Positions 1 to 64,000 of a stretch of DNA of 64,000 nt are shown piece by piece. Source of the DNA: Linderina pennispora (taxonomy: Eukaryota; Kickxellomycota; Kickxellomycetes; Kickxellales; Kickxellaceae). The notes under the pieces are model-generated. The model saw only the letters and a program-made list of their open reading frames with translations, ran no database searches and was not told where the DNA came from. The stretch is taken from NCBI RefSeq assembly GCF_002104995.1, contig NW_024468257.1, forward strand, positions 744,001 to 808,000. The letters are read 5' to 3'. Both the position numbers and the translations under genes were made by a program. Each line of letters opens with the position of its first letter. The first letter of the stretch is position 1.

Positions 1-1140
1 ACTGCTTTTGTTGCCAGCGCATTCTGTGCCTTCGCTCTTGCGCTACCTGCCAAACACTCGACACTCACTTTTCCCACAGCCCTGTTTCGACCCACCGCTG
101 ATCGTACACGTTCCGCTCATTGGGCTGGACGACCATCACCACAACTGCACTACAAGGACAGCGCACACATGGGGAAATATTATTTTCTCAACGATTTGCC
201 GCATGCTTAGCCGATCTCGAACAAGAAAAATTTTGCTCTTTCACATTCGCTGACATCTGCCCGCTGCACACATCCACGCCCCCAAAAAAAGATGCGGGGA
301 GGAGCGCGAGGCTTCAGCGGAGAAATCTCACATGTAATGCACGATGATGCCGCAGAGCAGCTATCTACTTACCCTGAGTTTCCGTATAGACTAAAACCAG
401 CCGCAATGCCATCCGCAATGCTCGTCAGAGACTCATTGGTTGGCAGCTGACTCGGCTCGATCGAGCCGGATTCGATGAGGCCCTCGTATCCAGTTCTGGC
501 GAGCAGGAACCTACAGAAACAAAGAGCTTGAGCAGTGGCATGCCACTTTGCCTGCCCTCCATGTGTCGGCAGCATCGCCAAGGTTTCCACGTCAGCCACC
601 TACCTGTGCAGGTCCCCCACCAGCGACGACAGCGAGGCGAACGATGCTGCAATCGTGTTGAATTCCACCTGCTTGGCTCGGGGAACCGACGCTGGCTCCG
701 CAGCTGGCGCATCAATAAGATAGTCCGACCTGTGCACGCCAATAACGGCCGGTTTTTCGACATTCAGCTCGCGCTGATCCAAGTACATCTTGAACACCCT
801 GGCAGTAAACTCATCGGCGCTGCCCAGGCTCTCGAGTGTGCTGACCAGAAACTCGTGGTCGTTGGCAATCCGATGGAACAGCTGGTTCAGAATTGGCTGC
901 AGCTGGACGACCCTCTCGAACTCGGTGCGAGGAATCGGGCTGGGTGCAAGTGCTACTGGTGCTGGCGTCAGCGCAGCCTTGAGCCACGGGGCATCAGCGC
1001 CACTGAGCTGGGGCGCCCGCAGCACAACGCCATGCGAGGCCTGCCAGTCAACAGCAAGGTCGATAAAGGGCTGCAGCTTGCTGACATCCTGGGCGTACGT
1101 GGGCCGGTTGGCAAGGAACTCTCGGGTGGTGCTGCTCATT
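1..1140 (-). CDS. GSH2: glutathione synthetase, 5' part (gene leaves window)
   Basis: ATP-dependent joining of gamma-glutamylcysteine and glycine, the last step of glutathione synthesis in the cytosol. Three exons are visible on the minus strand: 1140 to about 604, about 511 to 373, and 149 to 69. Exon 1 carries family blocks around LAVDWQASHGVVLR, PIPRTEFERVVQLQPILNQL, ANDHEFL and the substrate-site segment QVEFNTIAASF. Exon 3 reads AVVVMVVQPNERNVYDQRW, the conserved E-R-N..D-Q-R block. Introns have GTAGGT, GTAAGT and GTGAGT donors; phases match at the 372/150 junction. The start at 1140 (MSSTTREFL) is preferred to the in-frame ATG at 1193 because it sits just before the conserved N-terminal helix. 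A fourth exon should start within or left of the first 60 bases; I could not place it. ATP-grasp and C-terminal parts lie outside. Identification is secure. Confidence 0.88.
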
Positions 1141-1380
1141 TGTCGAATGCGGTAAAGTAAATTGGTGCGATTGCAAAGTTGATTCAGAAACATGAAGTAG
1201 AAAGCAGTTTACAGTGCAGTGCACAAAGAGCAGCAGACAGTCGGTCGCCTCAAATAGGGCCAGCATATTTGTCAGCCAGCCCAGGTCCAGCGGTGGGATC
1301 ATCGTGACAAATCAACCGGATCCGGGGACCAGTATAGGGGTTGCTGCGTGATATGCAAAATGAAATGCAGCGATGATGCC

Positions 1381-4028
1381 TTACATTCTGCGGCTGCGCT
1401 GGAGCAGGTACCCAAAGTACGATAGCGGCAGCTTGTCCGCCGGCGTCTCTGCCATAGCAATTTGCTTGCCGTCAGACGTCGCAACCTGGACCTCCGCGGG
1501 CTGACTTTCCTCAATCCGCCGACCAAACCGCTTCAGGCAGATTTGCGACAAGTCGAATTGCATTTTCTCCTCCAGACTACTGACCAGTGTCTCCAGCAGT
1601 TGCCTTGGCACATAGCTTAGCAGCGTGAACGAATCCTCAAACACCACAATGGCCTCCTTGAACATACCCGCGCTGACTAGCCCATCGGCCATAGTCGCGA
1701 ACGTGTAGATATCAGGCCTGGTGACAGGCAGAAAGTCCTTGAACTCTGGCGCCTCAAGCAGAGGCTACGGGACGTCCGACCATGAAGGAGTACGCCTTGA
1801 TGGCCTGCTCAGGTAGGCCTGCGGCAATGAACCCATGGATTAGGGCGTTGAATGTGATGCAGGACAGCGGAACATTGCGGGTTGCCAGCTCATCCAAGAC
1901 ATCGGTTGCGCCGGCATAGTCGAAGCTGCTGATGTACGACCGGATCAACGCCCGGAACGTCTGGGCAGTGGGCTCCATGCCTTCGGTCTTGGCGAGATAG
2001 TCGTAAACCCGCTGCGTGGTATCGTAGTCCCGTATCTGAGCCGATATTGAGATCGCCATATTGAACAGAAACTGCTTTACAGGCAGCCCGTTTTCCGACG
2101 AACTGAGCAAGTCGTCAACACAGGTACGGAAGTTTGCTGTAAAGAGTTCAAACTCTGCATCTGTGGGGAAACCTGCACCAAGCCGAGTAATTGCCATGGG
2201 TCCGTTCTGGATCGCACGTACCCGCTTGCGAGCAATATTGGAAGACTGGAACAACACAGCCACTAGCGGCATCATGCTGGTCGGCGCCAGCAACCGCAGC
2301 TCCGAGAACGCCGAAAACATACCGCTGTAGTTGTTCGCCCTGCCTTGGTGGATTATATCCACAAGCAACGAGTCGAACTGTTCGAACCCCTCCAGGCTAG
2401 GCGACACTCGGTCAAGCGGATAGGCGCTGCGGTATATGGCTTCAGCTAGCAACATATATGTTGACCAGTCGGGCACAATATTGTCCTCTGTCGACGATCC
2501 TGTGGTACAGCGATAGTGCCCTGTCCATTAGTCCCGCTTTGCCATACCGTGCCATCAGCAGCCCGACTGTGCGCATGTTTGGCTGAGCAATTGGATGCTG
2601 CCGCAGGTCCTCCAACACGCTCTCAGCATGCGCCTAACTTGTTGGCACGCACAAAGTAATCAATGAAGGCACTAAACACCGGTGTCGTCATCATGCTCTG
2701 CGCCTGCTTGTGTGAGGTGATCAGCCGGTACAAGTTCAGCATATGGGAGACGTCAGGCTGGATCTGGGCATGGACCTTTAGCAGGATAGCAAATGTTGTG
2801 TAGCTAATTGCGACTTTGCGGGCCAGGAACTTTTCCAAGGCGGCGAACAGAAAGTCGTAGTTGCTGCTCAACCCCGCTATCTGTAGCAGCTGATTCAAGA
2901 CGCCTATGTGCTGTTCTGCAGGGGTTTTACTGGTTATTAGCAGATCCAGGAGCTCGTCCACTAGTGCCAACAGCTCGCCATTGTTGAGATATCCCGACTG
3001 TAGTCCCTCCCTCGATAACTTTCGTATACGTGTGCGGAGTCAACTGTACTCGGTGTGCATCGCTCGTCCGCAGCATATCAAACAGTTCCACGGCCTTGTC
3101 TGGACGTCCAGCGCCAAAATATGCCGCCAATAATTGCCGTATCACAGCCGCTGACAATACATCCTTGGTTGTCGTGCCAGGCAGCTTGTTGTAGTTTTCG
3201 ATTGCTGTAAATACCTGCCGATGCATGCCTCTCTCGTTCAGTGCTCGTAGGTACAGGCTGAACGCCAGAGTGTCGGTGATTGGGCTGCCCATCCGAGCAA
3301 AGTCGTCATATATCTGAATGATCAGGTCGAAGCGGCTGCTGTAATACAGCGACGAGCGCGAGAAGTTAAGCTCGGTTATCAACAGAATCGCATACGTAGG
3401 GCGAATCTGTGGTATAAGTTGCTGCGAGTTAGAGCTAACACGGATCTTCTTGTACTGTGCCAACGCTTTGGCCAGGAATCTCTGATGCATCCGTCGAGCT
3501 GAGCGCCGGCTCGGCTGTTATATCGAGAAAACGAATCAGGGCAGTTGTCAGGCTGCATATCGGCGATTTTGCTCAAACTCAGCTAGTGTAGTCTCGAGTT
3601 CCCGCACCATTACATGTCGTCGAACAAGTGTAGAACCATGGGCTGCTTCATCATAATCCTCACGGTGGAGCTGTTGGATCTTCTGCGTCAAGTGGAACCG
3701 AATGCGATGTTTTCCTTGCTGTCTTCGCCAGTCGCTATCTTTTCCTCTCAGGCTTGTTCAATCGCCAGTGATGCGATCCAGGAAGGTGCTGAACCTCCTT
3801 GTCCAACAGCTGCGTGATTTCTGGGCTTATATATGGGTCTATGGCGTGGATCAAGGGCTGTGCGTTGTTCTGCTGTGCTGGTACTTCGCTGTCTAGCGGC
3901 ATTCGCAGCCTTGTGCGCCCGGCGCCAAGCGGCAGCTGTGTGTAAACACGCTGGCAGCGTACAGGCACCAGTTTAGGAATGCTTTTGGACCGCACGCATT
4001 TGCATGCTGTCGCCAGTGTAGAATGCAT
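1381..4028 (-). CDS. mitochondrial pentatricopeptide-repeat protein (frame broken)
   Basis: One long helical-repeat protein read in several minus-strand frames: 4028-3735, about 3755-3555, 3490-3010, 3000-2623, 2476-1754 and 1692-1381. The N terminus (MHSTLATACKCVRSKSIPK, rich in Arg/Lys and hydroxylated residues) looks like a mitochondrial presequence. Helical pairs of PPR type are clear, for example TFRALIRSYISSFDYAGATD, TFNALIHGFIAAGLPEQAIK and DIYTFATMADGLVSAGMFKE. Such proteins bind organelle RNA in processing or translation. Breaks look like single-base shifts: removing one G from the G-rich run near 3005 restores reading from TKVIEGG into ELLALVDELLDLL. The specific RNA target or orthologue is not recognisable. 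Sequence error or early decay could both explain the breaks; continued protein sense on both sides favours error. Confidence 0.7.
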
Positions 4029-5293
4029 TCAGTGGCAAGGTAATTGAGATAAATAGCTGAAGGAAAAACTACAGTGATGAGAGGAGGCACCAAGTCCAGC
4101 ATGAAATCAACAATGATTACTGAAAAGGATGATCTGACTGATTTAATATTACTGGAGATTAGCACTTGGGAAGCTGCTGTCGAATGCGTGTGGACAATAT
4201 GCCCTAAGCAGGCACAGTTCTGCACCACTTGCTCTGTGTACTCACATTACACAGCCTTGGAAGAACCGCCTCATGATGAACAATAGATCGAACTGTGGTT
4301 ATAGACCGCTAGTACTAGTATGTGGAATACCAGGGTTAACATGCACTATTCTTGGAGCACCAATGATCTGTAACTGTTTCAAAAATACCATGCTGTATTG
4401 ATTGTACCTTGCTAGGTTTCATGGCCGTTTCAAAACAAGACTGCCAAGATACGCGCAGTCCTATGGCGTCCCATGCAAATAGGGCGTATGTTCGACAATG
4501 AAAAGCATACTCCTACCGGAGCTGTGTATGGTACTGGAAGCAGCAGCATTGCGAGTGGCCGTGCGATATCCACCGGTGTTACAAAGCGGAAAACACAACG
4601 TATACATATCCGGGTTGTTTTCATGTGCAAGTATCAATAACCACAACAATAGTCTGTAGATGGCGTGGTTGACTGTAAGGGCAAGATTCCTGTATATACG
4701 AGGTGTCGAATACACAAGGTGGAAGGCTCTGCTAGTATCGTCTTATCAACGCGATCGTTCAAACTGATTCTCAATTGATATTCTCCGGCATGTGAAGCTC
4801 GGCATTTTGCGTCCTGTTGAGATCCAGCAGACGCAAATGCAGCACTGGCCATGAGGGAGGGGCTTCTGAGAATATCGTATCAGAGCAACGCAGTTTGGCC
4901 ATACCAAGGAGCGCCAAGGATTGTCAACGCAATTTCGAATCGGCCGAAAATTGTTCACCGCATGCCACAATGAATTATGCTGGGCCTAGGGCATGTGCAA
5001 AAACATATTGGCTATGAGAAAATATATGTAGGCTTGCCGGCCAAGAACCGGCCAGTTCCACTGCGAACCGGCCAGGAAATCCCAGCAGCAAAAATAGCAG
5101 GCGCGGATCCATCAGAAAAAATTTGGACTGTTTTGATTAGCAGACTCTTTATCGGGGGTTTATCTCTCAAGCGATGCGGTTTACGCAGTCCATTCATGGT
5201 TCATTTAAAATGAACACGGTTTCCCAGACCGTTGCGTTGCACTTTCAGGCTCCACACTATTTTCTCCACCATTTATGCCTATCTCCACTCGCT
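4029..5293. other. intergenic, no gene supported
   Basis: No ORF with recognisable protein sense on either strand. Near 5033-5075 three copies of a CCGGCCA-containing motif occur within about 45 bases, a possible binding-site cluster. The right end is the probable promoter of the decayed orphan gene that follows. Confidence 0.5.
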
Positions 5294-6455
5294 ATGCTCA
5301 CTGTCTTCGTCCCTATCCACGTTAATCGCCGCTGCATCTATCCGTGCTTCATTGATAACGAAACGCAGTTCATCGACGTCGACAGCGAGCAGCAGGCGGT
5401 CCGACACCAGAGCTCGTCCAACAAACCATTTATTGTGTTCGCAAGAGACTTCTTCACAGTCTACAACATTCCTGGCGGCCCATCAAAGTGCGACTACATA
5501 TCCCGAAACTACATCAGTTTGGCGATTTACTTCGGCTTCGTGGACAAGTTCAGATGGGCCAACCTATCTCAACGCAATGGCTTGCTTTACTACCCCGAAC
5601 CCCCTGTTATCTATTTTGCCCACATTGACAGCGTCGGAGAGCTGAACGTCGGTTTGCTCAACGACAACACGATTGTATTCCGCTACAGGAACAGGGACCT
5701 TTTGCGTTTCGCTAAGACTACTAGGGCCGCAAAAGGATGCTGCAATAACTACTTCATTTTATATGAGGAGGGCGTATACCAGTGCTTCAATGTCGGCAAG
5801 GCCGATGATGGCTGCAGCCCTATGCCCACCCCCAGATGCTTCGCCTATTATCGGCCACAGGACGGATTTTGCCGCTAGCAGCGCATTTGACGAGAAAGAG
5901 AGTGGCCGTTCTGAGGATTGCCAGCCGCCCACGCGCTTGCTGGATAATGAGTTTATGCTGATGGATATGAACGCGAACGAGGTTCATGATGGAGACAGGT
6001 TTGTCCTTGTGGTTTCGAATCGTGGTGACTATGACGATGACTCGGATGACTCGGATGACAGTGACAGCGATGATGGCGATAGCCAGCACTTTAAAGGCGA
6101 CACTGCTGGGATCCATGTCGTCGACCGTACACTCATGGCTCGCCCCGGCACCGGCAATATCTTTACCAGTCGAAACCGTGCAGGGCATAGTCTACCTGAA
6201 GTACAACGGGCAATATTTATGCTGCCCTGAGGATGACGCATACGCAATCTGCCTTTGTTCCCCATCTTCCACAGCGAACAGAGCGCCTTCAGATTAATTA
6301 TGACCGGGGTGATATTATACTGACCAAGTGGGATGGGATCGCTGTATGTTACCTGCGATTGGGCTAGTGAATCCGTCGGCTTTATCGGGCTTGATGGCGA
6401 GGGTCACCGCTGGTGTTCAAAAGATGCATTACGGATTCATATCGACAAGGTTTAG
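5294..6455 (+). pseudogene. decayed copy of orphan gene family (paralogue at 20895-22013)
   Basis: The start MLTVFVPIHVNRR aligns with MFTVFVPAHVNRD of the intact copy at 20895, and similarity continues over the whole length: CDYISRNYI, the YFAHIDSVG/YFVHEDNIG region, CCNNYF/CCNHCF, PTRLLDNEF/PRRLLNGEF, an acidic D/S run, NGQYLCCP and finally QINYD. Reading requires at least three frame changes: near 5790-5880, near 6150-6190 and near 6345. A region of about 30 residues after CFNVGKAD is disturbed and the tail after WASESVGFIGL ends at a TAG at 6453-6455. The several independent breaks plus in-frame stop make this a pseudogene rather than a gene with a simple sequencing error. Function of the family is unknown. 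Confidence 0.75.
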
Positions 6456-6873
6456 GATGATTTCAATATTTATTATTAGCAATGCAATTTTTTTATTTAG
6501 ATTTCGCCCACACTCGCTTTTACGTTCAGCATTGCTTAATTTTGTCCTTTCGAAGCGGCTTAATCGATGCATAGTTGATAGGGCTTGGGCCAGAACTGCA
6601 TGTACTATTAGGTAAGCATAGGAGATCATAAAATTCCACTTGATGTAGCACTATTTAGCAGCTGATTGACATCATTAAAATATTACTGGATAGGTCGACA
6701 CGATTGTCCTGTGGCGCTAGAAAATACCAGCATTAACTCATATGCTATCTGGCTACCATTTAGAGCAGCTGTTCCAATGCTACTGGCCACTAGTCAGAGC
6801 ATGCTTGACATTATTCTGAGTTATAAACTCCTACAATCTGGAGAAGCTCACTCGTATAATAGCAGGTATGTTC
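6456..6873. other. intergenic, no gene supported
   Basis: AT-rich DNA between the decayed orphan copy and the F-box relic. Only short ORFs without family resemblance. Confidence 0.5.
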
Positions 6874-8499
6874 TTATTTAAAACAGGAAATCAACTTGTC
6901 AAGTAGCTGGTTGCCTTGCTGACAGCTTAAAACCTTTCCAGACAAATCGGCAAAGTTTCTGATCTCGTTCATCGCACGCGGATGGGAACACAGACCTTCA
7001 GCAGCGACGGGTGTGTGCAGAACCAAATTGCAGATCCATTTCGCGACATACTGGATATGTCCTCTTATCGTCGATATCAATCGAAACGGACTGAAGGACT
7101 CATACTCAGTGGTTCCAGGGGCAAGTCACAACTGGCACAGCGAGGATGGTAGTCACGTACAGGCTAGCCACGAGCATATGTAGTAGCCGATGGAAAGGCT
7201 CTTGAGGAAGTGGAAGGCGCGACAAGAGAGTGTCAATTGGCTCGAACTCTAGCTTGTTCAGGTTCAGCCTGAGATTCCAGAGATTCGTCCAGTTGATTTC
7301 TGGTAGCATGTACGATGGAATGCTGACTAGAGTGGCCGCCCGAACCATCGAGTCGGCAGGTAGCAGATTGTCATAGGGATTTTCCAAGTAGAGCGGGGCT
7401 GGAGGACCTTCTGTAGGGCATATGCTCAGAACACGTACAGCCCCTGATCACTCTGGGATCTACAAATTCTAAATGGGCCTTCATCTCGGCTATGTGAAGG
7501 GATTCCAACGGTGAGTCGATGAAAGTGGTGTAAAAGTCTGAATAATAGAGGAGAGCATCTAGCGTACTGAGCTTTTGCAGCTTGGGGAAGCTCAAGCCAA
7601 ATCCAGCGAAGCTTTTAGTTCCCATCTCATCTCCTATGTACACGAACTCTAGCGTAAGTTCCACTAGTTCTGGGAATACGATACGTTGCCCATCTGCACC
7701 ATTCCGGAACCAATTCCACTGAAACCCGCGTCCGGCATCAGTTAATCGCAAGCACCGAAGCGCAGAGTTTGGAAGCCGTAGATCTCTCGGAGCGCCAAAA
7801 ACGAACGATGCGTTGATATCCAGCTTGGTGATGTCTTGGCGAAGGAGCCCCAGCGAGGCTGTCAGATACCACTCACGGATATAGACGGTTTTGGAATTGG
7901 CAGTGTAGTGGTTAATCAGCATTGCGCGTAGCGTGATCCCGCAGGTGCCTGGTGGGCCGTCTAACTGGGTAGTCGACATGGCTGACGGAGGGAAGATTGG
8001 AGGTGAGAAGAGAAAAAGCCTGAGCCAATAACGCCAGGGCTGCCCTGTCTCCGTATCCTTGAATGTAAACCGGCCAAGCTTTAGTGTAGTCACTCTGTCC
8101 CAAGCGTACGAGCCAAATCGGAGGGCTTTCCATTGCAGTCGAAAACGAAGAGGTGCCTTTGCCGTCAATGTCGGATATGTAGAGTTCCTCCGTTTTATTA
8201 GACAAGCCCATCGCAGTAATGAAGTTGATGTTGGACACCCATCTGCAGCTGGGGAGACAAGCTTGTACCAGTGTTCTGGTACGGCATTCCGCTTGCATTC
8301 GACTATAGCTGTCCGGCATATGTGCGCAGTAAGATGGAACCTCCACTGGCGACAGACCGAGGCTAATTCTATCATCCTCAGGAATGAACCTACCACCCCT
8401 ACTTCCTCGTGCCCTCCCTTGGACAGCAAGAAGCAAAATGTCCTCCAGTATTCTATCGCAGGCCAAGGAGTTGATAATGGCTACAGTCTTGGGCATCAT
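6874..8499 (-). pseudogene. F-box/LRR-like protein, frame broken
   Basis: Minus-strand protein sense runs through four segments: 8499 to about 8425 (MMPKTVAIINSLACDRILED, an F-box-like start), about 8425-7371 (LRMIELASVCRQWRFHLT, the second half of an F-box, then irregular leucine-rich segments), 7387-7106, and about 7125-6874 (RLISTIRGHIQYVAKWICN, a tail typical of fungal F-box proteins). Joins need one-base shifts near 8425, 7380 and 7125. F-box proteins bring substrates to SCF ubiquitin ligases; here the repeat part would choose the substrate. Such families expand and decay quickly in fungi, so a true pseudogene is as likely as sequence error. The segment 8429-7371 alone is 352 residues without a stop. 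Confidence 0.6.
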
Positions 8500-9317
8500 A
8501 TTCTTGATAGCTGTTGAAGTAAATGAGTGAGAAAGCCGAGAATGCAAGTTGAAGAAATATGTGTTTGCACTGGAGGAAATGGTGCCCTTAGCGTCTTTTA
8601 ACAGAGGGCCAAGGCACTCTGTCTTACTGCTGCATCTTGCAGCTGAAGAATGTATACTACACCAACAAGAGGTTTGGACGCGTGACCCAAGAACAGCGAT
8701 GCTTTATGCCATGGGATGAGAGTGGTTTGCAGCAGTAGTATTCTGGCTGGCCAGCATGTAGCAGCATTAGAGGCGACCTTCCCATTGTCTAATGTATTTT
8801 AGCATTGTCTGCTTGAATACTCCACTGTTGCAGCCACTGTTGAGGATGTTTCCCGGAAAGCATAATTGGTTGTCAAAATGTGTCTCTTTCAGCCAACCAG
8901 CGTTTATAATTTTGACAAGTAGGAACAAATAGTACTGGGGGCATCGCGTCCTAAGTCTGCGCGCAGCAGCAGCTGCAGAAGAGGAATCTATCATTATTAA
9001 GGCTGGGTCAACCACCATCATCAAATTCAAGTATGCGAGCTACATGCATTTCTCTAGACAAGTTCTCCAATGAGCCTAAGGTACCAATACATATGTATAC
9101 ATTATGTTGAAATGTTCTCTACTAGGAATGCCCTCCTACCTTTCTCTGGCGAGCTTCCACTCACAGCAGAGCTGCTTAGAATTATTTAAAACTTCAACTG
9201 CACTATTTTGTTACCACGTATTTGAATGTAGACACCTTGTAAGCCAATGTGATATCTGGACAGGTAAAGGGCTATGCCACTTAGGAAAGGCTTGCTGTGT
9301 ACACAATCAATTGTTTG
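8500..9317. other. intergenic, no gene supported
   Basis: Probable promoter of the F-box relic followed by non-coding DNA. A short minus-strand ORF at 8767-9030 with an alanine run has no recognisable family. Confidence 0.45.
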
Positions 9318-9489
9318 TGTTAACCTTCAGAGAGTCCAGTAGTTATGAGCCATATGGAATGAATATGACTAGAGATTAATAAGGTGAAAAAAGGAGGATA
9401 GGGCCGTTCCGGACCCACAATGTTTATATAGGTGGGGATTTGTATCTGCACATGGTGGCGAAGGGCATGGGGTTGCCCGAATGTCAGCA
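9318..9489. repeat. dispersed repeat copy 1 (LTR-like, TG...CA ends)
   Basis: About 172 bp strongly similar (roughly 80-85% by eye, differences mostly transitions) to 33391-33559 in the same orientation. The copy starts TGTTAACC and ends in a TG...CA-type boundary. On the minus strand it contains a CCTATATAAAC TATA-like motif, as expected of an LTR promoter. No matching target duplication was found (TTTG versus GTCT), so a solo LTR is likely but unproven. Confidence 0.55.
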
Positions 9490-10024
9490 GTCTTAAAGCA
9501 TAGAAATTTAATTGGACTGGTATATGTAGCACGTTGAGTACAGGGTAATGGTGGTAGTGGTACCCATGTCAGCAGCAGAAACAGTATAGTCAGTCCAGCC
9601 AGTCTAATCACCGGCTGCAGCAAGAGGTCACCCAAGTTCAACAGTATACCTGGACACCGCTAGCTAATTATACAGATCCGCTCACAGTTTATCACAGCTA
9701 TACTTCTCTCTTTTAGATAGACAACCGTAGAGCCGATTTCTGACACCCTGCTTGTGCAAAGAGTGGATGCATGTAGATCTAAAAATAGCTTTTTTGATGC
9801 CTTGATGTCACATTGACAACCCACCCCTTTTCTCACAGGTAAGGATCTTGGATACCGGGCGGTGATCTGGACTCGTCTTCCTGCTCTAAAAATACATCCA
9901 GTCATGGCTAAAAGATATCTCGCCAGACATGGTATAAAATATGAGCCGAGGAATCCGATTCAGCAACCAGCATACAACAACACAGCCAAAGACATCATTC
10001 CATACCAAAGGTCAAACACCAAAC
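9490..10024. promoter_or_regulatory. upstream region of the CBM96-like gene, TATA box at 9933-9939
   Basis: TATAAAA at 9933-9939 stands about 90 bases before the ATG at 10025, the spacing seen before other secreted-protein genes of this window. No other gene is supported in the interval. Confidence 0.55.
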
Positions 10025-10600
10025 ATGCAGTTCTTCGCCACTACCGTCGCCTTCCTCGCCGCTGCCATGACTACCTCTGCCGCGCCTGCATTTGGTAGCA
10101 GTTTCACTATCTCTGCATCCAAGGATGCTACAATTGGGATGAGCCAGAACAGTTACTACACCGCCCAGGGCACGGCAAAGACACTTGACGCGTCCAACAA
10201 ACCTGACAACGTTTCCGAGATCCTGATCGGGTTCTCTCTGCCAGATCAGGCGGTGCAGAACTCCAACTACATCACAAAGTGCACACTGGACTTGCCGTTC
10301 TTCCAGACTCCGGGACATGGGCTGACCAAGATCATGGCTATCCGTGCAGAGGGCAGCTGGGACGAAGCGCGTGTTTCTGGAGCCAACAAGCCTGCCAAGG
10401 TTGGTGACTATAGTGAGTATACTATTGACTCAAATGAGGACTTCAGGCTGGATGTTACAGCCATGTGCAAGGAGGCTGGGAGCCAAGGCGGTGAGCTCTC
10501 GTTCTACATCGCCAGCCCCGACGTCCCGTACGCTGCTACGTCGCGTGAGGGTGGTCGGCCTGCAGCCCTGGACTTCGAGGTCTATTTCCCAGGCAACTGA
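10025..10600 (+). CDS. secreted DNRLRE/CBM96-like protein
   Basis: 191 residues in one exon. The first 20 or so (MQFFATTVAFLAAAMTTSAA) form a signal peptide with an AAP-type cleavage site. The rest resembles the DNRLRE / CBM96-like beta-sandwich: FTISASKDATIG at the start, a central ILIGFSLPDQ strand, W-D-E-A-R-V-SGANKP (matching the usual W.E..V.W.N.P), FRLDVTAMCKEA and a final strand ALDFEVYFPGN. Proteins of this type are cell-surface or secreted carbohydrate-binding or adhesive modules; no catalytic residues are seen. The in-frame ATG at 9941 lies upstream of the signal peptide and overlaps the TATA region, so 10025 is the start. Family call is by pattern only. Confidence 0.75.
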   Translation: MQFFATTVAFLAAAMTTSAAPAFGSSFTISASKDATIGMSQNSYYTAQGTAKTLDASNKPDNVSEILIGFSLPDQAVQNSNYITKCTLDLPFFQTPGHGLTKIMAIRAEGSWDEARVSGANKPAKVGDYSEYTIDSNEDFRLDVTAMCKEAGSQGGELSFYIASPDVPYAATSREGGRPAALDFEVYFPGN

Positions 10601-11602
10601 GGCCATCCACATAGATATATACTGCTCTCTGTAATTCCAAAAAAAGAAACCATGTATATTTCAATACAGGTTCGTTTCCAAACTGCACGTGTGCATTTTG
10701 CAGTGGTGGCGCTGCTGTCGTTGGCGAGCGCTGAAAATCAGATCAAGGATTACCTCATCTTGAATCGCCAGGAACGACGCGATGTGCTTTGCAAGCGCCA
10801 TTCCATACCGAGGAGGTGGAGGGACCCGTCTGCGCATATTTTGTTGGGCGCTGTCGTATCGCCAGCAATATAGATGGGTGACGTTGAAAGCACGTAAGGC
10901 AAGGAGAAAAGCCGCAGCTCGAGTACGGCGTATGGAGGGGCATCCGAGTCCTGGGCGGAGAGGACACCAATCCTTCCTCCCAAACAGGCGCATGAGAGGA
11001 ACCGGAAGGCAGAGAGTAAAATCTGGAGATATCCCATTTGCCAGGAGAACGCCGCATGCACACCGAATCAGCCGGGGTATTTGGCCCGTGGACCGATGCC
11101 AGCAGGCAGCAAGATAAAAGGAAAAAAGGATGGCCACAGTGCCAATCTGTGACTGGGCGCTGCAGCGAGTGCCATTGAGAGGCAGAGCGTCATTGATAAG
11201 CTCGGGGCTCACGTCCAAGCCGATCTGCCTAAAACTCCAGGTGGCAGTGAGAGCAGCAGAGCGGTTTGGTGGGAAGAAAAAAAGGGGGAGAGCCGCCTAC
11301 TGCGAAGCTCGGGCTGGCGCTAATGGACCACCGATCTGTGAGACTGGAAGAAGCAGTTTTTGGGACAAGGAGTTTTTTAGCCAGCTGGTCAGAAACCTGC
11401 CAAGTGGAACTTCTCAATACGCCCACCGCCCCCTTAGAATCGGGTTTCTCTCTCAATCGCCTCTGCCCCAAAGATAAACGCGAAGGTAGCTTTGTTATTG
11501 TTTCTGGCATAGAAGGGCGTTCGGAGGCGAGAGATAACAGGCGGCTTTTTGGATTCAGGAGGAGGGAGAGGCCCGAGCAAAAGCGAGCGAGGTCGCGAGT
11601 AT
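10601..11602. other. intergenic, no gene supported
   Basis: Overlapping ORFs on both strands (for example 10661-11218 minus) have atypical composition and no family resemblance. Probably the far upstream region of ACC1. Confidence 0.45.
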
Positions 11603-12156
11603 TATAAAGTTGTGGTAGCGTTCGGTGCAAGGAGCCGCAATAAAAAGAGACTGGGCACTTGATACACAATTTTATACCTCTTCTTCCTATTTGTCTACTT
11701 TTTGCACCTCTTCCTTCTACATTATTCTTTTGTTTTCTCCATCTTCAACAAAACATCACTTTTTCGCACAGGCTGTAAGCATCGCAATGAAAAAAGGACC
11801 AGGGTGGTAGAAGGGGAAGGACGGGGAGGAAGAGCAAGTAGTGGTGGTGGTCCTTTCGTCCCTCTCCCCCAGCCCTCTTTATATCCTTGACTCATGGAGA
11901 CTCTGGCATGTGAAAGCATCGGTACTAACCAAAAGAATTTCCCTATCCCAAAAAACCGTCTTGCGACGCTGGCACGCTTTTAGACTATACTCTGTTTTGG
12001 CTTGTGAAAGAAACCGATCAAAAACAGCCTCTACGTTATTTCTTGTTTCGGGCAAGGCCACTTGAACAGCGCTTCCGGGATACTTCCAGCAAAAGGAGCA
12101 GAACAAGATTCGACTTGGTCCACAGCAAAATCAGCTCTTGAAAAGATACTGACGAA
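11603..12156 (+). promoter_or_regulatory. ACC1 promoter and long leader
   Basis: TATAAAG at 11603-11609 is followed by a pyrimidine-rich tract (11640-11760) typical of fungal transcription start zones. If this TATA box is used the leader is about 500 nt. It contains the small upstream ORF MKKGPGW (ATG at 11787). No independent gene is supported. Confidence 0.45.
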
Positions 12157-15100
12157 ATGGCAGTTACGAACCAGATCCAGCAGTTTGTTGGTAAGTAGCA
12201 GGCCGTCTTGCTTTTTCTGCTGCAATGTCGCGCATGTAGATGCTACTTTTCTTCAAGTATTAGCGTGGCTGCACCACTCGATAGAGGGGATAGGAGAGGT
12301 TTGTGTGAATTTTTCGGTGCAATATCTCGATGGTTAGCCACCGCAGTTTCTTCTCACCAACCGCCATGCATGGCGCGCACAAGAAGGACAACAGCTCGTA
12401 TGTGCATAACTGCGCGTCATTACACGGTGATATCATGACAGTACTGCTGAGTCGTGCGTGCGATATATCTACCTCCCCTCTTGATTCCGATGCCCCGTCT
12501 TTGAATCCTAAACTGGCCTGTTCTCAACCTTTTCTAACAATCCCTTTTTGACTGAATTCCTGCTTGACGACATTCTTATGATGGCCAATCGACTAGGCGG
12601 CAACAATCTTGATACAGCGACAGCCAGCAAGGTGCGCGACTTTGTCAAGGACCATGGCGGCCACACAGTGATTACCCGGGTGCTGATTGCCAACAACGGC
12701 ATTGCGGCGGTCAAGGAGATCCGCAGTGTGCGGCAATGGGCGTATGCGACGTTCGGGGACGAGCGCGCAATCGAGTTTGTGGTGATGGCGACACCCGAGG
12801 ACCTCAAGGTCAACGCCGAGTACATCCGCATGGCGGACCAGTACGTCGAGGTCCCGGGGGCACGAACAACAACAACTACGCGAATGTCGAGCTGATCGTC
12901 GACGTTGCCTGAGCGCACGGGCGCGCATGCGGTCTGGGCCGGATGGGGTCACGCCTCGGAGAACCCGACGCTGCCTGAGTCCCTGCGCGACAGCAAGAGC
13001 AAGATTGTGTTTATTGGTCCGCCTGGATCAGGCCATGCGCAGTCTTGGAGACAAGATCTCGTCGACCATTGTCGCGCAGCACGCGGATGTGCCCACGATG
13101 CCGTGGAGTGGCGACGGCATTACCGACACGTTCGTCAACGAGCTCAACCACCTCGAGGTGCCGGAACAGCGCGTACCAGAAGGCTACCACTCACAACATG
13201 GACGAGGGCCTGGAGCAGGCCAAGCGCATTGGGTTCCCGGTCATGATCAAGGCCAGTGAGGGCGGCGGCGGCAAGGGTATCCGCATGGTTTCGAAGGAGG
13301 CAGATTTTGTGTCGGCATTCTATCAGTGTCAGGCCGAGGTGCCCTGGGTCGCCGATCTTCATCATGAAGCTGGCTGGCGAGTCGCGTCACTTGGAAGTAC
13401 AGGTGCTGGCTGACCAGTACGGTAACGCGATCTCCCTGTTTGGTCGTGACTGCTCGGTCCAGCGTCGCCACCAGAAGATCATTGAGGAGGCGCCTGTGAC
13501 GATTGCCAAGTCTGACACATTCGAGCAGATGGAGAAGGCGGCAGTGCGACTGGCCAAGCTGGTCGGATACGTCAGTGCTGGAACTGTCGAGTATCTGTAC
13601 ACGCCAGGCGGACGACAAGTTCTACTTCCTCGAGCTGAACCCGCGTCTGCAGGTGGAGCACCCGACCACCGAGATGGTGTCTGGGGTGAACCTGCCAGCA
13701 GCGCAGCTCCTGGTATCCATGGGTATCCCGCTGCATCGGGTGCGCGATATCCGGCTGCTGTACGGCCTCGACCCGCAGGGCAGCTCATCGATCGACTACG
13801 ATTTCTCGTCGACACGGGCAAACGAGGTGCAGCGCAAGCCGCAGCCGAAGGGCCACGTTATTGCGGTGCGCATTACGGCAGAGAACCCCGAGGCCGGGAT
13901 TCAAGCCAAGCAGCGGCATGATGCAGTCGCTGAACTTCCGCAGCTCGACCAACGTGTGGGGGTACTTCTCGGTGTCAGCCAACGGCGGTCTGCACGAGTT
14001 CGCCGACTCGCAGTTCGGGCACATTTTCGCGTACGGTGCGAGCCGCGAGCAGGCGCGGCAGGCGATGGTGGTCGCGCTGAAGGAGATCTCGATCCGCGGC
14101 GACTTCCGCACCACGGTCGAGTATCTGGTGCGGCTGCTGGAGATGTCGGATTTCAGCGGCAACCGGTTCACCACAGCGTGGCTGGACCGGCTGATCTCCG
14201 GACCATCTGACTGCGGAGCGGCCGGATCCGGAGCTAGCAGTGATCTGCGGAGCCACATGCATGGCGCAGGCCGAGAGCGAGCGGCTGCTTGCCGAGTTCA
14301 AGACAGGCGATGGACCGCGGGCAGGCACCGAGCAAGGCGCTTTTGCGCACGACGTTCCTGGTGGAGTTTCATCTACGAGGGCGTGCGGTACCGGTTCATT
14401 GCAAACCGCACCGGGCCCACGGGCTGGATCCTGTACATTAACGGGTGCAATGTGGCAGTGGGTGTGCGGCCCTTGAGCGACGGCGGTAGTGCTGGTGCTG
14501 CTTGACGGCAAGAGCCACACATGCTATACGCGCGAGGAGGTAGGCGCGACGCGTCTGCTTGTTGATGAGCGCACATGCCTACTCGAGGAGGAAGGTTGAC
14601 CCGACGCAGCTGCGGTCGCCGTCGCCTGGTAAGCTGGTGCGGTTCCTGGTGGAGTCAGGCGACCACGTGAGCGCTGGTGAGGCGTACGCAGAAATCGAAG
14701 TAATGAAGATGTATATGCCCTTGACTGCATCTGAGGACGGCATCGTGCAGTTCGTCAAGCAGCCCGGGATCGACGCTGACGGCCGGAGAGGTGCTCGGTA
14801 TCCTGACCCTGGACGACCCGTCGCGTGTCAAGCACGCGAAGCCGTTCGAGGGCCAGTTGGCGACCTACGGACCGCCGCAGGCGTATGGCAGCAAGACTCA
14901 TCAGCGGCTGCGTCGCAAGCTGATTCTTCTGACCAAATGCACTGGACGGCTACGATCACGCCGATTCCGGCAGCGACGCTGCTACAGAAGATCGCGGCGT
15001 TGCTGGAGAAGCCTGAGCTGCCGTTCCTCGAGATTGGCGAGGTTCTGTCGGCGCTATCGAGCCGGCTGCCGGCCAAGCTGACAAGCACATTGCAGGAGGA

Positions 15101-18100
15101 GATCAGCAAGGCGCAGCAATTCAACAGTGGGTTCCCCGCAAAGGAGATGCTGGCGATTGTGGATAACTTCCTCTGCGAGATGTCGCCCAGCTGATGCGGT
15201 TACGGTCACTACGACGCTGCAGCCGGTGATGCAGGTGCTGGAAGACTACAAGGAAGGTCTGGTTGTGCATGAGCGCACAGTGTTCCTGGGCCTGCTGCAG
15301 CGGTACATTGACGCTGAGTCGGTGTTCTCCAGCGCAATCAACGAAGAAGAAGGGTTCTTTGCGCTGCGCGATATGCACCGCGACGAGCCGGCCAAGATCA
15401 TCGACGCGATGATTTCGCACGCAGGCGTGGGAACCAAGAACAAGATTATCCTGGCTATGCTTGACGTGATCCGGCCGGTATCGACACAGACCGGCAGCCT
15501 GGACCCGGCGTACGAGGAGGTGCTGAAGAAGCTGACTGGGCTGTCAGGACGGGCAACAGCCAAGATAGCACTGAAGGCACGCGAAGGTGCTGCTGCAGTG
15601 CCAGGTGCCGTCGCTGGAGGAGCGCAAGCGGCAGATGGAGCATATTCTGCGGTCGGCGGTCACGGAGACGATCTATGGAGGCGGCGAGGAGTTCCGCACG
15701 CCGAGCTACGACGCAATCAAGGATCTGATTGTGACCAACTACTACGTGTTTGATGTGCTGCAGAGCTTCCTGTACCACGCAAACCCGTGGGTGCGGCTGG
15801 CGGCGCTGGAGGTGTATGTGCGGCGGGCGTACCACATGTACAGCCTGGTGGACTTTGACTACACCACCGCTGCCGACGCTCCTTTTCATGGTTTACTGGC
15901 GCTTCATCCTGGAGGACGATGCCTCGGGCATGTTTGCCGGGCAGATCGGACGCAATTCGACCGCATCAGGACCTCAAGCGCATCATGAGCGTGTCGGACC
16001 TGAACTTTGCCGTGGACAAGGACGCAGATCCGCAAAAGTACCTGCGGCAGGGTGCCATGGCCTCATTTGACACGTTTGCGGAGATGGAGGCAAACTTCAC
16101 CCGGCTGCTGGATCTGATCAGCAGGCAGCCCGGGCAGCGAGGCGAACTCGCGCGCCGAGTCACCGGCACTGGGCATGCGTTCGCAGAGCCGGTTCGCGCC
16201 GATGAGCGCCCTGACGGGCACTGAGTCGCCTGCAAGCAAGGGTGCGGCGACGCCGACCGGGCGTGGGACGTCGCGGTTCGGACACGTTATCAACATCGCC
16301 ATGCAGGTGCCGCAGGACGACCCGTTCGACGACGACACGTGGTCGTCGCGTCTGCAGTCCTTCACGGCCGCCCACTCCTCAGCGCTGCGCGACGCAGGTA
16401 TCCGGCGCCTGACATATGTGCTGCAGCGGTCGGGGCAGCACCCGGGAACATTCACGTTCCGCGAGAATATTGATTTTGGCGAGGACAAGACGATCCGGCA
16501 TATTGAGCCGGGCCTGGCGTACCAGCTGGAGCTGCCGCGGCTGGCGAACTTTGACATCCGGCCGTGCTTCAACGACAACCGGACAGCTGCATATCTACCA
16601 TGGTGTCAGCAAGACGAACGCGGCAGACAGCCGGTTCTTTGTGCGGGTGCTGGTGCGGCCGGGGCGGCTGCGCACGGCGGTGCAGACGGTGGACTACTTG
16701 ATTTCGGAAACGGACCGGCTGCTCAGCGATATCCTTGATGCGCTGGAGATCCTGTCGGTGGAGTACCCGAACTGCGACTGCAACCATCTGTTCATCAGCT
16801 TCCTGCCCAATCTTCAACCTGGACGCGTCGCAGTTTGAGCCGGCGTACCGCGGGTTCCTGGAGCGGCACGGCAAGCGGCTGTTCCGGCTGCGCGTGACGG
16901 CAGCAGAGATCCGGTTCCTGGTCCAGACTGGCTCAGAAGATGACATGCCGACACCGTTCCGGTTCTGCATCTTCAACAAGTCCGGGTTTGTGCCCAAGCT
17001 CGAGAACTACATTGAGGTGCGCGATGGCAACGGCGAGTGGGTGTTCCAGTCGCTGGATGTGCCCGCGGGATCGTATAATGGCAAGCTCGTGTCGACGCCG
17101 CACCAGCCCAAGGAATGGCTGCAGCCGAGACGCTACAAGGCACATGTTATGGGCACCACCTATGTCTACGACTTCCCCGACCTCTTCCGCCAGGCAGTAT
17201 CGGTGCAGTGGGCGCGCACGGCCAAGCTGGCCAAGCAGGCTGGCGCCAGTGTGCCTGGCACCCCGCTATCGCTGCTGGACGCGCAGGAGCTGGTGTGGGA
17301 CGAGGCTTCGCAGACGCTGGTCGAGAGCGACCGCGACGCTGGCCGCAACACGTGCGGAATGGTGGCCTGGGTATGCACCATGTATACGCCTGAGTCGCCG
17401 CAGGGCCGGCGTGTGGTGGTGATTGCCAACGACATTACGTTCAAGATCGGTTCATTCGGTGTTGAGGAGGACGAGTTCTTCTACCGGGCCACGCAGTACG
17501 CACGCACGCACGGGCTGCCGCGTGTCTACCTGTCAGCCAACTCGGGCGCCCGCATCGGCCTGGCCGAGGAAGTTCGCGAGTTGTTCCGTCCTGCTTGGCG
17601 CGATGCCCAGGACCCTGCCCAGGGCTTCGAGTACCTGTATCTGACTGAGGAGGACCGCGACAAGCTAGAGTCCATGGAAGCCGGCAAGGTGCGGTCGGTG
17701 ATCACCGAGCCCGTGACCACGGCCGATGGCGAGGTGCGCCATCGCCTACGCACGATCGTCGGCGCTACCGACGGGCTTGGCGTCGAGAACCTGCGCGGCT
17801 CGGGACTGATTGCTGGCGCCACATCGCGGGCATATGAGGACATTTTCACGGTGACGCTGGTCACATGCCGCTCCGTCGGTATCGGCGCCTACCTGGTGCG
17901 TCTGGGCCAGCGCTCGGTCCAGAACGAGGGCCAGCCGATCATCCTGACCGGCGCTCCGGCGCTCAACAAGGTGCTGGGCCGCGATGTGTACTCGTCGAAC
18001 CTGCAGCTGGGCGGTACCCAGATCATGTACAAGAATGGCGTGTCGCATCTGACCGCCGACAACGACTTTGCTGGCATCTGCAAGATTGTGCGCTGGCTGG

Positions 18101-19387
18101 CGTTTGTGCCCACGGCACGTGATGCGCCCCTACTGCCTGTCGCCCCTGCTCTGCAGCTCGACTCGGTTGATCCGTGAGATCGGCTACGAGCCGCCTAGCG
18201 GCCCGTCCGACCCGCGGCTGTTCCTGGCCGGAGCCGATACCGAGCAGGGCTGGCTGTCTGGGTTCTTCGATCGTGGGTCGTTTGTCGAGACGCTAGGCGG
18301 GTGGGCGCGGACTGTGGTTACAGGACGCGCCCGTCTGGGCGGTATCCCCATGGGCATTGTGGCCGTGGAGGGGCGCACGGTCGAGAATGTGATCCCGGCG
18401 GACCCTGCGAACCCGGCGTCTGAGGAGCAGGTTCTGCAGGAGGCCGGCACCGTGTGGTACCCGAACAGTGCCTACAAGACCGCCCAGGCCATCTTTGACT
18501 TCAACAAGGGCGAGCAGCTGCCATTGATGATCTTTGCCAACTGGCGCGGTTTCTCGGGCGGCCAGCGCGACATGTTCAACGAGGTGCTAAAGTACGGTGC
18601 CTACATTGTCGATGCCCTGGCGCAGTACCGCCAGCCAGTGTTTGTCTACATCATCCCGAACGGTGAGCTGCGCGGTGGAGCCTGGGTGGTGGTCGATCCG
18701 ACCATCAACCAGGAGATGATGGAGATGTATGCTGACGAGCAGTGCCGCGCAGGTGTCCTGGAGCCCGAGGGAATCGTCGAGATCAAGTTCCGCAAGCCGC
18801 AGATGCTCGCCTGTATGGAGCGCCTGGACCAAAAGGTCCGCGAGCTGCGCCAGGCCCTGGCCAGCCCCGACCTGGCGCCTGAGCAAAAGGCCGAGCTCAA
18901 GAAGGCCCTGGACGAGCGCGAAAAGGCCCTTTTGCCTGTCTACACCCAGCTGGCCGTGCAGTTTGCTGATCTGCATGACCGCGCTGGCCGCATGGTCGCC
19001 AAGGGCGTGGTCCGCAAGGAGCTGCAGTGGAAGCATGCGCGTACCTTCTTCTACTTCCGCCTCAAGCGCAGGCTCGCCGAGGAGTACCTGCTCCGCGATA
19101 TGGCCAAAACGAGCCCCGGCATGGATCGCGAGGAGCAGAAGGCCATCTTGCAGGCCTGGTTTGAGCAGAGCAACTCGGAGGCCTACGACGACGACCGCGC
19201 TGTTGCTGCCTGGTATGAGAACCGCCAAGATCTAGTCGCGCAGCTGATGCGTGCCTGGAAATCCCAGGTTGAGGCCGCCAATGTCGCCGCCAATGTCGCC
19301 GGAGCCACCGACGATGCCCTGCTGGCCGCCCTGCAGCAGCTGTCGCCGGAGCGCCGCAAGCAGCTCCTGACCAAGCTCTCCCAGTGA
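12157..19387 (+). CDS. ACC1: acetyl-CoA carboxylase (multi-domain), many frame breaks
   Basis: Carboxylates acetyl-CoA to malonyl-CoA for fatty acid synthesis. Exon 1 (12157-12190) encodes [11 protein letters not shown]; a GTAAGT...CTAG intron (12191-12596) leads to [16 protein letters not shown]. In order: biotin carboxylase ([15 protein letters not shown]-grasp loop [10 protein letters not shown] near 13258, [20 protein letters not shown] near 13625), biotin carrier (EVMKM, biotin lysine codon 14706-14708), the long central region, and carboxyltransferase (about 17340-18900, with [14 protein letters not shown] and [16 protein letters not shown]). The spliced length, about 2,275 codons, fits the fungal enzyme. 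Between 12862 and 16815 about twenty isolated one-base shifts occur (mostly one extra base, for example near 12911, 13031, 13340, 13900, 14485, 14785), then one near 18171 (extra C). Protein sense resumes each time. An essential gene this conserved is more likely carrying sequence errors than a pseudogene. Confidence 0.9.
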
Positions 19388-19437
19388 AGAAAAACTAACT
19401 CTAGTATAGATCGATTAAAACACCCTTTTCCTAACAT

Positions 19438-19907
19438 CTACTTGCTATTGCTAAATGGCTTCAGCATCTCGATGGCCTTTTGCAGGTTGCTGATTGCATT
19501 GTCCACGTCATCGTACTCGAGTGCGCTGATCGCCCACCGAGCCATCTTTTGTGCATTCTTGGTCACCGCAGGGTCCACCAGAAGCTCTCCGTCTGCAGCT
19601 GGCAGATTCGCCGCTGGCACCGGCACAAACGTTGCGCTGCCGGCCATTGGCGCTATTGGCGCTGAGGTTGCTGGTGACTTGCTCACATGCGGCTGCAATG
19701 GCACGCTTGGCAGCGAGTCGAACTGGCTGTTCTGCACGACCGATGTGGGCTGCTGTGGAGTGGTGGGCTGGACTGGCGGCATTGGCTGGGCTGGTGACAT
19801 CGACTGCGCTGGTGGCATCGACTGCGCTGGTGCTGAGACCGCCGGGGGTGATGGCCACGCAAATATATCGCTGGCGGTCACATTCGGCTGCAGCGAGCCC
19901 GCATCCG

Positions 19908-19945
<38 letters not shown>

Positions 19946-20427
19946 CCAGGCGCCTGTGTCGGCTGCCTCCCCTCCCGCAGCGCCTTGACAATATCCGCCG
20001 CTTTCCATTTGGCATACCTGACCTTCTCCTGCACATCCTCCGGCAGCTCCCCGAACCCTGCCAGTACTTGCAAAAACTGCGATGCAACGATGAAATTCCT
20101 GGCTGTCACCTTGGTTGCCCTGCCATTCCGGTCCTCCGTGTCCGCCTTAGCAAACACTTTCAGTGCAAATGTCTTGCAGTGCTGCGAGGCCACTAGGTCA
20201 TTGGCCATTTTCGGGTCCTCCTTTATCCGCTCCTTCTCCGTCTCCAATTGGTCCAGTAATTGCGATAGGTAGGCTTGGCTGGCCGGCGTGTTCGACCCGC
20301 TGGCGATAGCCAAGCGGGCCGCGTAGTACGTGCAAAAATACGACACCACTGGGTCCACCGTGGCCAGTTCTTGCGCACGCTGAATGTACGGCGCAATTTG
20401 CTTCAACTCGGATGGAAGGTCTGACAT
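19438..20427 (-). CDS. VTA1: Vta1/LIP5-like ESCRT regulator
   Basis: 329 residues, one intact exon. Activates the AAA ATPase Vps4 during ESCRT-III disassembly at endosomes. The N-terminal helical MIT-like part is clear (LKQIAPYIQRAQELATVDPV, VSYFCTYYAARLAI, ASQFLQVLAGFG, KVRYAKWKAADIVKALREG). A polyglutamine run from CTG/CAG triplets (about 19910-19941) and a Pro/Ser/Gln linker follow. The C-terminal Vta1 module ARWAISALEYDDVDNAISNL, which binds Vps4, is complete. It is convergent with ACC1 (51 bases between stop codons). The glutamine run is a likely length-variable site. Identification is strong from both terminal domains. Confidence 0.93.
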
Positions 20428-20894
20428 TATAAAAACAAAATTGTGTTGAAGTGAGAGAAAAATGCGAGAAATGGATTATCCCAGGTTGTTCTCAATGGTC
20501 TTCTGGGAGCATTTTACTTAATCACCCTCCCGTTTCCAGACTGTCGAGTCTTTGCTACGAGCAGGCTAGCAAATAGGTGATGGGTCAGGGAAGTCTGCTA
20601 CCCTTGGACCCTAACAGCAATGTGTGAGAAGCAGCGTTCACATAGCACAAAATATGCTGCGTTGCCTACTTGTGCTCTCCAGCTGGAAACATGGCCTACC
20701 AACCGTTGTCTCTTCTAAACACGCAACTGCCAATCTCGACCTTTGCGGAAAGCATACAGCAACCCCCCAATCTGCTGATTCTGTGAAAAAGGCCCACTTC
20801 CGCAGCCATTGCCTGCTTTTGGGCGGTTATAAACTCCACGCAAACCTCTGGCAACCAAACCATATTTTCCTCTCTATCTTTCGCTTTTTTCACC
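20428..20894. promoter_or_regulatory. divergent upstream region of VTA1 and orphan gene; TATA at 20828-20833
   Basis: TATAAA at 20828-20833 is about 65 bases before the orphan gene start, followed by a pyrimidine tract (TTTCCTCTCTATCTTTCGC). No ORF of interest lies here. Confidence 0.5.
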
Positions 20895-22013
20895 ATGTTC
20901 ACCGTTTTTGTTCCAGCTCACGTTAACCGCGACAGCATCCCCGCTTGTTTTGTCGATACCAATACTACGTTCATTGATGTTGAAACCGAGCAGCAGGCAA
21001 TAGAACAACGCAGCGCTTCGGAGGATCCGTTTTTTGTGTTCGAGACCGGGTATTTCACAATCCACAATGTGCCCGACGGTCCGATGAAGTGCGACTACAT
21101 CTCCAGAAACTACATTATGCAGGCTTTCTTCTATGGCGGGTTCAGTGCCCATCACTGGAGAGCCCTATCTGAACGTAATGGCCTAAAGTTCAACTCTGAG
21201 CCACCAGTCCTTTACTTTGTCCACGAAGACAACATCGGCGACATACACGGAAACGCAACTGAGGACAACACTATTGTCCATTACTACAAGGAGAAAAATC
21301 TCGAGCAGTTTGCCGAGATAACCAAAACCACTGAAGGCTGCTGCAACCACTGCTTCATCGTGTACAAAGATGAAACCTACCAGTGTGTTGATTCCAGCAA
21401 CATCGACAACAGCTACACTTTTTCAGAAGCTCTCAAGTGGAAAGTCATTTCGACTGTCAGGAAGAACATCGCTGCGATCAACGACTTGAACAAAGTGGAT
21501 AGAAAGTTCAGGAAGCGCCAACCACCCAGGCGCCTGCTGAACGGAGAGTTCAGGCTCAGGAATGAGGACGGCGACGAGGTGGCTGACGGCGAGCAGTTTT
21601 CATTTATCATTCCACGCGATGACGATGAGGAAGAGGAGAGTGACGACGAATATGAGCCTGAACAGGACGGAATCAATGTATCCAATGGCGCACTAATGGC
21701 TAACCCTGGTCGTAGCGATGTGTTTTCCTGCGAGACAATTGATGGGATCCTTTACCTGACACACAACGGCCAGTACTTGTGCTGCCCGGATGACGGTATG
21801 AACGATATCCGCGTTTCTCCCGAGCTGCCTGAGCCATCAGACCGTCTCCAGATCAACTACGACGGCAACGATATTATGTTCACCAGGTGGGGTGGATCTG
21901 TGTTTGCAATGTGTGAGTGGGTCAAGGCATCTGTGGGTTGCATTGGATTCTATAACGATGATTACAGCCAGCGGTACAAAGAGCCAATGCGCCTTTGGCT
22001 TCTCCAAGGCTAA
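20895..22013 (+). CDS. orphan protein, 372 aa (intact member of two-copy family)
   Basis: Not a family I recognise. One exon, no signal peptide or membrane segment. The N-terminal half has regularly placed aromatic residues and Cys (CFVDTNTTFIDVETEQQ, CDYISRNYI, CCNHCF). A basic linker (DRKFRKRQPPRR) leads to a second half starting LLNGEFRLRNEDGDEVADGE, an acidic run (DDDEEEESDDEYEPEQD), then GILYLTHNGQYLCCPDDG and WGGSVFAMCEWVKASVGCIG. The two halves could be two beta-rich domains joined by a flexible acidic loop; the repeated NGQYLCC-like strand resembles beta-trefoil or lectin-like folds only vaguely. A decayed paralogue lies at 5294-6455. Codon use and promoter look normal, so it is probably expressed. 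Confidence 0.75.
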   Translation: MFTVFVPAHVNRDSIPACFVDTNTTFIDVETEQQAIEQRSASEDPFFVFETGYFTIHNVPDGPMKCDYISRNYIMQAFFYGGFSAHHWRALSERNGLKFNSEPPVLYFVHEDNIGDIHGNATEDNTIVHYYKEKNLEQFAEITKTTEGCCNHCFIVYKDETYQCVDSSNIDNSYTFSEALKWKVISTVRKNIAAINDLNKVDRKFRKRQPPRRLLNGEFRLRNEDGDEVADGEQFSFIIPRDDDEEEESDDEYEPEQDGINVSNGALMANPGRSDVFSCETIDGILYLTHNGQYLCCPDDGMNDIRVSPELPEPSDRLQINYDGNDIMFTRWGGSVFAMCEWVKASVGCIGFYNDDYSQRYKEPMRLWLLQG

Positions 22014-22538
22014 CCTACCCTGTGCCTAGTTGGGTTTTCACTATGACAGAGCTGGCTGTACTCAACTAATATATCGATATATGATGTTTTCGGGATGTGT
22101 TTATTAATAAACCACGCCAGATGTGAAGGTGGCTCTGGTCGAGTGGGCCGAGGAGATCCCTGTATTCTTATGTTGGCATGTAATACCTGCCACTGACTCT
22201 GAGCAGACTGGAAAACGCATCCTGTGAACCGCAGTCTTCTTCATTTGCCCACAATCCATGCCATTATCCTTGTTGTGTCTCGGGTACGATACACTTAGAT
22301 AGACAGCCTCCTGCAACTGTCTAGAATACGTTTACTCTCCAAGCACCTTTCCACGGCGTATACTGAACGTATGAAATATGCTGTATGAAAGAAGGAATAA
22401 GGAATCGCCAGGTGAAAGGGCAGGTGCCTGTCTAAGTAGTGGCGCCGGCCGCCCAGAATAGTATGGCCGGCCATTGTGGCCTAAAGGTCTTGATCTATGG
22501 GTTCCTAAAATCATAAGGATTTGGAACCACAAACACAT
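22014..22538. other. intergenic between orphan gene and left inverted-repeat arm
   Basis: Short GC-rich palindromic words (GGCCGGCC near 22473) but no gene. Confidence 0.45.
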
Positions 22539-24594
22539 TATACACTCAAGCTTATGCTTTATAGCATGAAGTTGATGACAAACAGGAACATAAGGGTCAT
22601 TTAGGAGCAGTCAATTCCATGCAGCTCACAAAAATATTTTGGTTTATGCCGAAGCAGAGGTGGAAGATGAAGAGGCTGATTTCTTCTTGGGGAATTTAAA
22701 TGGCTTGGTGCACGAGTTCCTGCCCTTAGCCGCCGTAAGGGTATAGTCGCTTGTGAGTTTTACATTGAAGTAGGTTCGCACTTCATTCAAAATCTCCTCA
22801 GTCCCATCCGCCGACTGGGTGCACGAGATCTCCACGTCGATATTGAGTTTGGTCTTGATTGCATCCTTGAAGTCTTTCGGATCGACAAGCGCCGTGTCGT
22901 CGGGTACAATCCCTTTGCTTGCCAGTGCAGGAATATAATTGTGTGCCTTGTGGAGCTTGATGGCGTTGGAGAAGTACTCGACAATGTCCTCGTTCTGGGT
23001 GTATGACTTGAAGCACTTTGGGTCAAGAGTTGTTGCACAAGTGCCATGCCTTGTCCACTCCTTCCCCCAGAATTCATCGTGCTTATTGTCGCTGGCCGGC
23101 CAGTAAATTAGCATGTCAGCTACCAGCTCAGGCTTTGCTGCCTGGAGAATTGACTTGACCTTCCTCTTCTTTCGAGAATTGTCACATCCAAAGGTCGGAG
23201 GGCTCTTTCCTTTGCAAGCACTCGGCCATAGGCCGTGCAGCGTGAACATGTCCGCGGGTCCAACATCCTTGTTCCACTGCTGCGTTAGCACATGGACGCC
23301 GTATTGCTCATAGCAACAGGTATCGGCCTTTTTTGCCAATGCCTCAGTCGAACAAGACAGTACATTTTGCGGGCACATGTCATGGGTAAGCTGGGTAGAC
23401 GTGGGTGCAGCACTGGTTGAGGTGGCGGAATTTGATGCAGTGGACTGGGAGGCGGTCGTCGAAGGGGCAGTTGACGCTGGTTTAGTCGGTGCGACTGACT
23501 TTGTCTTTGACTTTGACTTTGACTTTGAGCGGGCAGCCGTCTTCGATTTGGCCACAGGAGCAGAGACAGGAGTAGGCCTGTTTCTACCCGAGGATCCCTT
23601 AGAGCCGAACTTGGAGTTTAACTTGGAACCTGTCTTGGAGCCCGACGAAGCACCCAGAGCGATATCGGGGGAGGCAATAAGAACGGCACAGGCAATGAAA
23701 GTAATTGAAGCTAGACGCATTGTTTCGTGGGTGAAGTGGAATGAGGATGGTAGGGTAGTGTTGATGCAGAGTTTGGTGGAAAATGCAGGTATACACAAGA
23801 CTTGATGTTGATGATGATGTAGATTACCAAGACAACTGCTGGGGCCGACTCGCTTTTATATGAGATTGCTGTATACTTATGAAAAGAAATTTGCAATTGC
23901 CAGTTGCACATAATCATTCTCGATGTGACTAGCTGCTATCTATAGTAGATATCACTGCGATACCACAAAGATACTGGATTCTTTGTGGATAGTGATTTAC
24001 AAATCTACAATGTTATCAAAGCGATGGCTTCCAGGAAACTAGGATCTTCTCCCACGTACCTGCAATGCGCCCTTTGGGGGCTAGCGGTCGCTCTGTGAGG
24101 ATTCCTGAGTAGAAGCTTTAAAATTAGCCAGTGCATGCGGGCCAGCTGGTGAGTATCAACTAAAAATAGGAATGATGCTGCAGCATGTAGATCTCCAGGA
24201 AGCGAGATAGCTTTGCCATGATTCTGAGATACACCATTAATCCATTGATATTATTAGCATGGCGGCAGTAGCTAGAGGCAGATTATACAGATAGGTGTTG
24301 CGCTGACTGTAACGCATTCTTGAGTGAATTGGCCATCAATATTTGTAACTATTGATGACAGCTGTTGCCTTCTCCACATCAGCGGTGTAAGACTGTTGTG
24401 GTTGTTGAATGTGTGAGGATTTTAAAAGCTATATTAAATACTGAAGAAAAGAGAGAACAGGGAATAGACAAGTTGCGCAGGGGCGTTTTCAATACGGCCG
24501 TCTGTGCAACTTATCAGGGGCTAGACTCTGCCTCTATATTGTAGGCTGTAGCGGGGCTCTCGTTTGCGCCTGGCTTGCTGTCACCTGATTCGGC
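22539..24594 (-). repeat. inverted-repeat arm, left (2,056 bp)
   Basis: Reverse complement of 33677-35732 with equal length. By eye I found no differences over the RNase T2 gene and its upstream region; a few substitutions occur only in the last 70 or so bases at the 22539 end. The inner end (24594) falls inside the LTR at 24394-24636. The outer end shares only GAGTGTATA before the sequences part. Confidence 0.92.
22644..23720 (-). CDS. secreted RNase T2, left copy
   Basis: Identical protein to the copy at 34551-35627. 358 residues: signal peptide MRLASITFIACAVLIASPDI, a Ser/Thr/Lys-rich low-complexity stretch of about 85 residues (with SKSKSKSK), then the RNase T2 domain. Catalytic motifs are present: CAS I LHGLWP (His about residue 162) and CAS II FWGKEWTRHGTC (Glu and His about residues 222-225). 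Cysteines expected for the family disulphides are there (CCYEQYG, CDNS). T2 enzymes cleave single-stranded RNA with a 2',3'-cyclic intermediate and are secreted or vacuolar. The ATG at 23720 directly precedes the signal peptide; the ATG at 23798 would put 26 polar residues before it. TATAAAA at 23854-23860. Confidence 0.92.
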   Translation of the reverse strand: MRLASITFIACAVLIASPDIALGASSGSKTGSKLNSKFGSKGSSGRNRPTPVSAPVAKSKTAARSKSKSKSKTKSVAPTKPASTAPSTTASQSTASNSATSTSAAPTSTQLTHDMCPQNVLSCSTEALAKKADTCCYEQYGVHVLTQQWNKDVGPADMFTLHGLWPSACKGKSPPTFGCDNSRKKRKVKSILQAAKPELVADMLIYWPASDNKHDEFWGKEWTRHGTCATTLDPKCFKSYTQNEDIVEYFSNAIKLHKAHNYIPALASKGIVPDDTALVDPKDFKDAIKTKLNIDVEISCTQSADGTEEILNEVRTYFNVKLTSDYTLTAAKGRNSCTKPFKFPKKKSASSSSTSASA

Positions 24595-24636
24595 TGATAT
24601 GTCGACGTCAGGGAGAGCCGCAGCAGGTGCATAACA
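24394..24636 (-). repeat. solo LTR A (chimeric, no target duplication)
   Basis: 243 bp, minus orientation, starts TGTTATGC and ends CAACA. From 24594 down it matches LTR B (33635-33877) exactly by eye because it belongs to the inverted-repeat arm; its first 42 bases (24636-24595) differ from LTR B at many positions. Flanks are GGAT and GTCT, not a duplication. LTR B, in contrast, has GTCT on both sides. Confidence 0.78.
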
Positions 24637-26103
24637 ATCCGTCACCATGCCAAGCACTGATGCATATCACAGAGATAGTGCATATGTGGTGCCAGGTGCC
24701 TTTCTTCTGTCAGCACTCATCGTAGCCTACAAATTATACTTAAATAAGACGGTATGTGCCTATTACAACCCAGGTCGAATGTCGGAGAACACGCTACCTA
24801 GTTTCCTCTTCCCTTAGTGATGATTATAAACGTGCTGATAAAACCAAAAGTAGACGTTCACAAAAATATATTGGAAAACCCAGGAGGAATCCCCGCTGCT
24901 AGGAGCCAGCAAGGGGTATTTAAGCAAGCGCCGAGTGCGCATACTGAGCCCTCATCCAAGCCACGTACGGCCTGGATAAAGCTGCGCCACTCTCAGCGAG
25001 TAATACGTCTTGGGTGAGTCGGAACCACCCTTGTCAGAAGGTTACAAGCGATATAAATAAAATTATAGAGCGGGCTGGAACACCCGAAGATGGATATATT
25101 GGTTAAGATGTGAGAGAGTGCAGAAAGGCACTAAGCAAGTAGAAAAATATAGAAAGAAGACAAGAAGGATCCAGTCCAGTATTGGACTGGGTAGCAAAAT
25201 ATAAAGAGAAAATAGAACAATGAAATGAGGAAAATCTAATTCTGATAACCCTAGCAGCATGACATATAAACATCATATATTTATATGTGAGCATAAGCCT
25301 TATCTATTGTTGCAAGCAGGAGTGCATGATAAACGCTACACGCTACTTACTAACATAATATGCCATGTCTTTATTATAGAGGAACTACTCAGTACTTTTG
25401 AAAAACGGGACTGGCGCCCATACTAATTCGACCTTTTTGATGTTCGTGGCGTAACAATATCATAGAGCCTCATGTTGTACCACCAAAACACCGTATGCAT
25501 CTCTCTTCCACTTTCAGGTTTTGCTTTTTAGTTTTCTATCTTATGACAATTTCGACTTCTTTGGAACGGCGATTTTATGGAATAGAGTCATCGAGTGGTT
25601 TCATGGAGAATACACGCCAATGTTGACAGAAAGCCGCATGTTGTTTACTGACAAGCAGCAGGAAAATAGTTAGAAAAACGTTTTTCATACTCGTCAATAC
25701 AGTTTGTGCGCTAACATGCATAATCGAGAAGTTGCTATTAAATAGATGTCTCCGTGTATAAGCCTGATTAGCTGGTGGCCTGGTGATCAATTTCCTTCTT
25801 ATAAGAACCGCTGCTCGATCCCTATCAGCGACTCCTGGTCCGTTAGTGATTGCTTTAAGGTTTATTGAAGGAACGATTACTTCACAACCACGTAGTATAG
25901 CGTTACTGTCAGTTGGAACCTGGTACCACTGAGATTCTCTGTTTCTTATATTTTCTATCCCACACGAACGCAGCTACGGCTGATCTGGTTAGCTTTTTAT
26001 TTTTTTGTCTGTCTGCGAGAGCAAAAACTCATTTTTGGTGGTACAAAAAATATCCATCGAGGAGCAAGAGCCGTCCTGTGATACTAATCATGAAACGTCA
26101 TAC
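24637..26103. other. intergenic, no gene supported
   Basis: AT-rich DNA with short ORFs lacking family resemblance. Confidence 0.45.
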
Positions 26104-26346
26104 TGTTGCGCGCCCGATGCGGCTGTCCCTGACATCGACATGTCAGCCGAATCAGGTGACAGAAATCCAGGCGCCAACGAGAGCCCCGCTACAGCCTACG
26201 ATATGGAGGTAGAGTCTAGCCTCTGATAAGTTGCACAAATGGCAGTATTAAAAACTCCCCTGCGCAACTCGTCTATTCCCTTTTCTCTCTTTTCTTCAGT
26301 ATTAAATATACATTTAAAAACCCCTACATAGTCGACCGACACAACA
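26104..26346 (+). repeat. solo LTR C with 4-bp target duplication ATAC
   Basis: 243 bp, TGTTG...CAACA ends, same length as LTRs A and B and similar throughout. Flanked by ATAC on both sides (26100-26103 and 26347-26350). Its first 40 codons read as the C-terminal tail of a protein ending ATAYDMEVESSL-stop; the same tail is readable in A and B. Confidence 0.85.
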
Positions 26347-27225
26347 ATACCCCCTTTGTTGACACGAATTCACTAACTAGCTACTCGCCTGTGCGCTACG
26401 TATCGATGCGCATATAACAAGCTTCATTAGGCAGATAGGTTTTCGAATAGGCCAGCACATGCTTAGCCAACTTCAAAGACTGCAGCCATCTAGCAATATG
26501 ACACTGAGTATCGCATCACTAGTTGTAGTTGCTAACCTCAGACTACTAGCAAGTGCATCTACTGCTGAGGCTGGTCTTCGACATTCGTATGAAAGTAGGC
26601 ACGCAGCTGTCCTCTAGTAATATCAGCAAATTAGATTCCCTCTATAATTTGCATTCCTTAGGTCTCTATATATTCTGTGATCGGCCAAGCCACTGGACCG
26701 GTCTCTCTTAGCTTTTTTAATTTTCCCTTGCACGCTTTTTTAGTACTTACTGGGCTGCTGTCCACCTATATATTCCAATTCAGCTTGTTGAGTTTGACAA
26801 AAAAGAAGGGAAATTGAAATTTTGCTTACCTGGGGTTACAAGCATGAGACAAGACAGAGTGTAGCATCCAAGAACAATGGTAAGCATTCTACTTGCATTT
26901 GGCTTTGGATACTAGAACGGCAAGTCGCAATGGGTTTTTCTGACGGTATGCTGTTACACGCTAGTTTCAGTACTCAATCCAGCATTCCTTTTGTCCATGT
27001 TCATCGCCAGAAACATCACAAGGAGCTGTGGTTCCTGTGCGAGGCACGTGACAGAAAGATCATCCATTGGTCAGAAATTTATTCCTTTTTTACTGTTTTT
27101 GTATACTTTTGGATTGTTATGTTCATATCGATATTTATTGCTAGATTTTTAACTTAGAGATCCCAGCAATGGTGGGCACTGGCCTTGCTAGAACAGCAGA
27201 GGATGAACCCGTCGAGGCGGAATGA
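26347..27225. other. intergenic, no gene supported
   Basis: No recognisable gene. A 111-residue ORF at 26822-27157 has a hydrophobic end but no start context or family resemblance. Confidence 0.4.
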
Positions 27226-27305
27226 AGAGAAAAAAATGGGACAAATAATATACCATTCTTCGTTGATGCACTCAAATTTAGTCAATTGACAACCAAGTCG
27301 ACTGT
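27226..27305 (-). repeat. short coding-like inverted repeat, left copy
   Basis: About 75 bp, about 90% identical to the reverse complement of 35922-35997. In both copies one frame reads SRLGCQLTK(F/I)ECINEEWYI with synonymous changes among the differences, so it may be a relic of the same coding exon. Confidence 0.55.
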
Positions 27306-27504
27306 AAGGAGCAGCTTGCTCCTTCTCACCAACAGTAATACTAATTAAATAACAGGTCTGAAAATCATGTTGCAATAATGGCTGCAGGCTGAGAAAAAGT
27401 GTGAAAGGCAGCGCAATTCATATATGGGCATATGCGTGGGCCTCTTGAAATGGCTATAAAATTGACTAATGCTCTGAAGATAACGCGCTGCAGCGTTAGC
27501 TGGG

Positions 27505-28818
27505 CTAGTTCTTGACGACAACGAAATCAGAAAGCAGAATTTGCCCGTCACCGCTGACCTTGAATCCGTAATACTTCTGACGCCTGATACTCTCAACCTC
27601 GAATTGAGTCGATGTTGATCCAATACTTGAAAATGGGTGTCCTCGCTTACGTGTAGCGGCAATTGGCAGTTCCGCGAAGACGAATCGATTGAAGTATGTG
27701 CGAAGATCGCCTTCACGCTCTCTCTTATCACCCTTCTCGCTCACACGACATTTAAAGCCAAGGCTACGGAGAAGCCAGATGAAGTCCTTGAACAACTGGG
27801 TATGACCTTGCTTAGTCTGTGTCAATTCGAACTGTCCATCGTGGAAGCAACCATCTGCGTCGATCATGCCCGCGACAATGGCACAGCGTACAGAAGCTGG
27901 CTGATTGCGCAGTGCAAACGGCATGCGCTTATTATCATAGATATCAAGGGTGCGAAGAAGATCCATGAATGGGTTTGGGCGCATTGGACGATAACAACGA
28001 GTATCCTGTGACCGTTTGGCATCATATGCGGAAAATACGGCTATTGTGCAATTCTTGTTAGGGTGTTTATACTCCAAGAATGTCATCCCCATGTTTGCTG
28101 CCACGGCCCTGATTTTAGCCAAAATCTCGGTTTCCTTCATATGTACCGTAAAGTTCGGTGTCTTAGCCCAGCCATCACCAAGCCAGAATCCAATTGCCCA
28201 GGCAACCTCTTCTGGGCTAGCTGCACCAATTGAAAGGTCGATAGACGAGTCACCAAAAGCCATGCAACCGGCACGGTACATGCGCATTTGTTCGCGAATA
28301 TTCACCTTCCGATCACGATAACTGCCGACGGTTTCCTCGAATGTGTACGGGTTCGGATCAAGTGTTGCACGAAACTTAGCTGCGGTCCTTCCACATTTAA
28401 AAGTTTTGGCACGGGACCGTGGAACCCCATCCTCCCGCAAATACGAAAAAACGTAGTGAATTTTACGGATGCTATCCGATCTGAACGCTGAGACAGGGGT
28501 GTCTACACGCAGGCACAGCTGTTGTCCCCCTGTACAGGTAAACCCACCATCAACAGGCTTTGGCGCAATAAAAGGATTGTCCGTGTCGACGACGAATGAA
28601 TCACCACTATACGCGACCTTATACATCGGCCGGGTTCCTGACCAAATTGACTCCACAATGCGCTCAGTTCCATCGGGACCAAGCAGCGCCATGCCGACTT
28701 TTATGTCCTCGGCACGGACAACCTTGCCCTTTAGCGTCGCAAATGCGACATCAGGGCCGTATCCTTCGTTAAGGGTGGCAGGATGGGCAAAAAAGCTGGC
28801 AGTGATCTTGGTTTGCAT
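27505..28818 (-). CDS. free-standing intein-derived LAGLIDADG homing endonuclease (HO-like)
   Basis: 437 residues, one exon, ATG at 28818. The protein is a Hint (intein) module with an inserted two-motif LAGLIDADG endonuclease. Block A region about residues 22-50 (VAFATLKGKVVRAEDIKVGM), block B about 68-86 (VVDTDNPFIA), endonuclease motif 1 WAIGFWLGDG (about 207-216), the NKRMP segment near 297, motif 2 AIVAGMIDADG (about 313-323), then blocks F/G YYGFKVSGDGQIL and FVVVKN at the C terminus. Both motif aspartates are kept. Splicing residues are not: the Cys1 position appears to be Ala, the block B His is Asn, the penultimate His is Lys, and a stop codon follows the terminal Asn directly so there is no C-extein. 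By analogy with yeast VDE and HO it should cut a specific DNA site. No zinc-finger tail like that of HO. Confidence 0.88.
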   Translation of the reverse strand: MQTKITASFFAHPATLNEGYGPDVAFATLKGKVVRAEDIKVGMALLGPDGTERIVESIWSGTRPMYKVAYSGDSFVVDTDNPFIAPKPVDGGFTCTGGQQLCLRVDTPVSAFRSDSIRKIHYVFSYLREDGVPRSRAKTFKCGRTAAKFRATLDPNPYTFEETVGSYRDRKVNIREQMRMYRAGCMAFGDSSIDLSIGAASPEEVAWAIGFWLGDGWAKTPNFTVHMKETEILAKIRAVAANMGMTFLEYKHPNKNCTIAVFSAYDAKRSQDTRCYRPMRPNPFMDLLRTLDIYDNKRMPFALRNQPASVRCAIVAGMIDADGCFHDGQFELTQTKQGHTQLFKDFIWLLRSLGFKCRVSEKGDKREREGDLRTYFNRFVFAELPIAATRKRGHPFSSIGSTSTQFEVESIRRQKYYGFKVSGDGQILLSDFVVVKN

Positions 28819-29633
28819 TTTGTAACTATCTGCGGCTTGGCTGGTATAAAAAGTTTGAAGTAGAGCGTTTACAGGCTATGTGATTTGGAAAAATGACTTT
28901 GGAATATATCCTGAGGAGAAAAGGTGTGGGTTGGCCGTTCTGGGCTATATATATGTATATATGTACGCATGTGTTTTGGCTTATTTACGGTGTGTTGCTT
29001 TTTGCCAAGACCGAAGACAATGCCAAGGATAGTATTTACTTTTGTTTACATTTACCAAAGCAGTATATGGAACTGTCATTTAGATGCAATGCTTGCAGAC
29101 TAGAGTCCTGCTATGCACGTAGCTTCTGCCAAGACACTAGCCTGCGAACTGCAGAGAATGCTATTTAGTTCAGTAAATAGAAACGAAATTGAGAAACTGC
29201 TAGTGGATCGTTGCGTACCTATTACTATACTGATGCCAGAGCGCAACCTCTGTAGTGAATGTAACTATAATACCTTGCGTATGAAATATCAAGCAGATAA
29301 CCTCTTGTGACTGTCGTATTATATTTACTCATTAGTGCAACTTTCATAAGATATTGTTAAATGCATGAAAATACGTTATTTACAAATATAGAAGACGAAT
29401 CTGAAAGCAAGGAGAAAGTACCTGTTTATATAAATAGTATGCGGTGCATGAAAGCAAGGGAGACTACTGCAACCCAGAGATGGATGGCATGTGTTCCTGG
29501 CATCTTATTGCCTGTTAATTTGAGGACGATAGTAGATTCTAATAATCTGTGAATAGCAATTGCAAATTGTGAGGTGATGTTGCAAGTATCACAAGCTCCT
29601 CCTCTGGCCCTACTTACCTTTACAAACTCCAAA
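28819..29633. other. intergenic, no gene supported
   Basis: A TATATATGTATATATG run at about 28950. Otherwise AT-rich with no gene except a possible 3' exon of the next minus-strand gene near 29590-29600. Confidence 0.45.
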
Positions 29634-29879
29634 TCATAATATCACTTTCTTAATAAGTCTGCTCCCACCCAAGGTAGCAAGCTGATAACTGGCCATAGTA
29701 TACATACCTAAGCGCCCAAAATTATCAAATTTACCCTTGTATCTGTCGCAGCAATTGTATGTATACTCGAAAGAAGTGACGCAGTGGCATCCCTTGGTAC
29801 CCGCTTCCCAGGCCTGGGAGACATTGGCACACAGAAGCAGGACTACAAAGCAGAGGACAAGCTTGAAGGAAAGAGACAT
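29634..29879 (-). CDS. small secreted cysteine-rich protein (3' end uncertain)
   Basis: 81 residues as an uninterrupted frame. MSLSFKLVLCFVVLLLCANV is a good signal peptide; the mature part begins WEAGTKGCHCVTSFEYTYNC with four cysteines (CHC and CC). A GTATGT donor lies after GKFDNFGRL (intron start 29707 on the minus strand). If it is used, splicing to an acceptor near 29605-29595 would replace the final 24 residues by a tail reading GGACDTCNITSQF, adding two cysteines, which is more typical of secreted disulphide proteins. Either form is possible. No family recognised. It lies between the inverted-repeat arms. Confidence 0.6.
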   Translation of the reverse strand: MSLSFKLVLCFVVLLLCANVSQAWEAGTKGCHCVTSFEYTYNCCDRYKGKFDNFGRLGMYTMASYQLATLGGSRLIKKVIL

Positions 29880-31194
29880 GGTTTAAGTAGAAAACGCCCT
29901 TGCTGTCGGTGTAGGAACGAGGATTGGTAGAGGAAGGTCGCGAGATGATCTGGTTAGAATACTATAGAGGTTCAGAAAGTATTCAAAGAACAAAGGAGAA
30001 AGGACAAAGCTGTTAGCACAAGGAATCCTCGTGGCAGCAGCAAAACATCGCCCTTCTTATAGCCAGGCTGTAGTTTGCGGGGTAGCTCTGGTTGGCTAGT
30101 GATAGTCGATGATCCGAGTTCTGCCGAGCTGCGATTTCTCAACTCCGCTCCCTGCTGTCATTAGGTATCCCGTCATTCGGACTTTGCGGTTTGAGCAGTA
30201 TGTGTAACAGTCGGTGGGAATCTCAATATCTCAGATGGTATTGTGGCATCCCTGGAGATTGACGTCCGAAATTATTGTTGAGTACAAGGTCCTATTAGGA
30301 AAGGTAAAGAGATTCGCTGGAGAGTGAGAGCTGTGCTGTCTGTAGGATGTTGTATTGATGGCTGTTGTGGTCCGGTCAAATACACGCTGTGGTGCTGGCG
30401 CAGACTTGAGTTCGGCCTAGGTAAGGACGGCCTCAGCCGAGTCTGTTCATCACGCCGCATGCACATATAAAAACTACATCCTCCATGTCTACAGGAAGGT
30501 TCTTTTTCAGTTCAATTAGCTTCACAATAAACCCCCATGTCCGCTACTTATTTTTGGATATTCACTGCATGTCCGAAGCCTCTATAGCTTACACTAGGCG
30601 ACCGACATCCAGCACCGTGTACTACAAGAGGTGCATATTCGGGATTGAGACAAACACCGCAATCGGCGATCTAGCAGTTCAACTAATGATCGCCACACTT
30701 GGGAATCTGCCAGAGCGCGTGTCACTGGAACTGTCACAGGAGTATGCAGTACTCGTTTGCTCAATGAGCGGAGCGTCCTGGAACAGAGAATCAGGAAATT
30801 AATGAACGAGAGTGATTGACTCGGCCCGAGCGGCTCGGGTAGAGCCAACTCAGACCAAGTGAAAAGTCAGTTTGCCATGGGCGAATGTGCCAGTGGCAGA
30901 GCAGCCATATCGTCCGTAACGCCACATTCTCAATAGCAACCCGTCTAATTACTTTTCTTGTTTGTTTTCTCGTACAATGCCTAAGCTCTTGACCATTTCG
31001 TTGTTTAGAGGCTTGTGCGTGTGAACCGCTTGTTTTTGGTCTCCCCAACTGTATAAAGACCAAGGCAGGACCGAATGGCCCTAGTTTCCTCTTCACTTCG
31101 TTTTATGTCTCTTTCCCTCACTTGTTTTACGATCCAACACCAACATCTCCCCCTTCATTAAACCGTCTTTACCTTATTCATCCACGTCTCTAAT
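29880..31194. promoter_or_regulatory. intergenic; TATA box at 31052-31058 for the next gene
   Basis: TATAAAG at 31052-31058 and a pyrimidine-rich tract before the ATG at 31195. A 105-residue ORF at 30485-30802 shows no family resemblance and is not called. Confidence 0.45.
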
Positions 31195-31473
31195 ATGCAT
31201 ATATCCAACATTGCGTTGATTCTCTCGGCAGCAGCAGCATCCCTTGCCAAGCCACTTGGTCGCTTTGGATTTGACCCCCTTACTGGAGCAGTCTCTTTCA
31301 CCGGTGTCGATGCTGCCGTTGACCCCTTCGGGAACTCGTTTGTGGGTGTCGAGCAGGATACCAGCTTGGTCGGCCAGCGCCTTGTCGGCTTTACCCAAAA
31401 CTCTGCGTCCGGCACCCCAGGCGGCGGTCCTGTCTTTGAGGGTAACGATGCTATCATTGCTGGCCCTATGTAA
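31195..31473 (+). CDS. small secreted protein, 92 aa
   Basis: Single exon with signal peptide MHISNIALILSAAAASLAKP and a Gly/Phe/Val-rich mature part without cysteines (GRFGFDPLTGAVSFTGVDAA, GNSFVGVEQDTSLVGQRLVG). Two GF..xTGAVSFTG / LVGFTQN-like segments suggest short beta repeats. Promoter is clear: TATA box at 31052, CT-rich initiation zone and an AAT-ATG context. No family recognised. Convergent with the oxygenase gene (93 bases between stops). Confidence 0.7.
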   Translation: MHISNIALILSAAAASLAKPLGRFGFDPLTGAVSFTGVDAAVDPFGNSFVGVEQDTSLVGQRLVGFTQNSASGTPGGGPVFEGNDAIIAGPM

Positions 31474-31566
31474 CCCACCAGTTTTGTGACTACTTTCCAG
31501 CCCAGCACGCCCTTTAAAACGTAATGTTTTGTTTTTAATGAAAATATCATATTTGAGATTCCACAT

Positions 31567-32652
31567 TCAATAGCCAGCGTTGACGCCTTCAACGTCGATA
31601 CCATGCGCTTTGGCGAGTTCTGGGTAGTACTTGGCCGCCACATCACGATGGGACGAGATGCGATTCAACACCGTATACGTTCCGGGGTCTTCAAAGTACA
31701 GTTCGTTGAACTGGTGGCCCGAATCAGACACTACAGTCTCGGGGCGCTCGTCAAGAATATGCTGTGGGATTTCCAGCGGCGTCAGCTTCTTGTCGATACG
31801 CGCTCCGAGGAAAAACGGAATAGAATAGCGCGGCCCGCGGCCCGGTGGTGGGTTCAGCACCCGGTGCGTAGTAGCCACCGCGACTCGCTGCACCAGGTAC
31901 TCCAGCCCAGTGCCAATGTTAACCACAAAGGTGCCTTTGATTGGCGTCGCGTCGATCCACTCGCCTGCATGATTCTGCACCTGCAACCCAGGCAGATCGT
32001 TCGCCTGATACAGAATAGTCAGCAGCGACGAGGTATCGCGGTGCGGGCCGACACCCTGGTCGCCATCTGTCGCATCCAATTCGTCAATGGCAGGGTATTT
32101 CACCAACTTGCCGCGGTGCTGCTGCCCTTTGACCACAAACTCATCCAGCAGAACATTTGGTGCCAGCCCCACTGCCTCGGCGACATACTGGGTCAGCTCC
32201 TCTGCCAGATCATTGGCCTGTCTGTGGTAGTCCAGTACCGCATCGCGAAATCCGGGCAGCACACTCTCGTCGGGCCATAGATTGGGGCCGGTTAGGCGCT
32301 CATGAATTGGCCGTCCTTCTTGCCACCGCTGGGTGAGCTCGTTGGCGAAATCAAACTGCTCGCGGTTGTCCTTCTTGTTCTTTGTAATCTCATTGCCCTG
32401 GACGCTGTAGCCGAGGAAGGTCGGTGAGTGGATCTTGTCAGTCTTGAGTTTCTCTGCCAGCGGGAGGTCAAAATACTTGATAGTGAGGGAGGTGAGGTGG
32501 TCAAGGAATGTTTGAGTGATGTTGTGGCCAGCGACGTAGAAGAAGCCAACATGGATCAGCGCGTGCTTGAGGTCGTGCAAAAAGCGGGGCTTGTTCGTTC
32601 TGGCTACGGCCAGGTCAAGCACAGGGATGGAGCTGAAGTCGGGCGCTGTCAT
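31567..32652 (-). CDS. 2-oxoglutarate/Fe(II)-dependent oxygenase (isopenicillin N synthase-like family)
   Basis: 361 residues, one exon. N-terminal DIOX_N part: SIPVLDLAVA and ALIHVGFFYVAGHNI. C-terminal double-stranded beta helix with iron ligands H-x-D in GPHRDTSSLLTILYQ and the distal His in ATTHRVLNPP; the RYSIPFF arginine and serine bind 2-oxoglutarate. Members oxidise small molecules in secondary metabolism or degrade nucleobase or flavonoid-like substrates; the substrate cannot be told. All catalytic residues are present. TATAAAT (minus) at 32726-32732 lies about 75 bases upstream. No biosynthetic neighbours are present, so a cluster role is not suggested. Confidence 0.9.
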   Translation of the reverse strand: MTAPDFSSIPVLDLAVARTNKPRFLHDLKHALIHVGFFYVAGHNITQTFLDHLTSLTIKYFDLPLAEKLKTDKIHSPTFLGYSVQGNEITKNKKDNREQFDFANELTQRWQEGRPIHERLTGPNLWPDESVLPGFRDAVLDYHRQANDLAEELTQYVAEAVGLAPNVLLDEFVVKGQQHRGKLVKYPAIDELDATDGDQGVGPHRDTSSLLTILYQANDLPGLQVQNHAGEWIDATPIKGTFVVNIGTGLEYLVQRVAVATTHRVLNPPPGRGPRYSIPFFLGARIDKKLTPLEIPQHILDERPETVVSDSGHQFNELYFEDPGTYTVLNRISSHRDVAAKYYPELAKAHGIDVEGVNAGY

Positions 32653-33390
32653 GTTGTAAATGGTGAATACAGTAGAAAGCGAATGATAGAGAGTCGGGGC
32701 GTAGAAAAAGGCCAGAGCCCTATGAATTTATACCTGACAGGATTTTGAGCGGCCGCAAATTAGGAATTCGTCGGTGGCCACCAAGAGCCAAAGTGCGACA
32801 GTTGAAAATTGCGACATCAGCACTGTCTGACAAATAGTGGCACGGGACAGCGTGTGGTTTGGAAATTTGCCGTGGGAATGGCGTGCTTCAGTGCCGCATA
32901 TTCCGCATGTAATAATCTGCCAATCTGCAATTTCAGTGCATTTCAGGGGGTGCCTCTTTTGCTTGTTCTGCTCGTTTGCCATAGATAGGGGTGATGTTTT
33001 TTACAGTTATGGACTGTGTAATGAGATGAATAGAAGGGTATCTTGTGTTAATTCCTGGGTGATAAGAAAACCTGTCTTTAGAATAAGTACAAATATTAGG
33101 GTAAGATTAATTCAACCACGTAAAAAGGCGTTCAATATTAGAGTGAAAGTGTTAACCCAAAAGAGTACATAGGGATGGTTGGACAGGTATGGAGTGGCTG
33201 TTGACCAACAAGGGCAGCGGCGACTTCTGCATCTGTTAGTAGGACAGCCTTAAATTCCGTGTATACATACTTGGTCTTGCACATATTGCTGATTACTAAA
33301 TAGAAAGATGACTGTGGATCATTTCCACATTAGATCAAGACAAGGTTATCTCCAGTACCATCACTACTATTGAGCGTGCAGTTGTTGCTG
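32653..33390. other. intergenic upstream of oxygenase; no gene supported
   Basis: Promoter-proximal region with the TATA box, then AT-rich DNA without supported genes. Confidence 0.45.
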
Positions 33391-33559
33391 TTAACCTTCA
33401 AAGAGTCCAGTAGTTATGAGCTTTGTAGAATGAATATGGCTAGAAATTGCTAAGGAGAAAAAGGGAGGATGGGGCCGTTCCGGCCTACAATGTTCATATA
33501 GGTGAGTATTTGGATCTGCACATGGTGACGAAGGGCATGGGGTTGTCCGAATGTCAACA
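33391..33559. repeat. dispersed repeat copy 2 (LTR-like)
   Basis: About 169 bp, TGTTAACC...TGTCAACA ends, same orientation as 9318-9489. Flanks (TTGC, GATG) show no target duplication. Lies 75 bp left of solo LTR B. Confidence 0.55.
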
Positions 33560-33634
33560 GATGTAAGACCAGATGGAGGTGTAATGCTCAGGTGCAATGC
33601 TCAGGTGCAATTGCAAGGCTTTACAGTATTGTCT

Positions 33635-33877
33635 TGTTGCGCGCCCGGTGCGGCTGTCCCTGACGTCGACATGTCTGCCGAATCAGGTGACAGCAAGCCA
33701 GGCGCAAACGAGAGCCCCGCTACAGCCTACAATATAGAGGCAGAGTCTAGCCCCTGATAAGTTGCACAGACGGCCGTATTGAAAACGCCCCTGCGCAACT
33801 TGTCTATTCCCTGTTCTCTCTTTTCTTCAGTATTTAATATAGCTTTTAAAATCCTCACACATTCAACAACCACAACA
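33635..33877 (+). repeat. solo LTR B with 4-bp target duplication GTCT
   Basis: 243 bp, TGTTG...CAACA, flanked by GTCT at 33631-33634 and 33878-33881. The right inverted-repeat arm begins inside it at 33677. First 40 codons read as a Pol-like C-terminal tail ending NIEAESSP-stop; a hairpin AAGTTGCACAG / CTGCGCAACTT follows the stop. Confidence 0.88.
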
Positions 33878-34282
33878 GTCTTACACCGCTGATGTGGAGA
33901 AGGCAACAGCTGTCATCAATAGTTACAAATATTGATGGCCAATTCACTCAAGAATGCGTTACAGTCAGCGCAACACCTATCTGTATAATCTGCCTCTAGC
34001 TACTGCCGCCATGCTAATAATATCAATGGATTAATGGTGTATCTCAGAATCATGGCAAAGCTATCTCGCTTCCTGGAGATCTACATGCTGCAGCATCATT
34101 CCTATTTTTAGTTGATACTCACCAGCTGGCCCGCATGCACTGGCTAATTTTAAAGCTTCTACTCAGGAATCCTCACAGAGCGACCGCTAGCCCCCAAAGG
34201 GCGCATTGCAGGTACGTGGGAGAAGATCCTAGTTTCCTGGAAGCCATCGCTTTGATAACATTGTAGATTTGTAAATCACTAT

Positions 34283-34308
34283 CCACAAAGAATCCAGTAT
34301 CTTTGTGG
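34283..34308. repeat. small inverted repeat in RNase T2 upstream region (also in left arm)
   Basis: CCACAAAGA and TCTTTGTGG separated by eight bases, about 250 bases upstream of the RNase T2 start in both copies. Could be a regulator's operator; no factor can be named. Confidence 0.4.
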
Positions 34309-34410
34309 TATCGCAGTGATATCTACTATAGATAGCAGCTAGTCACATCGAGAATGATTATGTGCAACTGGCAATTGCAAATTTCTTTTCATAAGTATAC
34401 AGCAATCTCA

Positions 34411-34417
34411 TATAAAA
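34411..34417 (+). promoter_or_regulatory. TATA box of RNase T2, right copy
   Basis: TATAAAA 134 bases before the ATG at 34551; the mirror copy is at 23854-23860. Confidence 0.55.
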
Positions 34418-34550
34418 GCGAGTCGGCCCCAGCAGTTGTCTTGGTAATCTACATCATCATCAACATCAAGTCTTGTGTATACCTGCATTTTCCACCAAAC
34501 TCTGCATCAACACTACCCTACCATCCTCATTCCACTTCACCCACGAAACA

Positions 34551-35627
34551 ATGCGTCTAGCTTCAATTACTTTCATTGCCTGTGCCGTTCTTATTGCCTC
34601 CCCCGATATCGCTCTGGGTGCTTCGTCGGGCTCCAAGACAGGTTCCAAGTTAAACTCCAAGTTCGGCTCTAAGGGATCCTCGGGTAGAAACAGGCCTACT
34701 CCTGTCTCTGCTCCTGTGGCCAAATCGAAGACGGCTGCCCGCTCAAAGTCAAAGTCAAAGTCAAAGACAAAGTCAGTCGCACCGACTAAACCAGCGTCAA
34801 CTGCCCCTTCGACGACCGCCTCCCAGTCCACTGCATCAAATTCCGCCACCTCAACCAGTGCTGCACCCACGTCTACCCAGCTTACCCATGACATGTGCCC
34901 GCAAAATGTACTGTCTTGTTCGACTGAGGCATTGGCAAAAAAGGCCGATACCTGTTGCTATGAGCAATACGGCGTCCATGTGCTAACGCAGCAGTGGAAC
35001 AAGGATGTTGGACCCGCGGACATGTTCACGCTGCACGGCCTATGGCCGAGTGCTTGCAAAGGAAAGAGCCCTCCGACCTTTGGATGTGACAATTCTCGAA
35101 AGAAGAGGAAGGTCAAGTCAATTCTCCAGGCAGCAAAGCCTGAGCTGGTAGCTGACATGCTAATTTACTGGCCGGCCAGCGACAATAAGCACGATGAATT
35201 CTGGGGGAAGGAGTGGACAAGGCATGGCACTTGTGCAACAACTCTTGACCCAAAGTGCTTCAAGTCATACACCCAGAACGAGGACATTGTCGAGTACTTC
35301 TCCAACGCCATCAAGCTCCACAAGGCACACAATTATATTCCTGCACTGGCAAGCAAAGGGATTGTACCCGACGACACGGCGCTTGTCGATCCGAAAGACT
35401 TCAAGGATGCAATCAAGACCAAACTCAATATCGACGTGGAGATCTCGTGCACCCAGTCGGCGGATGGGACTGAGGAGATTTTGAATGAAGTGCGAACCTA
35501 CTTCAATGTAAAACTCACAAGCGACTATACCCTTACGGCGGCTAAGGGCAGGAACTCGTGCACCAAGCCATTTAAATTCCCCAAGAAGAAATCAGCCTCT
35601 TCATCTTCCACCTCTGCTTCGGCATAA
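34551..35627 (+). CDS. secreted RNase T2, right copy (probable donor copy)
   Basis: Same 358-residue product as 22644-23720: signal peptide, Ser/Thr/Lys-rich segment, T2 domain with LHGLWP and FWGKEWTRHGTC. The two coding regions translate identically. The right copy keeps an intact upstream LTR with its target duplication, so it is probably the original and the left one the duplicate. Start at 34551 because it opens the signal peptide; the ATG at 34473 is in the leader. The added K/S-rich stretch is unusual for T2 enzymes and may hold the enzyme at the wall or to RNA. Confidence 0.92.
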   Translation: MRLASITFIACAVLIASPDIALGASSGSKTGSKLNSKFGSKGSSGRNRPTPVSAPVAKSKTAARSKSKSKSKTKSVAPTKPASTAPSTTASQSTASNSATSTSAAPTSTQLTHDMCPQNVLSCSTEALAKKADTCCYEQYGVHVLTQQWNKDVGPADMFTLHGLWPSACKGKSPPTFGCDNSRKKRKVKSILQAAKPELVADMLIYWPASDNKHDEFWGKEWTRHGTCATTLDPKCFKSYTQNEDIVEYFSNAIKLHKAHNYIPALASKGIVPDDTALVDPKDFKDAIKTKLNIDVEISCTQSADGTEEILNEVRTYFNVKLTSDYTLTAAKGRNSCTKPFKFPKKKSASSSSTSASA

Positions 35628-35733
35628 ACCAAAATATTTTTGTGAGCTGCATGGAATTGACTGCTCCTGAATGTCTCTTATGTTCCTGTTTGTCATCAAC
35701 TTCATGCTATCAAGCATAAGCTTGAGTGTATAG

Positions 35734-35822
35734 TGGAGGTTATTCACAATTACTAAACTAGGTAAAAGATATTTAGAACTTTTAAAACTTTTACCTAGTT
35801 TAGTAACTGTGAATGACCTCCA
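35734..35822. repeat. 89-bp near-perfect palindrome next to the right arm
   Basis: TGGAGGT...ACCTCCA ends; 35-base stems with two mismatches around a 19-base centre containing ATTTAGAACTTTTAAAA. Begins two bases after the end of homology between the arms. Not present beside the left arm. Confidence 0.85.
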
Positions 35823-35921
35823 ATGGCAACTGGGATTTGGGTCTTTGGTGTTTTTATATGCCTGACTCTGGATGCCATTGGCGATACCATTGGTGTTGGC
35901 ATCTGGGTCTAGCGATAAATA

Positions 35922-35997
35922 ACAGTCGACTTGGTTGTCAATTGACTAAAATTGAATGCATCAACGAAGAATGGTATATTCCTTGTCCAATTTTTCT
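35922..35997 (+). repeat. short coding-like inverted repeat, right copy
   Basis: Matches the reverse complement of 27226-27305; frame SRLGCQLTKIECINEEWYIP is open. See left copy. Confidence 0.55.
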
Positions 35998-36049
35998 GGT
36001 CCCCGCACCTTGTATATCGCTACAGAGAAAAGTCCACAATTGGCGTCCT

Positions 36050-38373
36050 TCAAACAGCATCGACGGTGTCTACGGCCTCCTTTGCCTCTTTCCAGATCTC
36101 TAGATTCTTCTCGGCCCACTCGAGGTGCATCTTGGACATGGCTACCAGGACGGCCTTGACTTCGCGCATCTTTTGCTTCTGGAAGCGATCCAGATTATCT
36201 TGCGTGCTTGTGTTGACCAGCACCAGGTCGTTGCTCAGCATCTCAAGCTGCTCCTCCAGAATGCTGATCTTGTCCGAGGCCCGGCCGATCTGGTTGCGGC
36301 GCATCTGCTCGGGGTCCACATCCATCATGCCATTGAGTGCGTACGTCAGGCGGTTCATGATGCCGTCGCCCAGGGCCTTTGGAGACCGCAAGAGACGCGA
36401 CCCGAATGTCGATGATGAGGCCAGTGGCGGTGGGTTACTGGGAGCGGGTGACGTTTGTGGCGCGGTCCGCACGTGCAAGCCGCCTTCAGGGCTTAGCAGG
36501 TTACTGCTGTAGCGATTTCCCAGAGCCGGTGTCGATGCTGCCATCGCATTGTGCTGCGATTGCGGGAATGGCTCGCCCACAGAGCTGCCAGCTCCAAACG
36601 TAGGTGGCTGTTGCTGTTGCGGTAGTTGTTGTTGCTGCTGCTGCTGGTGATGGTGGTACTCACGAGCATTCCTGCTCAGCACCTGCCCAGCCAAAGTCTT
36701 GCTGCCAATGAATTCAGACTTGGCCATGTGCTCGTCGGCGGTCTCGCTGCGCACACGCGACCGGCCCTGGGCCGCGGCAGAGTGCTGCCAATGCCGCCCC
36801 ACATGCTAGACTCCTCCTGCTGGAACTGGGCCAGCGGATCGTCTTCGTCAACATCGTCGGCACACTTGTTCTTGCTGTCTAGATCACCACCGAGCGCCGA
36901 CAAGCTGTTGCGGTGGTTGCGAGACCTGACCGTGCCAAGCAGAGAATCGCCGCTGGTGGCTGTGCCTGACCGCGACCGCAGGCCAGGACCACTGGGTGAT
37001 ATCTCTCGATCCTCGGGGATGCTGTGTGAAGCCAGCGTCGGCGTGAACTCGGGGTGGTGTGCGTCGACATAGGACGCAGCTGAGCCGATGCTGGCACCAC
37101 GCGACCTTATTGAGCCAGCGGGCACATTGACCGAGGACGCAGCATCGGTGTTTGCTCTCTGCGGCGTGACAAAGCCATTGGGGTCGACATCTTCGGGTTC
37201 GCTAAAGTCCCCTGGGTTTGCAGCAGCGGCAGCGGTTGTAGTAGTCGGCGAGACCTTGGTGCCGCTTGTCTCAAGCACCTGCGCCAGCTTCTTTGCTTCG
37301 TCGTCGGCCTGGAGCAGCGTATCGAGCTTCTTCTTCTGGTACAGCAGAGCATCCTGGGTGTTGTCGACCTGCAGGTTCTTGAGCATTCGGAACCGGAGGA
37401 CCTGCTTGATGATGCTGGCGTACTGCGAGTACTCGTGGATAGGCTCGCTCATATCGGCCTCCATGCTACGCAGCAGGGCGTTAATCTCAATGTACGAGCT
37501 ATCAATAGCCTGGCCTGCCTTTTCGATTGCCGCTGCCAAGTCCTCGCGCTGATTGTCCAGCAGACTGAATCCGTTGAGCACAGCGCCAAGCTCCGCGTAG
37601 TCACCCGACAGCTCGCCCAGCTTGCGATAAATCTTGCGCTCGCTCTTCTCAACCACACCCGAGAACTGGTTCGAGTAGCGGTTCGTAAACAGCTCGCAAT
37701 CCATCCACCGCGCCTCGACGTTGCGAATCGGCGCCAGCGTGCTGGGCACAGGCACGTCTGCTGCAAGACTGTTCGTGGCAGCAATTTTGGGCATCTGCAC
37801 GCTGGTGCCGTCCGCGATGGATGATCCTGGAGAGCGTGACGGGGAGGAGTACAGCGGCGTCTTGGGCAGGTTGGTGACGACTGGCGAGTGCAGCACTTCG
37901 GTCCATGACACGCCGTTTTCAAAGAAGCGGTGCACAATGTGCTCGCTGCTCAGAATCGGGTGTTCGACCAGGTGGTTCAGGAACCGCTCCAGCATACGCT
38001 TGCGGCGCTCGATAATGTACTGGTCTTCCTTGGCTCGCTTTTGCAGCACTGCATACTGCGTGATTGAGTGCTTCTCGGGAATCGGCGGGACAATAAACGT
38101 CGGATACAGACGGCACAGGCACGTTCGCAGCGACTCAAATTCGCTGTAGCGGCGCTTCACTTCGTAGTCGCCAAAGATGATCGAGTACGCAATAAATGAC
38201 GAGCCGTTATCACTCAGCTTCTCGGCGTCGCTAATGTGGACGACATTGTAGAATTGCGGCGCTTGGTAGCCGATTTCGCCCTGCTCGTTGCGTTGCTGCT
38301 GCTCGCTGGCTTCGTCGAGCAGCTCGTGCAGGTGCCGGTCGATGGCACAACAGTAATCGTCAACTTCGGTCAT
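36050..38373 (-). CDS. SNX41: sorting nexin Snx41/Atg20-like (PX-BAR), one frame break
   Basis: PX-BAR sorting nexin of the Snx41/Atg20 group, which with Snx4 works in endosome recycling and selective autophagy. PX domain about residues 40-155 with the phosphoinositide-binding VKRRYSEFESLR and the group-specific VPPIPEKHSITQYAV and KEDQYIIERRKRMLERFLNH, followed by NGVSWTEVLHSPV. First BAR part about 215-330 (ESERKIYRKLGELSGDYAEL). A long disordered Ser/Pro insert with polyglutamine follows, typical of this group. The last BAR helices (ASDKISILEEQLEMLSNDLV, LDRFQKQKMREVKAVLVAMS) are read in another frame beginning near 36780-36770, within a GC-rich CCGCGGCCCAGGG stretch; a single missing base explains it. 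Total about 770 residues. Confidence 0.87.
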
Positions 38374-38606
38374 TGCCAGATGTGATAGAGAGGAAAAAAT
38401 ATAAATTTACAGGCTGATTGGAGCAAAAGAGAGAAGAAAAATGCCAGAGAGCAGAGATGACGTGTGTCAGCTGGGCATCATGCCAACAAATAGCATCTTT
38501 TTTGTCACAGCGAATTGTCATCAGGCCTGTATCGAGAATGAGCAGGCAAGTTTAAATAGCCTGTATTGAGATTGAAAACTTTTGTACAGCTGGTCTGGTT
38601 CGCTTC

Positions 38607-40748
38607 TCAGCAGGGGAATGCAGCGCCGAGCGGCGGCACAGGGGAGATGGACATTGCGATCATCTGGTCAACAACGCCCTCCTCGTCATCGTCGTCGTCG
38701 CCGGCACCTTCGATCGGCTCGCCGTCCTCGTCACTGTCCTCGTCGTCGTCGTCGTCACCGCCAACATTCCTCCACTCGAGGTAGATGGGGTCGATGTACT
38801 GGCGCGAGATGGGCAGGGCCATAGGGTCGAACGGGAAGAATGTATCGAGCTCCTTGCGCAGCAAGTTGCTGATGCTGTTGCGTGCAGGCTCGTCGGACTC
38901 TTCGGTATTGGTGCTGCGCTTGTTCTGCTGGATTAGCGCGTAGCAGAACAAAAAGTTTGTCTGCGAGGCCACAGCAGCAAACTGCTGGGCGACGGCAGCA
39001 GAGCAGGCACGCAGCGGGTTGAGCTTCGAGAAAACAACACGCTGGATGCCCTCAACCTCAGGGCACCAGCGCAAGCTGTCCAGCTCGGTCTCGACCAGCG
39101 GCTGGCCGTCCTGCGCCGTGGCCAGGTCTCTCCAGCGGAAGCAGAACAGGTACAACACCGCCTGTGTCACAGCGTAAAACACTGCATGCCGCTCAAAGTC
39201 TACGTGCAGCGAGCTGGCCGACACTGCCTTGGAAGACAGCGCCTGGGCATACGACCGCACCGGATCCTTCTCCTGCTGCTCCTGCCAATCGAGGTACGCG
39301 TTCGCCCACTGCACCAGCACGCCCATGACGTTCCGGACGATCTGCGTCGAGATAAAGGCAGCACGCGCAACAAAGCTGCCCAGGTATGAGGCCGCAGCTA
39401 CTTTGGCCACACTCGACACCCGGCCAGTGTTGAGATTGCGCACGGGGTCGCCTACCTTGCCCATCATGGTGCCCAGGAACACATCGGCGTACTGGGGGTC
39501 CTTGGCGCACAGGAAGAACACAAAGAATTGCGTGTAGCGCGATTTGAACGTTGGCAGGATGATTGTGTCGAACAGATCCAGGATCAGGAGGAATAGCCGC
39601 GAGGCAGACTCTGGCATCGCACCCTGCTGTAGGTCCAGCGCTATGTGCCGGTCGAGCCAGGCAAAGAGCACGTTCATCATTGCGTCGAGCTTGGAGATAA
39701 TCGGCCGGGCATCGTAGCTGACCTTGCCCAGGTCATTCTCCTCGTCCTCATCGTCTTCGTCATCACTCGAATCCGAGTCGGAGCCGGAGTCAGACTCTGA
39801 CGGGGCATCCCCATCGTCATTACCCTTCGTATCTACGTCATCATCCTCAAACTCGAACACGCCATCCTCCTCAGGCTCTGCCTGCTTCTGCTGCATTTCT
39901 TCCTCTTCCTCTTCCAAATCCTCCAGCTCCACCTGCACCTCAACATCGATCTGAATTACGCGGTTAAGCACCACCGCCAGCACATCCTTTCTGACGCTTT
40001 CTGCATACTCGAGGCACCGCAGCGTGTTCTGCAAAAACACCACCTGCACATTGATTTTGGCGGTCTTGAAAGGGCACTTTTCCACAATGGCCGCAGCCAG
40101 ACTGGTGCCGCAGGTTGGGATTGTCCGATACACCTCTTTGATGACCGCATGAACACGCTCGTGGACTATTCCCGCACCCTCCTCGCCCTTGTGGCTGCCA
40201 AATGAAAACCACCGCACCATCGAGTTCATCGCGTACGGTACCCACGCCGGGTGTGCTGACAAGATCTGGATCACCAGCGTTGCGTACCGGTGGACGAATC
40301 GCTCGTCTGGGTTGACCACCCAGTCGCTGAAGAAAATTGTGTTGATCAGGTCGCGGTAGGTGATGGTCAGACTCGATACATTCTCCGACAGCGCAGCCAG
40401 CCAGGGCGACACCTCCTCCGCGTATTTGTCCGCAGTCAACGGCGACGCATTCCGTGTATACGAGAACACCTTGATGAGCTTGAAGTACTCGTCCATTTTA
40501 CCCTACGAAACAACAAAAGCTGTCGGCCTCAGCAAAAATGAACGGGCACTGCTAGCTAGCGCGGAAAGGGCATCCAGAAATGGGCCAAGTACACTCACCT
40601 CCTTCACTTGCTGGAGAGCGTTCTCTGTGAATTTCCGCAGAAACACCGCCTTGTCGATGGCTAGTCCTGCAGGCAGCTGCTGTTCCCCTGTCGTGGCCAC
40701 TGGCAGCCGGATCGGCTCCTTGAACGACACTGTCTTGTTGTTCGCCAT
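38607..40748 (-). CDS. RRN3: RNA polymerase I initiation factor Rrn3
   Basis: Bridges RNA polymerase I to core factor at rDNA promoters. Two exons: 40748-40599 (50 codons, MANNKTVSFKEPIRLPVATT...) and 40502-38607, joined across a GTGAGT...CGTAG intron of 96 bases in phase 0, giving GK-MDEYFKLIKVFSYTRN. Total 681 residues. HEAT-like helical content is typical (WVVNPDERFVHRYATLVIQI, SKLDAMMNVLFAWLDRHIAL, FLLILDLFDTIILPTFKSRY, QFFVFFLCAKDPQYADVFLG). A long acidic/serine loop lies about residues 245-300 and a second acidic run near the C terminus, both known features of the family. A start at 40496 (MDEYF) would lose the first exon; the splice is preferred because family members have such an N-terminal leader. 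Confidence 0.9.
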
Positions 40749-41002
40749 TTGAATGTATGTGAAAAGGTGTGGTTTATGTAAATGTTGAGTAGACAGGAAG
40801 GCAAGAGCAGCAACCTTGTTCTGCAGTCCTAACAAGACGAGGAAAAAAAAAAAAGTTGCGGCGAAAAAAAAAAGCTGACTCGGCTTGCTCAGCGGCCGGC
40901 GGCTCGAGCCGATCAGCAGAGGTGTGCAGTGGGACGAGCAGCAGCGATAGTTGATCAAGGCAGCTCGCTTTGTTTTAGCTTTGTGCATTTCTCCAATTCG
41001 CC
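40749..41002. promoter_or_regulatory. divergent promoter, RRN3 / TPR gene
   Basis: 254 bases between two divergent starts, with A runs at 40848-40875. No TATA box. Confidence 0.45.
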
Positions 41003-41614
41003 ATGTCTTCTATTCGCCTACTTTTTTCTCGCGCAGCTGCTGCTGCACCCCGCAGGGCTGTCGTCTGGTGCCAGCCGCACCGTGTTCAGCTCGCCAGCAC
41101 GCAGCGTCTCTATGCAACCAGCATCGACAATGGCATGACTCCGAGCCAGCAGGCCAACGAGCACATGCGCCAGGGCATCGATGAAATGTCTCGAGGCAAC
41201 CTGGCCCAGGCACTCAACAGCTTCTCGCACTCACTAGCATTGAATCCGACTGCCGATGGGCACTACAACAACGGCGTATGTCTCTACTCGCTGGGGAACG
41301 TGGACGAGGCGCTGGACCACTGGGAGAAGGCACTGAGCATTGATCCATCGCAGGCCGACGCCCATGTCAATGCAGGCAATGTATATTTCATGAACAAGAA
41401 GGATGCCGACAGCGCGATCAGGCACCTGAAGAAGGCAATTGAGCTGTCGCCAAAGGATGCGGAAATCCAGTTCAACCTGGCCTGCATATACGAGGCAACC
41501 AGCCAACTCGAGTGGGCCATCAAGATGTATGACAGTGCGGCAAGGCTGGGCCTGGAGAAGGCAAAGACATATATGCGCAATGCAGTGGCAAAGCAGATGA
41601 AAAAGTCCATCTGA
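41003..41614 (+). CDS. mitochondrial TPR-repeat protein
   Basis: 203 residues, one exon. N-terminal SIRLLFSRAAAAAPRRAVVW is an amphipathic Arg-rich mitochondrial presequence. Then four or so tetratricopeptide repeats, with canonical positions in LAQALNSFSHSLALNPTADG, GVCLYSLGNVDEALDHWEKA, DSAIRHLKKAIELSPKDAEI and LACIYEATSQLEWAIKMYDS. TPR proteins act as protein-binding scaffolds; this small mitochondrial one may help assembly of a respiratory or import complex, but no orthologue is named. The start codon is fixed by the presequence. Confidence 0.82.
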   Translation: MSSIRLLFSRAAAAAPRRAVVWCQPHRVQLASTQRLYATSIDNGMTPSQQANEHMRQGIDEMSRGNLAQALNSFSHSLALNPTADGHYNNGVCLYSLGNVDEALDHWEKALSIDPSQADAHVNAGNVYFMNKKDADSAIRHLKKAIELSPKDAEIQFNLACIYEATSQLEWAIKMYDSAARLGLEKAKTYMRNAVAKQMKKSI

Positions 41615-41680
41615 ACAACCACGTAATCAATAAATACATAAAGTGGAAAGGGGTAACAAATATTTTACAGACGATTACTA

Positions 41681-44600
41681 TCAGCAGCAGCCGTTGTTGG
41701 AATTTGATGCGCACACGCACGGCCCGAGCCACCATAGGAGGCAGTTGTAGCACAGGTGGAATGGCGATGCAAGGGCTGCGCGCACAGTGCCCGACCGCCT
41801 CGATGTCGCCATGCTGGATGGTCGGTGCGATCGATACACGTGCCGCCAGGAGCTGTCCACCAGCGAGTTTCGCCCAGCACTGTCGACAGCGACACTAGCA
41901 CCTGGTCGCTGGGCATTGGCTGCCGGTACTTGAACAGGCACCATGCGGGGACGACCGCTCATATGCCGCTTGTTGCGCTTGCGCGCGTGCCTGCTTGAAG
42001 ATGACCAGAACGAGCATCGGCAGCTGAAGCAGTCGCAGCAGGCAATCTCTAGATCCGTGTTGGAGTTGGCATCGCTTTCGGGGTCCAGATCCAGCACCTG
42101 CATCTCAGAGATATCCGCTGGACGCCTTGCCTGCGCCATTTGGCGAGACTGCTGCGGTAGAGGCGGGGCAGGCGATGGAAGGGGCATCTGGACCACCACT
42201 GCCTTGTTTGCTTCTGCGGAGGCAGTCAGCAGAGTAGGCGAGCGCGAGTGCGCAGTTGGCGCTCGCTGCGACCGGTGCTTGAGCTGAGACTTTAGGTCAG
42301 CTACAGGCCCCCTGCTGGTCTTGGCCTCGCGATCTGAGCTTGACGCTTCGTGCGCTGTGCTCTGACCCGTTGTTTCTGTCTCAGACTGCCTGGTCCCTGA
42401 AGTGGATATGTTTCCGGTCACTGTTGCCCGCCGCCGCCTTAACCCAGATGTATCTCTGGCTGCTTTCCCGGGGCTCGCCCATGGCTCTGGTCGGGCTGGT
42501 TCGGCCATGCTGCTGCGTCGACCCGCAGAGAAAAAAGACGACCCAGAGCTGAGCTTGGGGAACAGGTTTGGGCACTCGGCAGGGATCTCGCAGCAGTCGC
42601 CAGTCTTGTCGTTGTGGCCTGGATGGTAGAACGAGGGCATGCCTTCGGGCAGACTGCTTTGGTTCGGCGCCTGTGGCGGGGGCCCGTCGGCAATGTGCCG
42701 CACAGAAATGGTGTGCGAATCAGGCTGCCATTCGGTTGCAGCAGAGTCGGGTTGGGTCGGGAACTGGTACTGTGGCATAGTCCCCGCCTTGCTAGCGCTT
42801 ACATCCAGTCCGTTGGAGCGGCGGCGGAGCAGGCTCATACGGAAATCTGCCTCGCTGTTGGCCTGGGTAGCAGCCGCCGCGGGTTCAGAAGGCTGTTTTG
42901 GGGTCTCCAGCAGGCTGACATGAGGTGCTTGCTGGACAGCAGCATTTGAGGCGCGGATGCTGGCTGCCGACTCCTGCTGCTCTTGCAGGGGCTCGAGGAG
43001 GAACCCTGATTCCTCCTTTTCCATTGGCACCATTATCAGATGCCGGTTGCTGTGGACAGTGGACTGGACGGCTGTGTTTGCCTGGGTCGGCATGCCACTA
43101 CTGGTCCACGACCCAAAGACATCGTTGCTGAGGAGGTCCGAAAAGTTGACAATTTCTGCCGACTCCTGCATGCCAGGGGCCGCTGGCCTGGCTGAAGACT
43201 TGGCGGCTGTGGCTGCCACAGCTTCGGCTTCAGAAGCAGCCTCTGCCATACCCTTCTTTGACCCGTCACTCGGGTCCTTCATGGACACCTCTTTGCCATC
43301 AACCCTGATAACATAGTTATGTGCATCTCTATCGGGGCCATCGTCGAGCTCGCTCAAAGCAAACGAGCCAATATCCGACTCGGCAATAGACATACCGGCC
43401 AGGTCGTAGCCAGCATCAGTCACGTACGACTCAATATTGTGTCGCTCGATATCATCGCGCGGCACAATATCCTCGTCAGCGAGGCTGTCCCCCGATGTGC
43501 GCATCAGGATCTCGACAGCCTGGTGGCGCCGGATGACCTCCTTGCCGCCTTTAGTCCACTCCTGGTCGAGTTTCTTGACGTCGTCAGACTTTGGCATCCG
43601 GCTGCGCGCGGGCTCTAGAGTGCTGGTTCGACGTGAACGCGGAGTGGCTAGTGCCCGCGGCTCAGTAGATGCCTTGGGCTCGGTACGAGAGGCGGAACAT
43701 GAGGCTTCGGCCCCTGGGCATCTAGTGCATGTGCAGGGGGCTGGGCCGGTGTAGTAGAAGCATGTACTTCTGGCTGCGTGGGCTCTGCCGCCGACACATG
43801 GGCTGCCAGGTCTTTCCCAGTCATCAGCCTCTCCCGGGACGTGCTCTTGGCACGGCGCGTGCTGCCTTGTGACCTTCTGCGGACAGCACTATATCTGTCC
43901 CTGCGCTTGATCTCGACCATTTGTGGCTTGCTATTAACACTGGCTGGTGGCTCTGAAGGACGAGCTAGGTCGATAGGAATTGCGGAGAACGGCGTAGATA
44001 GAGGTGCAGATAGAGGTGCAGATAGAGGTGCAGCGAAGGGTGCAGCGAAGGGTGCAGAGACAGCAGGGATTGGCATAGCTCCAGTACTGGTCACCTGCCG
44101 CTGGGAACTCAGCGACGCGGTAGTAAACCCAGCAGGTGGCAGAGCAGACACGCCTCTCACGTTACCTGCAGACGGCACTGCAGCAGTACCAGTGACTGCG
44201 CGAGCTGCAGAACTGACCGCCTGGTACATTCTATTAACATGGGGCTCGCCCGAGTCAACTACCACCGGCTGACGCGACACCTGCCTTGAGCCCTGGCCCA
44301 CATCACTACCGCCGTCGACAAACACCAGCTGGGATTTTAAAGCAACCTGGCTCTTAACCACAGCTGACGGGCGGGCGGCAACGTGCCTCTGCTGCATCTC
44401 GGGCAGCTCCACTGTCCGTAGCTGCGGCTCTGCCAGTGTAGCGCCTGGAGCACTAGTCCCAGACACACCCTGGTCGCTGGAGAAATGCTGAATGTCGACC
44501 CAGCCCAGGGGCATGCGGTTATACACGAACCGGTCGCCTGGCGACCCGTCAATGTGCGGGCGCACAGACGCCCGACTGTCGTTGTCGATGGTCAGGTGCG

Positions 44601-44826
44601 GGCTGCTTTCGGGCGGCTCCGAAAATGTCACTGCGGCACTGCGCAGGCGACGTGCGAGCTGGTTGGCATCCACGCCTTTGCTGTGCGGGCTGTCGGCGGA
44701 GTAGCGCCGCTGCTGACGCTGCTGCATATCCGGCTGCTGTGGTGGCATGACCGAGGCAAGTGCTTCTGTGGCAGGCTCAGTGTTTGTCCTAGTGTGGGTG
44801 CTTTTCTTTAGCTGCAGTGTATACAT
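41681..44826 (-). CDS. large disordered protein, unrecognised, one frame break
   Basis: Two long minus-strand frames, 44826 to about 43715 (ATG in MYTLQLKKST) and about 43715-41681, join with one shift near 43715 (LDAQGP into AEASCSASRTEPKASTEP), making about 1,040 residues. Composition is mostly Ser/Pro/Ala/Gln and looks disordered. Better ordered parts: RFVYNRMPLGWVDIQHF near residue 100, short APFAAPFAAPLSAPLSAPLS tandem repeats (43985-44050), and LDQEWTKGGKEVIRRHQAVE / VEILMRTSGDSLADEDIV. Near the C terminus a Cys-rich CCDCFSCRCSFW and a final GCC could be lipidated. No family recognised; the far C terminus might be in another frame. Convergent with the TPR gene. Confidence 0.6.
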
Positions 44827-45782
44827 GGTTCAGCTTCTTTTGGCTGCTTCTTTTTTGAATTATCGTTGTAGAATGGACAGGTAGTAGGTGATATGCTTGC
44901 ACCACCTTTGTTTGCCTCAATTTTTGGATGTGCTACACAGTCACCTACCGTTCCTATGCTGTCGACTGTTATCAAAGAGGAAAAATTGGTATCGCGAGTT
45001 ATGATATCCGGCGTAGTCTCCACCGATGGTGCAATAGTGGCTACAATGCAGTAGAATAGCTAAGGTTGAGATATTAAAAAGAAGGCTTGGGGGAAAAGAG
45101 AGAAGGGAACGCGAGACTTTGCGTTCAAAAACGACTGAATGCATGCTTGAAAAAAATCACCAATGCATGACCAAGAGCGAAAAAAAGGCTGACTGCACTT
45201 TCTACCCTATTCAATGAGGGCAATGTGCGGCTCGAGCCATGTGAAGCCTAGTCATAGACCTCTCCGACAATGGCCAAAGGAAAATGCGCATGCTGCGTAT
45301 CCGAATATCCCCCCGCGTGTGCTTGGTGCGGGATTTGTATCCCTTTCCTCGCCCTGTTTCGGTCCCTGGCATCTACTGACCGTCGAACCTTCTACCAAGC
45401 CGAGATCGCGAGCGTCCATAGGGCAAATAGTGCAGAATGATCAGCTGCACAAAAGCATGTCTGCCACTGCCCTCCCCCACCAGAAGCTAGGAGCTGGGGG
45501 CAGCAGTTAGAGATATAGTGTTTGGCTGTCTAGTTGGGGGAGGGACGCAATTCACCACACAATTTGAAAATAATCTGTTTGTTGCTCCTTACCTAACCAC
45601 CATGTGATGATGACGTATGCAGCCACAAATTAAATCAGCTTTGATTGATCATCATATATGGTGGTGCACTTCCGCATGCGGATATTCACATACAAGGTCA
45701 TTAAATTGAAGAACGGAATGATATAAGGGTATTCGTTAAGAGGCTATCGGACAGGGTGGTGTAGGGATGTGGTATCTGTTAT
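44827..45782. other. intergenic, no gene supported
   Basis: Upstream region of the disordered-protein gene and 3' flank of CDC25. Short ORFs only. Confidence 0.45.
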
Positions 45783-48033
45783 TCAGGGGTTATTTCCAAA
45801 GTTGAGCATGCTGATGCCCGGACGCGCACTCTGCGCGCGGGACAGGCGCTTCATGCGTGTCGGCAAGGTCGACATGGTCCTTCCGCCCTGCAGAGTCGGC
45901 GACTGCACCGCGGGGGCGGCAAACAGCGTCGTGCCTGACGTGACCGTCGCCGCCTTGTAGTGCCACGCCTTTGCCAGGCCCGCGTCGTTCATGGACTTTG
46001 TGCGCTTGAACTGGCGGGTGAACTGCTGCATGCGCTGGCGGCAGTCAGATGTGTGCGCGCGGTCGTTCATCTCGACGTAGTTCTGCGGCTCGCACAGTGG
46101 CTTGTGGTGGTTGAAGAAGTTGCGGTACCCGCCCTCCAGCACGTAGATCTCAGGGTAGTGCAGGTGCGGGTACCGGTGCATGTTCACCTCGCGGTCGCGC
46201 CGCCGCAGATGGCTGGCCATTGACGGCGCGCGCTGGATCGAGTACTCGCAGTGCAGAATCACCACCATGCGCGTGCCCGTCCGCGGGCGCTCCAGCAGCA
46301 GCCGCTCCAGCGCCTCGATAGTCGGTGCGTTCGCCGCGCCTGCAATGTGCCCGCCCTCGAACTCGTACGGGAACCGGCAGTCAACCACCAGCCGCTCGTC
46401 GTACAGGTCCTTGTACCGGCCCTCCAGCAGATCGCGAACTGTTGACGCGTCGACACGCATGATCGAGTCGGTCGTCGAGGTCGTGCATGGCAGCAGGTGC
46501 CGCTCCGTCTGCGGCGTTTGTGCAAACGGGCTGATTGCGTCCATCAGCACCACGGGCTCGGTCTGCATCAGCTCCTGGTCCTCCATGTCTGCTGCCGCGC
46601 CCTTGCCGCCCAGCTCCTCGTCCTCGAACGAGGTGAAGCTTGGGATGGCCGAGGCCCGGCTGCGCCCGCGCTGCAGCCTGCAGGCGGTGGCGCTATTGCG
46701 CAGCGGCGTGTTTTCGGGAAACTGCTCGCTGATGGTGTCAAGCACCGGCGCCCGGGCCCGCCTGCGCTGCAGGCTGAACAGCGAGCCACCGTCGTCGTAT
46801 GCAGTGTCCTACGGCGTGCCGAAAGTGTGTGAGTATCAGGCCCAATAAATGCATGCAGACCGTATGGGTAATCCCTGTTGAAACTGACGTGGCGCGCAAG
46901 TAATGTCATGCACTACTCCATCCCCAAGCGGAGGAAGCCGGTGTCGCACATTGCCCGGATTTGCCCTTGCACAAAAAAAGTAAACATTGGGCTCGCCATC
47001 GGCTGCCCTCAGATTTTCGACAAAAGGATCCTTTGCGAGAAACCTGTACTGGCAGCCGAGACCCGCCCGCAAAGGATCCGCCCTGGAAATGGCCGGTTCT
47101 GGCCATATTAAGAAGCCGGCGAGCTGCATCTCGCCAATACACACACTATTAGGTAGACGACGTGTCCCGGGTTCCCGATGGGATCTCCGTGGAGATGCAC
47201 CAGCAAATGAACGAGCAAAATACGACCGCACACCGGCTGTGAGCCATCTCATGGACCCCACCCACGTACATGACGGCAAATGACACTATGTGGGTTTGAG
47301 ACAACGCAGTGGCGCATACGCAAAACCTCACACAAAGTCAAGGTGCAGGACATAAAGCGGCTCAAGTCCCAAACAGCCTCCCGCTGAGAATAAAAAAACA
47401 AAAAAGCACACAAGCAAAACGGAAAAGAAAAAAGAAGGCCAGCAGGAGACAATTACAGAAAACGTACCTCGTCGACATTAAGGCGCTCGCGGCTAAGCGA
47501 GAGCGGCGCCTGCACGCGGGCAAATTTATTGCACGGCGAGCCCACCAGCGGCGGGGCACTCCGCGGCTGCTTCACCTGCCTCCTAAACATCGGTCGGCGT
47601 GGGCGAATTGAACGCAAACCCAGGCGACTGCAAACTCCTCGAACCCGCGCTTGTGCCGCAGAGTCGGCGCCGGTGTGCACGCCAGCTCCCCCGCCGTGCG
47701 GTCGCTGAATGGCGAGAACATCGGCGTCTTGCGCGGCGTCGGCTCCAGATGCAGGTTGCCGTCCAGATCCGTTATCAGGTTCGCCAGTGACGGGCCGTCC
47801 TGGATCGTGGCCGGCGGCTTGTCGGAAATGTGAGACAGCTGCGTGCGCCGTGACGAAGTCGACTTGCACGGCGTTACTGCTGGATTAAAAAGGATGGTGC
47901 CCGACGCCCGCCCGCGCTTGGTGCCACTGCTATTGCCACCGTTGTTGGTACTGGCGGGGGTGGCGGCCTGAAACGGGTTGGGCGACGACGCAAGATCCTT
48001 CAGCAAGGATGTGTTTGTAGTGGTTGCGCTCAT
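45783..48033 (-). CDS. CDC25: Cdc25-type M-phase inducer phosphatase
   Basis: Dual-specificity phosphatase that removes inhibitory phosphates from Cdk1 at G2/M. Exon 1 from 48033 (MSATTTNTSLLKDLASSPNP) contains SP/TP sites; exon 2 (46808-45783) carries the rhodanese-fold catalytic domain: RDLLEGRYKDLYDERLVVDC, RFPYEFEGGHIAGAANAPT, the active-site loop HCEYSIQRAP (H-C-x5-R) and YPEIYVLEGGYRNFF. The intron is 47467-46809, GTACGT...GTAG, phase 0 (NVDE to DTAYDDGG). Exon 1 has two one-base shifts near 47655 and 47590: sense passes from KRGFEE through SLQSPGFAFNSPTPTD to MFRRQVKQPRSAPPLVGSP. The catalytic region is intact. The ATG shown at 46745 in a simple translation is in fact a GTG within exon 2. 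Confidence 0.87.
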
Positions 48034-50354
48034 GTTTGTGTGGATATGGAGTAGTAATAACAGAATATAGGTAAGAAAATGTGTGCGAATGAAAATTGAA
48101 ACGAAATGAACGAAGGCGATGGGCGGGAGGGGCAGAAATGTTGAGAGATAGAGCGGTAAAAAAAACTACCAACAACGAGGGCAAAGAAAGGGAGGGAAAA
48201 GCGAGAAGAGAGCCGGTGCGAGTTGGCTGGGTATCGTAAAGGGCGAGCGATCTGAAAATTTTTCGAAAAGGTGGTTCGAGTTGAAGGGGGGAAATAAATA
48301 AAGCCCTAATTTTTTGTGCTTTTCAGGAACAGAAAATGTGATTTGTGAAGGTGTTAGAGTAAACAAAAGATTTGGATGAGGGCGAGATAGCCAAGGCTGT
48401 CTACGATATAGAGAGCCTTTCCCGCTCGGGGGGGGGGTTCGAGTAGTGTTTGACAGAGTAGGCGGGCTGACAAAGCTCGCTTGTGCAGCAGCAGACGGGA
48501 ATGGCAAATCCCACAGCAGACCAGCTTGAATATAAAGCGGACTAGAGCTGGGAGTAGTCTGGTTGAACAGCAATAAAACGAGGCAGCTTGTCAGGAGGGA
48601 GCACAGGGAGGTCCTGCGAATAAAAACAACAGCTGTGGGTAAAATAATGGTAAAATCAAAATATACGGTCTCGTCTCTGGTAACTGCAAAGCTATGGTAA
48701 GCACGCACGCTGGAAGAAACAAAAGTAATAATAAAAATGCGAATTTGCGTCAAGGGGAAGAGGTAATGCTATATAGCCGTTAAGAAGGTCGTGAGTGAAC
48801 GAGTGAGGCTGAATGCCGCCTGAAAAAAGGGAGAAAGTAAGCGTGGGCAGCAACCAGAGGAGAAAAGCCATGAAAAGGAGACGAGGAAGAGAGTGTCTGA
48901 AAACCGAGCAATGCGGGCTTTATAGCAGACGCTCGTTTCAAAGGAAGCGCATTTAGTGTAAACAAGGTGCTGCACCTATCCATGCATTGATTTCCGTGCA
49001 CCAGTTTGCTCCCTGTATATGTCGTATCTGAATAGCGCCCATTAGTCCAGGAACACTAGACAAATAACAAGGCATGTCCAAGAAGGGGAAGCCAGGGCTT
49101 GTGTCTGCCATTGAGCAGAAAAACGGCTCTTTGTCTGACTGGGTGGTGGCCCTTTGGGGGAGGGGAAGGCTGTGTTCCCGTCTGTTCGCCGTTTGACACA
49201 CATGCATGCTCTTCGTGCCACGCACGTACGAAAAAGAAGCGCAGAAACCGAGAAGAGACCTGCATTCTTTCTGTCCAGTGCTAGTTACGTCTGCTGCCCC
49301 TACACCATAGCTTCTTGCTGTCTACTGCTGCACCATCAACAATGGCCGGCTGTAATTAATTGCAGGTGCTGGACGGCCAGGCCAAGCCTACATGGCAGTG
49401 CTACTTTTACATCAGGCAGGCTTGTGAAGAAAGAAAAATAGTGCGCAGAAGTAGAGACCAACGTTGTTCCTCAGCCTCCCCGCAAACCGGTCTCAAGGAC
49501 CATGTGAACAATGTGTGGGCGGAAATGCGTCCGATGATGAAGTATCGATTGTTTGAGTTTAATTAGCCGCCGGCCAAGAGTGCGGGGCTTGCAAATGCGC
49601 ATGAAGTACATGGCGCTTTTGGAATATGCCTGTGGCTAGCAAAATAAAGGTGGCGAGCAGCATGTCATCATATGCTAGATATCGTTCTAGATATCTAAAG
49701 GAGGCGAGCGAGGACTAAGCCACTGTGGCTCTAGATAACCAGATGCGACACAGAAATATCCGAAGGAGAATCGGTGCACTCTATGCTTCGGTGAATAGTT
49801 AGGGACGGACACCCCTATCCCTCTATTTTTTGGGGGAGGGACAGTCCGTAGAAAGCAAAAGCACTAGAACATTGCAGAACGGCGTTCTGTCGAGATATAG
49901 CCCGGGTTCGAAAACGGATGGGCAGTGCCGGGAGATGCCAAAAGTCAGCGAGATACGCCAAGCAGCAGCCCTGTTGATTACTAGCGCTGCTAGACGAACG
50001 GGAGTCCGCAACCAGCCCCAGCGTGGATCCGAGCATGCTAAACGGGCCAAGTGATTCGCACACGATCCAAGCCAACGATCAGAGCGATGGAAGGAAAATA
50101 AGTGGTCCGGCGTGGCACACCCACAGTGGACGATACGTCATGCCCAGGTGGGAAAGAAGAAATCCACCCGGTAGAAGCAGAAAATTGCGGATTGGGGGAA
50201 GGGCGCGACCCGAAAAGGCAGCAATTTGGCTGTGTGGGAAAGTCCGAGCGACGACAGAGGCCTCCGCCATGAACAAAAGCCCGGGACGGAAGCGCAGGCT
50301 GGCCCGGTGCATCTCTTGCCTTCTATTCCACGAAGCAGTATTTACCACAAGCAA
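48034..50354. other. long intergenic region; no gene supported
   Basis: Purine/pyrimidine-skewed DNA (CT-rich on the minus strand at 48160-48970) typical of a long fungal promoter and leader for CDC25, a run of ten G at about 48427-48437, then mixed sequence. A 195-residue minus-strand ORF at 48166-48753 is low complexity and not called. A tandem of CTAGATATC-like words lies near 49675-49700. Confidence 0.45.
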
Positions 50355-51711
50355 ATGTCGACCTACCCTGCCAAGCAGCACTTCATCAACACGGCCAAGA
50401 AGCTGGGAGCCACCAGCGGGGTCATCTTTGTCCGCGGCGGCGAGACCATCGTTCACCCGGACTCTGACACCGAGTACGAGTTCCACCAGGACTCCAACTT
50501 TTACTACCTCTCGGGCGTGCGCTCGCCGGGGTTCTCTGCAGCCTACGACATTGGCGCCAACAAGGCCATTCTGTTTGCGTACTATGTGGATGCCGACGAA
50601 GCGGTCTGGATCGGCGTCCCGCCGACGCTGGAGGAGCTGCGGACATCGCACGGCTTCGACGAGGCGTACTACGCCAAGGACATCGAGTCGGTGCTGGACA
50701 GCACTGAAGCCGAGCACAATCTACACGCTGCCGCACCACAGCACGGCGCAGCTGGGCGCGCTGGCCAGCCAGGTGGAGAGCGAGCGCCTGCTGGAGGCGG
50801 TGCATGAGGCGCGGGTGTTCAAGGACGACTACGAGGTGGACGTGATGCGGCGGGCGAACAAGATCAGCGGGGATGCCCATGTGACTTGATGAAGGAGGCG
50901 CGCGTGGGCGTAACCGAGGCGCAGCTGCACGGGCGGTTCATCGGGCTGACGATCTCGCAGGGCTGCCTGTACGAGGCATACGGCGGTATTGTCGCGCGCG
51001 GACGCAACGCAGCCATCCTGCACTACACCAAGAACAACCAGGTCCTGGATCAGCGCCGACGACATGGTTCTGGTGGACTGCGGCGGGCAGCTGGAGGACT
51101 ATGCGTCGGATATCACACGCACGTGGCCGGTGGGCGCCAAGTTCACGCCCGAGTGCCGCGCCATCTACGAGATTGTGCTGGACATGCAGAAGCAGGTCAT
51201 TGCTGCGTGCGGCCCGCACAAGCAGTGGGAGGACATGCACGCGCTGTCCAACCAGGTGGCTGCCCAGGGTCTGCTCAAGCTGGGCATCCTGAAGGGCGAC
51301 CTGGCCGAGATTGCCAAGCACCATGTGGTCGGGTACTTTATGCCGCACGGCATCGGCCATCTGATCGGCATCGACACGCACGATGTCGCCGGCTACCCGA
51401 AGGGCGTCGAGCGCATCAACGCGCCGGGTCTGCGCTACCTGCGCGCGCGTCGCGAGATGCTGCCGCAGATGGCCTTCACTGTCGAGCCCGGTCCTGTACT
51501 TTGTCGACGATATCCTGGCGACGGCCAAGGCCAACCCCGAGGTCGCGCAGTTCATTGACTTTGACGTGGTCGCAAAGTACCGCAAGGTCGGCGGTGTGCG
51601 CATCGAGGACAACATTGTCATCACCGAGTCCGGCAACACCAACCTGACCGACTGCCCGAAGGAGGTCGACGAGATCGAGGCCATCCGCGCGGCGGCACTG
51701 GCAGCGCAGTA
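50355..51711 (+). CDS. Xaa-Pro dipeptidase (prolidase, M24B), frame broken
   Basis: Cleaves X-Pro dipeptides using two metal ions. The start is at 50355 (MSTYPAKQHFINTAKKLG); the frame is open further upstream but that part lacks protein sense. N-terminal domain: YEFHQDSNFYYLSGV and IGVPPTLEEL. Catalytic pita-bread fold: metal ligands in VLVDCGG (Asp), ASDITRTWPVG (Asp), MPHGIGHLIGIDTHDV (His), FTVEPG (Glu) and VRIEDNIVITESG (Glu). Total about 450 codons, the usual length. Four one-base shifts occur near 50705, 50883, 51050 and 51490; each leaves the protein sense intact on either side, so sequence error is likelier than a pseudogene. Confidence 0.87.
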
Positions 51712-51714
51712 GCT

Positions 51715-52048
51715 TTGCCAGATCTGGCGATCAATATAATCTAAATCTGAATAAATCTGTTATGATCTGAGCGAGATGAGAATAAAATCAGCAAGTCGAG
51801 ATAAGGAGTATCTCGGAAAAGTCGAAAAATTCAAAGAGCGTTTGGCGGAGGCAGCCCGCCAAATGGAAGAGAGGCTGGTAAAAGGCCACAAAATAAAGGC
51901 AAGCGCAGGCTGGGAACCTGAAGGCAGTCGAAATTTGAATCTGAAGCAGTCTTCTTTCCTTTTGCTCTACGAATTATCTCTTTTCTTAGCATTGGTTATT
52001 GGGAATTCGCAACTCCTCTTTTTTCCAATTTATTTTTCAACCAGAACC
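51715..52048. promoter_or_regulatory. upstream region of cytochrome c1 gene
   Basis: No gene. TC-rich zone just before the ATG. Confidence 0.4.
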
Positions 52049-53310
52049 ATGTTTTCGCGCGGTGCTTTCAACACTTTCAAGCAGGCTGCTCAGGGTGCCT
52101 CCAAGGTAAAGCGACTTTGTTGATATTGTTAGCTGGCCAAAGAAAAACGGATTCGGCGACATGAATCAGAGAGTGCGAGCAAGCAGGACTAAACAGTTGT
52201 CGGGTTATCGGAGGGTGATGTAGCGTTTCACGACCCAGGCTGGTTCGGCAAAGGTAGGCTTACTTTGGGCATGTAGATAACAGATAGCATAGCCCATGAT
52301 AGTACTTGCCGATATCGCCTGCTTTTGTTTTTTTTTTGCTGATTATCACTGTCACACATGTAGTCGAACACGTACAACACCCTGATGGGCGTGTCGGTGG
52401 CCACTGCTGTTGGCTCGGGAGCCAGCCTCTACTACCTGAACAAGAACTCGGCGCACGCCAACATGGAGGCGGAGGGTCTGCACCCCGCTGACCACCCGTT
52501 CCCGCAGAAGAACCTGTTTGGCACCTTTGACCATGCGAGGTAAGGAGATGGGGCTTTTGTGGCACGGATGATGTGGATATCATAGGAAATGCGGGCCTGA
52601 ACTAACCAAAGGGAGCTGGTTTTACATGTAGCATCCGCCGTGGATTCCAGGTGTTCAAGGAGGTGTGCGCGGCGTGCCACTCGCTTGATCTGATTTACTG
52701 GCGTAACCTTGTCGATGTTGCGTACACCGAGGAGGAGGTGCGTGAGATGGCGGCCGAGTACGAGTACGAGGACGGACCCAACGACGTGGGCGAGATGTTC
52801 ATGCGGCCGGGCAAGCTGACCGACCCGATCCCGCGCCCGTATCCGAACGAGGAGGCGGCGCGTGCGGCGAACGCCGGAGCTCTGCCGCCCGACCTGTCGC
52901 TGATCACCAAGGCGCGTCACGGCGGCGTGGACTACATCTACGCGCTGCTGACCGGATACTGCGATCCGCCAGCTGGCGTGGAGATCCGCGAGGGCCTGAA
53001 CTACAACCCGTACTTCCCGGGCGGTGCAATTGCGATGGCGCAGAACCTGTTCGACGGAGTGGTGGAGTTTGAGGACGGCACCGAGAACACGGCGTCGCAG
53101 ATTGCCAAGGACGTGGTGACGTTCCTGAACTGGTCGGCGGAGCCCGAGCTGGACGACCGCAAGAAGATCGGTGTCAAGGCCCTGCTGCTGTTCTCGACGC
53201 TGACGGCAATCTCGCTGTGGATCAAGAGGAACAGATGGCAAACGCTGAAGACGCGCAAGGTTGTGTTCAACCCGCCCAAGGACTGGACCAACACTCCGCG
53301 CAAGCACTAG
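52049..53310 (+). CDS. CYT1: cytochrome c1, complex III haem subunit
   Basis: Three exons: 52049-52105, 52364-52539 and 52632-53310, with introns 52106-52363 (GTAAAG...TAG) and 52540-52631 (GTAAGG...TAG), total 303 residues. Mitochondrial presequence [19 protein letters not shown] with a hydrophobic sorting segment ([16 protein letters not shown]). Haem-binding C-A-A-C-H after [12 protein letters not shown], the M-R-P-G-K axial Met region [20 protein letters not shown], and [17 protein letters not shown]-terminal membrane anchor [19 protein letters not shown] keeps it in the inner membrane with the haem domain in the intermembrane space. All expected motifs are present; splice phases are consistent. 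Confidence 0.95.
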
Positions 53311-53794
53311 ACAAGTTCCAAATTTTCTTTCCCCCCTCTGAATCGTATACCTTTTCCCTCAATTTCTTTTCCATGTTTTGACGCTTTGACAAGGTTCCAT
53401 TGTTGCTTTTTTTTTTTTGCTTTCTCACCCGTTCAGTGTGGATTCGTACGAGTCGTGCTTTCCCTCAGAACGAAGAAACTCTTGGCGTTGTTCCTTTTTC
53501 CTAGTGCCTGCAGGTGGATAGGGTGGCACTATCGTCATGCGCATGTCTTGGCACGGCCGTATAAAAGGCCACAGAGGGTCTTTCCGAGTGGAGACAGGAA
53601 GCAGGTTCAGGGTTTGGGGTCAGCGACCATACACGCAGGCGACGGGAAGTGGAAGAATCGTCCTTTTCTCTTTACTCCTTGCCAGCCAACACGCATTTTC
53701 CAATACTCTTTTTTTTTCTCTAGACTATCGCATCTGAGTTTTAAAATTCACAAGCCCTTTTTCTTTCCTACACAGTTTCACGCAGTCCTCAACA
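53311..53794. promoter_or_regulatory. upstream region of OSH1-like gene
   Basis: T runs at about 53408-53420 and CT-rich DNA ahead of the ATG at 53795. A 148-residue ORF here has no coding resemblance. Confidence 0.45.
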
Positions 53795-56700
53795 ATGTCG
53801 AGCGGAGACGGGCAGGCACTGCCCAACGGTAAGAGGGAAAATAGTGTTCTAGGTGCAGTCCGCCCCAGGGGCGGCTTTTACAAGCTGGCATGGACGATTG
53901 ACGCATATCTTTTCCTGTATAGAAACCGGACGTGCAGTGCGGTACTTGGATGCGCTGGAGATATTCACCAAAGGTAAGCGCTACATGTACTCTTAACGGA
54001 GAAAAAGAGATGTCCTTGGATTGTGTGCTAAGGGGAACATCCTTGGCTTTTTCTGTAGGCGACTTTGAGCGAGTAAAGAGCATCATTCCGCGGTGGATGG
54101 ACTCGTACGACCGCGGTGCAGCAGAGCCCCACGACGCAGCCATAGCGCACAGCACGCCGCTGCATCTGGCAGTCCAGTGCGCCAAGCGTGATATGATCGT
54201 GCAACTGCTCGAGTTTGACGCCCCAAAGGTGCCGATTGACGCAGCAGACAAACAGGGAATGACGGCATTGCATCTGGCGGCCAAGGCCGGGCGCAAGGAC
54301 GTGGTCAAGGTTTTGCTTAGACATGGTGCCGACGACATGCTTCTGGACGCGTCTGGCCAGGACGCACTGGCGTACGCGACAGAGCCGGACGTGGCAGCGG
54401 TAATCCAGGATCACCGCTCGGAGCTGGTGCGTAGCACAACCGCGCGGCTACTGGCACTAGCCCGCGCAGGTGGCGATGTGCAGGAGATGCTGGACGACGC
54501 GGCAGTGGCGGCTCGCGTTAACCTGGCGGCTCGCGACTCGGAGACCGGCGGTACCCTTCTGCATGTTGCTGTGCAGCAGAACAATGTGGGCCTGGCTAAG
54601 TGGGCGATCACGCAGGGTGTCGATGTGTTCGCCAAGGACGGTGACGGTGCCTTGGCAGACAAGTATGCGACGACACCGGCAATGACGGAACTGCTGGGCC
54701 AGGCACCCATGGGCAATGCGCGGACGGCGCTCTCGGGCAGCGCACCGAAGCTGAGCGGGCAGCTGCACAAATGGACAAACTACGCCAGCGGGTGGAAGCA
54801 GCGGTGGTTTGAGCTGGAGGCTGGCGTGCTGTCGTACTACAAAGACAAGGCCGATGCCGACGCGTCCTGCCGCGGCGCCATCAACCTGCGCATAGCTCGC
54901 ATTGTGATGGCCAAGGACCGCACGCAGTTCGAGGTCCACGGCAAGGGCTCAATCCGCTACCGCCTCAAGGCCAAGGACGCGGCTGTGGCCAAGCAGTGGG
55001 TGCACATGCTGAATCTTTCCAAGCAGTGGGCCCTCGAGAACCACAAGCATCCGGCTGAGTCTGAGCGCACCCTGGGCTACTCCCACCGCGGCAGCGTCAG
55101 CACCGCTAGCGTCCCGGCCGATGATACGGCTCCGGCCGAGCCGCCGGTGCGCGAGCGCTCGGGCAGCCAGTCGCGGCAGAGCAAGGTGGGCTCGGCGGCA
55201 TCCAGCATTCTGAGCAGCGAGAGCGACGACGAGCTGTTTATGGCCCGCGACGATTTCTCGGCTGCGCTGTCTGAGGTCAAGGCGCAGCTGTTTTTGCAGG
55301 GGCAGCTGCTTGATAGCCTGCAGGATGCTGCACCGCAGTACCACGAGATGGCCGCACGCACGACGCGCCAGCTGACTCTGCTGCTGGGGCAGGTCGAGCA
55401 GGCGTACAAGGCCTGCAATAATGCCTGGCAGACCAAGATGCGTAAGGAGCAGGAGCGCATTGATATGCTTGCTGACAGCCTGCGCACTGCCGTCGTCAAC
55501 TCCAACAGCCTGATCGACACGATCCGCACCAAGGGCCAGACGCCCATCTCAAGCGCTCCGGTGACGCCTGTTGCTACTGAGGGCCCGCAGGGGCTGGAGG
55601 CACGGGATATTTGCTCTGCTGCCTTTGCCTCGGACATTGCCGAGCCAGTCGATGATGACGAGGACGAGGACGACGACTCGGACTTTGCCGATGCCACCGA
55701 CGAGTTCTTTGATGCCGTCACGTCGGCTGTGGCCCAGGGCAGCATGCCAAGTGCTGGCGAGAAGCCCGAGGATACAGTCCCAGAGCCAGACACTGCTCCA
55801 GATGCTGCGCCCGAGGCTACACCAGAGACCACGCCCGAGGCCACACCGTCAGCTGATCTGACCCACCTGAGCGGCTACTCGCTGCCGGTGCGGATCCGCA
55901 ACGAGCTGCCGGAGATCAAGAAGGGCGGGCCATCGCTGAACCTGTGGTCGATCATCAAGGGCGCAATCGGCAAGGACCTGTCCAAGATCTCTGTGCCTGT
56001 GTTCTTCAACGAGCCGTCGTCGTTCCTGCAGCGGTTCACCGAGGACATGGAATACTGCGATCTACTGGAGATCGCGACGCTTCTGCGGCGCAGCGAGGAC
56101 CGCACGCTATTTGTAGCTGGCTTCGCCATGAGCAACTACGCGTCAACCTTTGGCCGCATCGCCAAGCCGTTCAACCCGCTGCTGGGCGAGACATTCGAGT
56201 ACGTCAGGCGGGACAAAAAGTACCGCGCGCTGTCGGAGCAGGTCGAGCACCACCCGCCGATCTCCGCATGCTGGGTCGAGGGCAAGAACTACACGTACCA
56301 TGCCGACACGAACATCCGCTCCAAGTTCAACGGCGGCTCGCTGACCGTGGTCCCGACGGGCGTGTGCCACGTGACACTGAAGCTGCCCCTGGCGTTCCTG
56401 GAGCGCGACGCCGACGCGGGCACACCAAAGCAAGAAGCGCACATACACGAGGGGTACTTCACCGAGCACTACACGTGGGACAAGCTGACGACGAACGTGA
56501 ACGGCATCATGATTGCCAACTTCTGGATCGAGCATGTCGGCGACCTGAACGTGCGCAACCACCGCACCGGTGACCTGACAAAGATCACCTTTATGCAGTC
56601 CAACTGGATGGGCAAGAACAAGTTCCGCGTGACTGGCGAGGCCCGTAACCGCCAGGGCTCCATTGTCCACGAAATCGCCGGCGACTGGACCTCCAAGCTG

Positions 56701-57243
56701 GTCGCCAAGCCTGTCGGCCACCGTGGAGACTCCGAGGCCACCGACATCCCGCGCCCGCAGTACATGGACGACGCGGCCACACTAGGCGATGCGGTGCGGT
56801 TCGCCGAGTCGAACTCGTTGGAGCTGCCGCAGCGCCCGTTCGTGCTCTGGAAGGCCAATGCACGCGGCGAAAACGCCTACCACCTAACCAACTTTGCCGT
56901 GTCGCTCAACGATAAGCCCGCCGGGCTCGAGCCGTACCTGTGCCCGACCGACTCGCGCTTCCGCCCTGACCAGCGCGCGATGGAGACCGGCGAATACGAG
57001 CTCGCCGACCGTGAAAAGTCGCGCTTGGAGAATAAGCAGCGTGCAACACGGCGGCGGCGCGAGCAAGGCGAGCTGAAGCCATGGAAGCCACGCTGGTTCG
57101 TCAAGGACACTGACAAGGACTCGGGCGAGTCCTACTGGCGCTTCACCGGCGAATACTGGGCTGAGCGCGAGCGTGCCGCAAAGCACCAGACCAGTGGCCC
57201 GCCCAAGATTGAGGCATGGGAGGACGTCGAGGATATCTTTTGA
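53795..57243 (+). CDS. Osh1-type oxysterol-binding protein (ankyrin-PH-FFAT-ORD)
   Basis: Lipid exchanger at membrane contact sites. Three exons: 53795-53828, 53923-53973 and 54059-57243; introns GTAAGA...ATAG and GTAAGC...GTAG, phases consistent, total 1,089 residues. GARP/ankyrin part about 15-225 (TPLHLAVQCAKRDMIVQLLE, GMTALHLAAKAGRKDVVKVL, LLHVAVQQNNVGLAKWAITQ). PH domain about 258-350 (QLHKWTNYASGWKQRWFELE). An FFAT motif for VAP binding, DEFFDAVTS, near residue 577 follows an acidic run. The lipid-binding domain starts about 633 (SLNLWSIIKGAIGKDLSKIS) and contains the family fingerprint EQVEHHPPISA (about 755) and FWIEHVG. This order equals yeast Osh1/Osh2, thus the call; orthology to one of them is not resolved. 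Confidence 0.93.
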
Positions 57244-57291
57244 GATGGCATTTTCTTTTTCGATTACCAAACCGAGCTTTTATTCATTTCT

Positions 57292-57642
57292 TTAGAGGTG
57301 GTTCGGGTCAGTCAAAACTACGTTGTGCGTGAAATCGCGCAAATCTCCGATAGTCTTTGTCTGCTCGGCCGTGTTCGTCGGGTCATTGGCGAGTGCGCTC
57401 AGGCGCTCGTACACTTTCTGGTACCCAAGCAGCAGATTCGGCGAGCCATTGTACAGCACTGCGCAGGCGTCCGTCAGCCCCAGGGCTGCTGCCAAGTCAT
57501 GGTACAGCTCGGGGGTCGTGAACGTATGGTGGTTGCTCATTTCGCTGGCCAGCGCCTTCTTGATGGCTGCATAGTCGCTGTCGCTCACGGCCGTGGCAAG
57601 CCCCACAAGAGCGAAGAATGTTAAGGTAGTAAAGAACTTCAT
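57292..57642 (-). CDS. small secreted protein with displaced promoter
   Basis: 116 residues. MKFFTTLTFFALVGLATAVS is a signal peptide, and the mature protein is helical with a single cysteine (DACAVLYNGSPNLLLGYQKV, RLSALANDPTNTAEQTKTIG). No family recognised. The start codon is 57642 (comp. of CAT at 57640-57642). The 5' LTR of the Ty3/gypsy element begins at 57652, ten bases upstream, so only a few bases of the original leader remain attached and the rest lies beyond 62690, including a GGATAAAAAGC TATA-like motif near 62732-62741 on the minus strand. Convergent with OSH1-like (49 bases between stops). The ORF can be read further upstream into the LTR (MALSDCGV...), but that part belongs to the LTR. 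Confidence 0.72.
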   Translation of the reverse strand: MKFFTTLTFFALVGLATAVSDSDYAAIKKALASEMSNHHTFTTPELYHDLAAALGLTDACAVLYNGSPNLLLGYQKVYERLSALANDPTNTAEQTKTIGDLRDFTHNVVLTDPNHL

Positions 57643-57651
57643 TGGATAGGG

Positions 57652-57898
57652 TGTGGTGATCACACCACAGTCACTCAAAGCCAATGCTTATGCGACTCAG
57701 CCGATCACAGATGATGAGACTGATTCATCACCCTAGGCGAGGCCACATAGTTAAGGCTATAAAATAGACACCGGATCACTCCAGGAGTGACCCGGGAGGA
57801 ATCATCTCTTCTTGTTTAATAATATCAACTGTCCCTATCAATTGATTAGTGCCTGGGCGAGTAGACGAAGCTCGTGACCTTTAAATAGGGTCGCGACA
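57652..57898 (+). repeat. 5' LTR of Ty3/gypsy element
   Basis: 247 bp, TG...CA ends. TATAAAA at 57758-57764 is the likely promoter of the genomic RNA. First bases are CT-free of the secreted gene only by ten bases. Confidence 0.95.
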
Positions 57899-57970
57899 TT
57901 GGTAGCATCACCCAAGTCCCTTATTCTGTCCTCAGAACTATCGTCTACGTCCACTCCATTTTTCAGCACC

Positions 57971-58927
57971 ATGAACAACAACGCTAATGCCAGTACCAAC
58001 GCTAACCCGACCTCTGAGCAGCAGGAGGCCCAGTTCAACCAACTCCTGCAGCTGCTGAACGAGCATCCTGTCCTGGGCGATCGTCTCGTGGGCTATATCC
58101 AGCAGAGGATGGACAGCCAGAACCAACCAGGAGCAGTGACAGTCCATGCCAACGAAGCACCGAATATTGAACCATACGACATGGTGACGTCGAATGTTAC
58201 CTTTAAGAATTGGGGAGATAAATGGTCAGCGTACATGGACACAATGCAATCTGGCACGTTGCCTCAAAAGGCGTTGTACTTACGAAATGCAGTAGTCGGA
58301 CAGGCCAAGACGATGATCGACGCGCACTTAAGCCGACACCCGGGGTGGCAGGCTTTGATCATGGCCACACCGGCATTCTTCATTGCAGAATTCGACTCAA
58401 TGCTTTCACGTCCTGACCACCTGTATGTCTTCCGACACCGCTTGATTGAGCTGAACCAGCGGGGTAAAACTCTACAGCAATATATCGCGGCGGAAGCAGA
58501 AATCGTAGGCGGCAGCGATATCGCAGACATTGAGCGAATTTCGTATTTCCTGCATGGGCTGAATCCTAGTCTCTATAAAGCGCTGGTTCGGAAAGCGCCT
58601 ACTGAGTTTGTAGAAGCACTACGGCTAGTCAACAATGCCGATGTGTTAGAACAGACAGTAGCAGAGGCTACGGGGTTGCAGCCAGCAGCAACTGGCGTAT
58701 CCAGTCTGCCAGCTCAACCAGAACCAATGGAAGTTTCTGCGGTATACACGAAGGGTAGCTCGATCATTTGGATCAAGGTCGGTTCCATCTCGGTACCCTT
58801 GGCCAAGGACCACCCCACATGTAAGCAATGGCTACGTGCACAACGCCGTTGCTTTGCTTGCGGTGATCCTGGTCATGTTTCGCAGAACTGCACCAAGAAG
58901 CCGGGAAAAGGTGCAGGGCAGCAGTGA
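57971..58927 (+). CDS. gag: Gag of Ty3/gypsy element
   Basis: 318 residues. MNNNANASTNANPTSEQQ start, capsid-like helical part (TFKNWGDKWSAYMDTMQSGT, YLRNAVVGQAKTMIDAHLSR, RLIELNQRGKTLQQYIAAEA), and a C-terminal CCHC zinc knuckle CFACGDPGHVSQNC for RNA packaging. The start is the ATG at 57971; an in-frame ATG at 57899 lies in the primer-binding site and is not credible. The stop TGA is 58925-58927. Just before it, GGGAAAA at 58903-58909 stands in the frame G-GGA-AAA required of a -1 slippery site leading to Pol. No stops or breaks in Gag. Confidence 0.92.
   Translation: MNNNANASTNANPTSEQQEAQFNQLLQLLNEHPVLGDRLVGYIQQRMDSQNQPGAVTVHANEAPNIEPYDMVTSNVTFKNWGDKWSAYMDTMQSGTLPQKALYLRNAVVGQAKTMIDAHLSRHPGWQALIMATPAFFIAEFDSMLSRPDHLYVFRHRLIELNQRGKTLQQYIAAEAEIVGGSDIADIERISYFLHGLNPSLYKALVRKAPTEFVEALRLVNNADVLEQTVAEATGLQPAATGVSSLPAQPEPMEVSAVYTKGSSIIWIKVGSISVPLAKDHPTCKQWLRAQRRCFACGDPGHVSQNCTKKPGKGAGQQ
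58903..58909 (+). promoter_or_regulatory. probable -1 ribosomal frameshift heptamer GGGAAAA
   Basis: Fits X-XXY-YYZ exactly in the Gag frame (CCG GGA AAA), 15 bases before the Gag stop. The -1 frame is open from here into Pol. Confidence 0.7.
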
Positions 58928-61900
58928 CGGATTCGCTGTTGCCCACACCAGAACTGCCAGCCCTGAACTTTGACTCTCGCGAGCCAGAGGGGGAAGGCAG
59001 GTCACCCGCAGATGATCTCGACGAACATGTTGATGACACTACATTTGATCCTGGAGGATCAGTCACCAGCGACGATGTGTTTGTCGATGCCTTCCAAGAC
59101 TGGTCACATTTGGATCAGCCTTGGGATGAATCGGATGCCAGTAGCCCAAAACGTCGGTGTAAGTCATTGATTGATGATAAACTGACAAAAAAGGTGAAGA
59201 TCGTGCAGTTATCCTCACTGCAGATCGGGTCAGGAACTAGACCACAGCTCATTGGCACGGTTCTCGGGCGCCCAGTCAGAGCGTTGCTGGACTCGGGTGC
59301 CACTACTTCATTTGTCAGCCGAAAGCTAGTATCAGACTTGGGCCTTAAAACAGTCCAGGAGTCTGGATATTCAGCTGCTTTGGCTGACGGTTCGGTGCGC
59401 CAGATCTCAGTCTCGGTGCACTTTGACCTCGTGGTGGGTGCATTATGTGTTCCGGTTACGGCATTTGTGCTGCCGTTGAATCGAACAGACATCATACTTG
59501 GCTACGACTGGTGGTTGGAAAACCGGTTAACTCCCGATTACCAGTCTAACCAGTGGATTCTAGAACACAATGGCTCACGCTCAGAGATCACGGTTACTAT
59601 GGCGGTACCGGAATCAGTGATTAGCCTGAATGGCTTACACCGTATGGTTTGGGACCGGAAAATATTGGACGCATGGGTTGTGCTGTTGCGCCAACCAGCA
59701 AACCCAAATGGCGTAGAGGTGGTCTGCCAGGATCGAGAACTTGAGCAGACGATACAAGAGTTCGAGTCACTATTCGCGCCAGTGATAGAACTGCCACCTC
59801 ACTGGTCGGTCGAGCATTCTATTCGGCTAGAGGATGGCCCACCGCATGCGCTTGCGTCGTATCGCATGGGCCGGAAGCAATTGTCGGAATTGAAGGCATA
59901 GCTCGACGACATGTTAGCACAAGGCTTGATTCGCCCGTCATCGTCACCATAGGCTCATCCAATAATCCTCATTGGAAAAAAGGATGGCTCTACCCGCATG
60001 TGTGTCGACTACCGTTTATTGAACAAGCGGACGATCAAGGACAAGTATCCGTTACCACGGGTCGACGATTGTCTGGACCAGATTGGTACTGCATGTGTGT
60101 TCTCTTCGCTGGACCTCCGATCAGGGTATCATCAGATCAGAATGGCCAACGACGACATCGAGAAGACGGCATTCACCACGCGCTATGGCGCGTATGAATT
60201 CTTGGTGATGCCATTTGGTTTGTGCAATGCTCCATCGACATTCCAACGGTTGATGAACATTGTACTTCAGCCATTTCTCGACAAGTTCGTCTTGGTATAT
60301 CTGGATGATATTCTGATATACTCGGTGGATATGGAGACACATAGACAACATGTACGATTGGTCCTGGAGGCGCTGCGCAAGGCAGATCTGCACCTGAAGC
60401 CATCAAAGTGTACCTTCGCTGCCAAATCGGTACAGTTTCTGGGCCATATGGTGACTGACTGTGGGATTACGCCCTGTCAGGACAAGCTCGAAGCGGTTGA
60501 GAAATGGCCATTGCCGAATACAGCACGCGACGTACTGTCATTCCTGGGCCTTTGCTCATACTATCGTCGTTTCGTACCTGGATTTGCATCGATCGCTGCG
60601 CCGCTTTACCAACTGACCCACGAGCGGACCATGAAGGATGATGTCAACTGGTCTGCCAACGCACGGCTGGCTTTTGCAGCCCTTAAAAAGGCTGTGACAG
60701 CAGCACCCGTGCTGAAGGCGCCGGACTGGGACCGCCCATTTGTGATCGAGTCCGATGCAAGCTCTTTCGCGATTGGGGCTGTTCTAGCCCAGGCCTATGG
60801 CGACTTCCTACACCCGGTTGCATTTGCTAGTCGCTCCTTACGACCAGCTGAACGTAACTATTCGGCTCGAGAGCACGAGATGCTAGGCATCGTCTATGCT
60901 TTCGAAACGTGGGAGTACATTGTACGCGGTTACGAGGTTACAGTCTATACTGACCATCAGTCCCTGATTGGTGTCTTCGCGGAGCAAAATCCCCATGGTC
61001 GCATAGCCCGCTGGCTAGAGCGCTGGATGAGCGTAGCACCCAAGGTCGTATACCTGAAGGGCCAGGCCAACGTGGTTGCTGACTCCTTATCCCGTCGGTT
61101 TGATCTCGCCACACTGGTGGCCACTACGAAGCAGGAATTAACACCTGTGGAGAAGTGGGAGCTGATAGCCCGAGCTCTGATACTGAAGCAACCACCGCCG
61201 GAGCAGGTGACTGAGCCAGAGGTCAACTGAGTACAACGTGCATTGCCCAATTTGCGACTGTCCAAGCAGAACGTGCTGCTTATCAAGAAGCATAGGACCT
61301 GGCTTCCCATCGTAGAGGGGGAAAGAGCGCGCATTGCGCTTGTCCAGGCCTATCACTTGGATTTCGCACATCTAGGTGTATCCTCAGTGTACGGCTTGAT
61401 GCGTCTGCGGCATTGGTGGCTTCATATGCGCTCATATGTGGAAGACATCATTGCCCAATGTCCAGTATGTCAGGCAGCGACTGCTGGCAGAGATGACAAG
61501 TCAAAGGCCCCGATGAATGCGCTAGTGCCGCCGGCTGAGCTATTTGTTCGCTGGGGCATTGATTTCATTGGCATTATGCCCCGCACATTGTCAGGAAACG
61601 CTTGGATTTTACTGGCGATCGAGCACACATCAAACTGGATCGTGGCTAAAGCTACAAAGGATGCTACAGCTGAAACGGTTGCCGACTTCATCTACTGTGA
61701 GATCGCACTCCAGTATGGTGCCCCAGTAGAGATCCTGTCTGATCGTGGCTCTGCATTCCTTAGTGAGGTCACAAGTGCTTACCTTCGCCGCAACCATGTT
61801 CGTCACCTCAAGACATCATCCTACCACCCGCAAACCAATGGTAAGACCGAACGTGCCAATGGTGTGGTAGGCCAGATGCTATCGAAACTTGCGTTCCATG

Positions 61901-62523
61901 CCAAGCACCGCTGGGATCAATATCTACCCTAGGCGGTGTGGGCAACAAGAGTTCGAATGCATGCTGTGACGAAGTTGTCCCCGTTCTTCATGTTGTTCGG
62001 AAAAGAACCAAGGCTACCACTGGATAGTATGCCACCGGTCTCTTGGAACAACAAGGACAACCGTGATGTCTATGCCCAAGAAGTCCTCCGCTTGAGCAAG
62101 GTCAATTCGACCCGCCATATCGCTCGCGAACGTCAATTTGCCGCCGCACACAGAATGAATGAGGTTTATTCTAAGGCGACAAAAACGGGGAAACCCTATG
62201 ACATTGGACATTGGGTCAAGGTGAAGAATATGGCCAAGAAGAAGTTGGACCCTCCATGGCTCGGCCCGTATATGGTGTGGGAACGTGCTCCGTTCAACAC
62301 ATATAAGCTTGTGACGCCACAAGGACGCCGAGTTGCGGAACTGGTGCACCATGATCGTTTGAGCACATGGACCACAGCGATGCCACCCAAGACCATGGTT
62401 ACCAGGAAAGGGCTACCCCTTCTTAAAGAGGAGGATGATGTGGTGATCACACCACAGTCACTCAAAGCCAATGCTTATGCGACTCAGCCGATCACAGATG
62501 ATGAGACTGATTCATCACCCTAG
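58924..62523 (+). pseudogene. pol: Pol of Ty3/gypsy element with four in-frame stops
   Basis: One continuous frame, -1 relative to Gag. Protease LLDSGATTSFV (catalytic Asp codon 59290-59292), reverse transcriptase with YLDD (60298-60309), RNase H DASSFAIGAVLAQ, integrase HHCC finger (HLDFAHLG ... CPVC), catalytic D/D/E in WGIDFIG, SDRGSAF and NGKTERANG, and a GPY/F-like end (PPWLGPYMVW). In-frame stops are TAG 59899-59901 (ELKA-stop-LDDM, where relatives have Gln), TAG 59950-59952 (SSSP-stop-AHP, usually Trp), TGA 61228-61230, and TAG 61930-61932 (LP-stop-AVW). No frameshifts. The final stop (62521-62523) lies 85 bases inside the 3' LTR. Needs readthrough or helper proteins to function; taken as defective. 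Confidence 0.9.
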
Positions 62524-62685
62524 GCGAGGCCACATAGTTAAGGCTATAAAATAGACACCGGATCACTCCAGGAGTGACCCGGGAGGAATCATCTCTTCTT
62601 GTTTAATAATATCAACTGTCCCTATCAATTGATTAGTGCCTGGGCGAGTAGACGAAGCTCGTGACCTTTAAATAGGGTCGCGACA
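62439..62685 (+). repeat. 3' LTR of Ty3/gypsy element
   Basis: Identical by eye to the 5' LTR. The last 28 codons of Pol, ending ETDSSP-stop, are encoded inside it. Confidence 0.95.
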
Positions 62686-62855
62686 AGGGGAAGGATAATG
62701 TAGAGCGAAGACCCAGCAGGACAGGCTGCTGCTTTTTATCCTGGATCTTCACATGAGGAGATACGCAGTAACCGTATCGTCCACTGTCTAGGCACATCCA
62801 GAATCCAATCTAGAAGTGCCATTATATTTCCAATAGTAGGTTTATTGCTTGTTAA
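62686..62855. promoter_or_regulatory. separated leader/promoter of the small secreted gene
   Basis: Read on the minus strand, this DNA, which would abut the secreted gene start without the retrotransposon, contains GGATAAAAAGC about 48 bases from the insertion point. It also forms the 3' flank of TAD3. Confidence 0.5.
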
Positions 62856-63757
62856 TTACGCATCGGACTTTTCAGGCATTGAACATTGGAACACAGAGAA
62901 ATGGTGGTTGAGACCCTTGCGCGCATGCATTCCATAGTAGCTGATCCCACCGCCGCTCGCTGCGTTGATGAAAAATAACCGTCCGATCCGCGAGTGCACC
63001 AGCGCCATACAGCACCTACAATGAAACAGCTATTTAGCACCATATTTGTAAAACAGCACCTCCAATTTGCATTTGCCTCGACTTACATCACACATGGCTC
63101 GGTTATTGCAAACACATCTAGGCCCTCGCACAGGTACCCAGCCGTGTCACTTGGCTCATCATGCATGCGCTTGGCCGGCACCAGACTGTCATTCCGCGCC
63201 AGCTCCAGATCAGCCACCTTGCCAATACAGCACATAGCCGCATGTCTCAAGGGGTGATCTTGGGCCGTAGCACTAGCCACCACTGCATGGGTCTTGGGCT
63301 GACACATCACCACGCCCTCCTGTTCACTGCGCAAAATCTGCCCGGCAATGTACTTCCTCTCCTCCTCAGTAATCTCCACGCGATTCTGTGCCGGCGGACG
63401 GAATGCCACCGGCCACACATCCTTCCACTTGCTAAACTGATCGGCCGTGATCGGCGGCGTATCCGGCACTTGACAGATCTCCCCCAATGTCCATTCCGAG
63501 TCTTTCAGGATACGTAGCAATTCTTCCTCTGTTATAGCGCTAGTCTGGCAGAGGATTACCTGCAGAAAAGTGCTGGTTTTGCGCACGCGCTTCACATGCT
63601 CAATGCCAGTCAGCTTAGGCAAATGCTTGGCGATGAACGAAAGCAATTGCGAGGTCTTCTGCGGCGAGATCGTAGTTGTGTAGACGGTCTCGGTTGTCAG
63701 TGCGCGTTGTTCGTCTGGCGTCGGGATCCGCGTGATCTCAAATGAAGTGCTGCTCAT
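62856..63757 (-). CDS. TAD3: tRNA adenosine-34 deaminase subunit Tad3/ADAT3
   Basis: Non-catalytic partner of Tad2 in A-to-I editing of the tRNA wobble base. Two exons: 63757-63087 and 63015-62856, intron GTAAGT...TTGTAG (71 bases), total 276 residues. N-terminal helper domain (HLPKLTGIEHVKRVRKTSTF and PITADQFSKWKDVWPVAFRP). Deaminase domain with H-A-A-M (DHPLRHAAMCCIGKVADLE), where the catalytic Glu of Tad2 is replaced as in other Tad3 proteins, and P-C-V-M-C recreated exactly by the splice (EPCVM + CCMALVHSRIGRLFF). C terminus ISYYGMHARKGLNHHFSVF is conserved. The start at 63757 (MSSTSFEITRIPTPDEQRAL) is preferred over 63805. Confidence 0.93.
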
Positions 63758-64000
63758 GATCGGATGGAAAAATACATGCGAGTGCAGGGGAGTTGTTTGT
63801 ATCACACTATTGGGAGACTGTTGGGTATGGTAACTTTATCAATGTTTTGGGTTAAGGTGATGGGCCATTTTTTGTTTTAGTTTTAGAAATGCGCCCCTTG
63901 TATCTACTCACTGAGACACACGTTGGGCACCAGGCGAGGGGTATGTTGGCCACCGCCTAGCTATCAAATGGAGATACTTTGCTGCACTTCATCCTAGCTA

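Follow-up and report, generated by a model that had tools for sequence, protein, structure and literature searches.

A free-standing LAGLIDADG endonuclease gene in the fungus Linderina pennispora and its probable descent from an EF-Tu intein

Stand-alone derivatives of inteins and the Linderina gene

To our knowledge, the HO and WHO genes of budding yeasts are the best-described case of an intein turned into a stand-alone endonuclease. Both have been derived from VDE, the intein of VMA, and have a zinc finger at the C-terminus, being described as the only intein-zinc finger fusions known; WHO genes adjoin fragments of FBA1, and both HO and WHO are without motif G (PMC7282813). For eukaryotic inteins in general, the nuclear hosts given in a 2018 catalogue are Prp8, VMA1, RNA polymerase subunits, ThrRS, GLT, CHS and eIF5B, and the terms "EF-Tu", "elongation factor", "eIF2", "Linderina" and "Coemansia" are absent from its main text (PMC5784728). 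By title and abstract, mainly in open-licence literature, we found no report of an EF-Tu or eIF2-gamma intein, nor of an intein-derived free gene beyond HO and WHO.

We have analyzed a stretch of 64,000 nucleotides (the window) of Linderina pennispora, a member of the Kickxellomycotina, and found in it an open reading frame (ORF) that, read as one protein with a start of its own, codes for a complete intein-shaped LAGLIDADG endonuclease. The frame of 437 codons has in-frame stops on both sides and is not an in-frame insertion in a host protein. Its features, in window positions, are the following:

27505..28818, minus strand: the free-standing intein-derived LAGLIDADG endonuclease gene, 437 aa plus the stop TAG at 27505-27507
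28765..28818, minus strand: N-terminal extension of 18 residues ahead of the former Cys1 position, MQTKITASFFAHPATLNE
28762..28764, minus strand: Gly19 replacing the catalytic Cys1 (Cys in 34/34 inteins; structural alignment)
28576..28605, minus strand: the stretch GDSFVVDTDN in the interval between blocks A and B, common to the Linderina EF-Tu intein (GDQYLVDADN)
28507..28542, minus strand: block B, FTCTGGQQLCLR, with Thr94 kept
28522-28524, minus strand: Gln99 replacing the block-B His (His in 34/34 inteins)
28171..28203, minus strand: LAGLIDADG motif 1, AWAIGFWLGDG, with the catalytic-type Asp215 at 28174-28176
27928..27930, minus strand: Lys297, aligned with PI-SceI Lys301
27850..27879, minus strand: LAGLIDADG motif 2, IVAGMIDADG, with the catalytic-type Asp322 at 27853-27855
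27646..27648, minus strand: Lys391, member of a Lys-Arg pair that stands opposite Lys402-Lys403 in the PI-SceI alignment
27508..27576, minus strand: blocks F and G, KYYGFKVSGDGQILLSDFVVVKN, with Ser422, Lys436 and Asn437, then the stop

The predicted fold of the protein is confident, and a fold search matched PI-SceI over the whole length and I-DmoI over the endonuclease part; the rows ranked under PI-SceI were mostly other inteins and LAGLIDADG enzymes, a list in which the absence of a family excludes none. PI-SceI (VDE) is the nearest solved fold and the active-site aspartates align, but the identity is about 20% in the structural alignment and PI-SceI sits in a VMA1 host and splices. Lys301 and Lys403 of PI-SceI, which we take to be active-site residues, are matched here by Lys297 and Lys391. 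The two motifs with their catalytic-type Asp215 and Asp322, together with the correct fold, would place the protein among the LAGLIDADG homing endonucleases. The 18-residue extension was predicted with low confidence and has no detectable EF-Tu extein remnant; 17 of its 18 residues are identical in a second L. pennispora record.

As with HO and WHO, this is a stand-alone LAGLIDADG protein of intein (Hint) shape, with neither exteins nor splicing. Unlike them, the Linderina gene is of probable EF-Tu intein ancestry, is without zinc finger and retains the sequence of blocks F and G, with Lys for the penultimate His; unlike WHO, no target-gene fragment was found beside it (40 of 174 candidates scored). 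Pfam detected in the 437 aa only Hint and endonuclease domains, without any fused DNA-binding domain or C-terminal zinc finger, and the protein ends at the block G Asn437. Judging from its sequence, three features that define HO and WHO would be missing here, namely VMA descent, the zinc finger and the absence of motif G.

Splicing and endonuclease residues

A functional intein needs Cys or Ser at position 1, the block-B His, the penultimate His with the Asn, and a nucleophile at +1. We have compared the free protein with 34 inteins (22 from EF-Tu and 12 from eIF2-gamma) over the 71 columns with a conservation of 94% or more. Of these, 59 are unchanged in the free protein and 12 differ, and the changes affect 4 of the 6 splicing-chemistry columns, which were picked from general intein chemistry, versus 8 of the other 65 (Fisher p 0.006). 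The Cys1, the block-B His and the block-F Asp, present in all 34 inteins, are replaced by Gly19, Gln99 and Ser422; the penultimate His, found in 33 of the 34, is Lys436; and the codon after Asn437 is a stop, where inteins have Cys+1. Thr94 and Asn437 are the only splicing-related residues that remain. Because Cys1, block-B His, block-F Asp, penultimate His and Cys+1 are all gone, the free protein should be unable to splice. A previous sequence-only reading of this DNA had already noticed the Lys in the place of the penultimate His, the stop directly after the last Asn and the retention of both LAGLIDADG acidic residues, all of which we confirm (Lys436, Asn437, Asp215 and Asp322). Its assignments of Ala at the Cys1 position and Asn for the block-B His were misplaced, the actual residues being Gly19 and Gln99.

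The residues of the endonuclease tell a different story. Asp215, Asp322, Lys297 and Lys391 are present in both free-standing proteins. With this pair of aspartates and these two lysines in its two-motif LAGLIDADG domain, the enzyme has most likely remained able to break both DNA strands at a long site. Among the inteins, both aspartates were found in only 8 of 34 (5 of 22 in EF-Tu and 3 of 12 in eIF2-gamma), one or both being gone in 17 of the 22 EF-Tu inteins. The alignment suggests opposite decay: in most EF-Tu inteins splicing is retained and the endonuclease lost, and in the free gene vice versa.

Kinship with EF-Tu inteins and the second free-standing copy

A search of about 5.8 billion proteins with the free protein gave 21 matches. 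The best was P0001, a hypothetical protein from L. pennispora that is likewise free-standing (91% identity over 351 columns), followed by four proteins from Linderina and Coemansia, EF-Tu or EF-Tu-like, with the intein located between the D and the C of HVD/CPGH. The remaining 16 (P0006-P0021), some from metagenome sources, were distant (21-28% identity) and were left out of the trees. The identity to the Linderina EF-Tu intein (P0002) was 44-45%, and 44% over the endonuclease domain. When this intein was used as query, at least 42 matches were found among the 7,997 candidates scored: 26 EF-Tu, 14 eIF2-gamma (some of these rows named by their CPGHDIL flank), P0001 and one helicase-like protein. 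The intein family so defined (P0002-P0005, P0022-P0057) has two hosts: in Kickxellales it occupies HVD/CPGH of the mitochondrial EF-Tu, and the eIF2-gamma inteins, including those of Geotrichum, Blastocladiella and the red alga Porphyridium, sit at the same CPGH point of a related GTPase. The free gene shares family and block layout with the Kickxellales EF-Tu inteins (Linderina P0002, Kickxella P0022 and Coemansia P0023), but these are in frame in their host, keep the splicing residues and have mostly suffered aspartate loss (17/22). The eIF2-gamma inteins, a sister group in the tree, are likewise in frame in eIF2-gamma with the splicing residues present, unlike the free gene.

Trees and counts included 34 of the 40 EF-Tu and eIF2-gamma inteins (P0030, P0038, P0040, P0045, P0048 and P0053 were left out for being cut short, without end motif, or with the start pattern unmatched), and the VMA rows were 11 chosen among 120 listed plus two from this genome. 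In the 51-row tree the two free proteins grouped with the 22 EF-Tu inteins (support 95/97), the 12 eIF2-gamma inteins were the sister group (95/82) and the 13 VMA inteins formed a separate clade (100/99), HO and WHO being absent from the tree. The position as sister to the Linderina EF-Tu intein had a support of 86/62, and of 84/43 in a second tree that was also without P0031, all VMA rows and all PRP8 rows; the p-AU test fails to reject either the topology with all EF-Tu inteins together or that of the free pair with eIF2-gamma (p-AU 0.387 and 0.379). The stretch between blocks A and B (GDQYLVDADN / GDSFVVDTDN) appears to be an independent mark, clearer on ancestry than the trees. It is found in P0002, P0001 and the window gene and is missing from the other 33/33 aligned inteins, and used as a pattern it matched only P0001 and P0002 among the 178 proteins fetched. 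Since this stretch is common to the free proteins and the Linderina EF-Tu intein, the escape most likely took place from an EF-Tu intein in the Linderina lineage, i.e., the parent is most likely an intein of the nuclear-encoded mitochondrial EF-Tu and not a VMA intein.

These results bear on the origin proposed by the sequence-only reading, an intein freed from its host, independent of HO, in a lineage far from the budding yeasts and without zinc-finger tail. No host exons were detected beside the gene, whose flanks are at the level of shuffles, the grouping with EF-Tu inteins apart from the VMA clade (in a tree that does not contain HO itself) supports the independence, and the taxonomy of Linderina and the end of the protein at Asn437 agree with the rest. 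The idea that HO and WHO arose by exactly such a change is not supported, since they stem from VDE and carry zinc fingers (PMC7282813). As to a prokaryotic contamination, which that reading had named as a ground for refutation, 29 pattern matches in viral contigs and 54 in prokaryotic contigs (two peptide patterns each) confirmed no close relative, the 16 distant matches at 21-28% staying outside the tree.

The closest relative, P0001 (from an L. pennispora record with locus tag prefix EC988), has 381 aa, with 56 residues missing versus the window protein. The window gene has the same GT and AG 168 nt apart, and excision between them leaves a protein of exactly 381 aa with an identical joint. 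This model intron is a multiple of three and would remove the conserved block B region, because of which the annotated intron looks like an artefact of annotation; a real intron or a deletion there could also produce the difference. Over 363 compared residues the two proteins have 34 differences, 23 of them in the endonuclease part. P0001 and P0002 both come from L. pennispora records, possibly of different isolates.

Other inteins were found in this genome. VMA1 is present twice (C157: L025/L002; C149: L021), with exteins identical at 578 of 580 residues and inteins only 48% identical, one of 459 aa with GDG and SDG motifs and the other of 389 aa with both altered. The C157 intein shares 86% identity with the VMA intein of Coemansia sp. 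IMI 209128 (P0059), close across genera, and may reflect a recent transfer. PRP8 has two inteins in one gene (L024, C1:2371500-2379500), and an eIF5B gene carries an intein over two reading frames (L020, C46:376500-385000).

Presence/absence, rate of change and possible explanations

The gene is located in a segment that is missing from a near-identical contig (C55) of the same assembly:

24639..29284, no strand: 4,646-bp segment containing the gene, absent from C55, with AAT at the junction

The first 20 kb of C55 are collinear with window positions 18938-43760 at about 96-98% identity, but 24639-29284 is lacking, and lesser differences occur close to the outer ends of an inverted repeat. Near-identical contig pairs exist for other genes too, and because EF-Tu and VMA1 are also on such pairs, C55 is probably the other haplotype of the region. 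An insertion in the window copy and a deletion in C55 fit equally well; since a deletion could explain the difference, it is no proof of mobility by itself. No clean insert of the size of a homing endonuclease gene (HEG) was seen at the locus in the C55 comparison. At DNA level we found no target-gene duplication or fragment of the WHO kind for the 4.6-kb block in its own genome (40 of 174 candidates scored), a comparison that diverged fragments may escape, and the remainder of the block matched only dispersed repeats at other places in the genome (also 40 of 174 scored). We have also compared the C55 junction with the EF-Tu insertion site and give the likeness no weight as evidence: the best match was 12/16 bases, reached by 5 of 100 shuffles, and 9/16 on the other strand, reached by all 100.

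Several repeats are found around the gene. A 2.1-kb inverted repeat (window 22536-24637 and 33634-35735, arms 99.4% identical) occurs in C55 as well as in the window; its left arm carries an RNase T2 ORF, and the 4,646-bp block begins at the inner end of this arm. Short dispersed repeats of about 243 bp with many copies in the genome lie at 24394-24636, 26104-26346 and 33635-33877, the one at 26104-26346 with MITE-like ends (TGTTG...CAACA), and another family of about 350 bp, also with many genome copies, at 24682-25032.

With Kickxella as outgroup there were 95 changes on the free side versus 26 on the side of the Linderina intein (p 2e-10), an acceleration seen in every domain and most uneven in the C-terminal Hint part (14 to 2). 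With three further outgroups the counts were 92 to 31, 95 to 33 and 61 to 33 (p between 3e-8 and 0.005). Such an acceleration would be expected under relaxed constraint just as under a shift to a new target. In place of dN/dS we ran a neutral simulation, the second L. pennispora record being compared as protein. None of 150 runs each to 40% or 55% amino-acid difference remained stop-free (mean 8 to 11 stops), which indicates that the frame was kept over most of the free branch, part of which was perhaps spent as an intein. In simulations to 9% difference, that of the two free copies, 43 of 300 runs stayed open, and for this reason the stop-free frame since the split of the free copies argues only weakly for selection.

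We consider it quite probable that the gene encodes a free-standing homing endonuclease, escaped from an EF-Tu intein, and is now dispensable and selfish, with a shifted target. Starting from the anatomy, the lost splicing residues, the kinship and the presence/absence described above, we infer the following as to expression, cleavage, target and mode of spread. An EF-Tu intein in the Linderina lineage would have given rise to a free-standing gene with its own start, in which the Hint fold would be retained as a scaffold with the splicing ability gone. The non-splicing enzyme would cut one long DNA site by LAGLIDADG chemistry. Both EF-Tu copies of this genome (C1 and C162) and its eIF2-gamma gene (C179) are intein-free, and as the ancestral site is uncut, the specificity has probably shifted from the ancestral EF-Tu site, or the enzyme may be rarely made. 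The presence in one of two copies of the region in one assembly suggests that the gene would persist as a dispensable selfish HEG rather than as a fixed host gene.

An escaped intein could also be a dying relic, inactive and on its way to becoming a pseudogene. The presence/absence polymorphism, the accelerated change in all parts (the 14 to 2 of the C-terminal Hint part with the Kickxella outgroup included) and a recent stop-free interval that is not significant (43/300) would suit such a decay, but 437 codons are open, the four endonuclease residues are kept in both copies, 59 of 71 conserved columns persist in a confident fold and neutral drift to 40-55% difference averages 8 to 11 stops; we regard it as unlikely.

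A domesticated endonuclease that would carry out programmed DNA cutting for the fungus, a putative host role in the manner of HO, seems to us quite improbable. An intact ORF with its active-site residues, the same gene in a second L. pennispora record (91% over 351 columns) and a faster evolution than the parent intein could be expected of it. However, the assembly contains a near-identical counterpart of the region that does not carry the gene, Pfam detected no fused DNA-binding domain, and the four neighbouring ORFs scanned (RNase T2, 2OG oxygenase and two without Pfam match) gave no sign of a mating-type locus.

The persistence of 17 of 22 EF-Tu inteins without one or both aspartates, and the EF-Tu intein carried by an L. 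pennispora record, would fit an enzyme acting in trans, i.e., cutting the intein-free EF-Tu site and so mobilising the endonuclease-dead inteins. This we judge very improbable: in this genome, where the free gene is present, EF-Tu has no intein on either contig and should therefore be cut, the active site of the L. pennispora EF-Tu intein itself is intact, and the two endonuclease domains are only 44% identical. We can hardly credit that the ORF remains an intein connected by introns to exons of a host gene, or is misannotated, in spite of the intron-bearing gene model that fits the protein of the second record and of one translated EF-Tu alignment that runs over the TAG to three residues beyond Asn437 (taken as chance), given that the 168-nt model intron, with its GT and AG matched here, is a multiple of three that deletes the block B region, that the flanks (DNA and protein) resemble EF-Tu exteins no better than shuffles, with 5 of 30 bases matching in fixed register after the stop, that no EF-Tu exon match was found near the gene, and that the splicing residues are lost.

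The preferred reading, an escape from an EF-Tu intein, would add a new case from another intein and another fungal subphylum, one that has no zinc finger and whose likely parent intein is still found in an L. pennispora record. It allows asking which steps were required (splicing lost, endonuclease kept, target changed), and the reverse decay of the EF-Tu inteins, with splicing kept and the endonuclease lost, provides a natural comparison. EF-Tu and eIF2-gamma emerge besides as intein hosts absent, by the terms searched, from the main text of the 2018 catalogue (PMC5784728). In its fullest form, which we put forward only tentatively, the Linderina gene might be a second, independent free-living homing element born from an intein, of EF-Tu origin, that lost splicing, gained a new target without zinc finger and now propagates selfishly on its own, the parent and the escaped form both occurring in records of a single living species. 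If true, an independent escape of an EF-Tu intein would show that the path of HO and WHO is repeatable.
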